Shown: positions 1 to 38,645 of the stretch, piece after piece
Position numbering within the stretch: position 1 is the first letter of the stretch
Layout of the letters: each line of letters starts with the position of its first letter
Assembly (NCBI GenBank): GCA_903847275.1
Contig: CAINDC010000146.1
Location: 1 to 38,645, forward strand
Direction of reading: 5' to 3'
Origin: an uncultured Pseudomonadota bacterium
GTDB taxonomy: Bacteria; Pseudomonadota; Gammaproteobacteria; Methylococcales; Methylomonadaceae
DNA length: 38,645 nucleotides
The notes under the pieces: generated by a model
What the model saw: only the letters and a program-made list of their open reading frames with translations
Databases searched by the model: none
What the model was told of the DNA's origin: nothing
Position numbers and translations under genes: made by a program

Positions 1-279
1 GGATTTTATACCACAAAAAATGACTCCGAACGTAGGCAAATGCTGTATTGCTGTGGTGGAAAACATCGTTATTCTGAAACAAGTTACAGTGGATTATGGG
101 GAAAACAAGGCAGTTTCAAAGAATATGAACAAGCCGCGAAACTCTTCTGTTATGGGCTTTCAGCGGATGCGATTGCCGATGTACTGGGAAAAGACGTGAG
201 AACAATCACCACTTGGCTTTTGTGCATGAGTAAGAAATCGAAATTATTTCACGAAACGATGTGCTTAAATTTAACGATG
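1..279 (+). pseudogene. transposase N-terminal fragment, truncated
   Basis: The frame is open from the first base of the window. It carries a CC pair in a zinc-ribbon-like segment and then a helix-turn-helix segment (GLSADAIADVLGKDVRTITTWL in two halves), as seen at the N terminus of IS1-like transposases. No DDE/DDD catalytic region follows. Near base 276-282 the recognisable sequence changes to the end of prolyl-tRNA synthetase in another frame. The copy is therefore 3'-truncated, and it may also be cut by the window edge. The family assignment rests on the zinc-ribbon plus HTH layout only; the exact IS family cannot be given. Confidence 0.55.
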
Positions 280-485
280 GTATTGAAGTATTACTCGATG
301 ATCGAAAAGTTCGTGCGGGCTTTATGTTCTCGGATATGGATTTAATCGGCATTCCGCATTTATTGGTGATGGGCGATAAAGGTTTAGATGCTGGTACGGT
401 TGAATATAAAGGTCGAACAGATGAACAAGCCGAAGATGTTGCGATGGCGCATATTTTGGCGTTTATTCAAGCAAAGTTGAACTAA
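276..485 (+). pseudogene. proS: prolyl-tRNA synthetase, C-terminal fragment
   Basis: About 70 codons match the end of bacterial ProRS: GIEVLLDDRKVRAGFMF, then DLIGIPHLLVMGDKGLDAG and TVEYKGR, ending at a TAA. These belong to the anticodon-binding domain of class II ProRS. Upstream of about base 276 the same frame no longer resembles ProRS and reaches a stop at 231-233. The 5' end of the gene is replaced by transposase sequence in another frame. ProRS is essential, so either an intact copy exists elsewhere or this junction is a rearrangement or assembly artefact. The fragment as seen has no credible start codon or ribosome-binding site of its own; a GTG at 261 opens the frame. Confidence 0.8.
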
Positions 486-621
486 CGGCACAATTCGTTG
501 CATCGACCATTAGCTTGATTTATTATTTGTCCGTGTTTGTCACATCAGGTTTGCCATTAAACCACAAGCCGCAAGTGACTTTCGCTCAACATGATTTTAA
601 CTTATATTTTGGAGTGACATT

Positions 622-888
622 ATGAAAGCAAAAATGAGCGCATTATTATTTTTTATCATGGCTGCGACCGCCAGTAATTTAACTTATGCTGGAGCGGACG
701 ATTTGAAATGGGTTGCACAGTGCTTGATAGATAATCAAAGCGAAGGCAAGTCAGTGGCAACTGTTGGCACATACTGCGAATGTATGAATAACAAAATGAG
801 CGACAACGAAACGTTATCTATTTCAGAGTGGGAAAAAACTCACCCGAAAGAAGAAGCAGAATGTTCAGCTAAAGCGGGTTGGAAATAA
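622..888 (+). CDS. small secreted Cys-containing protein
   Basis: An 88-residue protein with a typical Sec signal peptide: MKAKMS, a hydrophobic core, then LTYAG, with likely cleavage near residue 24. The mature part of about 64 residues has four cysteines, two of them in a YCECM motif, which suggests one or two disulfides or metal/haem-free redox chemistry in the periplasm. The start is supported by a GGAGTG ribosome-binding site ending 5 bases before the ATG. The gene stands alone between the proS fragment and a strong terminator. I do not recognise the family. Function is unknown; periplasmic location is inferred from the signal peptide. Confidence 0.75.
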   Translation: MKAKMSALLFFIMAATASNLTYAGADDLKWVAQCLIDNQSEGKSVATVGTYCECMNNKMSDNETLSISEWEKTHPKEEAECSAKAGWK

Positions 889-908
889 GTCACGCAACGT
901 TGAAACAC

Positions 909-947
909 AAAAAAGCGTCAATGCTTTTTGAGTATTGACGCTTTTTT
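909..947. terminator. bidirectional intrinsic terminator
   Basis: The arms AAAAAAGCGTCAAT (909-922) and ATTGACGCTTTTTT (934-947) are perfect inverted repeats around an 11-base loop. The A-run on one side and T-run on the other let it serve both the rightward secreted-protein gene and the leftward ferredoxin operon that converge here. Confidence 0.92.
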
Positions 948-959
948 AATGTGCTAAAT

Positions 960-1994
<1,035 letters not shown>

Positions 1995-4643
1995 TTAAAA
2001 CTCTTCCCAATCATCTGTAAATAATTCTACTTCAGCTTCTTTAGGTTTAACTGGTTTCGATACCGTTGCAGGTTTTGCTGCAGTATCTTTTTTCAATTTC
2101 ATAATTGCCGCCGCAACCGCACTCGACGTATCAGAAAAATCAGAACCATTTTCCAACATATTTCCAGCTTGTTCGTATTGTTTGGCATTAATCACTGATG
2201 CAACTTTTCCCGCAGCAACGTGAAATTTCGCGTGTTCGCTTATGCAAGTTTGATAACTGGGTAAATGTGTAATTTTTGAATGCGATTCCTCATGATGCAA
2301 CCACTTTCCGAAATCACAGCAGTTATCTTTTGAAATAGTTGCTACATCGAGAGTTTCTTTATTAGTGATTGCCGAACGTAATTTCACTTTCCATTCAACG
2401 TGCTTTTGTAACGCGCCATCTAAATCAATATCGATAGCTTCAATAGCTTCTGTCATGACAGGTTTTGCTTTTGACACAGATGTTTTATTAGAAACGGAAG
2501 TTTTCATAACTGGTGCAGAACTTGATTTAGTTTGTCCACCTGCGGTTTTAAAATTCGCCATTGTGACTGACAAGTGACGAGCCTGATCTTCTAATGCTTC
2601 TGCGGAAGCTGCTGCTTCTTCAACAAGTGCGGCATTTTGTTGTGTTACATCATCCATTTGCCCAATGGCTTGGTTGACTTGTTGAATACCAGAAGTTTGC
2701 TCATAAGAAGCGGCTGTAATTTGACCAATTGTCGCAGTGACATCTTGAATCGAATTAACAATTTCTTCCATTGTTTTACCCGCCCGCGCCACTAATGCCG
2801 TTCCATCTTCCACTTTATCAACAGAATCACTGATTAAGGCTTTAATTTCACCTGCTGCACTTGCTGCACGTTGCGCTAAATTACGTACTTCACTCGCAAC
2901 CACCGCAAAACCACGACCTTGATCGCCTGCACGCGCCGCTTCAACCGCCGCATTCAACGCCAAGATATTTGTTTGGAATGCAATTCCATCAATCACGGTA
3001 ATAATATCAACGACTTTACGCGATGATTCGTTAATGTCTTCCATTGTGGTGACAACTTGATTAACAACTGCCACACCTTGTCGCGCAATTTCTGATGATG
3101 CTAACGCCATTTCATTGGCGTGTTTCGCATTTTCACTGTTCGCTTGAACGGTTGATGTGAGTTCTTGCATGCTTGCGGCAGTTTCTTCCAAACTTGCTGC
3201 TTGTTGCTCAGTGCGTTGCGATAAATCGTTATTTCCCGCTGCAATTTCTTGAGATGCCGTGTTAATTGTATCGGTCGAATCTTTGATTTCACCCACTAAT
3301 GCTTTGAGATTTTCCACCGTGCCGTTCAACGCATTTTTAACATTATTGAACGCGCCTGCTGGATATTCAGTGGTAATTGCTTGTGTTAAATCGCCTTGTG
3401 CTAACGCATTCGATAATTTCAATACATCACCAAAAGAAACTTCACTGGTTTCCATCAAATTATTCAAATTCGTCAACATATCTTTAAACATAAATTTAAA
3501 TTGACTGGTATCACTACGTTTAGAAAAATCACCTTGTGCGCCTGCAACAGAAAGCATTTCGATGTCTTTACTCATACTTGCCAATGCACTTTTTACGGCA
3601 TCAATCGCTACGGTAATTTTCGCTTTTTCTCCAGGTAAACGATCAATATCACGTTGAAAATCACCACTTGCATATTGTGTCACTATATCAACTACGTGCA
3701 TTTTTACAGCGATATGCGACTGTACTAATCGGTTGATTTCGCTCGCCATTTCACTGTATGAACCTTGAAACTTTGAAACATCGATTTTTTCGCTAATAAA
3801 ACCTTCGTCGTGTTTTTTCGCCATCACACGTTGAGCCAAAATGAGTTCGTTGATGGTGTTTTGCATTGTTTTTAACGAATAAAGTAAACTGCTGTTATCA
3901 CGCGGCTGTAACGTAATTGACGTATTTAAATTTCCAGCAGATACATTTTTAACCTGCTTCACTGCATCTACTAATTCGCCACCTAATTCACGCATTAAAT
4001 AACGTGAAAATGCCATTCCGATTAACACGCTAAAAATAAAACCAATAGAAATGATGACAACAAGTACTATTAAATTAAATTCGTAAATTTCAGACGATTT
4101 TTCGGCAGATTGTTGAGCAAATTTTTCTTTGAGTTTACTTAATTCATTTACCTTTTCATCTATACGTTTACCGAGTGGTGCTTGGGCTTCTAAAATTACG
4201 TTAAATTCAGGTGTAATTTGCATTAAATTGGAGGATTGAATCATCACAAGCATTTGCAATGTTAATCTTTCCCACTCAGGTACAACACTTTCTAGTTCAG
4301 TAAAGATAATTTTTGCTTGCTCTGAATGAAAAAGTTTTTGGCTTGCACTTAAATTTTCTTTGAATAATTTCATATTTTCTTTAGCAAATTCAACTTTTTC
4401 AGCTGTTTTTACTGGATCAGATTCAAGTATTGCAGTTCTCCACTCACGTGCGGCAATTAGACGATTTATTTTCGCTTCTTTTATGAGCGAAACACCTAAT
4501 AAATCTTCGCTGTATAACTTATCAACGAAACCATCGATGCGATTCATATTCACAACACCAATGATGCCGATTATTAAGCCAATAACTGCGACAACAATAA
4601 AACTACATACTAATTTTGTTCCTAGTTTCATATTTTCAAACAT
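1995..4643 (-). CDS. methyl-accepting chemotaxis protein, poly-HAMP, CZB domain
   Basis: An 882-residue transmembrane chemoreceptor. TM1 is at about residues 10-32. A helical periplasmic region of about 155 residues (4HB-like) follows, then TM2 at about 190-212. Next come up to five HAMP-like repeats, recognisable by recurring AGNL, SGDF, QGDF and QGDL turns. The cytoplasmic hairpin peaks near residue 560 (FQTNILALNAAVEAARAG). A C-terminal zinc-binding CZB domain spans about 745-825, with the HVEWK, CDFGKW and HAKFH motifs that hold the His/Cys ligands. The last residues, DDWEEF, resemble the WxxF pentapeptide that tethers CheR/CheB. An AGGAGA ribosome-binding site precedes the ATG, and the start overlaps the end of the upstream uspA-like gene by 8 bases. 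Confidence 0.95.
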   Translation of the reverse strand: MFENMKLGTKLVCSFIVVAVIGLIIGIIGVVNMNRIDGFVDKLYSEDLLGVSLIKEAKINRLIAAREWRTAILESDPVKTAEKVEFAKENMKLFKENLSASQKLFHSEQAKIIFTELESVVPEWERLTLQMLVMIQSSNLMQITPEFNVILEAQAPLGKRIDEKVNELSKLKEKFAQQSAEKSSEIYEFNLIVLVVIISIGFIFSVLIGMAFSRYLMRELGGELVDAVKQVKNVSAGNLNTSITLQPRDNSSLLYSLKTMQNTINELILAQRVMAKKHDEGFISEKIDVSKFQGSYSEMASEINRLVQSHIAVKMHVVDIVTQYASGDFQRDIDRLPGEKAKITVAIDAVKSALASMSKDIEMLSVAGAQGDFSKRSDTSQFKFMFKDMLTNLNNLMETSEVSFGDVLKLSNALAQGDLTQAITTEYPAGAFNNVKNALNGTVENLKALVGEIKDSTDTINTASQEIAAGNNDLSQRTEQQAASLEETAASMQELTSTVQANSENAKHANEMALASSEIARQGVAVVNQVVTTMEDINESSRKVVDIITVIDGIAFQTNILALNAAVEAARAGDQGRGFAVVASEVRNLAQRAASAAGEIKALISDSVDKVEDGTALVARAGKTMEEIVNSIQDVTATIGQITAASYEQTSGIQQVNQAIGQMDDVTQQNAALVEEAAASAEALEDQARHLSVTMANFKTAGGQTKSSSAPVMKTSVSNKTSVSKAKPVMTEAIEAIDIDLDGALQKHVEWKVKLRSAITNKETLDVATISKDNCCDFGKWLHHEESHSKITHLPSYQTCISEHAKFHVAAGKVASVINAKQYEQAGNMLENGSDFSDTSSAVAAAIMKLKKDTAAKPATVSKPVKPKEAEVELFTDDWEEF

Positions 4644-5106
4644 TCTGCTCTCCTAAAATCTTATGCGCGTGTTTTAGCCTAACGGCTAAAACATCGCAAG
4701 GTGCGTGATGCAAAACATCGTTCGCAGTTGAACCCAATAATAATGCTAATCCGTGTCGACCGTGTGAACCGACAATAATTAAATCGACTTTTTCTTGTTC
4801 GGCAAGCGCACAAATTTCTTCTTTTGGCGACCCCCAAATTAACCAACGTTGGTTTTCTGGCACATTTAAAAATTTGCCAATTTCGTTCAATTTAACTTTT
4901 TCTTGTTCGAGTAACGTATTATCCGTTTCATCATCAAGCGCAATAATGGTTCCGTAGCTTACGTCTGGCATGGGAATACTGTCTAAAATGTGAACGATAC
5001 TGATATTTGTGTCATCAAGTAATTCCATTTCTGACACACGCTTCACTAGACAATCCGTGTCTTCTGAAAAATCGACCGCGAGGAGAATGTGTTTGTAACA
5101 TTTCAT
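4636..5106 (-). CDS. universal stress protein, UspA family
   Basis: A 156-residue cytoplasmic Usp domain protein. The N-terminal strand YKHILLAVDFSED and the C-terminal ATP-binding motif (GSHGRHGLALLLGS) are of the GxxG-x9-G(S/T) type, so an ATP-binding Usp is expected. It lies 13 bases after the glycosyltransferase gene and overlaps the chemoreceptor start, so the three are very likely co-transcribed. Usp proteins usually dimerise and act under stress or starvation; here the fixed position beside a chemoreceptor hints at a signalling link, which is inference. It is a single-domain member, not a tandem Usp. Confidence 0.93.
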   Translation of the reverse strand: MKCYKHILLAVDFSEDTDCLVKRVSEMELLDDTNISIVHILDSIPMPDVSYGTIIALDDETDNTLLEQEKVKLNEIGKFLNVPENQRWLIWGSPKEEICALAEQEKVDLIIVGSHGRHGLALLLGSTANDVLHHAPCDVLAVRLKHAHKILGEQNV

Positions 5107-5119
5107 TATTTTTCTCGTT

Positions 5120-7261
5120 TTATCTCAAACCATCAATGACAACAGGCGTTTGCCCATGTTGAACCAAATTCCAGTTCGCCAACAAATCATCGTGATGAAT
5201 TTCCACCCACGCCAAAACCAAACGTTCTTGTTTTGTCGGTAAATTACTTTGTGTCATTTCAATTGGATTCAAAGTAATTCGTGCTGTCGAACCTTGAAAA
5301 TCTGCGTGAATGTGTGGCAGACTGGTTTCTTTCGGCGCACGTTTCATGCGAATCACAATGCCATAAAACAAACTTAAAACGGCAAACTCGCTCGTATTAA
5401 AAGACGTTGAAGTTGTAACGTGTTTTGTTTTTTTACTTGGAATACCTTGCGTGATAGCTCGTTCATACAACATTTCAATATCACGGACTTGCTGTGGCAT
5501 ATTGAACAAATCACACGTTGAACGACGCGCTTCGATATTTCGGCGCAAATCGGCAACGTGTGGACGATTCGCCGCTAATTCAATCGCTTTTTCTTCGTAA
5601 TCTTCAAAATTGTAAGTAATCAATTCATCAAATCCGAGCGAGTGCAACAAACTTCCCGCCATGCGTGATGCAAAGGTTTTTCCCGTCAATGTCAAAATCG
5701 GCAAGCCCATAAACAACGCATCATTCGCTGTTGTACCACCGTTAAATGGCGTGCAATCTAAAAACACGTCTGCGACTTGATAACGCGCTAAATAATCAGC
5801 AGGTGAAACACGCGATGCAAAAATTAACCGTTCTTTTTCGATGCCATGAGCCACTGCCGCATTCACCATATTTTCATGCGCCCATTCATTATCCGCTAAC
5901 AACCACAACACGCTGTCTGGTACACGTTTTAAAATTCGCATCCAACACGCAAACATTTCTTCGGTGATTTTGTAGTTGTTATTAAATGAACAAAAAACAA
6001 ACGCATCATCTGGTAAGTCACAACTTGCCCGAGTTGGTTTTTCACCGACAGGTCGTTGACGATCCGAAACTTGGAAAACGTGCGGCATATAAAGCGGTGT
6101 TTCACTGAAATACGTTGCTAATTCAGGTGGAATCAAAAACTCGTCACCAATCACATAATCGATATTCGGTAACGCAGTAGTACCTGGAAAACCTAAATAG
6201 GTCACTTGAACTGGTGCGGGACGATACGCCAAAATGTTTGGACGAACACCTGATGTTAATCCTTGCAAATCGACTAACAAGTCAATTTCATGCGAATGAA
6301 TACAACGTGCGGCTTCTTCGTCAGTCATATTTGCAACGGAAATAAATGTATCCATCGCGCCAACAACTCTTGCTCGCAACGCTGAATCATCTGGCGGTGT
6401 TAGACAAAAGCCAAAAACTTCAAATTTGTTGCGGTCATGTAATTCATACATTTCAACGGTTAAAAGTGAAACCGCGTGCGTGCGAAAATCGGATGACAAA
6501 TAACCAATCCGAATTTTTTTGTGATTATAGGGTGCTTGATTTTCAACTAATTGAGGTAAATTTTTATCAACTTTTTCTATAACAAAATTTTGTGAATTTT
6601 CAAGTTGGTCTTGCGGTTCATTTGATGCGCTTAACATGGCTAATGCCGATGTTCCTTGCATCATCGCGGCTTTCGACACCCCCAAAACTGATTTGTAAAC
6701 GGGCCATTCACATTGTTTTTGACGTAAATGCACCCAATGCGAAATCACTTTTGATTGATTTGGATTGAGCAACAAACTTTGGGTTAAAAATTGTTCTGAT
6801 TCTTTAAAATTTCGTTCAATTTCTAATAATCGCCCTAAACTGTTCAATCCCAAAATATAGATTTTTTTATCTTCGTCTGACAACGCGACATATTCATATT
6901 TTGAAATAATACCGCGCCATTGATTTAACGCCTCTTCAATACGATTTTGACGCTCAAGCGTCGCACCTAAATTGAATTGCCCTTGAATAAAATCAGGGTG
7001 AATTTCGATAGAATCGCGATAAGCTTGCTCTGCTTTTTCAGGTAAATTTTGTTGATCTAAAATCACTGCTAAATTGAAATATGCCGCATAACGGACAGGT
7101 GAATCGCTGTGTTTAATCCACGTTTCATAAAGTTCAATTTGTTGCACAGGCGTTAATAAATCACCTGCTGACAATAATGCAATAATATCCATTTCTTGTT
7201 GTTTAGCCTGTCCTAAAAAGGCTTCAAAAGTGGAAGTAGTTTTAGATTTAGATTTAGTCAT
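5120..7261 (-). CDS. TPR glycosyltransferase (GT41/OGT-like) with C-terminal DUF4160-like domain
   Basis: A 713-residue protein. Residues ~1-200 are TPR-like helices (AAYFNLAVILDQQ, GQFNLGATLERQ). Residues ~245-605 are a GT41 domain of the O-GlcNAc transferase/SPINDLY class: IRIGYLSSDFRTHAV with the catalytic-site His, SFNNNYKI with the UDP-contacting Lys, and GGTTANDALFMGLPILT. Such enzymes move a sugar from a UDP-sugar to Ser/Thr of proteins such as flagellin or pilin, or to adhesins. After a Ser/Thr/Lys-rich linker, residues ~620-713 resemble a stand-alone DUF4160 protein (LFYGIVIRMK, LPHIHADF, RLVLAWVEIHHDDLLANW). It is the first gene of a tight group with uspA and the chemoreceptor. The substrate is unknown. 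Confidence 0.9.
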   Translation of the reverse strand: MTKSKSKTTSTFEAFLGQAKQQEMDIIALLSAGDLLTPVQQIELYETWIKHSDSPVRYAAYFNLAVILDQQNLPEKAEQAYRDSIEIHPDFIQGQFNLGATLERQNRIEEALNQWRGIISKYEYVALSDEDKKIYILGLNSLGRLLEIERNFKESEQFLTQSLLLNPNQSKVISHWVHLRQKQCEWPVYKSVLGVSKAAMMQGTSALAMLSASNEPQDQLENSQNFVIEKVDKNLPQLVENQAPYNHKKIRIGYLSSDFRTHAVSLLTVEMYELHDRNKFEVFGFCLTPPDDSALRARVVGAMDTFISVANMTDEEAARCIHSHEIDLLVDLQGLTSGVRPNILAYRPAPVQVTYLGFPGTTALPNIDYVIGDEFLIPPELATYFSETPLYMPHVFQVSDRQRPVGEKPTRASCDLPDDAFVFCSFNNNYKITEEMFACWMRILKRVPDSVLWLLADNEWAHENMVNAAVAHGIEKERLIFASRVSPADYLARYQVADVFLDCTPFNGGTTANDALFMGLPILTLTGKTFASRMAGSLLHSLGFDELITYNFEDYEEKAIELAANRPHVADLRRNIEARRSTCDLFNMPQQVRDIEMLYERAITQGIPSKKTKHVTTSTSFNTSEFAVLSLFYGIVIRMKRAPKETSLPHIHADFQGSTARITLNPIEMTQSNLPTKQERLVLAWVEIHHDDLLANWNLVQHGQTPVVIDGLR

Positions 7262-7315
7262 GTGAAATTCTCAAAAATAAAATGAAGCAAAATAATAACG
7301 AAATTACAGCAAATA

Positions 7316-8602
7316 CTATGCCGCTAAATTCACTTTGCGTAAACGTGCATAATAAAAACCATCACAACCATGTTCACCCGTCAAGATTTGCCAACCATGT
7401 TTAGCTGGATTTAAATCGAAAGGTATTTCTTGTGCGTTTGGAGTTTCAGCCAAAAATTTTGCAATTTGGTCTTCGTTTTCCACTTTTAAAATAGAACACG
7501 TCGCATAAACCAACAAGCCATCCTCTTTTAACATTAACCATGCTGCTTTTAAAATATCGTTTTGCAACATTGGTAACGCTGTTAAATCATCGGCACGACG
7601 CAAAATTTTAATATCAGGATGGCGACGAATTACGCCCAACGCAGAACACGGCGCATCAACCAAAATACGGTCAAAACAGTTTCCATTCCACCAATCCTCA
7701 GGTTGCGTTGCATCACCGACAATCAATTGGGCTGATAAGTTTAATCGCTGCAAATTTGTTTCAACCCTTAACATTCGTGTTGCATCAATATCTACCGCCA
7801 CGCATTCTAAATCGGATTGAGATTCTAAAATATGCGCGGTTTTACCTGCTGGTGCGGCACATAAATCCAATACTCGCTGCCCTGCTTTTAAATCCAGCAA
7901 CGTCGCTGCAAATTGTGCCGCCGTGTCTTGAACTGAAACCATTCCGCTTTCAAAATTCGGTAACGAAAAAACAGCAACGGGTTTAACTAATCGAATTGCT
8001 GACGGACAACATTCAACAGCTTCCGCTTCAATGCTTAAATCTGCTAATTGCTGCAAATAATTTTCGCGCGAAGTTTGTAACGCATTAACACGCAAAACCA
8101 TTGGCGGAAATTCATTATTTGCCTGAAAAATTTGTGCGGCTTTTTCACCCCAATCACTTTCAATGCGTGAAACCAACCATTTTGGATGTGAATACAATGC
8201 AACAGGCGTTGAATTTGCAAGCGTTTCGAGTTGTTCTTGTTCACGCAAATAACGACGCAATAGCGCGTTAATTAAATTTTTTGCCCACGATTTTTTGCGC
8301 GTAGCATCAACCGTTTCAGAAACAGCGGCGTGAGTTTTTACCCGCATAAATGCTAATTGATATAAACCTATCAGTGCCAAGACGTAAATTTCGACATCTT
8401 TAATCGGCTTATCTAAAAGCTGAGTCAAAATGAATTGCAAACGATGATAATAACGACAAACGCCATAACAAACCGCTTGCACAAACGCTTTATCTTGAGG
8501 ATTTTCGAGGGCGGACAAAGTGTGTTCTAACGCGGCAGTGAGCGATTGCCCACCATCTAAAACTCGAACCAATGTTCGAGCGGCAATCAATCGAGTATTC
8601 AT
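7316..8602 (-). CDS. rsmB: 16S rRNA m5C967 methyltransferase RsmB
   Basis: RsmB methylates C967 of 16S rRNA using S-adenosylmethionine. The 428-residue protein has the expected N-terminal NusB-like RNA-binding domain (about 1-135) followed by a Rossmann-fold methyltransferase. The two cysteines of this class are present: VDAPCSALG near residue 321 and YATCSI near 368. The SAM-binding motif VLDLCAAPAGKTAH also carries the class signature. E. coli RsmB is 429 residues. The start overlaps the end of fmt by 4 bases, as in most gammaproteobacteria. Confidence 0.97.
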   Translation of the reverse strand: MNTRLIAARTLVRVLDGGQSLTAALEHTLSALENPQDKAFVQAVCYGVCRYYHRLQFILTQLLDKPIKDVEIYVLALIGLYQLAFMRVKTHAAVSETVDATRKKSWAKNLINALLRRYLREQEQLETLANSTPVALYSHPKWLVSRIESDWGEKAAQIFQANNEFPPMVLRVNALQTSRENYLQQLADLSIEAEAVECCPSAIRLVKPVAVFSLPNFESGMVSVQDTAAQFAATLLDLKAGQRVLDLCAAPAGKTAHILESQSDLECVAVDIDATRMLRVETNLQRLNLSAQLIVGDATQPEDWWNGNCFDRILVDAPCSALGVIRRHPDIKILRRADDLTALPMLQNDILKAAWLMLKEDGLLVYATCSILKVENEDQIAKFLAETPNAQEIPFDLNPAKHGWQILTGEHGCDGFYYARLRKVNLAA

Positions 8603-9522
8603 CCGAGTGTCGCGCCATTCACATCATGTGCAGCTAAAAATGCCGTTGCACTCATGCGCTTGCCATTTGGTAATTGCAATTCATGAATTCGGACAAAACC
8701 ATTACCAGATGCGACATCTAACGTTTTAGTCGTACAACGCACTTGTCCCGCTGACAAATTTGTTGTTTCGTCCAACACTTCTGCATTCCAAACTTTCATC
8801 ACCAAACCGTTATAAATAGTTTGTGCGACAGGTTTTGGATTTAAACCATGAATTTTTCGGACTAATTTTTCAGCCGATTCTGACCAATTAATTGCCGCTT
8901 CTTCTTTCGTTAATTTTGCAGCATACGTCATTAAATTTTCATCTTGAGATTCAGCGTGCAACGTTCCATTTTTGATTTGTTGCAACACTTTTTCTAAGCC
9001 AATCGCACTTAATTTTGAAAGTTCATCATGGACTATTGCAGACGTATCGGTGGTTTTAATGGCATAAACTTCTTTGTGCAACATATCGCCCGCATCCAAC
9101 TTTTTCACGATTTGCATAATTGTCACGCCCGTTTCTTTATCGCCTTCAATCACAGCGCGTTGAATCGGAGCTGCACCGCGCCAACGTGGCAATAATGAAC
9201 CGTGTCCATTGATGCAGCCAAAACGCGGCGCATCTAAAACCGTTTGCGGCAACATCATTCCGTAAGCAACAACGACCATTAAATCAGCGTTAAAATTTTG
9301 AAACGTTTGAAATTCATCATCGGTTTTCAGCGTCAATGGTTGTAAAACAGGAATGTTATGCGCCAATGCCAATACTTTTACAGGTGATGGTTGCAAATGT
9401 TGCCCGCGCCCAGCAGGTCTATCGGGTTGAGTGTAAACCGCGCAAATGTCATGCCCCAAATCAATTAACTTTTGCAAACTCGGCACTGCAAATTCGGGTG
9501 TTCCTGCAAAAATAATTCTCAT
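8599..9522 (-). CDS. fmt: methionyl-tRNA formyltransferase
   Basis: Fmt formylates Met-tRNAfMet with 10-formyltetrahydrofolate to make the initiator tRNA. In this 307-residue protein the catalytic residues are visible: Asn105 and His107 in INGHGSLLP and Asp143 in KLDAGDML. The C-terminal OB-like domain, which grips the tRNA, covers about residues 205-307. It sits between def and rsmB with 4-base overlaps on both sides, so the three are co-translated. This is the classical def-fmt-rsmB group. Confidence 0.97.
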
Positions 9523-10028
9523 GCTTTGCCTTCTAATCGGTGCATTTTTTCGATTTTTGTTTTGATGCGCTGACGCTTTAATTGCGATAAATAATCAATA
9601 AATAATTTGCCATTCAAATGGTCAATTTCATGCTGAATACAGGTCGAAAGTAAATCATTGGCTTCGATTTCGATTTCTTTACCATTTCGATCTAGCCCTT
9701 TGACGATAATGTGACCAGGACGAATGATTTTTTCATAACTTTCTGGCACGGATAGACAGCCTTCTTTGTATTCAAATTCGCCGTCTTTACTAATAATTTC
9801 AGGATTTATAAGGCATAACGGCGCATTTTTTTCTTCGCTGGTGTCGATAACCAAAAGTCGAAGGTGAACGTTTACCTGCGTGGCAGCTAAACCAATGCCG
9901 CCCGTGTGATACATAGTTTCAAGCATATCGTCGATAAGCGTTTGAAGACTGCTATCTATATCTTTTATTGGCTTGGCAATTTTTCGTAATCGCTCATCTG
10001 GAAATTCGAGAATCGTTAGAATACTCAA
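9519..10028 (-). CDS. def: peptide deformylase
   Basis: Def removes the formyl group from nascent proteins. All three metal-site motifs are present: GIGLAATQ (44-51), EGCLS (89-93, Cys91 is a ligand) and HEIDH (133-137, with Glu134 catalytic). The 169-residue length equals the family norm. The start is a TTG, chosen because a strong AGGAGAG ribosome-binding site lies 4 bases upstream and the resulting N terminus ([10 protein letters not shown]) matches the family. The gene is divergent from the LysM gene, with 78 bases between the starts. Confidence 0.97.
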
Positions 10029-10106
10029 GGTACTCTCCTCTATAATGTTGAAAAATTTAAATAGACGCGAATTCTATCCGAAATCACACTAATTTTGTTG
10101 TCACAC

Positions 10107-11225
10107 ATGAAAAATACACGTTCTACGCCCTCCCCTTTTTTAATTGGTTTATTGCTAAATTTTTGCGTTTCGGCAATTAGTAATGCTGACGAAATCACAT
10201 TAAATCCAACCCATCCTGAAAAATACATGGTAGTAAAAGGCGATACACTTTGGGATATTTCGGGGAAATTTTTGCAACATCCGTGGCAATGGAAAGAGCT
10301 TTGGATAACAAATTCTCAAATTAAAAATCCGCATTTAATTTATCCAAATGACACGATTTATTTCACTGTCGTTAATGGCAAACCACAATTGAGTTTATCG
10401 CGCCCGTTAGATTTACGAACCGACAAACCGTGTGTGTTAAAACCTAGCGATTATGAAAAAGGACGACAAAATTTTTTACTCGATAAAAATAATAAAGTGT
10501 TGCCCTGCTCGCGTGAAAGTGACATTGAAATACCAATTAACCTAATTCCACACGAGCGTATTGCGACTTTTTTAAGCTCACCTAAGATTGTCAGTGAAGG
10601 CGAGATAGAAAACGCGCCCTATATTGTCGGTTTTCATGAAGGACATTTGATGGCGGGAACAGGTGATAAAATTTACGTCAAAAATCTAACCGAAATCGCA
10701 AATACCTATACGATTTATCGATCAGGTGAAACATATCACGATGCCGATACCAATGAAGTTTTAGGCATTGAAGCGAAATATATTGCTAGTGCAACCATGC
10801 TAAATAATGGCAATCCAGCCACATTAGTTATCACAAAAGGCACGCACGAAATTCGGACAGGCGACCGTATTATGCCGAGTCCTGATGTTGAAAATACGTT
10901 GAATTTTTTTCCAAAACCACCAGAAAAAATGGTTGATGGTCACATTATCGGCGTTAAAGATGGCATGGCATTGATTGGTTTATATAGCGTGGTTGTTATT
11001 GATAAAGGCAGTGCAGATGGTTTAATTGTGGGACATGAGCTGACCATTTATCAAAAAGGAAAACAAATTATTGACCCTGTAAAAGAAGATGCAGAAGAAG
11101 TGAAATTACCTGACGAAATTTCGGGAAAAATTATGGTGTTTCGTCCCTTTGAGCATTTGAGTTATGCGCTGGTAATGGAGGCGAAACACGATATTCACCG
11201 CTTGGATGAAGTGAAAACAAATTAG
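10107..11225 (+). CDS. secreted LysM-domain protein
   Basis: A 372-residue protein with a signal peptide (FLIGLLLNFCVSAISNADE). One LysM domain follows at about residues 36-85 (YMVVKGDTLWDISGKF, ending LIYPNDTIYF), expected to bind peptidoglycan in the periplasm. The rest has no catalytic motif that I recognise. Proteins of this type are commonly encoded next to def, divergently, in gammaproteobacteria. I prefer the ATG at 10107; two TTG codons 12 and 9 bases upstream are open but give a poorer signal peptide, and no clear ribosome-binding site decides the matter. The stop converges on the aminotransferase gene with only 6 bases between and no visible terminator. Confidence 0.88.
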   Translation: MKNTRSTPSPFLIGLLLNFCVSAISNADEITLNPTHPEKYMVVKGDTLWDISGKFLQHPWQWKELWITNSQIKNPHLIYPNDTIYFTVVNGKPQLSLSRPLDLRTDKPCVLKPSDYEKGRQNFLLDKNNKVLPCSRESDIEIPINLIPHERIATFLSSPKIVSEGEIENAPYIVGFHEGHLMAGTGDKIYVKNLTEIANTYTIYRSGETYHDADTNEVLGIEAKYIASATMLNNGNPATLVITKGTHEIRTGDRIMPSPDVENTLNFFPKPPEKMVDGHIIGVKDGMALIGLYSVVVIDKGSADGLIVGHELTIYQKGKQIIDPVKEDAEEVKLPDEISGKIMVFRPFEHLSYALVMEAKHDIHRLDEVKTN

Positions 11226-11231
11226 AAACGA

Positions 11232-12326
11232 TTACATTGTAAATTCCGAAATGATATTGATGATACGCTCAATATCTTCGACTTCTAACGATGGATACAT
11301 CGGCAAACAAATCACTTCATTTGAAATTTGGCGAGCTATTGGTAAATTAGCGGGTGCTGCCGATAGCAAACCACGATACATCGGAAAATCACTAATCAAT
11401 GGATAAAAATAACGTCGTGCAAAAATACCATTGGCTTTGAGTTTTTCATAAAGTTCGTCACGATTTTGTTCAACAAAAATTGGAAAATACGCATAATTCG
11501 CAACGTGTTCGCCAACATTTGCACAACGAATTCCAACAACATTTTTCAAGCCATCACGATAACGTGCATCAATCATTTTGCGTTTTGCCAAAGCGTCCTC
11601 GATACCTTTGAGTTGCAACAAACCAAACGCGGCGTTAATTTCGCTCATTTTTCCATTGATACCCGCTGCAACAACGGTAATTTCATCTGCAAAACCAAAG
11701 TTTTTTAAATGGTCAATTCGACGTTTGATTTTTTCATCTGGACAAACAATCGCGCCACCTTCAAACGTATTAAAAACTTTCGTCGCGTGGAAACTCAAGA
11801 CCGATAAATCACCGTGATTCAACAAGCCACCATTTTTATCTTGTACACCAAACGCATGAGCTGCATCGTAAATCACTTTAAGATTGTAGTTATCAGCAAT
11901 TTGTTGAATTCGAGCTGCGTCACACGGATAACCATAACAATGAACGGGCATAATCGCTGTCGTTTGTGGCGTAATTGCCGCTTCAATTTTTTCAGGATCA
12001 AGATTGAGCGTTAAAGGGTCAATATCGACAAACACAGGTTTAATGTTATTCCACAATAAAGAATGTGCCGTAGCAACAAACGAATATGGTGTGGTAATCA
12101 CTTCGCCTGTAATTCGCATAGCCTGCAACGCAGTAATGAGTGCAATCGTGCCATTTGTAAAAAGCGCAATATGTTTTACACCCAAATAATCACACAACGC
12201 TTGTTCGAGTTGCTGATGAAATTCACCGCCATTTGTTAAAATTTTGTTGCCCCAAATTTTTTCTAAATAGGGCAAAAATTCTTCTAATGGTGGAAGGGTG
12301 GGTTGGGTGACGTAGATAGGGTTCAT
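11232..12326 (-). CDS. DegT/DnrJ/EryC1/StrS-type sugar aminotransferase
   Basis: A 364-residue PLP-dependent aminotransferase of the nucleotide-sugar class. The PLP lysine is Lys183 in SFHATKVFNTFEGG, and the acidic PLP partner is Asp154 in YDAAHAFG. The TPYSFVAT substrate loop lies at about 79-86. Such enzymes aminate a keto group of a dTDP- or UDP-linked deoxysugar for O-antigen or glycan synthesis. Overall sequence recalls VioA-like dTDP-4-amino-4,6-dideoxyglucose makers, but the sugar cannot be assigned from motifs. No other sugar-nucleotide gene is adjacent, so its pathway partners must be elsewhere. A short gap of 50 bases separates it from alr on the same strand. Confidence 0.9.
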   Translation of the reverse strand: MNPIYVTQPTLPPLEEFLPYLEKIWGNKILTNGGEFHQQLEQALCDYLGVKHIALFTNGTIALITALQAMRITGEVITTPYSFVATAHSLLWNNIKPVFVDIDPLTLNLDPEKIEAAITPQTTAIMPVHCYGYPCDAARIQQIADNYNLKVIYDAAHAFGVQDKNGGLLNHGDLSVLSFHATKVFNTFEGGAIVCPDEKIKRRIDHLKNFGFADEITVVAAGINGKMSEINAAFGLLQLKGIEDALAKRKMIDARYRDGLKNVVGIRCANVGEHVANYAYFPIFVEQNRDELYEKLKANGIFARRYFYPLISDFPMYRGLLSAAPANLPIARQISNEVICLPMYPSLEVEDIERIINIISEFTM

Positions 12327-12376
12327 TTTTTACCTTGCGTTTTAAGTTCTACTTTTTAGGTATTTCGATAATCATT

Positions 12377-13483
12377 TTAGCTTGAGAAAAGTGCTTCTGA
12401 ATGTTTCGATTCAACTATTTCAACGCGAGGTGTAATCCCGCAAATCAATGTGTAAGGAATCGTATTTGAACAAATAGCAATTTCCTCAATAGGCAACTTT
12501 TCGCCCCACAAAGTGACTGAATCACCCGCTTTCGCCGTGGAATTCAAACCTAAATCAACCGTTATCATGTCCATCGAAACCCGTCCAACTAAAGGTACAC
12601 GTTCACCATTCACTAAAACGGGCGTACCAATTTGAGCATAACGCGGATAACCATCACCGTAACCAATCGCCACTACGCCTAATTTTGTCGCGCTCGAACT
12701 TGTCCATGTTCCGCTATAACCAACGGTTTCACCCGCTGCAACATCACGCACCGCAATCAATCGGGAATATAAACTCATTAACGGTTGCAAATTTAATTGC
12801 CCGCCTGTTGAATCCGCAAATGGCGAAATACCGTACAGCATAATTCCAGCACGAACCCAATCGGTCAGCGAATCTTGCCACGCTAAAATCCCCGCTGAAT
12901 TCGCCATACTTTTTTCGCCTTTGTAATTCGCAGTAAGCTGATTAAATAGTTCGATTTGCTGAGACGTTTTCAAATCATTTACATCGTCAGCATTCGCAAA
13001 ATGGGTCATGAAATTTAGGGGTTTCTTAACGACATTACACGCACTTAACTGTTCAAAAACCTGATTTACTTCGTGCGCTTTGAAGCCTAAACGATTCATA
13101 CCTGTATCAATTTTCACCCAAGCCCCCAACTGTTTTGATTCAGTCTGATGCTTTAAAATCTCTAATTGATGCGGCGAATGCAATGAAACTTCCAAATCAA
13201 AATTCAACAAATTCTGTAATTCTTCAAGCTCTGTGAAACCTTCCAAAACCACGATACGCTGTTTAAAACCTGCTTTCCGCAGGCATACACCTTCTTGAAC
13301 TCGCGCCACAGCAAAGCCATCAACCAATGGATTCAATGCCTGCGCGACACGCAATAAACCGTGTCCATAAGCATTTGCTTTTATGACCGCCATGATTTTA
13401 GAGTTTGGGGCTGCTAAACGCGCTTGTTGCACGTTATGACGAATCGCTTTGAGATGAATAACTGCGTAAGCGGTACGAGTCAT
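12377..13483 (-). CDS. alr: alanine racemase
   Basis: Alr interconverts L- and D-alanine, supplying D-Ala for peptidoglycan. The 368-residue protein has the PLP lysine Lys35 in the signature AVIKANAYGHG. The second catalytic base is the Tyr of VGYSGTW, which comes from the partner subunit of the dimer. The C-terminal barrel motifs AIGYGDGYPR and GRVSMDMI are also present. It is complete. It lies 17 bases after the small membrane ORF and its likely terminator, so transcription may begin anew or read through. No strong ribosome-binding site is visible before the ATG. Confidence 0.96.
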   Translation of the reverse strand: MTRTAYAVIHLKAIRHNVQQARLAAPNSKIMAVIKANAYGHGLLRVAQALNPLVDGFAVARVQEGVCLRKAGFKQRIVVLEGFTELEELQNLLNFDLEVSLHSPHQLEILKHQTESKQLGAWVKIDTGMNRLGFKAHEVNQVFEQLSACNVVKKPLNFMTHFANADDVNDLKTSQQIELFNQLTANYKGEKSMANSAGILAWQDSLTDWVRAGIMLYGISPFADSTGGQLNLQPLMSLYSRLIAVRDVAAGETVGYSGTWTSSSATKLGVVAIGYGDGYPRYAQIGTPVLVNGERVPLVGRVSMDMITVDLGLNSTAKAGDSVTLWGEKLPIEEIAICSNTIPYTLICGITPRVEIVESKHSEALFSS

Positions 13484-13500
13484 GGTTTTGCTGATCAGAT

Positions 13501-13537
13501 TTAAAAAAACGGGTGCTGTGACAAATAAGTGCCACCC
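13501..13537 (-). terminator. probable intrinsic terminator after suhB/small ORF
   Basis: Read leftward, GGGTG pairs with CACCC (plus a further C-G pair after one bulged base), followed by G and seven T residues. The stem is short, so strength is uncertain. It would end the suhB transcript before alr and overlaps the last codons of the small ORF. Confidence 0.45.
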
Positions 13538-13614
13538 AAAATAAATGCCATTACCGCCAAATAAAAAATTGCGGCAATTCGACGGGCTTTTTTGCTTTGT
13601 TCGTAATTAGTCAT
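13501..13614 (-). CDS. 37-residue membrane peptide, unannotated small ORF
   Basis: A small ORF fills the suhB-alr gap. It starts at an ATG just 1 base after the suhB stop (TAA, C, ATG) and ends at TAA 13503-13501. The product begins MTNYEQSKKARRIA, a charged cytoplasmic-like head, followed by one hydrophobic helix (IFYLAVMAFILGGTYL) and the tail SQHPFF. The basic residues before the helix predict an N-in orientation. The close spacing suggests translational coupling to suhB. There is no known domain. The last codons overlap a likely terminator hairpin and its T-run. Function is unknown; that it is translated is inference from position and composition. Confidence 0.5.
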   Translation of the reverse strand: MTNYEQSKKARRIAAIFYLAVMAFILGGTYLSQHPFF

Positions 13615-13615
13615 G

Positions 13616-14413
13616 TTATTTCAATGCGTCGGTGACGTGTGGTTCAATGAGTTGATACATAAGTTGGTGCATTCGTGGGCTAGCAGCAATCACATTGCCC
13701 GATTCCAAATAATTATCTTTAAATGAAAAATCAGTTGCTACGCCACCTGCTTCTTTGACGAGTAAAATTCCTGCTGCCATGTCCCATTCTTTGAGTTCAA
13801 TTTCCCAGAAAGCATCTAATCGTCCAGCGGCTAAATAGGCTAAATCGAGAGCGGCTGAACCCGCACGACGAATGCCAGCAGAATCAAGTGTGACAGCTTT
13901 AAACATTTCCATGTAAGCATCTAAATGTTGCGGCACTTTGAACGGAAATCCTGTGCCAATTAACGCGCCACGCATCGTGGTTAAATTTGTTACGCGGATA
14001 CGGCGATTGTTCAACATCGCGCCGCCGCCACGTTTTGCAGTAAATAATTCGTCACGCAACGGGTCATAAACAACGCCGACTTCTAAACGTCCTTTGTGTT
14101 TCAATGCGATTGAAACGGCGTATTGCGGAAAGCCGTGAATGAAATTAGTTGTTCCGTCGAGTGGGTCAATAATCCACTGATATTCGTTGCCTTTATGTTC
14201 GCCACTTTCTTCAGCCAAAATGCTATGTTCTGGGTAAGCATTTTTAATAATTGAAATAATTTCCCGTTCAGCAAGTCGATCAATTTCGGTTGCAAAATCG
14301 TTTTTGCCTTTATTTTCGACGGTTAAATGTGTGACTTTTTCTGCGGAACGAAGAAGGATGTCGCCAGCACTACGCGCAGCGCGAATAGCGATATTAAGCA
14401 TGGGTTGTTGCAT
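13616..14413 (-). CDS. suhB: inositol monophosphatase family protein SuhB
   Basis: A 265-residue Mg-dependent phosphatase of the inositol monophosphatase fold. Metal ligands are visible: Glu68/Glu69 in LAEESGEH, Asp83 and Asp86 in DPLDGT (83-88), and the Asp of EWDMAAG late in the protein. SuhB also joins the ribosomal RNA antitermination complex in E. coli, and the length equals that protein (267). It is divergent from trmJ, as seen elsewhere in gammaproteobacteria. The start ATG follows a short leader that contains a dyad shared with the trmJ side. Confidence 0.95.
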   Translation of the reverse strand: MQQPMLNIAIRAARSAGDILLRSAEKVTHLTVENKGKNDFATEIDRLAEREIISIIKNAYPEHSILAEESGEHKGNEYQWIIDPLDGTTNFIHGFPQYAVSIALKHKGRLEVGVVYDPLRDELFTAKRGGGAMLNNRRIRVTNLTTMRGALIGTGFPFKVPQHLDAYMEMFKAVTLDSAGIRRAGSAALDLAYLAAGRLDAFWEIELKEWDMAAGILLVKEAGGVATDFSFKDNYLESGNVIAASPRMHQLMYQLIEPHVTDALK

Positions 14414-14442
14414 AGGAATTTTCTTTTTTTAAATAGCGGATT

Positions 14443-14487
14443 AAAGGCTAAGTTTAACAAATCTTTTGCTAAACTTAGTGCTTTTTT
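14443..14487 (+). promoter_or_regulatory. hairpin with T-run in the suhB-trmJ divergent gap
   Basis: CTAAGTTTA (14448-14456) and TAAACTTAG (14470-14478) are perfect inverted repeats around a 13-base loop. Flanking AAAGG and TGCTTT extend the stem with one bulge. Six T residues follow at 14482-14487. In the trmJ direction this has the form of an intrinsic terminator placed 20 bases before the start codon, so it could be an attenuator or an operator. It could also insulate the two divergent genes. Confidence 0.5.
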
Positions 14488-14506
14488 AGCCCATTGGATA
14501 TTCGCC

Positions 14507-15244
14507 TTGTTCTCACACATTAAAATCGTATTAGTTGAAACGTCGCATTCTGGAAATATCGGCGCAGTGGCGCGTGCCATGAAAAATATGACTTTGACTA
14601 ATTTGTGTTTGGTTTCGCCAAAACTTTTCCCGCATGCTGATGCCACCGCAAGAGCCGCTGGGGCTGATGATATTTTGGCACGAGCGCAAATTTTTGAAAC
14701 CTTACAAGACGCGATTGCGGATTGCACGTTAGTTATCGGTGCAAGCGCACGCAGTCGCACCATCAGCTGGTCAGAAGTCACGCCGCGTGAATGTGCTGAA
14801 AAAGTCATTTCAGAATCGGCACATGAAAAAATTGCGATTGTATTTGGACGCGAAAATTCGGGTTTGAAAAACGAAGAACTCGATTTATGCCGTTATTTGT
14901 TACATATTCCATGTAATCAAAATTACAGCTCACTCAACATCGCGGCAGCTGTGCAGGTTGTGTGTTATGAATTATTCATTGCTGCACAAAATGGCGAAGT
15001 TGCGCGAAAAGTTGTGGGTGATGAAGACGAACAAGAATTAGCAACAAATCACCAAATGGAATTATTTTATGACCATCTTGCCGAAGCGTTGGCGGACATC
15101 GGTTTTATGCACCCTGAAAAAGAAGAATCCCTGATGCGTCGTTTGCGCCGAATGTACAACCGAGCCGAATTACGCAGCAAAGAAGTGGATATTTTGCGGG
15201 GAATTTTACGTTTATCGCAAGGACATAAAGGAGCTTTGAAATGA
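14507..15244 (+). CDS. trmJ: tRNA Cm32/Um32 methyltransferase TrmJ
   Basis: TrmJ is a SPOUT-family enzyme that 2'-O-methylates position 32 of tRNA anticodon loops. The N-terminal signature IKIVLVETSHSGNIG is followed by VARAMKNM, and the SPOUT knot motifs VFGRENSGL and SSLNIAAAVQV come later. The frame is open from 14327, but family alignment places the N terminus at FSHIKIVL. I therefore choose the TTG at 14507, which gives 245 residues, the usual length (246 in E. coli). The ribosome-binding site is weak. The stop overlaps the ATG of the restriction-modification gene (ATGA). Confidence 0.93.
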   Translation: MFSHIKIVLVETSHSGNIGAVARAMKNMTLTNLCLVSPKLFPHADATARAAGADDILARAQIFETLQDAIADCTLVIGASARSRTISWSEVTPRECAEKVISESAHEKIAIVFGRENSGLKNEELDLCRYLLHIPCNQNYSSLNIAAAVQVVCYELFIAAQNGEVARKVVGDEDEQELATNHQMELFYDHLAEALADIGFMHPEKEESLMRRLRRMYNRAELRSKEVDILRGILRLSQGHKGALK

Positions 15245-18039
15245 TTGATATTGATGCACTACGCAAACGCGCAGACTGGTTCTCAAAAGAATTTGAAAAC
15301 GCAAAATATGAAATGGGGCAAGCGCAAAACTTCATGCGCGGATTGTGTGATGTTTATGGCATTAGCCCGTATCGCGCTGCCATCTTTGAAGACCGCGTCG
15401 CAAAAGATGGCGGCGGTATCAATCGCATTGATGGGCTTTTCCCAGGTTTGCTACTGGTTGAAATGAAATCAAAAGGTAAAAGCCTCGAAAAGGCTTATGA
15501 GCAAACGAAAGGCTACGTCGAAAAACTTAAAAAACGCCCCAATGCTTTGCCTCGCTATGTTTTAGTGAGTGATTTTCAAAATCTAGTGCTTTATGACCAA
15601 GAATCGAACACGCCAGATGCACCTATTGCCGATTTTAAATTGGCAGATTTTCAACAAAACGTTGAGGTATTAGGCTTTTTAAGCGGTTTTGAACGTGAAG
15701 CGATTTTGCAACAAGAAGCTGCGAATATAGCCGCCGCTAAAAAATTAGGCGAATTACACGATGCCATCAAAGAAACAGGTTACGCAGGTGACGATTTAGA
15801 ACGTTTATTAGTCCGTATTCTTTTTTGCTTATTTGGTGATGATACAAATTTATTCGGTGAATCCGATTTGTTTTTTGAAATTATTAGCCAAACCCGCGCA
15901 GATGGTCATGATTTGGATTGTGCGTTAAATAAATGTTTTGGCGTTCTGGATATGCCTTTCGATTCTCGCCCAAAAAGTTTATACCCAGAATTTCAAGTTT
16001 TGCCGTACGTCAACGGCGCGTTATTTAAAGGACGATTAGCGGATCATTGTTTTAGCAGTGACGCACGAACCGCGTTGCTTGAATGTTGCAAAATTGATTG
16101 GAGCGAAATCAGCCCTGCGATTTTCGGCACGCTCTTTCAAGCAATCATGCACCATGAAGACGAAAAAGCGACGGATAAACCTAAAAAACGCCGTGAATTC
16201 GGAGCGCATTACACCAGCGAAGAAAACATCTTAAAAGTCATTTCACCGTTGTTTTTAGACGCGCTCAAAGCTGAACTTAAAAAAGCGCATGGCGATAAGA
16301 AAAAGCTCAACGCCTTTCATGCCAAATTAAGACAATTAGAGTTTTTCGACCCCGCGTGTGGTTGTGGCAATTTTTTAGTTATCGCTTATCGTGAAATCAG
16401 ATTATTAGAAGCTGATACTTTGCAGCAACTTGAAGAAATTACTCGTCAACAACGTGAACCGATTTGCGACGTTGACCAATTTTACGGCATCGAAATTGAT
16501 TCAACTTCCGCGCAAATTGCCATCGTCGCAATGTGGATAACTGACCATCAAATGAATCGCCAAATCAGCAATAACGGCAAACCGTATTTGCGCTTGCCGC
16601 TGAATCATCGTGCCAATATCGTTTGTGCCAACGCGCTGCAAATCGACTGGCAAAGTGTCATTAAACCCAAAGAATGCAGTTTCATCATGGGCAATCCGCC
16701 GTTTGTTGGATACAGCTATCAAAAACAAGCGCAAAAAGACGATTTGGCATTAGTTTTTAAAGATATGAACGGCGCGGGCGTTTTAGATTATGTGACCGCG
16801 TGGCACATCAAAGCCGCGCGTTATATTCAAGAAAACAAAAAAATCCCCGTCGCTTTCGTTTCAACTAATAGTCTTACGCAAGGCGAACAAGTAGCAATTT
16901 TATGGACTGCATTATTGAAATTAAAAGTGAAGTTACATTTTGCACACCGCACGTTTCGCTGGAATAACGAGGCAGGAAACGTGGCGGCGGTGCATTGCGT
17001 CATTATGGGTTTTGGTTTGCAAGAGCCGACCAGCTACCGATTATTTGATTATGACGACGACATCAAAGGCGAACCGATTGAAATCAAAGCTACTCAAATC
17101 AATCCGTATTTAGTCGATGCGCCGACGGTTTTAATTGATAAACGTACAAATCCGTTAAACGAAACCACGCCAAAAATGACGAAAGGAAGCCAGCCAACTG
17201 ACGGCGGGAATTTGCTGTTATCACAAGAAGAAGCGGACGAGATACGAAAAACCGACAAAATTGCCGCAAAATACATTCGTCCTTTTTTAGGTGCAGAAGA
17301 ATTTATAAACAACATCCCGCGTTTTTGTTTGTGGCTAAAAGACAGCACAGAATCTGACCGTAAAAAATCACCTGAAATTAAAAAGCGCGTGGAAGCGGTT
17401 AAAAAAATGCGTTTAGCCAGCCCAAAAATTCCCACGCAAAATTTAGCCGAAACGCCGTATTTATTCGGCGAGATTCGCCAAACTGACCAGCCTTATTTGT
17501 TAATTCCTCGCGTTTCATCAGAACAACGAAAATTCGTGCCGATTGGTTATTTTGAATCGAGTGTAATTTGTGGCGACGCTAATTTCATGTTGCCAAAAGC
17601 GAGCCTTTATGAGTTTGGTTTGCTGTGTTCAACATTTCATAACGCTTGGATGCGTGCGGTTTGCGGACGTTTAAAAAGCGATTATCGTTATTCAAACACG
17701 ATTGTTTATAACAATTTCCCGTTTCCTGTTGACGTAAAATCCGCAGCAAAAAAGAAAATCGAAGACGCAGCGCAAGCGATTTTAGATACACGAGCTGTTC
17801 ATAAAGATAAATCTTTAGCGGATTTGTACAACCCAAAAACGATGCCTGAAAATTTGGCAAATGCTCATGTTGAACTCGATAAAGCGGTTGATGCCGCTTA
17901 CGCTTATGGCAGAAGTAAAAAAGACGATGCGTCACGAGTGGCGTTTTTGTTTCTTAAATATCAGGAATTGATTGCGCCAGTGGTGGAAGTTGAGAAGGCG
18001 AACAAGAAAAATCCGACATTAAGTGGAACACAACTTTGA
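15241..18039 (+). CDS. MmeI-like type IIL restriction-modification enzyme
   Basis: A 932-residue single-chain enzyme with the layout of MmeI (919 residues). The N-terminal nuclease has Asp64, then Glu74-x-Lys76 in DGLFPGLLLVEMK; the Asp-to-Glu spacing matches MmeI D70/E80/K82. A helical linker follows. The N6-adenine methyltransferase domain has the SAM motif FDPACGCGNFLVIAYRE near residue 370 and the catalytic NPPF at Asn485. A target-recognition and C-terminal helical region covers about 610-932. In this family one protein both cleaves and methylates one strand of an asymmetric site. No separate methylase is adjacent. Both ends overlap neighbours by 4 bases (trmJ and zapE), so it is embedded in a housekeeping operon. 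The recognition sequence is not predictable by eye. Confidence 0.92.
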   Translation: MIDIDALRKRADWFSKEFENAKYEMGQAQNFMRGLCDVYGISPYRAAIFEDRVAKDGGGINRIDGLFPGLLLVEMKSKGKSLEKAYEQTKGYVEKLKKRPNALPRYVLVSDFQNLVLYDQESNTPDAPIADFKLADFQQNVEVLGFLSGFEREAILQQEAANIAAAKKLGELHDAIKETGYAGDDLERLLVRILFCLFGDDTNLFGESDLFFEIISQTRADGHDLDCALNKCFGVLDMPFDSRPKSLYPEFQVLPYVNGALFKGRLADHCFSSDARTALLECCKIDWSEISPAIFGTLFQAIMHHEDEKATDKPKKRREFGAHYTSEENILKVISPLFLDALKAELKKAHGDKKKLNAFHAKLRQLEFFDPACGCGNFLVIAYREIRLLEADTLQQLEEITRQQREPICDVDQFYGIEIDSTSAQIAIVAMWITDHQMNRQISNNGKPYLRLPLNHRANIVCANALQIDWQSVIKPKECSFIMGNPPFVGYSYQKQAQKDDLALVFKDMNGAGVLDYVTAWHIKAARYIQENKKIPVAFVSTNSLTQGEQVAILWTALLKLKVKLHFAHRTFRWNNEAGNVAAVHCVIMGFGLQEPTSYRLFDYDDDIKGEPIEIKATQINPYLVDAPTVLIDKRTNPLNETTPKMTKGSQPTDGGNLLLSQEEADEIRKTDKIAAKYIRPFLGAEEFINNIPRFCLWLKDSTESDRKKSPEIKKRVEAVKKMRLASPKIPTQNLAETPYLFGEIRQTDQPYLLIPRVSSEQRKFVPIGYFESSVICGDANFMLPKASLYEFGLLCSTFHNAWMRAVCGRLKSDYRYSNTIVYNNFPFPVDVKSAAKKKIEDAAQAILDTRAVHKDKSLADLYNPKTMPENLANAHVELDKAVDAAYAYGRSKKDDASRVAFLFLKYQELIAPVVEVEKANKKNPTLSGTQL

Positions 18040-19049
18040 TCCACAAGCCATCGCCCCTTTTGCAACGCTACGAACAGCACGTTGCCGATAAATTTATTGA
18101 TTTCGATGTTGAGCAATTCGAGGCATTGCAAGCATTACAAAACTTACTTGATGAATTACACGCTGATGAAAAGTCGATGCGGAGAAAATTTTTGCAATGG
18201 AAAATATCCGCAAAGACGATTCAAAGTTTATATTTATTCGGTGCAGTTGGGCGCGGCAAATCTATGTTAATGACGTGGTTTTATGAAGCGTGCGAATTGG
18301 CTGAAAAACGTCGCGTGCATTTTCACGTTTTCATGCTGGAAGTCCATTTGTTTATTCATCAAAATCCGAATCAAAACGCCCTAGTATTGTTCGCAAAACA
18401 GATTCGAGAATCTGTGAAATTGCTTTGTTTTGACGAGTTTTTTATTAACGATATTGCTGATGTGATGTTATTAAGTGCTTTATTCGACGCGTTGTTTAAG
18501 CAAGACGTGATTATTGTCATCACGTCAAATTATCATCCTGACAAACTTTATCCGAACGGTTTGCAGCGTGCATCTTTGTTGCCATTCATTGATTTATTGC
18601 ACGAGAAAACAGCAATAATTCAAATCAATGGCGAACAAGATTACCGTTTAACCAAATCATCTAACGTAGAAACTCGTTATTTTTTTCCATTAAATTCACA
18701 CACTGAAATTGCTATTTCGCAATGCAACGCCGAAGCTATTTTTTCTTTTGTCGAATTATGTGAAAAACCCACAGGCGCACATGATTATTTAAAATTGGCA
18801 GCGCAATTCGACACGTTGGTTTTAACAAACATTCCACAATTTACCGCCGAAAAACAGAATGAAGCACGGCGATTTATCATCTTGATTGACGTGCTTTACG
18901 ACTCTAAAGTAACGCTTATTTGCAGTGCGGAGGTTGCCATTGACGATTTATATTTGAATGGCAAAAACAAAGCTGATTTTGAACGCACACGCTCACGTTT
19001 AATCGAAATGCAATCAACAAATTATCCCCATCATTTCCATCATTTTTAA
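18036..19049 (+). CDS. zapE: cell-division ATPase ZapE (AFG1 family)
   Basis: A 337-residue AFG1/ZapE P-loop ATPase that in E. coli associates with the division ring under low oxygen or heat. The Walker A motif is FGAVGRGKS (about 68-76) and Walker B is LLCFDEFFINDIADVMLL. TSNYHPDKLYPNGLQRA matches the family sensor region. The start is a TTG overlapping the stop of the restriction-modification gene; the N terminus (SPLLQRYEQHV) fits ZapE. The C terminus ends with a His-rich HHFHHF. It is complete. Confidence 0.93.
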   Translation: MIHKPSPLLQRYEQHVADKFIDFDVEQFEALQALQNLLDELHADEKSMRRKFLQWKISAKTIQSLYLFGAVGRGKSMLMTWFYEACELAEKRRVHFHVFMLEVHLFIHQNPNQNALVLFAKQIRESVKLLCFDEFFINDIADVMLLSALFDALFKQDVIIVITSNYHPDKLYPNGLQRASLLPFIDLLHEKTAIIQINGEQDYRLTKSSNVETRYFFPLNSHTEIAISQCNAEAIFSFVELCEKPTGAHDYLKLAAQFDTLVLTNIPQFTAEKQNEARRFIILIDVLYDSKVTLICSAEVAIDDLYLNGKNKADFERTRSRLIEMQSTNYPHHFHHF

Positions 19050-19063
19050 CAAAAGGCTCAATC

Positions 19064-19645
19064 ATGAAATCTTTAAAAACCACCGTTGCATTTTTATTAT
19101 TTGCCATCGCGCCACTTGTTCATGCTGAAAATTGGGGCGATGTGTTGAAATCTGTCAGCAAAGAAAGCAGTCACACGTTGGAAAATAGTGCGGATGCTGC
19201 CAATCAAGTACAAAAATTACTCGAAAGCGGCAAAACGTTGAAAGCGGGTGAATTGACAAATTTGTTGGTGCAACGTTTAGGCGTAACATCAGAACAGGCA
19301 ACAGGCGGCGCAGGTGCATTATTACAAATTGCGAAAACCCGCATGAATCCTGAATCCTTCGCGAAATTGTCGCAACAAGTTCCTGATGTTTCGCAATTAC
19401 TTTCAGCCGTTCCCGCGTTGCAACCACAATCGGGATTGGGTGGTTTGGCAGGAAAATTAGCAGGTTTATCGGGCGATAGTTCAATCAGTACAGCATTAAC
19501 CGCCGTGTCGATTTTTCAACAACTCGGCATGAAACCTGAAACGATGCAGAAGTTTGTACCTGTCGTTGTCGATTATGTTCGTGGCAATACGGGCGATGCG
19601 ATTGCAGGCGGTTTAAATGCCGCGTTATCGACGGATAAAAAGTAA
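19064..19645 (+). CDS. secreted DUF2780-family protein
   Basis: A 193-residue protein with a clear signal peptide (TTVAFLLFAIAPLVHA, cleavage near residue 21). DUF2780 follows: TNLLVQRLGVTSEQATGGAG, then ALLQIAK, and a final helical region with an AIAGGLNAAL end. The family is small and of unknown function; it is found in gammaproteobacterial periplasmic proteins. It lies 14 bases after zapE and 82 bases before recA on the same strand. Its composition matches its neighbours, so no sign of transfer. Confidence 0.85.
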   Translation: MKSLKTTVAFLLFAIAPLVHAENWGDVLKSVSKESSHTLENSADAANQVQKLLESGKTLKAGELTNLLVQRLGVTSEQATGGAGALLQIAKTRMNPESFAKLSQQVPDVSQLLSAVPALQPQSGLGGLAGKLAGLSGDSSISTALTAVSIFQQLGMKPETMQKFVPVVVDYVRGNTGDAIAGGLNAALSTDKK

Positions 19646-19727
19646 TTTCATTCACGAGAACCGCAAACCCTGTGTGATAATAAACGCAACAAATTAACTC
19701 TTTTTCAACGAATAAATGAGGATTCAA

Positions 19728-20783
19728 ATGGACGAAAATAAGAAAAAAGCCTTAGCCGCCGCACTGATGCAAATCGAAAAACAACACGGCAAAGGCTCAG
19801 TCATGAAAATGGGCGACGTGGATATTTCAAAAGATATTGAAGTCGTTTCGACTGGTTCGTTGAGTTTAGATATTGCACTCGGTTGCGGTGGTTTGCCACG
19901 CGGTCGAATCATTGAAATTTATGGTCCTGAATCGTCGGGCAAAACCACGTTGACGTTACAAGTGATTGCCGAAGTTCAAAAACTCGGTGGTACAGCGGCT
20001 TTTATTGATGCTGAACACGCCTTAGATATTAACTACGCAGGAAAATTGGGCGTTGATATTGAAAATTTATACGTTTCACAACCCGACACGGGCGAACAAG
20101 CTTTAGAAATTACCGATTCGTTAGTGCGTTCTGGCGCGATTGATATTGTCGTTGTGGATTCCGTTGCCGCATTAACTCCGAAAGCTGAAATTGAAGGCGA
20201 TATGGGCGATTCACACATGGGTTTGCAAGCGCGTTTGATGTCGCAAGCCTTACGAAAATTGACCGCAAACATTAAACGTTCAAACACGATGGTAATTTTC
20301 ATCAATCAAATTCGGATGAAAATCGGCGTGATGTTTGGATCTCCAGAAACGACGACGGGCGGCAATGCGTTGAAATTTTATGCGTCCGTGCGTTTAGATA
20401 TTCGTCGCATCGGGGCAGTGAAAAAAGGCGACGATATTATTGGCAACGAAACCCGCGTCAAAGTTGTGAAAAACAAAGTCGCGCCACCGTTTAAACAAGC
20501 GGAATTTGAAATTTTATACGGCGAAGGCATTTCGTTTGTCGGCGAATTGGTGGATTTGGGCGTGAATTTTGGTTTTGTGCAAAAAGCAGGTTCTTGGTAT
20601 AGCTACGGCACTGAAAAAATCGGGCAAGGTAAAGATAATGCTAAAATTTTCTTCAAAGAAAATCCCGCGAAAGCCAAGGAACTCGAAACCAAAATCCGCG
20701 ACGAAGCCTTCAAAAAACCGTTGCTTGCGGTGAAAGAATTTGAACCCACCGACGACGAATTAGACGTTGATGAACCACTCTAA
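19728..20783 (+). CDS. recA: recombinase RecA
   Basis: RecA forms ATP-dependent filaments on single-stranded DNA for homologous recombination and SOS induction. Walker A is GPESSGKT (66-73), followed by Walker [13 protein letters not shown] and the L2 region [16 protein letters not shown]. The frame is open from an ATG at 19716, but I place the start at 19728. A GAGGA ribosome-binding site sits 5 bases before it, and the resulting N terminus ([13 protein letters not shown]) fits the family. That gives 351 residues. A candidate -10 GATAAT lies at about 19675. No CTG-N10-CAG LexA box is visible in the 82 bases upstream. Confidence 0.97.
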
Positions 20784-20792
20784 AAATCTGCT

Positions 20793-21260
20793 GTGAATTC
20801 TGCTGCTCACGACATCAAAAACCATTGTTTGCGTTTATTGGCGCGTCGTGAGCATTCGCAAAAAGAATTACTCACTAAGTTAATGCAAAAAGGGTTTGAA
20901 CGCGCCGATATTCAACTTGTCATCGATGAATTAGCTCAACAAAACTGGCAAAGTGATGAGCGTTTTGCCGAATGTTATGCACGGTATCGATTACAAAAAG
21001 GTTTCGGCGCGGTTGCCATTCGTTATGAATTAAGCCAAAAGGGCATAGATGTTGCTGTTAATGCTTTAAATGATGCGATGTTGACAGTCGCTGACGATTG
21101 GTTAGATTTATTAACGCAAACGTATTGTAAAAAATACGGCGACATCGAGCCAATCTCTCGTCACGACTGGTCAAAACGCAGTCGATTTTTATTACAACGC
21201 GGTTTTTCGAGTTCGCAAATTACGCAATTCGCCAAAAAATTACGCTTTATTCATTCCTAA
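20793..21260 (+). CDS. recX: RecA regulator RecX
   Basis: RecX binds RecA filaments and limits their extension. The 155-residue protein shows the family's three-helix repeats and motifs (LARREHSQKELLTKL, VIDELAQQNWQSDERFAECY, GFGAVAIRYELSQKGI). The start is a GTG 9 bases after recA, consistent with low, coupled expression. A second gene with the normal recA-recX-alaS order follows. It is complete. Confidence 0.94.
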   Translation: MNSAAHDIKNHCLRLLARREHSQKELLTKLMQKGFERADIQLVIDELAQQNWQSDERFAECYARYRLQKGFGAVAIRYELSQKGIDVAVNALNDAMLTVADDWLDLLTQTYCKKYGDIEPISRHDWSKRSRFLLQRGFSSSQITQFAKKLRFIHS

Positions 21261-21291
21261 CAATTTTTAATCACAAACACTCAAAATCATT

Positions 21292-23904
21292 ATGAAAACT
21301 ATGACTAGCGCAGAAGTACGCTCTGCTTTTTTAGACTTTTTTAAACAACACGGACATTCTGTTGAGCCTTCAAGTCCTTTAATTCCTAACAATGACCCGA
21401 CTTTGCTTTTTGTGAATGCGGGAATGGTGCAATTTAAAGATATGTTTTTAGGACGTGAACAACGTGAATTTGTCAGAGCCGCAACCAGTCAACGTTGCGT
21501 GCGTGCTGGCGGAAAACATAACGATTTAGAAAACGTCGGTTACACGGCGCGTCATCATACGTTTTTTGAAATGCTCGGCAATTTCAGTTTTGGCGATTAT
21601 TTCAAAAAAGAAGCGATTCATTTTGCGTGGGAATTTTTGGTCAATGTACTGGAAATTCCGAAAGAAAAATTGTGGGTGACGGTTTTTGACGAAGATGACG
21701 AAGCGGCTAACATTTGGATTAACGAAATCGGTGTTTCACCTGAGCGTTTATCACGCATTGGCGCGAAAGATAATTTTTGGTCAATGGGCGACACAGGACC
21801 TTGCGGGCCTTGCAGTGAGATTTTTTATGATCACGGCGAAGACATTTTCGGTGGTCCTCCAGGTACACCAGACGAAGACGGCGACCGTTATATTGAGATT
21901 TGGAACTTAGTGTTTATGCAATATGACCGCAGTGCGGATGGCACTTTAACACCATTGCCAAAACCGTCTGTTGATACGGGCATGGGCTTAGAGCGTATTT
22001 CTGCCGTGATGCAAAATGTGCATAACAATTACGATATTGATTTGTTCCAAAACATCGTCAAAGCGGTAGCGAAATTAGCCAATATGACGGACTTAACAAA
22101 CAGCTCGTTGCGCGTGATTGCTGACCACATTCGTTCATGTGCGTTTATGATTGTCGATGGCGTGATGCCATCAAACGAAGGACGCGGTTATGTGTTGCGC
22201 CGCATCATTCGTCGCGCGATTCGTCACGGTTATCGTTTAGGCATCAGCGACATTTTCTTTTACAAATTGGTCGCGCCACTCGCACAAGAAATGGGCGATG
22301 CGTTCCCCGAATTACGCAAAGAACTCGAACAAGTTGAAAAAGTCTTAGAACGTGAAGAAAAACGTTTTGCTGAAACGCTTGGTCAGGGCATGAAAATTTT
22401 AGAAGCGTGCGTGGCGAAAATGGCAGGCACGGTGATTGAAGGCGAAACCGTTTTCCAACTTTACGATACTTTTGGCTTCCCTGTTGATTTAACCGCCGAT
22501 TTTGCGCGTGAACATAATTTAACCGTCGATTACGACGGCTTTGAAAAAGCGATGGAAGCGCAACGTGATAGAGCGCGTTCGGCAAGCCATTTCGGAGCAG
22601 ACGCACACAAAAATATCGAACTCGATTCGCAAACGGATTTTACGGGTTATGAAAATCTGCACGATGCCGCGCAAATCGTGGCGTTATTCAAAGGCGGTGA
22701 AGCCGTTGAACAACTCAACGCTGGCGAAGATGGCGTAATCGTTTTAGACAAAACGCCGTTTTACGGCGAATCAGGCGGTCAAATTGGCGACAGTGGAACA
22801 ATTAGCGCAGATGGTGCGACGTTTGAGGTTGCCGATACGCAAAAACAAGCAGGCAGTTTATTTTTGCATCAAGGCAAAGTCAGTGCTGGCGCGTTGAAAG
22901 TCGGACAAAATGTCAAAGCTACCGTTGATATGGCAAAACGTAAAGCCACCGAATTAAATCATTCGGCAACCCATTTATTACACGCCGCGTTGCGTCAAAC
23001 TTTGGGTGAACACGTCGCGCAAAAAGGCTCTCTCGTGAATACCGAACGGTTACGTTTCGATTTTTCACATTTTGAACCGTTGACCGCTGATGAAATTGCT
23101 ACGATGGAACGTTTGGTAAATGAACAAATCCGTTTGAATAATGCGGTTTCGGCACAAGTTATGGCAAAAGATGATGCAGTCAAAGCAGGCGCGATGGCGT
23201 TATTCGGTGAAAAATACGGCGCAGAAGTGCGCGTGTTAAAAATTGGCGAATTCTCTACCGAATTATGCGGCGGCACACACGTTGCGCGGGCTGGCGATAT
23301 TGGTTGTTTCAAAATTATCAGCGAAAACGGCGTGGCAGCTGGCGTGCGCCGCATTGAAGCGGTAACAGGCGCAAACTGTTTAGCGTGGTTCGCACAACGT
23401 GAAAGCGCGTTGGTACAAATCGCCGATTTGGTCAAAGGCACACCTGATAAAGCCGTCGAAAAAGTCGAACAACTCGTTGAACGTGCGCGTGGTTTGGAAA
23501 AACAATTAGAGCGTTTGAATTCAAAATTGGCGAGTGCGACAGGTGATGAATTGATGGCGAAAGCGGTCGAAATCAATGGCGTGAAAGTGTTGGCGACAAC
23601 GGTTGAAAATGTCGATGCCAAAATCTTGCGTGAAATCGTCGAGCAGTTGAAAAACAAATTACATAACGCCGTTGTCGTATTGGCATCAGTGGAAGGCGAA
23701 AAAATTAGCGTTGTGGCGGGTGTTTCAAAAGACCAAACTGCAAAAGTCAAAGCTGGCGAATTGGCGAATTTTGTTGCCACAAAAATTGGTGGTAAAGGTG
23801 GCGGCAAACCTGATTTAGCACAAGCTGGCGGAAATAATCCTGCTGCGTTGGCGGGGGCATTGATTGAAGTTGGTGAATTGGTGCGTGGGTTGTTGAATGA
23901 GTGA
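21292..23904 (+). CDS. alaS: alanyl-tRNA synthetase
   Basis: An 870-residue class II synthetase, close to E. coli AlaRS (876). Class II aminoacylation motifs occupy the first 240 residues ([29 protein letters not shown]). The editing domain has the zinc site HSATHLLH and CGGTHV, and a C-terminal DHHA1 domain with the Gly-rich [17 protein letters not shown]. An ATG 9 bases downstream (21301) gives [14 protein letters not shown], which matches many orthologues and is an equally good start. No ribosome-binding site separates the two. Apparently not mutated. Confidence 0.97.
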
Positions 23905-23934
23905 TTTAGTAACAATGTCACAGGATAAAATTTT

Positions 23935-24546
23935 ATGAAAGGATATATTTTATTTTTCATAGTAGTGATATTTATCACTCATAACACTAAGTCATTTGCT
24001 AGTTGCACAAACAGTGATTTGTCTGGAGCATGGGAATTATATGGTACTATCATTCAACCTAGTAATTTAGTGGCTATACCATTTCGTTGTAGTATTAAAA
24101 TGCCACTTAAAGGCATAGCAATTAAAGCAGGTTCAATATGTGATTCAGTGGGTAGCGAAGATGGTATGAATTTTAGCTCTACAGTGTTGTTAGGTGATTT
24201 AACAGTTGATTCAAAATGTCACGTTACAGGATACATTTTAATAAATATGGGTAAACGTGGTGCTACTCTTGATTCAACAGGTATTAATGATGGTATCAAT
24301 CTACCTGTCGGCGGCAATGTCGATGTTGAAAGAAAAATTGAAAGTAAAGTTGATGCTTTTATCAGCAAAGGTAAAGATAGTATTTCTGGAATGATGTATG
24401 AGGGAACGTTTACTCCACCTATTTTGAGTAATGGAATTTCACAAGCAATAATCAATGGTAGTGTAATAGGTGGAACATTACCGCAAGCAATTATAAATCA
24501 GCAAGAATTTACAAGCTCATCAATTTTTACAGCAATTAAATTATGA
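23935..24546 (+). CDS. secreted protein of unknown family
   Basis: A 203-residue protein with a signal peptide (GYILFFIVVIFITHNTKSFAS) and a following Cys, in a poor match to a lipobox, so ordinary Sec cleavage is more likely. The mature part begins with an SGAWELYGTI motif, has three further cysteines-rich positions early, and then a Gly/Ser/Ile-rich region suggesting beta structure. AGGATAAAA lies upstream of the ATG. Codon use is visibly more AT-rich than in alaS or pqqE, a possible sign of recent arrival. I do not recognise the family and assign no function. Confidence 0.75.
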   Translation: MKGYILFFIVVIFITHNTKSFASCTNSDLSGAWELYGTIIQPSNLVAIPFRCSIKMPLKGIAIKAGSICDSVGSEDGMNFSSTVLLGDLTVDSKCHVTGYILINMGKRGATLDSTGINDGINLPVGGNVDVERKIESKVDAFISKGKDSISGMMYEGTFTPPILSNGISQAIINGSVIGGTLPQAIINQQEFTSSSIFTAIKL

Positions 24547-24571
24547 TTTTCACTCATAGGGATAAAAAATC

Positions 24572-24622
24572 ATGAAATTATCCACGAGATTGATTTTTGC
24601 TTTTAAAGGAGGAAATAAATGA
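24572..24622 (+). CDS. possible 16-codon leader peptide or gene remnant
   Basis: An ATG with a weak upstream AGGGAT opens a 16-codon frame, MKLSTRLIFAFKGGNK. Its TGA overlaps the ATG of the next gene (ATGA). Its first residues look like the start of membrane chemoreceptors or histidine kinases (K-L-S-T-R-L). It could be a coupled leader peptide or the surviving 5' tip of a lost gene. The overlap with the downstream ribosome-binding site makes translational coupling possible. Confidence 0.25.
   Translation: MKLSTRLIFAFKGGNK
24605..24614 (+). promoter_or_regulatory. near-perfect Shine-Dalgarno
   Basis: AAAGGAGGAA sits 4 bases before the ATG of the coiled-coil membrane protein and fixes that start. 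It is the strongest ribosome-binding site in the window; most genes here have only weak ones. Confidence 0.85.
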
Positions 24623-24948
24623 GTGCAACTGCATTAAACATTCACGAGTTTTACAACGCGCTGAAAGGTGTAGGATTTAACGAACAGCAAGCAGAAGTTA
24701 TTGCGAGCATTCAAGGCAAAACCGCTACAGCAGCAGTCGAGCAAGCGCGACATGATTATGAACTCGACAACATCGCCACAAAGCGCGATTTACGGGAGCT
24801 AGAATTAACGTTAGAAAATAGAATCAAAGATGTTGAGTTAAAAATTGAGCAATCGAAAGCGGAATTGGTTCGTTGGGTGATTGGCGCGGGATTCTTGCAA
24901 GTGGCGTTGATTACAGGCTTGATTTTGCGATTAGCCGATAAAGTTTAA
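24619..24948 (+). CDS. DUF1640-like coiled-coil membrane protein
   Basis: A 109-residue protein. The N-terminal helix (NIHEFYNALKGVGFNEQQAE) is followed by a coiled coil with many E/K/L heptads (about 52-87), and one C-terminal transmembrane helix (WVIGAGFLQVALITGLIL). This is the layout of the bacterial DUF1640/CCDC90-like proteins, which occur in many proteobacteria near mobile or variable regions. The exact function is unknown. It is likely anchored in the inner membrane with the coiled coil in the cytoplasm. It lies 24 bases before pqqE. Confidence 0.8.
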   Translation: MSATALNIHEFYNALKGVGFNEQQAEVIASIQGKTATAAVEQARHDYELDNIATKRDLRELELTLENRIKDVELKIEQSKAELVRWVIGAGFLQVALITGLILRLADKV

Positions 24949-24972
24949 CGAAAACCTCACACGAAACTAAAA

Positions 24973-26103
24973 ATGACTGAATTACAAAAAACAAACACTC
25001 CACCACGTTGGCTACTCGCAGAACTGACTTATGCGTGTCCGTTGCAATGCCCGTATTGCTCGAATCCGCTCGATTACACGAAATATAAAAGTGAACTCAG
25101 CACCGACGATTGGAAGCGGGTTTTAACCGAAGCGCGAAAAATGGGCGCGGTGCAATTGGGTTTTTCAGGTGGTGAACCACTGACTCGTCCCGATTTAGTG
25201 GAATTGGTGCAGCACGCGCGTGAATTGGGTTATTACTCAAATCTAATTACGTCAGGTTATGGTTTAACCGAAGAAAAAATTATTCAACTTAAAACGGCTG
25301 GTTTAGACCATATTCAAGTTAGCATTCAAGCCAGCTCGCAAGAATTAAATGATCACATTGCTGGCACAAAATCGTTTGAACACAAACAAGAAGTGGCGCG
25401 TTTGGTGAAGAAACACGGTTATCCGATGGTGTTATGCGTTGTGATTCATCGTGAAAACATTCATCAAATGCCTGAAATTTTGAAAATGGCAGAAGCGTTG
25501 GGCGCGGATTATTTGGAACTCGCCAACACGCAATACTACGGTTGGGCGCATTTGAATCGCGATTTATTGTTGCCAACCAAAGAACAATTTGAAACGGCTG
25601 AAGCGATTGCCCAAGCGTTTAAAGTGCAAGTCGCGGGTAAAATGAAAATTTATTACGTTGTGCCAGACTTTTACGAAGACCGTCCGAAAGCCTGCATGAA
25701 CGGATGGGCGACGACGTTTTTAACGATTGCGCCCGATGGCATGGCGTTACCATGTCATTCTGCGCGAGATTTGCCGAATTTTGAATGCCCGAATGTGAAT
25801 GATTTTAGCGTGTCTGAAATTTGGAATAACTCGAAAGCGTTTAATTTCTTTCGCGGGTTTGAATGGATGCAAGAGCCGTGTCGCAGTTGCGACGAAAAAG
25901 AAAAAGATTTCGGCGGATGTCGCTGCCAAGCCTATTTGTTGACGGGCGATGCGAGTTCAACTGACCCCGTTTGCAGCAAATCGCCACAACATCACGTCAT
26001 TGACGAATTGATTGCGACGGCGCGAAATTCGGCGTTATCAGGGAATGAAAAACCGCTCGTTTTTCGGAATAGTAAAAACGCGCGAGGAAATTTAGGTGAT
26101 TAA
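24973..26103 (+). CDS. pqqE: PQQ biosynthesis radical SAM protein PqqE
   Basis: PqqE makes the Glu-Tyr carbon-carbon crosslink in the PqqA peptide, the first committed step of pyrroloquinoline quinone synthesis. The 376-residue protein has the radical SAM motif Cys22-x3-Cys26-x2-Cys29, [11 protein letters not shown], and a C-terminal SPASM region with further cluster cysteines ([37 protein letters not shown]). Size and motifs match typical PqqE (about 380). No pqqA, B, C or D gene is present within the window on either side. Its 3' end overlaps the outer-membrane protein gene by 8 bases. Confidence 0.95.
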
Positions 26104-27490
26104 CCGCTATGTCGTTATCAGTGTTTTTGCTACGATTTTTACGCCGATTGCATTTGCCGACTATTCGCTTTACGAAGGTGAACACGGCGCATTGTCTGCG
26201 GGTTTTCAAGTTCAAACCGCCTTGTTTGGCGATATTAACAATCAATCGGGTGGCTCTGCAAAAGCAAATTTAAGCGATTCCTTTTGGGAAATGAGTGCAA
26301 AACCACATTTAGAAGGCTCGCTAAATTTAATTCAAGACAGCAAGTTATACGGCGGCTTTAGTTACGTTTATAGCAGCACGTTAGGTCATGATTTATCGGG
26401 TTACACACAAAAAGGCGTGGAAATGTATCAACAAGAAAGCGATTTTCTTGTTTCAGGCACTTACGATAATTACCGCTACGCAAACAAAACCGAAGATCTT
26501 TTTTTAGGTTGGAAGTCAGGGAAATTACTCGATGAAGATGAAAAAATCACGGTTGATTTATCGGGTGGCAAACAGAATTTCAAATTAGGTTCAGGTTTTT
26601 TACTACATTACGGCGCAGACAATGGCGGAAATCGTGGCGCGGGTTGGGTCAATCCTCGCACCGCGTTTAACAATACAATCATTGGGCGTTTGAACATTGA
26701 CGATGTGAAATTTGAAGGTTTTTATTTAGAAACACGTCCGTTAAACCCTGCTGAAAAAAGAAACTATCAAGGCGGTAACATTGAATATGCGTATTCCGAA
26801 AGTGCCACGTTGGGCTTGAGTTATATCAACACACGCAATCACCGTTTTTTACATGATGATGGTTCAATCGATTTAATCGGCAGACAAGCGTTGGATAACG
26901 ACACATTCAACGCGCGATTCGATTTTTCACCGCTGGAAAACTTCACCATCAGCACTGAATATGCTTATCAAATCAATTCACTTAAAACCACAACATCTGA
27001 ATCAACTGATAAAACAAACAAACGTGCTTCTGGTGGTTTTGGTCAAATCGAATACAAACGCGAAGATTTATTTTGGCAACCTGCAATTAGTTACCGTTAC
27101 GCCATTCAAGGCAATGGATTTGACGCAATGTCACCAGGTTTTACAACGTGGGGAACGTGGTTTCAAGGTGAAATAAGTGGTGAATGGATGCTGGATAATT
27201 CAAATTTAAGAACGCACGTTGGTCGATTGGTTTTAACGCCTGAAGAAAGCGTGACGCTGAATTTGATTTATTACAATTTTACCTTTGTAAATCCTTCTGC
27301 ATTTGATTTAACGTCAGCGAATTACGGTAACGAAGTGAATTTATTAGCGGATTGGGAATATAGCGAATCACTGAGTTTTTCAGCGGGGCTTGAGGCGTTT
27401 GTGCCGAATGAAGGTGGAAAACAGTATTTAGGTGGCGATGCAAACAAAGTCTGGCTGCAAGGAATGTTATCTGCGTCATTTGAGTTTTAA
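26096..27490 (+). CDS. outer-membrane beta-barrel protein (alginate-export-like)
   Basis: A 464-residue protein with a signal peptide ending in AFA, long alternating strands with aromatic girdles, and a C-terminal SASFEF ending in Phe, the insertion signal of outer-membrane barrels. The overall pattern resembles alginate-export/porin-type barrels of 16-18 strands; the family is a tentative call. The GTG start overlaps the end of pqqE by 8 bases, which strongly suggests co-translation. This raises the idea of a role linked to PQQ or its substrates, which is inference. No plug domain or TonB box is seen, so it is not a TonB-dependent receptor. Confidence 0.8.
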
Positions 27491-27505
27491 TTCGCACACT
27501 TACCC

Positions 27506-29695
27506 ATGAAAAAAAATAAAAAAATAAAACCGCAAAAAAAATACACCGTTACCTCGATAACCTACTCGCTTTGTGGGTTGACGATAATGGGGATTTTGAT
27601 TTTGACCGTTGTGTCATCAATTCAAGTTGATCGCTTTTTGCGGAACGAATTACGTTTAAGAATCGGTGATGTTGCTGCCATGATGGCAAAAAATATTGAC
27701 GGTGATTTGCATGCAAAAATACAAACTGTCGAAGATAATAAAAGCCCCGCATTTGAAAAATTAAAAAATAATTTATGGAATATGCGCGAAGGTGGTACTG
27801 AAATCGCCAACGCCTACACCATGCGAAAATTAAATAACGGTGAATTTGTTTTTATTGTTGATGGTTCAGCAAAAGATCAAAATGCAGTGGGTGATATTTA
27901 TCCCATTGAATCTGTGTCAAAAACGCTTATGAATTCCTTCAATGCAACCTCTGAAAACACTGAAAAATATATTGAACCCGAAATTTATACCGATGATTGG
28001 GGAACGTGGTTATCAGGTTACGCGCCTATTTTTACGTCATCAGGTAAACTTGATAGCATTATCGGCATTGATATTTCAGCAAAAAGTATTCGAGAGCATC
28101 AGATTGAATATCTTATTGCCACTTTTATTGCTTCATTAGTTGTCATTTTAATTACATTACCTTTTGTTTTTAAATTGATGAATTTCATTCGCGCCATGAA
28201 TACAGAAATTGAACAAGCAAACAAAAATTTTCGTAGTTTGCTCGATAATTCGGGGCAAGGTTTTTTATCGTTTGGGGCGGATTTAATTATTGATGAACAA
28301 TACAGCCACGCTTGCGAAATGATGTTGGGAGAAATTCCAGCAGGACAAAATGCTGCGGAGATATTTTTTCAAGATGACAACACAAAAGCTGAACTATTTC
28401 GTACTGTTATTTCGTCTGTGTTGGAAGTAGAAGATAAATCAATGCGTGAAAATATGATGTCGTTGTTGCCCGCTGAAATTCAACGAAATCAGCTGTCATT
28501 AAGTGTTGAATATAAAATGCTCGAAAACGATAAATTCATGGTCATTTTAACGGACATTACGGAAGAACGACGTATAGCAGCGATGTTGAATAAAGAACGT
28601 TTGCACCTTGAATTGATTGTGCTGGCAGTTTCTGACAGACGCAATTTTTTCGATGTAGTTCATGCGTTCCGCGACTTTTTGATTGTGTTACCCAAAATTC
28701 TTACTACTGAAATCTCACCTCAAATAATTGTCAAAGACCTTTACCGCGAAATTCACACGCACAAAGGCACGTTAAATCAATTTAGTTTTCCGAACATACC
28801 CAAGTTGTTGCATGAAATTGAAAGTAATTTATCGGAATTAGTTGCGCTAGGTGGTTCTGTTACGCCCGCGCAGATTGCAAACAGTATTTTGCAAAATGAG
28901 CTTCAGACCGCTTTTGATAATGATATTGCCATTATCACGGATAAATTAGGCTCGAATTTTATGGAGCATGGTGAAAATATAATTTTGACACGTCACCAAG
29001 CGCAAAAAATGGAAAAGTTAGCTAATCAACTTTTGCGCGGTGAATTCATTGATATTTCAATGGAAAATATCAAGGCGTTACTTGATGAAATTAGCAAATT
29101 ACGCAAAATAACACTAAAAGATGTATTGCGCGGTTTTGATGGCGTAGTTCAACAAGCGGCTGAAAATATGGAAAAAGAAGTTGCGCCGATTGTTATAAAA
29201 GGGGGATCGGATATTTGGATTGATCCACAAATTTATCAAGAATTTTTACGTTCATTAGTTCATGTATTTCGCAATACGGTAGCTCACGGTATCGAAAGTC
29301 CAGAAGCACGTTGGGAAGTAGATAAAGATGAGATTGGAAAAATTACTTGTTACACGGCAGTTGTTGGCAATGACATTAAATTAACGATTGCGGATGATGG
29401 TGCTGGAATCAATCTTGATGCGGTGCGTGAAAAAGTGATGACTGCAGGCATTTATACTGCTGATGACATTGCGAAACTATCTGATGATGAAGTCGCAAAA
29501 CTAATTTTTATGGATAACGTCAGCACTCAAAAAGAAGTGACGGAATTAGCAGGGCGCGGAGTAGGTTTAGCCGCTGTGTTAAATGAAACAAAAAATATAG
29601 GGGGCGATATTGTGGTTAAAACAGTTAGTGGACAAGGTACGCAATTTATTTTTACTTTGCCATTACCAAAAGAAATTTCAAACGAGGAAAGTTAA
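27506..29695 (+). CDS. membrane sensor kinase: Cache-like, PAS-like, Hpt, CheA-type ATPase
   Basis: A 729-residue protein. TM1 is at about 18-38. A periplasmic Cache-like sensor follows (DDWGTWLSGYAPI, GIDISAKS), then TM2 at about 205-228. A PAS-like region (FRSLLDNSGQGFLSF) runs to about 350. An Hpt-type domain has the phospho-acceptor motif HTHKG, with His417 fitting HxxKG. The C-terminal ATPase is of the CheA class: Asn590 in HVFRNTVAHGIESPE, DDGAGI near 629 and GRGVGLAAV near 684. No CheW-binding P5 domain is present, so it cannot dock into receptor arrays as CheA does. It is followed directly (stop TAA, then GTG) by a CheX-like gene. Confidence 0.88.
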   Translation: MKKNKKIKPQKKYTVTSITYSLCGLTIMGILILTVVSSIQVDRFLRNELRLRIGDVAAMMAKNIDGDLHAKIQTVEDNKSPAFEKLKNNLWNMREGGTEIANAYTMRKLNNGEFVFIVDGSAKDQNAVGDIYPIESVSKTLMNSFNATSENTEKYIEPEIYTDDWGTWLSGYAPIFTSSGKLDSIIGIDISAKSIREHQIEYLIATFIASLVVILITLPFVFKLMNFIRAMNTEIEQANKNFRSLLDNSGQGFLSFGADLIIDEQYSHACEMMLGEIPAGQNAAEIFFQDDNTKAELFRTVISSVLEVEDKSMRENMMSLLPAEIQRNQLSLSVEYKMLENDKFMVILTDITEERRIAAMLNKERLHLELIVLAVSDRRNFFDVVHAFRDFLIVLPKILTTEISPQIIVKDLYREIHTHKGTLNQFSFPNIPKLLHEIESNLSELVALGGSVTPAQIANSILQNELQTAFDNDIAIITDKLGSNFMEHGENIILTRHQAQKMEKLANQLLRGEFIDISMENIKALLDEISKLRKITLKDVLRGFDGVVQQAAENMEKEVAPIVIKGGSDIWIDPQIYQEFLRSLVHVFRNTVAHGIESPEARWEVDKDEIGKITCYTAVVGNDIKLTIADDGAGINLDAVREKVMTAGIYTADDIAKLSDDEVAKLIFMDNVSTQKEVTELAGRGVGLAAVLNETKNIGGDIVVKTVSGQGTQFIFTLPLPKEISNEES

Positions 29696-30217
29696 GTGGC
29701 AGAAAAACAACTCATTATTGAAGTTATGGCATCCGTAACCAAAAGGACAAGTGATTATTTTAAAAACGAATTTGGAATTATCACCACCGAAAATAACAGT
29801 TCTGGCGGAGAATTAGACGCGCTGGTTTTGCTCGATATGACAGCTGTTATTATTATGGGCGGAAAAATAAATTTACTTGTGGTTTTTAGTTTTGAAGAGC
29901 CTTTAATTGACGCAATTTATCATGAAATGACCGATGAGTTAGGTATTAAGGATGACGAAGTTGAAAAGTATCGTAAAGCGGCGGCTGGTGATGTAATTAA
30001 CACGGTTTTGGGACATTCAACCATCGATTTATTAAATCTTGATAAAAATGGCATTAGCATTACGCCGCCGCGAATTTTAAACGATGTAAAAATAATTCAA
30101 ACAATGAAATATAAAATGTTTTACGCACAGAGTTTACAAACCCCGTTGGGTGGTATGACGATTGGTTTGGTTGGTTCACAAAAACTATTTAATGAAATTT
30201 TTTGCATAACTGGGTGA
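29696..30217 (+). CDS. CheX-like phosphatase
   Basis: A 173-residue CheC/CheX-fold protein. CheX dephosphorylates CheY~P. The catalytic motif of the family is E-x-x-N followed by 22 residues and a Pro; here the sequence is GDVINTVLGH with Asp99 in place of Glu and Asn102 conserved, and Pro at the expected distance (TPP). The start is a GTG directly after the kinase stop, and a CheY-like gene begins 7 bases after its own stop. The likely substrate is that CheY-like regulator. Whether Asp99 still supports catalysis is uncertain; it could be a binding-only or slower form. Confidence 0.82.
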   Translation: MAEKQLIIEVMASVTKRTSDYFKNEFGIITTENNSSGGELDALVLLDMTAVIIMGGKINLLVVFSFEEPLIDAIYHEMTDELGIKDDEVEKYRKAAAGDVINTVLGHSTIDLLNLDKNGISITPPRILNDVKIIQTMKYKMFYAQSLQTPLGGMTIGLVGSQKLFNEIFCITG

Positions 30218-30224
30218 TAAAAAA

Positions 30225-30623
30225 ATGGCTGATTTAGAAGCATTAAATGTGATGGTAGTCGATGATTCACCGATTATTATTAGAAAATTAACGGCACTTT
30301 TAAATACGTTAGGATATGTGGTTGTTAAAACAGCAGAAAATGGTGTGGAAGCAGTTGAAACTTATGAACAGTATAAACCTGATGTTGTAACGATGGATGT
30401 TACGATGCCAGAAATGGATGGTATTGAAGCGACACAAGCAATTATGAGCAAATTTCCTGAGGCGAAAATTGTCATGGTTACATCGCACGGACAAGAAACA
30501 ATGGTACTCAATGCGTTAAAAGCAGGCGCAAAAGGTTATATATTAAAACCGTTTCACCAACAGAAAGTTTATGAAACGATTCAGAAAGTTTGTAACCGAA
30601 AAATTGAATTGCAATTCTTCTAA
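30225..30623 (+). CDS. CheY-like single-domain response regulator
   Basis: A 132-residue receiver with no output domain. The phospho-acceptor is Asp58 in VVTMDVTMPEMDG. The acidic pair is in MVVDDSP, the switch Thr in VMVTSHG, and the conserved Lys in YILKPF. It ends in a short tail, KIELQFF. As third gene of the kinase-CheX-CheY group it is the natural phosphate acceptor of the kinase and substrate of the phosphatase. Its target is unknown; possibilities include the flagellar switch, a pilus motor or a c-di-GMP enzyme. The stop lies 1 base from the stop of the convergent zinc-finger gene. Confidence 0.92.
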   Translation: MADLEALNVMVVDDSPIIIRKLTALLNTLGYVVVKTAENGVEAVETYEQYKPDVVTMDVTMPEMDGIEATQAIMSKFPEAKIVMVTSHGQETMVLNALKAGAKGYILKPFHQQKVYETIQKVCNRKIELQFF

Positions 30624-30624
30624 T

Positions 30625-30840
30625 TTACAGCTTTTTTTCTAACGCCGTTTGACACGCTAAACAGGTTTTACAGGCGATGGCTAAACGGCGTTTTTCAGGA
30701 ATGGGTTCGCCACATTCTTCACATTCCAACGCCGATTCGCCGTGATACATGGATTTCCTCGCTTCTTCGAGAAATAACTCTGTCATTTTGTCCATGCGTT
30801 CAATAATCGCATCTGTACCACCTGCCCAAGCTGCTGACAT
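30625..30840 (-). CDS. DksA/TraR-type C4 zinc-finger protein
   Basis: A 71-residue protein with the DksA/TraR zinc finger CEECGEPIPEKRR followed by CKTCLACQ, the four Cys of which bind zinc. The N-terminal helix is short, without the coiled-coil and acidic tip of DksA, so it is of the small TraR/YbiI kind, proposed to act on RNA polymerase. It begins 9 bases after the COG2509 flavoprotein stop on the same strand, so likely co-transcribed. Its end faces the CheY-like gene at a 1-base gap. Confidence 0.88.
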   Translation of the reverse strand: MSAAWAGGTDAIIERMDKMTELFLEEARKSMYHGESALECEECGEPIPEKRRLAIACKTCLACQTALEKKL

Positions 30841-30849
30841 TTGTTTCTC

Positions 30850-32451
30850 CTAATTTTGCATTGCACGCGCCACCGCTTCGGCGACTTTAATGCCATCGAT
30901 TGCGGCGGATAGAATCCCTCCAGCATAACCTGCGCCCTCACCTGCTGGAAATAATCCAATCGTGTTTAAACTTTGAAATTGTTCGTTACGTTTAATCCGA
31001 ACAGGCGACGATGTACGCGTTTCAACGCCTGTTAAAAGCGCGTCGTGCATGGCAAAACCTTTTATTTTTTTATCAAATTCTGGCAAGGCTTCACGAATAG
31101 CAGCAATGGCATAATCGGGCAAAGCCGCACTCAAATCGCCCAACTTCACCGATGGCGTGTAAGAAGGTTCAACCGCTCCGAATTTTGTTGAAGGTTGTCC
31201 TGCTAAAAAATCACCGACTAATTGAGCGGGAGCGGCGTAATTTTCACCGCCCAATAAAAACGCCTGCCGTTCCCAATGCCGCTGCAAATCCACACCTGCT
31301 AAAACGTGTTCGGGATAATCTACTTCAGGCGTAATACCTACTACAATTGCACTATTCGCATTGCGTTCATTGCGTGAATACTGACTCATTCCGTTTGTCA
31401 CAACATGACCTGCTTCTGAAGTCGCGGCAACGACCGTACCGCCTGGACACATACAAAAACTGTAAACCGACCGTCCATTTTTGCAGTGATGAACGAGTTT
31501 ATAATCCGCTGCACCCAATAACGAATGCCCTGCACTATTCCCAAAACGGCATTGATCAATCAACGATTGCGGATGCTCGATGCGAAAACCCATCGAAAAG
31601 GGTTTGGCTTCCATATAAACGCCGTTGCGTTGTAACATCGAAAAGGTATCGCGTGCGCTGTGACCAATCGCCAATACAACGTGCTGACTTTCGAGTATTT
31701 CACCGTTCGCCAATTGAACACCTCGAACTTGTCCATTTTCAATCAGCAAATCATCGACGCGTGTTTCAAATCGAATTTCACCACCTAACGATTCAATCGT
31801 GGCGCGAATTTGCTCAACCATTGAAACCAATCGAAATGTCCCAATATGCGGTTTACTTAGATAGAGAATCTCAGGAGGTGCGCCTGCTTTGACAAATTCT
31901 TGCAATACCTTGCGCCCATAATAATTGGGGTCTTTAATTTGGGTGTAAAGTTTGCCGTCGGAAAATGTTCCTGCGCCGCCTTCACCAAATTGCACGTTAG
32001 ATTCGGCGTTGAATTCGCGTTTCCGCCACAATCCAAAGGTGTCTTTGGTGCGCTCACGAACCGATTTTCCGCGTTCCAACATGAGCGGCTTAAATCCCAT
32101 TTGTGCCAAAATCAATGTCGTTAATAACCCGCAAGGTCCTGAACCGATGACAATTGGGCGGATTTTATTTGTAATTGAAATATTTTTTGGCAAATGATAT
32201 TCGGTATCTGGTGTTTGGAAGACGTTAATATCATCTGTGAATTTAGCTAAAATTTGGGCTTCATTTCGTAATTCAACATCGACGGTATAGACCATTTGAA
32301 TATCGTTACGCTTACGCGCATCGTGACCTTGGCGGAAAATATGACACTCAATAAATTCATCTAAATTGATGTTTAGCCGATAAAGTACGGTAGATTTCAG
32401 ATCATCAATAGAATGATTAAGTGGAAGTTTTAGTTCAGTAATTCTTAACAT
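30850..32451 (-). CDS. FAD-dependent dehydrogenase of COG2509 type
   Basis: A 533-residue cytoplasmic flavoprotein. The N-terminal region of about 90 residues (RITELKLPLNHSIDDL) precedes a Rossmann FAD site with the motif IGSGPCGLLTTLILAQMG near residue 103. A second FAD region, GLFPAGEGAGYAGGILSAA, lies near the C terminus. Proteins of this type (COG2509) are widespread but have no established substrate. It is complete. The gene begins an isolated two-gene unit with the zinc-finger protein on the minus strand, divergent from the CheY-like gene at 32643. Confidence 0.9.
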   Translation of the reverse strand: MLRITELKLPLNHSIDDLKSTVLYRLNINLDEFIECHIFRQGHDARKRNDIQMVYTVDVELRNEAQILAKFTDDINVFQTPDTEYHLPKNISITNKIRPIVIGSGPCGLLTTLILAQMGFKPLMLERGKSVRERTKDTFGLWRKREFNAESNVQFGEGGAGTFSDGKLYTQIKDPNYYGRKVLQEFVKAGAPPEILYLSKPHIGTFRLVSMVEQIRATIESLGGEIRFETRVDDLLIENGQVRGVQLANGEILESQHVVLAIGHSARDTFSMLQRNGVYMEAKPFSMGFRIEHPQSLIDQCRFGNSAGHSLLGAADYKLVHHCKNGRSVYSFCMCPGGTVVAATSEAGHVVTNGMSQYSRNERNANSAIVVGITPEVDYPEHVLAGVDLQRHWERQAFLLGGENYAAPAQLVGDFLAGQPSTKFGAVEPSYTPSVKLGDLSAALPDYAIAAIREALPEFDKKIKGFAMHDALLTGVETRTSSPVRIKRNEQFQSLNTIGLFPAGEGAGYAGGILSAAIDGIKVAEAVARAMQN

Positions 32452-32544
32452 GAATTTTTAAATGGTAAATTTGGTTAAAATTTAATCAACATTAGTGTGT
32501 TAAATTGTGAAAAGCAATTATCATTGTCGATTCTTACAATCAAT

Positions 32545-32573
32545 TTGTCGGTTTGTTTTGGATATTGTAAAAT
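32545..32573 (+). promoter_or_regulatory. candidate sigma70-type promoter of the CheY-like gene
   Basis: TTGTCG (32545-32550) and TAAAAT (32568-32573) are spaced by 17 bases, a good sigma70 fit at 4/6 and 5/6. The predicted leader to the ATG at 32643 is about 60 bases. Confidence 0.5.
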
Positions 32574-32642
32574 GCAGCACAAGTGATTGGTGTGCAACCA
32601 CCGTGAAATCAAATAACTTATACACAGCCTTAGGAAAAGAAA

Positions 32643-33038
32643 ATGGATATACCAGCAGAAATGTTACAAAAAAAGATTCTTATTGTTGACGATGCGGCTT
32701 CAATGCGTACATTAACGAAAGCAATTTTACGCGAATCTGGTTTTGCTCACGTTATGGATGTTCCAGGTGGACGTGAAGCATTGATGATGATGGCAAAAGT
32801 AAAATTTAATGTTGTAATTTGTGACTGGAATATGCCTGGTATGAGTGGCATTGAATTGTATCAAGCAGTAAAAGATGACGATAAATTAGCAACGCCACCT
32901 TGGATTATGTTGACTTCATCTTCAGAAGGCGAAAAAGTGAAAGAAGCTATTTCTGTCGGTATTACGTCTTACATTGTTAAACCATTCAAACCTGATAATT
33001 TGATTAACCAATTAGTTGCAAAATTAAAAGCAGGTTAA
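32643..33038 (+). CDS. cheY: CheY-type chemotaxis response regulator
   Basis: A 131-residue receiver closely resembling chemotaxis CheY: KKILIVDDAASMRTLTKAIL, the phospho-acceptor Asp in VICDWNMPGMSG, switch residues in WIMLTSSSEGEK, and YIVKPFKP. The NMPGM loop is the chemotaxis-type. AGGAAAAG precedes the ATG. It stands alone with its own promoter and a strong terminator, which suggests independent expression. Together with the chemoreceptor at the left of the window it fits a motile or twitching bacterium, but no cheA, cheW or flagellar gene is present here. Confidence 0.9.
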   Translation: MDIPAEMLQKKILIVDDAASMRTLTKAILRESGFAHVMDVPGGREALMMMAKVKFNVVICDWNMPGMSGIELYQAVKDDDKLATPPWIMLTSSSEGEKVKEAISVGITSYIVKPFKPDNLINQLVAKLKAG

Positions 33039-33049
33039 TTATCAAAATT

Positions 33050-33080
33050 AAGCAATCACGGTATCGTTCCGTGATTGCTT
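33050..33080. terminator. bidirectional terminator between cheY and topA
   Basis: AAGCAATCACGG (33050-33061) and CCGTGATTGCTT (33069-33080) form a perfect 12-bp stem with a 7-base loop. It lies between the convergent ends of cheY and topA. The T-rich side is on the topA side of reading (TTAATTTT). Confidence 0.85.
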
Positions 33081-33090
33081 CACAATCCGT

Positions 33091-35382
33091 TTATTCTTCC
33101 GTATCCGTTTCAACACTTTCCACAAAATCACAACCTTTCTGCGGACACACTTTTTGGATACCGTGTTTTTTACTTTCTTTGAGTGTTAATAACACGTTGT
33201 TACATTTTGGACATGGTTCGTTAAGCGGAGCATTCCACAAAGCAAAATCACAAGTCGGATAATTTTCACACGAATAAAAAATCTTTCCACTACGCGCTTT
33301 GCGTTTGAAAATTTGCCCTTTGTCGCATTGTGGACAACGTACACCAGTATCAAGCGGTTTCTCAATCGGTTCAATATAACGGCAATCTGGATAACCCGTA
33401 CAACCAATAAATTTTCCGTAACGTCCCGTTTTATAAACTAATGCCGACTTACATTCTGGGCATTCGCGTCCTTCAACGATTTCAGGCTCAATAGATGCCG
33501 AATCTGTTAAGTTTCGGGTGTAATTACACGTTGGATAATCAGTGCAGCCAATAAAACGTCCATTTCGCCCTAACCGAATGGATAACGCTTTGTTACATTC
33601 TGGGCAAAGTTCATCAATGGCTTCTTGCGTAACATCTTTGCGTTGAACAGACGCTTCTTTTTCTATGACTAATTCACCAAACGGTTTCCAAAAAGTATGT
33701 AACAACGGAATCCATTCTTTTTCGCCTCGCGCCACCGCATCTAAATCATCTTCTAAATTCGCTGTAAAACCGTAATCAACATATTTTGTGAAATGTTCGG
33801 TTAAAAACTTATTCACAATTCGCCCCACGTCTGTTGGATAAAAACGCTTAGTTTCGAGTGTGACGTATTCGCGATTTTGCAATGTTGAAATAATTGACGC
33901 ATACGTTGAAGGGCGACCAATACCATGTTCTTCCAATGCTTTTACCAAACTAGCTTCACCATAACGTGGTGGTGGTTCGGTGAAATGTTGTGCAATTAAA
34001 ACGTCATTTAATTGAACTGTGTCGCCTTCTTTCAATGCAGGTAAAAAATTTTCTTTGTCGTCGCCATCTTTGGAATCGTCTTTACCTTCGAGATAAACCG
34101 ACATAAAACCAGGATTTGCCACCGATGAACCTGTCGCACGAAAAACGTGTTTTCCTTCGGCACAATTTAAGTCAATTGCCACGCTATTCAATGTTGCATG
34201 AATCATTTGGCAAGCAATCGTGCGTTTCCAAATCAATTCATAAAGTTTGAATTGTTCAGCTGTTAAAAACTTTTGAATTTGACTCGGCAAATTTCGCGCT
34301 AAAGTTGGACGCACCGCTTCATGGGCTTCTTGAGCATTTTTGGATTTGGTTTTATATATGACAGGGTCTTTTGGTACATTCTCCGCACCATACATTTCAG
34401 CGATTAAAGTCCGAATATCTTCAACAGCATCTTTTGATAAATTAACCGAATCTGTTCGCATATAAGTAATCAAACCAGCGGTTTCGCCACCGATGTCGAT
34501 ACCTTCATAAAGTTGTTGCGCGACAGTCATCGTTCGTTTGGTTGTGAAACCTAATTTCCGCGCTGCTTCTTGTTGCAACGTAGATGTTATAAATGGTGCT
34601 GCGGGATTACTTTTGCGTTGTTTCTTTTCAAGTTTCGCAACGGTCAATTTACCTTTCGCTTCATCGAGTAACCGTTGTTGTGTATTGCCTGCTAAATCGG
34701 CGTTATCAATACTGAATTGTGTAATTTTATTACCGTCAAAATGGGTGAGCTTGGCTTTAAATGCTTGTTCGAGTGCAAAAACTGACGCATCGACTGACCA
34801 GTATTCGCGACTTTGAAAGGCTTCAATTTCTAATTCACGTTCAACAATTAAACGTAAAGCAGGACTTTGAACGCGTCCCGCAGATAATCCACGCCGAATT
34901 TTTTTCCACAACAATGGCGATAATTTAAAACCGACTAAATAATCTAACGCACGACGCGCTTGTTGCGCGTGAACCATGTTGTAATTGAGTTCCGATGGTT
35001 CGGCAATCGCTTCGGTGACGGCTTTTTTTGTGATTTCATGAAACGCGACACGATGAACAATTTTATTTTTCAGTAAGTTTTTTTCGTTTAATAATTCTAA
35101 CAAATGCCAGGAAATTGCTTCACCTTCACGGTCTGGATCGGTCGCTAAATAAAGTGTGTCTGCACCTTTCAAGGCTTTAGTAATCGCTTGAATGTGCCGT
35201 TGATTTCGCTCAACGATTTCGTATTTCATAGCAAAATCATTTTTCGTATCGACTGCACCTTCTTTGGGAACTAAATCGCGAACGTGTCCATAAGACGCGA
35301 GAACATGAAAGTCTTTGCCGAGATATTTTTCAATGGTTTTGGCTTTGGCGGGGGATTCAACAATGACGAGGTTTTTACTCAT
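33091..35382 (-). CDS. topA: DNA topoisomerase I
   Basis: A 763-residue type IA topoisomerase that relaxes negative supercoils. TOPRIM begins with ESPAKAKTIEKYLG and continues to DPDREGEAISWH. The active-site Tyr is in GLITYMRTDS near residue 307. The C-terminal third has four zinc-ribbon-like segments: CPECNKA, CPECKSA, CPQCDKG and CPKCNNV, each closed by a second Cys pair or near-pair. E. coli TopA has 865 residues; this one is shorter mainly in the C-terminal region. It is the last gene of the dprA-smg-topA series, 26 bases after smg. Confidence 0.96.
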   Translation of the reverse strand: MSKNLVIVESPAKAKTIEKYLGKDFHVLASYGHVRDLVPKEGAVDTKNDFAMKYEIVERNQRHIQAITKALKGADTLYLATDPDREGEAISWHLLELLNEKNLLKNKIVHRVAFHEITKKAVTEAIAEPSELNYNMVHAQQARRALDYLVGFKLSPLLWKKIRRGLSAGRVQSPALRLIVERELEIEAFQSREYWSVDASVFALEQAFKAKLTHFDGNKITQFSIDNADLAGNTQQRLLDEAKGKLTVAKLEKKQRKSNPAAPFITSTLQQEAARKLGFTTKRTMTVAQQLYEGIDIGGETAGLITYMRTDSVNLSKDAVEDIRTLIAEMYGAENVPKDPVIYKTKSKNAQEAHEAVRPTLARNLPSQIQKFLTAEQFKLYELIWKRTIACQMIHATLNSVAIDLNCAEGKHVFRATGSSVANPGFMSVYLEGKDDSKDGDDKENFLPALKEGDTVQLNDVLIAQHFTEPPPRYGEASLVKALEEHGIGRPSTYASIISTLQNREYVTLETKRFYPTDVGRIVNKFLTEHFTKYVDYGFTANLEDDLDAVARGEKEWIPLLHTFWKPFGELVIEKEASVQRKDVTQEAIDELCPECNKALSIRLGRNGRFIGCTDYPTCNYTRNLTDSASIEPEIVEGRECPECKSALVYKTGRYGKFIGCTGYPDCRYIEPIEKPLDTGVRCPQCDKGQIFKRKARSGKIFYSCENYPTCDFALWNAPLNEPCPKCNNVLLTLKESKKHGIQKVCPQKGCDFVESVETDTEE

Positions 35383-35408
35383 TTAATCTATTCCGTTTGA
35401 TAAAATTT

Positions 35409-35876
35409 TTAATGCAGATAAGTAGGAATCAAGTCGTAAATCATGTCTTCCATACGAGCAAACGCGAGTTCTTCGTCAGGCATATTTAGTAATACAATCA
35501 ACACAATCCATTTTAATTTATCGATGCTCAACGCTTCTTCTAATGCAATTGCACGATCTAAAACCAATTCACGATTCACTGAATTTAAAATCCCTGTGCG
35601 TTCCAATGTCATAATTAAATCTTGGCATTCAATATCTAAACGCTTTTTTTCAAATGGACTAAAAATACGAAACGATGATGTCGCTTGTGCAGCGATGTCG
35701 AGATCTTCAATCGCTAACGATTCCAACCAATCAAAGGCTTTTGCGACATCTTTATGTTCAAAACCAGCTTCTAATAATTCGGTTTTTACTATTTCGTTAT
35801 CGGGTGGAATTTCGCTGTTTTCGTCCATGTAATTGTCGAAAAGGTACATCAGAACATCAAATATATTTTCTTTCAT
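35409..35876 (-). CDS. smg: Smg family (DUF494) protein
   Basis: A 155-residue protein of the Smg/DUF494 family (KENIFDVLMYLFDNYMDE at the N terminus, a coiled helical middle, and LKWIVLIVLLNMPDEE near the C terminus). The function is not established; in gammaproteobacteria smg lies between dprA and topA, as here. The gap to dprA is 9 bases, so they are co-transcribed. Confidence 0.93.
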   Translation of the reverse strand: MKENIFDVLMYLFDNYMDENSEIPPDNEIVKTELLEAGFEHKDVAKAFDWLESLAIEDLDIAAQATSSFRIFSPFEKKRLDIECQDLIMTLERTGILNSVNRELVLDRAIALEEALSIDKLKWIVLIVLLNMPDEELAFARMEDMIYDLIPTYLH

Positions 35877-35885
35877 AATTCCAGA

Positions 35886-36989
35886 TTATTTTACGCGGAT
35901 ATAGCAACCGCCTGCTGTTGATTCAATATAACCTTGCAATTCCAACATCATTAATTGCGCGGCAATGCTTTCCACGGATTTTGCCGAACTTTCAACCAAA
36001 TCATCAATCGAAGTAGGGCTAAACATGACTAGATTCAATAATGTTTGTCCGTCGAGGTCAAGCAATGATTGTTCTGGTTCTGCACGCAAAAAGCTAATTC
36101 GTTGTTTATATTGGCTTAATTCTTCAATAATATCTTGTGGCGATTCGACAAGTTTTGCGCCTTCTTTAATCATCGCATTGCAACCGCGTGAAAGCGGGCT
36201 GTAAATTGAACCTGGAATGGCAAAGACTTCACGATTTTGTTCTAATGCCATGCGTGCCGTAATCAATGAACCGCTTTTTTGCGCGGCTTCAACCACTAAT
36301 AAACCTTGGCAAAGTCCGCTAATAATTCGATTTCGCCGTGGAAAATTTGAACCTTTCGCGATTGTCCCTGGTGGAAATTCTGAAACCATTACGCCCGTAT
36401 TCACAATTTCTAACGCTAAATCTCTATTACTTGATGGATAAACACGGTCTAAACCAGTTCCCGCGACAGCAATCGTAAAACCTGCCGCACTCAACGCACC
36501 TTGATGGGCTGTTGCATCAATTCCCATCGCTAAACCGCTGGTAATTGCAAAGCCAAATTGGCTCAATTCAAATGCAAAATCAAACGCCGTTTTATTACCT
36601 AACGCAGAAGGATTTCGACTGCCAACAATCGCAATTTGCGGATACGCTAAAACACGCGAATTACCGCGAATAAATAACAAAGGCGGCGGATCATAAATTT
36701 CTTTGAGTTGGTCGGGATAAAGCGAATGTGTAATTTTTAAAACATCGTTATTTGGTTGTGCCAACCATTGCAAATCGTAATCCACATCCACCCAATTGAA
36801 ATTTATAATTGCTTCAACTAAGTTTTTTTTAATGCCCCACGTCAACAATTCAGATTCATCGGCGGCAAAAATTTCTTCTGGCGTGTGTTCTTCAATTAAC
36901 GTCGCAAAGGTTCTACAACCAATTCCTTCAATTCGTAATAACGCTAACCAGTATTTAATATCTGCGTCTTGGCAGTTGAGTGTTTTCAT
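35886..36989 (-). CDS. dprA: DNA processing protein DprA
   Basis: DprA binds incoming single-stranded DNA during natural transformation and loads RecA. The 367-residue protein has an N-terminal SAM-like helical part, a Rossmann-type core (IAIVGSRNPSALGN, FPRRNRIISGLCQGLLVVEA, SGSLITARMALEQNREVFA) and a C-terminal winged-helix DML1-like region. It heads the dprA-smg-topA group. Its presence alone does not prove competence; no com gene is in the window. The LysM gene that is often next to dprA is at 10107 instead. Confidence 0.95.
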   Translation of the reverse strand: MKTLNCQDADIKYWLALLRIEGIGCRTFATLIEEHTPEEIFAADESELLTWGIKKNLVEAIINFNWVDVDYDLQWLAQPNNDVLKITHSLYPDQLKEIYDPPPLLFIRGNSRVLAYPQIAIVGSRNPSALGNKTAFDFAFELSQFGFAITSGLAMGIDATAHQGALSAAGFTIAVAGTGLDRVYPSSNRDLALEIVNTGVMVSEFPPGTIAKGSNFPRRNRIISGLCQGLLVVEAAQKSGSLITARMALEQNREVFAIPGSIYSPLSRGCNAMIKEGAKLVESPQDIIEELSQYKQRISFLRAEPEQSLLDLDGQTLLNLVMFSPTSIDDLVESSAKSVESIAAQLMMLELQGYIESTAGGCYIRVK

Positions 36990-37118
36990 AACGATTCCAT
37001 TTTTTCAATGTGGTTAGTTTATCGCAAAAAAATAAAGCTCGCTTTTTTAAGGCAGACTTCGAGGCAGTTTTGAACAAGACACAAATGCTTTTAAACTCAT
37101 ACGGTAAAACCCACTTGC

Positions 37119-37147
37119 TTTACTCAAGAATTAAACCACTCTAAAAT
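37119..37147 (+). promoter_or_regulatory. candidate promoter of sufB
   Basis: TTTACT (37119-37124) and TAAAAT (37142-37147) are spaced by 17 bases, 36 bases before the ATG of sufB. I see no clear IscR or SufR site in the 193-base gap between dprA and sufB, and nothing else recognisable in that gap. Confidence 0.5.
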
Positions 37148-37182
37148 GCCAATCCAACCAACACATCTACCGAGAAAAATTC

Positions 37183-38631
37183 ATGTCTGCGAATAACGAC
37201 GAAATAAACAACCTTTTAAATCAAGACTATAAACAAGGTTTTGTAAGCGACATTGAAGCAGATACGTTTGCAATAGGTTTAAACGAAGACGTAATTGCTC
37301 AATTATCAAAAGTAAAAAACGAACCCGAATTCATGTTGGAATACCGTTTAAAAGCCTTTCGTCATTGGCAAACGATGCCGTCGCCAGATTGGGCGCAATT
37401 GAAAATCGACCCGATTGATTATCAAGCAATTAGCTATTATTCCGCGCCAAAATCAAAAGCTAACGCGCCAAAAAGTTTGGACGAAATTGATCCTGAAATT
37501 TTAGAAGCCTACAAAAAATTGGGCATTCCGCTTGCCGAGCAGGAACAACTTGCGGGAATTGCGGTTGATGCGGTTTTTGACAGCGTTTCAGTTGCGACAA
37601 CTTTCAAAGGAAAATTACACGAAGTCGGTGTTATTTTCTGTCCAATTTCTGAGGCAATTCGTGATTATCCTGAACTCGTGAAAGAGTATTTGAGTTCAGT
37701 GGTTTCAGTCGGTGATAATTTTTTTGCAGCATTAAATTCAGCCGTTTTTACCGATGGTTCGTTTGTGTATATTCCAAAAGGCGTGCGTTGCCCGATGGAA
37801 CTTTCGACGTATTTTCGGATTAACGCCAGCAACACGGGACAATTTGAACGGACGTTGATTATTGCCGATGAAGGCAGTTATGTTTCATATCTTGAAGGGT
37901 GTTCTGCGCCTCAACGTGACGAAAATCAACTTCATGCCGCCGTTGTTGAACTCGTGATTTTAAAAGACGCACAAATTAAATACTCGACTGTGCAAAATTG
38001 GTATCCAGGTGATAAAGAAGGCAAAGGCGGCATTTATAATTTCGTGACAAAACGTGCTTATTGCAAAGGTGATAATTCAAAAGTCTCTTGGACACAAGTT
38101 GAAACGGGTTCGGCGATTACTTGGAAATATCCAAGTTGCATTTTGAAAGGTGATAATTCGGTCGGTGAATTTTATTCGGTCGCCGTCACGAACAATTTGC
38201 AACAAGCCGACACGGGAACAAAAATGATTCACGTCGGCAAAAACACCAAAAGCACCATCATTTCAAAAGGCATTTCAGCAGGCAAAGCGCAAAATACTTA
38301 TCGCGGATTGGTCAAAATTTCCAGCAAAGCCGAAAATGCTCGAAATTACACGCAATGTGATTCGTTACTCGTCGGCGATAAATGCGGCGCACATACGTTT
38401 CCGTATGTTGAAGTGCGTAATCCGTCGGCTCAAATCGAACACGAAGCCACCACGTCAAAAATCAGCGAAGACCAATTATTTTTCTGTCAACAACGCGGTT
38501 TATCTGCTGAAGATGCAGTTTCAATGATTGTGAATGGTTTTTGTAAGCAAGTTTTCAAAGAATTACCAATGGAATTTGCCGTTGAAGCGCAAGCGTTGTT
38601 GGGATTGAGTTTAGAAGGCTCGGTCGGTTAA
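37183..38631 (+). CDS. sufB: Fe-S cluster scaffold subunit SufB
   Basis: SufB forms with SufC and SufD the scaffold on which Fe-S clusters are built, favoured under oxidative stress or iron limitation. The 482-residue protein shows the family core: [56 protein letters not shown], and the late conserved [16 protein letters not shown], which carries the cluster-ligand Cys. Length is typical (about 480-495). It is the first gene after a promoter; sufC, D and S would lie beyond the window's end. Confidence 0.96.
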
Positions 38632-38645
38632 TTTTTAAATTTTTA

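Follow-up and report, generated by a model that had tools for sequence, protein, structure and literature searches.

The stretch of DNA analysed here, referred to as the window at its full length of 38,645 nucleotides, belongs to a bacterium that is probably a methane-eater. Inside positions 27506-30623, three open reading frames, all on the + strand, follow each other in the stop-to-start order described in the initial annotation, with intergenic gaps of 0 and 7 bases according to the open reading frame coordinates. These genes, their parts and the two genes that precede them are as follows.

24973..26103, + strand: pqqE (TIGR02109, E 1e-163), opening the same-strand gene run
26096..27490, + strand: 464 aa protein, family unassigned, 15 bases upstream of the kinase and in the same place in loci L040 and L041
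27506..29695, + strand: sensor kinase, 729 aa, ATG start, with sensor, PAS-like, Hpt and CheA-type ATPase parts; CheW domain absent
27554..28171, + strand: sensor region of the kinase, residues 17-222, from sequence inspection and predicted helices and strands
28208..28561, + strand: PAS-like region, residues 235-352, from predicted fold, alignment and weak PAS matches in sister-type kinases
28631..28963, + strand: Hpt domain, residues 376-486, from the relatives' profile and the model; His417 codon at 28754-28756
29099..29671, + strand: CheA P4-type ATPase domain, residues 532-722, with the N box from 586, the G1 box from 630 and the G2 box from 683
29696..30217, + strand: CheX-family protein, 173 aa, GTG start, motif Asp99-x-x-Asn102 replacing the usual Glu-x-x-Asn
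30225..30623, + strand: CheY-like single-domain response regulator, 132 aa, ATG start, with Asp13, Asp14, Asp58, Thr86 and Lys108 present

The 464 aa protein has no matches in Pfam, NCBIfam or the PDB sequences and is perhaps an outer-membrane barrel. Among the related loci compared with the window genes, pqqE adjoins this type of kinase only in L040 and L041, and a link to PQQ or methanol was therefore dropped.

The ATPase domain of the kinase is of the CheA class. Pfam places HATPase_c at residues 583-721 (E 1.1e-11), and CheA is matched in the PDB both by sequence (2e-27) and by structure (Z 22.8 to 1i58). When the whole kinase is used in Foldseek, CheA P4 dominates the results, although a modelled complex of WalK ranks first. 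The structural comparison with Z scores yields ATPase matches almost exclusively and is therefore uninformative on the sensor or the PAS-like region. The Hpt domain gives a weak Pfam match (E 0.025, 15.3 bits, under the cut-off of 24.6). A profile of residues 376-486 built from 13 relatives recovers the P1 domain of CheA in the PDB (1tqg, E 1.1e-6), with designed helical bundles scoring approximately equally, and the idea that the domain is a misreading of a single weak match was rejected because of this result. In the relatives' alignment, His417 sits in an invariant H-T-x-K, and AlphaFold predicts helices at 378-399, 405-425, 431-451, 454-460 and 463-481. Sequence and model together point to a genuine Hpt domain. 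The initial annotation, which had placed an Hpt with His417 and a CheA-class ATPase on one chain, is borne out on both parts, the Hpt domain at 376-486 covering residues ~395-480, where the absence of an Hpt fold was to count against the annotation. The arrangement of the domains in the kinase model (mean pLDDT 80) is unreliable given its pTM of 0.40.

No CheW, HisKA or H-kinase_dim domain was detected in the kinase by Pfam at E<=1, and a purpose-built CheW profile likewise found no CheW, in agreement with the earlier claim that CheW docking is lacking. The chain terminates 8 residues past the HATPase_c match, and without CheW the kinase has no known means of attaching itself to an array of receptors. 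The P3 dimerisation domain (H-kinase_dim) is without a Pfam match; some CheA alignments reach back to residues 475-492, and two short paired helices (496-510 and 515-531) are modelled at low confidence.

At the N-terminus, two hydrophobic helices (~17-39 and ~199-222, by eye and from the modelled helices and strands) enclose a domain that is presumed to be periplasmic and Cache-like. A second kinase of this genome, a HisKA hybrid, contains a copy of residues 2-243 at 64% identity, which together with the predicted fold marks this part as a sensor. Between sensor and Hpt, the PAS-like region carries Ser267-x-x-Cys270, which is present in 16/16 aligned kinases. The proposal of a Cache-like sensor and a PAS-like region agrees with the predicted fold and, for the latter, with weak PAS matches in sister-type kinases, but neither region of the window protein has a Pfam match at E<=1, and both labels are weaker than the other domain calls.

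Both other gene products belong to known families. The CheX-family protein matches Pfam PF13690 (E 3.8e-9, 36.9 bits vs the curated cut-off of 27), and its model (pLDDT 83) has the CheX fold (Foldseek to 3hm4, E 6.8e-12). The 132 aa CheY-like protein consists of a Response_reg domain (Pfam E 5.3e-33), in which the acidic pair, the acceptor Asp (Asp58 in the alignment), Thr/Ser and Lys are all in place. The CheYs that accompany related kinases, 14 in number, rank 2 to 15 among 77 REC proteins compared with the CheY of the window.

The three-gene order is present in more than one genome, as a survey proposed in the initial annotation showed. Sixteen aligned kinases share the core, with a CheX gene adjacent or fused in 14/16 and a CheY-like gene in 13/16. 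They come from 15 genomes and 8 family codes, with 10 genus codes among them and none for L041, and the kinases with CheX fall into 7 family codes; L054, L210 and L211 have a genus code in common, as do L055 and L056, and L205 and L206, while L208 and L209 come from one genome. The profile searches covered the phylum of the window and scored at most 4 or at most 6 candidates per genome, so that the relatives are at least as many as those counted. A survey starting from CheX selects loci via CheX, and co-occurrence counts were therefore drawn solely from kinase-first searches. When genome contigs were searched by pattern for the kinase alone, 13 loci emerged, and just two of these, L040 and L041, are full core relatives. 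L040 (94% identical) has frame breaks and a contig end within the kinase, L081 is cut by a contig end, and both were excluded. L075, a distant locus from another class of the same phylum with adjoining CheX and CheY and an HxxKA Hpt, is in the tree and outside the 16.

Kinase and CheX form one chain in L054, L210 and L211, and are separate genes in the same order in L212, from a sister genus. L057 is the one relative without the Hpt His, which is replaced by Arg, and its G1 and G2 boxes are altered; its genome (G068, 99% complete) has no CheX match. L209 keeps the Hpt His, yet neither CheX nor CheY is encoded in the 17 kb around it, three CheX matches being present elsewhere in the genome, and L208 has CheX without a CheY in view. 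For 10 trios, omitting near copies (L055, L206 and L210) and incomplete trios (L208, L209 and L057), kinase and CheX distances correlate (r 0.86, p 0.0002). Without two near relatives the correlation is non-significant (r 0.29, p 0.075), and that of kinase and CheY is similar (r 0.27, p 0.085). The sensors vary from lineage to lineage. Chance adjacency was rejected as the same set occurs in other families, and since the same trio with swapped sensors is found there, it constitutes a real, little-described variant within an already known kind of system.

Altogether, the locus probably encodes a one-protein CheA-type sensor kinase that works without a receptor array, passes phosphate from His417 to Asp58 of the adjacent CheY and relies on the adjacent CheX for dephosphorylation. 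The N-terminal sensor, which is exchangeable, would perceive a signal and relay it via the PAS-like region; in the catalytic core, the ATPase domain would then phosphorylate His417 of the Hpt. From there the phosphate would move on to Asp58 in the CheY-like protein next door, which in its phosphorylated form would act on a downstream target, until the CheX-family protein, with its DxxN motif, strips it off. The gene set, the domains, the conserved catalytic residues of kinase and receiver, the absence of CheW and the repeated three-gene association are directly seen, whereas the phosphotransfer steps, the phosphatase activity of a DxxN CheX, the ligand and the output are inferred. If this reading is true, CheA-type catalysis and a dedicated CheX can run without receptors, CheW or arrays, and the kinase-CheX fusions and the decayed relative offer small natural constructs in which Hpt, CheY and CheX could each be studied singly.

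Regarding the output, the gene run includes a diguanylate cyclase in 6/12 loci that have a CheY and an uncut neighbour, which makes a measurable output likely, and the target of phosphorylated CheY in three other families is probably such a cyclase. A check for SiaB gave a DUF6272 protein in L210 and L211. In the lineage of the window, the downstream neighbour is an FAD-dependent protein on the opposite strand rather than a cyclase. Tentatively, a distinct CheW-free PAS-Hpt-CheA kinase/CheX/CheY core may accept sensors of every kind, Cache-like, multi-PAS, receiver and stacked solute-binding domains among them, with c-di-GMP as common output; chemotaxis chemistry, including a separate phosphatase, would then serve as an array-free switch of a diguanylate cyclase.

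The alternative that survives best is that the trio is a plain HKIII system modulating type IV pili and nothing separate. Adebali et al. in 2017 reportedly described HKIII, the class III histidine kinases, as CheA-like proteins that carry a sensor of their own and have no DHp. Like HKIII, the window kinase has its own sensor, an Hpt, a CheA-like ATPase and a CheY-like partner and lacks DHp and CheW, and the domain definition of the class (sensor present, HisKA/DHp and CheW absent) describes it. By description it resembles HKIII, to which it may belong. In the kinase tree, which omits L055 and L019 (near copy or duplicate) and L205 to L214, and in which 'CheA' and 'CheW-less' denote kinases with or without a CheW profile hit, uniting all 28 CheW-less kinases, the PilJ-type ones included, in a single clade is compatible with the AU test (p 0.496), for which reason a claim of two origins was dropped. 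Kinases of another subfamily bear PilJ-type sensors. However, this PilJ-type group lies apart from the window group (branch 100/99, in a tree with long branches), and its gene order is kinase-CheY-CheX, whereas CheX mostly lies between kinase and CheY in the window group. A passage of PMC6501615 mentions the HKIII class and cites a link to type IV pili, but pilus proteins are absent among the subset of neighbours scanned and six loci indicate c-di-GMP instead, which makes the pilus reading unlikely.

A second alternative concerns the CheX-family protein, which may bind phosphorylated CheY as an adaptor, sink or output partner instead of acting as a phosphatase. It arises because the Glu of Glu-x-x-Asn, the catalytic pair of active CheX phosphatases, is replaced by Asp in the window, with the Asn retained. 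DxxN occurs in 8/14 CheX partners (the window, L041, L053, L055, L056, L205, L206 and L207). Among 94 CheX-like open reading frames surveyed, 85 have ExxN, 5 have only DxxN, all with the kinase type of the window, and 4 have neither. Nevertheless, Asn102, Gly106 and Pro125 are invariant across 16 aligned CheX proteins, Asp retains the acid, and Glu is retained in the partners L054, L074, L208, L210, L211 and L212. Moreover, in CheZ an Asp plays an analogous role. A pure binder is quite improbable. The dedicated CheX-like phosphatase of the initial annotation holds as to family, fold and recurrence with the kinase type, but with Asp where most CheX have the catalytic Glu, phosphatase activity is a prediction, and the product is filed as a CheX-family protein rather than a proven phosphatase. 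A profile of the window-type CheX, searched in 299 genomes, matches only its own genome and G007, both included in the profile, each time beside the kinase.

That the kinase is a side input to an ordinary chemotaxis network, phosphorylating other CheYs or joining arrays, is highly improbable, since, despite three loci with CheA and CheW in the genome and a second CheY-like gene 2 kb away (32643-33038), it has no CheW domain and its adjacent CheY is of the type found beside this kinase type. The same three loci leave cross-talk possible, so that the earlier description of a self-contained chemotaxis core is too strong. Signalling without a receptor array, also proposed there, is consistent with the absent CheW, and a dedicated CheY-like protein with the related partner CheYs that recur beside the kinase.

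Among known systems, CheA (HKII) shares with the window kinase the HxxKG Hpt, the P4-type ATPase, the expected transfer to CheY and, in some species, CheX as phosphatase. In passages of Berry et al. (PMC10782961), CheW is present in 100% of the CheA set. Of the CheA definition in these passages, the HATPase_c domain and the Hpt His are found in the window kinase, which falls outside the definition because CheW is missing; plain CheA identity was rejected accordingly. Compared to CheA, the window kinase lacks CheW (P5) and a P2 match, carries its sensor on the same chain and has its Hpt shortly before the ATPase. The Leptospirae CheA fused to CheC/CheX, of the F1 class in the same passages, resembles L054, L210 and L211 in being one chain, but the latter have no CheW domain. 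The CheX fold and the Asn and Pro of the motif are also shared with CheX of Borrelia and Thermotoga (PDB 3hzh, 1xko), the window protein having Asp for Glu. These two CheX proteins serve CheA/CheW chemotaxis. In the literature searched, from which subscription papers were mostly out of reach, so that absence counts as weak evidence, no named kinase-CheX-CheY set without CheW was found, in line with the earlier statement that the locus matches no named system of this exact composition, but HKIII and other CheW-less sets do provide precedent. The Dichelobacter nodosus pair TwmS/TwmR, reportedly involved in twitching motility (Kennan and co-workers, 2015), is by its description perhaps among the closest systems, and the bacterial class of the window also has sets of a CheW-less kinase, CheY and CheX that belong to other subfamilies.

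The three genes lie on the forward strand as one run, of which the open reading frames are as follows:

27506-29695, + strand, sensor kinase
29696-30217, + strand, CheX-family gene
30225-30623, + strand, CheY-like gene

These coordinates bear out the spacing given in the initial annotation, i.e., 0 bases between the kinase and CheX genes and 7 between CheX and CheY. Within the trio, HATPase_c, CheX and Response_reg score above the Pfam cut-offs and Hpt below its cut-off. CheW, HisKA and H-kinase_dim have no Pfam match at E<=1, which agrees with the earlier description of a kinase lacking CheW. The Hpt fold proposed at the same time is confirmed as well: a profile of 13 relatives (residues 376-486) matches CheA P1 (1tqg, E 1.1e-6), and the domain is therefore taken as settled; with this profile, two designed bundles (6ff6, 2lch) reach comparable scores. 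CheA structures are the closest solved relatives of the kinase in a PDB sequence comparison, and the structural match to CheA has a Z of 22.8 over 175 residues (rmsd 2.0). The AlphaFold model of the kinase (mean pLDDT 80, pTM 0.40) begins at the N-terminus with a long helix that leads into a mixed sensor domain; another long helix follows, then a PAS-like fold, the helical bundle that holds His417 and, last, the ATPase. Transmembrane segments were assigned by eye. The CheX model (pLDDT 83) matches CheX structures in Foldseek (3hm4, E 6.8e-12). The mechanism of the trio is well predicted. All 16 aligned window-type kinases, which share the PAS-like, Hpt and ATPase core without CheW, carry Ser-x-x-Cys in the PAS-like region (Ser267 to Cys270, window 28304-28315), possibly a redox, metal or ligand site.

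The three-gene order recurs beyond one genome, and the trio is a genuine conserved module. CheX lies beside or is fused to 14 of the 16 kinases (window and loci L041, L074, L053-L056, L205-L208, L210, L211, L212), the exceptions being L209 and L057, while a CheY-like gene adjoins 13 (all except L208, L209 and L057). The order kinase-CheX-CheY is found as separate genes in the window, L041, L074, L055, L056, L205, L206 and L212, and with CheX fused to the kinase in L054, L210 and L211; in L053 and L207, CheX and CheY are upstream of the kinase. Two loci come from named records, an uncultured proteobacterium (L041; kinase 64% identical, gene order shared) and another (L040; kinase copy 94% identical, interrupted by the contig end).

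The kinase subfamily itself is rare and patchy in distribution. A kinase-first search of 274 genomes of the class gave core matches at E 1e-62 or better in at least five others (G007, G218, G193, G056, G068). Further searches used a profile of the PAS-Hpt part. With at most six candidates per genome scored, it matched 6 of 398 genomes of the phylum at 1e-12, strongly in two (the window's own and G007). In the window's order 5 of 101 genomes matched, two strongly (the window's own and G726). At 1e-25 there were matches in 4 of 24 genomes in the order of G218 and 7 of 174 in that of G007, five of the window type and two of a sister type (G800, G846). CheX matches occur in 48 of the 274 class genomes; a window-type CheX profile found 2 of 299 phylum genomes, the window's own and G007, both already within the profile.

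Kinase, CheX and CheY are best regarded as partners belonging together. Among 77 REC ORFs below 260 aa in the annotated loci, the 14 CheYs adjoining window-type kinases rank 2 to 15 against the window CheY. Across 10 trios the distances of the three proteins are correlated (r 0.80 to 0.86, p 0.0002); this correlation is given no weight, since it falls once L041 and L211 are removed (kinase-CheX r 0.29, p 0.075; kinase-CheY r 0.27, p 0.085). In L057 (9388-11442, minus strand), Arg replaces the phospho-accepting His, the G1 and G2 boxes are altered and HATPase_c scores sub-threshold; a CheX search of its genome, G068, gave no match. This kinase is a decayed relative, in which chemistry and CheX partner appear to have been lost together, as a single case. 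L209 is a counter-example, as it keeps the His with neither CheX nor CheY within its 17 kb stretch; a CheX search of its genome gave three matches, among them the CheX of L208.

The constant part of the system is the kinase core with CheX and CheY, while sensors vary by lineage. The window and L041 have a Cache-like sensor, L053 has PAS domains, L055 and L056 carry a receiver, and L205, L207 and L208 have solute-binding domains; no sensor is recognisable in L054, L210 and L211. For these kinases the Pfam scans covered L056, L205 and L054, of which L055, L206, L210 and L211 are near copies as judged by length and order. The L074 kinase has a different N-terminus, without Pfam match, read as resembling a helix bundle. 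In the window's own genome, a HisKA hybrid kinase (L059:269-3709, minus strand) has a 64% identical copy of the window kinase's sensor part, which represents sensor swapping within one genome.

As to output, a GGDEF protein is in the gene run at 6 of the 12 CheY-bearing loci whose neighbour is intact (L054, L205, L206, L207, L211, L212; L210 is cut), spanning three family codes (f100, f282, f258); the remaining six have none among the scanned neighbours. SpoIIE, DUF6272 and SiaC proteins, a set familiar from Sia biofilm regulation, lie upstream of the kinase-CheX fusion in L211:4955-11782 and L210:135-5517, and SpoIIE and SiaC in L054:5860-12751, all with CheY genes; DUF6272 is SiaB. A Sia-like set is joined to the relay in these three loci, and is accompanied by the GGDEF protein in L054 and L211. 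In L208, a YfiR/HmsC-like protein (DUF4154; 11912-12481, minus strand) immediately precedes the kinase. This family is tied to c-di-GMP, and the neighbour hints at a further such link.

In the window and L041, pqqE and then a 464 aa protein precede the trio, and an FAD-dependent protein follows on the opposite strand. The 464 aa protein, encoded at 26096-27490 after pqqE and before the kinase, occurs in L040 too; it has no family match and is perhaps an outer-membrane barrel. Together with PqqE, a PmoA/AmoA-family gene in the genome (E 7.8e-129) makes a methanotroph the likely source. A solitary second CheY-like gene (32643-33038), 2 kb downstream of the trio and also in L041, best matches classical CheY in NCBIfam, below cut-off. 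Elsewhere (1995-4643, minus strand), the window encodes a large MCP whose sensor is a helix bundle; several HAMP domains are present, and a zinc-binding CZB domain lies at the C-terminus.

Besides the window type, a CheX-first survey (67 stretches around CheX matches, added to loci already covered) found two groups of Hpt kinases that lack CheW and are accompanied by CheX and CheY. One has the order kinase-CheY-CheX (L123, L126, L132, L144, L148 twice, L149, L151, L153, L154, L156), several with a PilJ-type sensor. In the other, the kinase comes with a partial MCP protein, a CheY and either one or two CheX (L060, L061, L062, L076-L080, with L213 and L214 from the kinase searches). Its MCP protein is short, with an MCP-type signalling stretch that is partial by Pfam in L080. 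L061, L062, L076-L080, L213 and L214 are sister modules; two CheX proteins are usual in them, and no separate CheW gene is among the matches listed. Searched kinase-first, 10 of 11 kinases of the MCP group have CheX beside them, L058 having none in 18 kb. In an ATPase-domain tree of 57 rows (29 labelled CheA by a following CheW domain, 28 without), with several long branches flagged, the window group branches together with the MCP group (support 97/91) and the PilJ-type group stands apart (100/99); a single clade for all 28 CheW-less kinases was not rejected (p 0.496).

The kinase-CheY-CheX group, several of PilJ type, probably corresponds to the described class III kinases. The study on class III histidine kinases is that of Adebali et al. 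2017, which is cited in an excerpt of PMC6501615. The initial annotation could match the trio to no named system; likewise, a literature search covering mostly titles and listings recognised neither a named system of its exact composition nor a description of kinase, CheX and CheY without CheW. According to excerpts of Berry, Andrianova and Zhulin (PMC10782961; preprint PMC10542144), CheW is present in every CheA, and HATPase_c plus CheW is the mark distinguishing CheA. By this definition the window kinase, which has no CheW match, falls outside CheA. The same excerpts describe CheC/CheX fusions to F1 CheAs in Leptospirae (PMC10782961), from which the kinase-CheX fusions of L054, L210 and L211 differ as a separate case.
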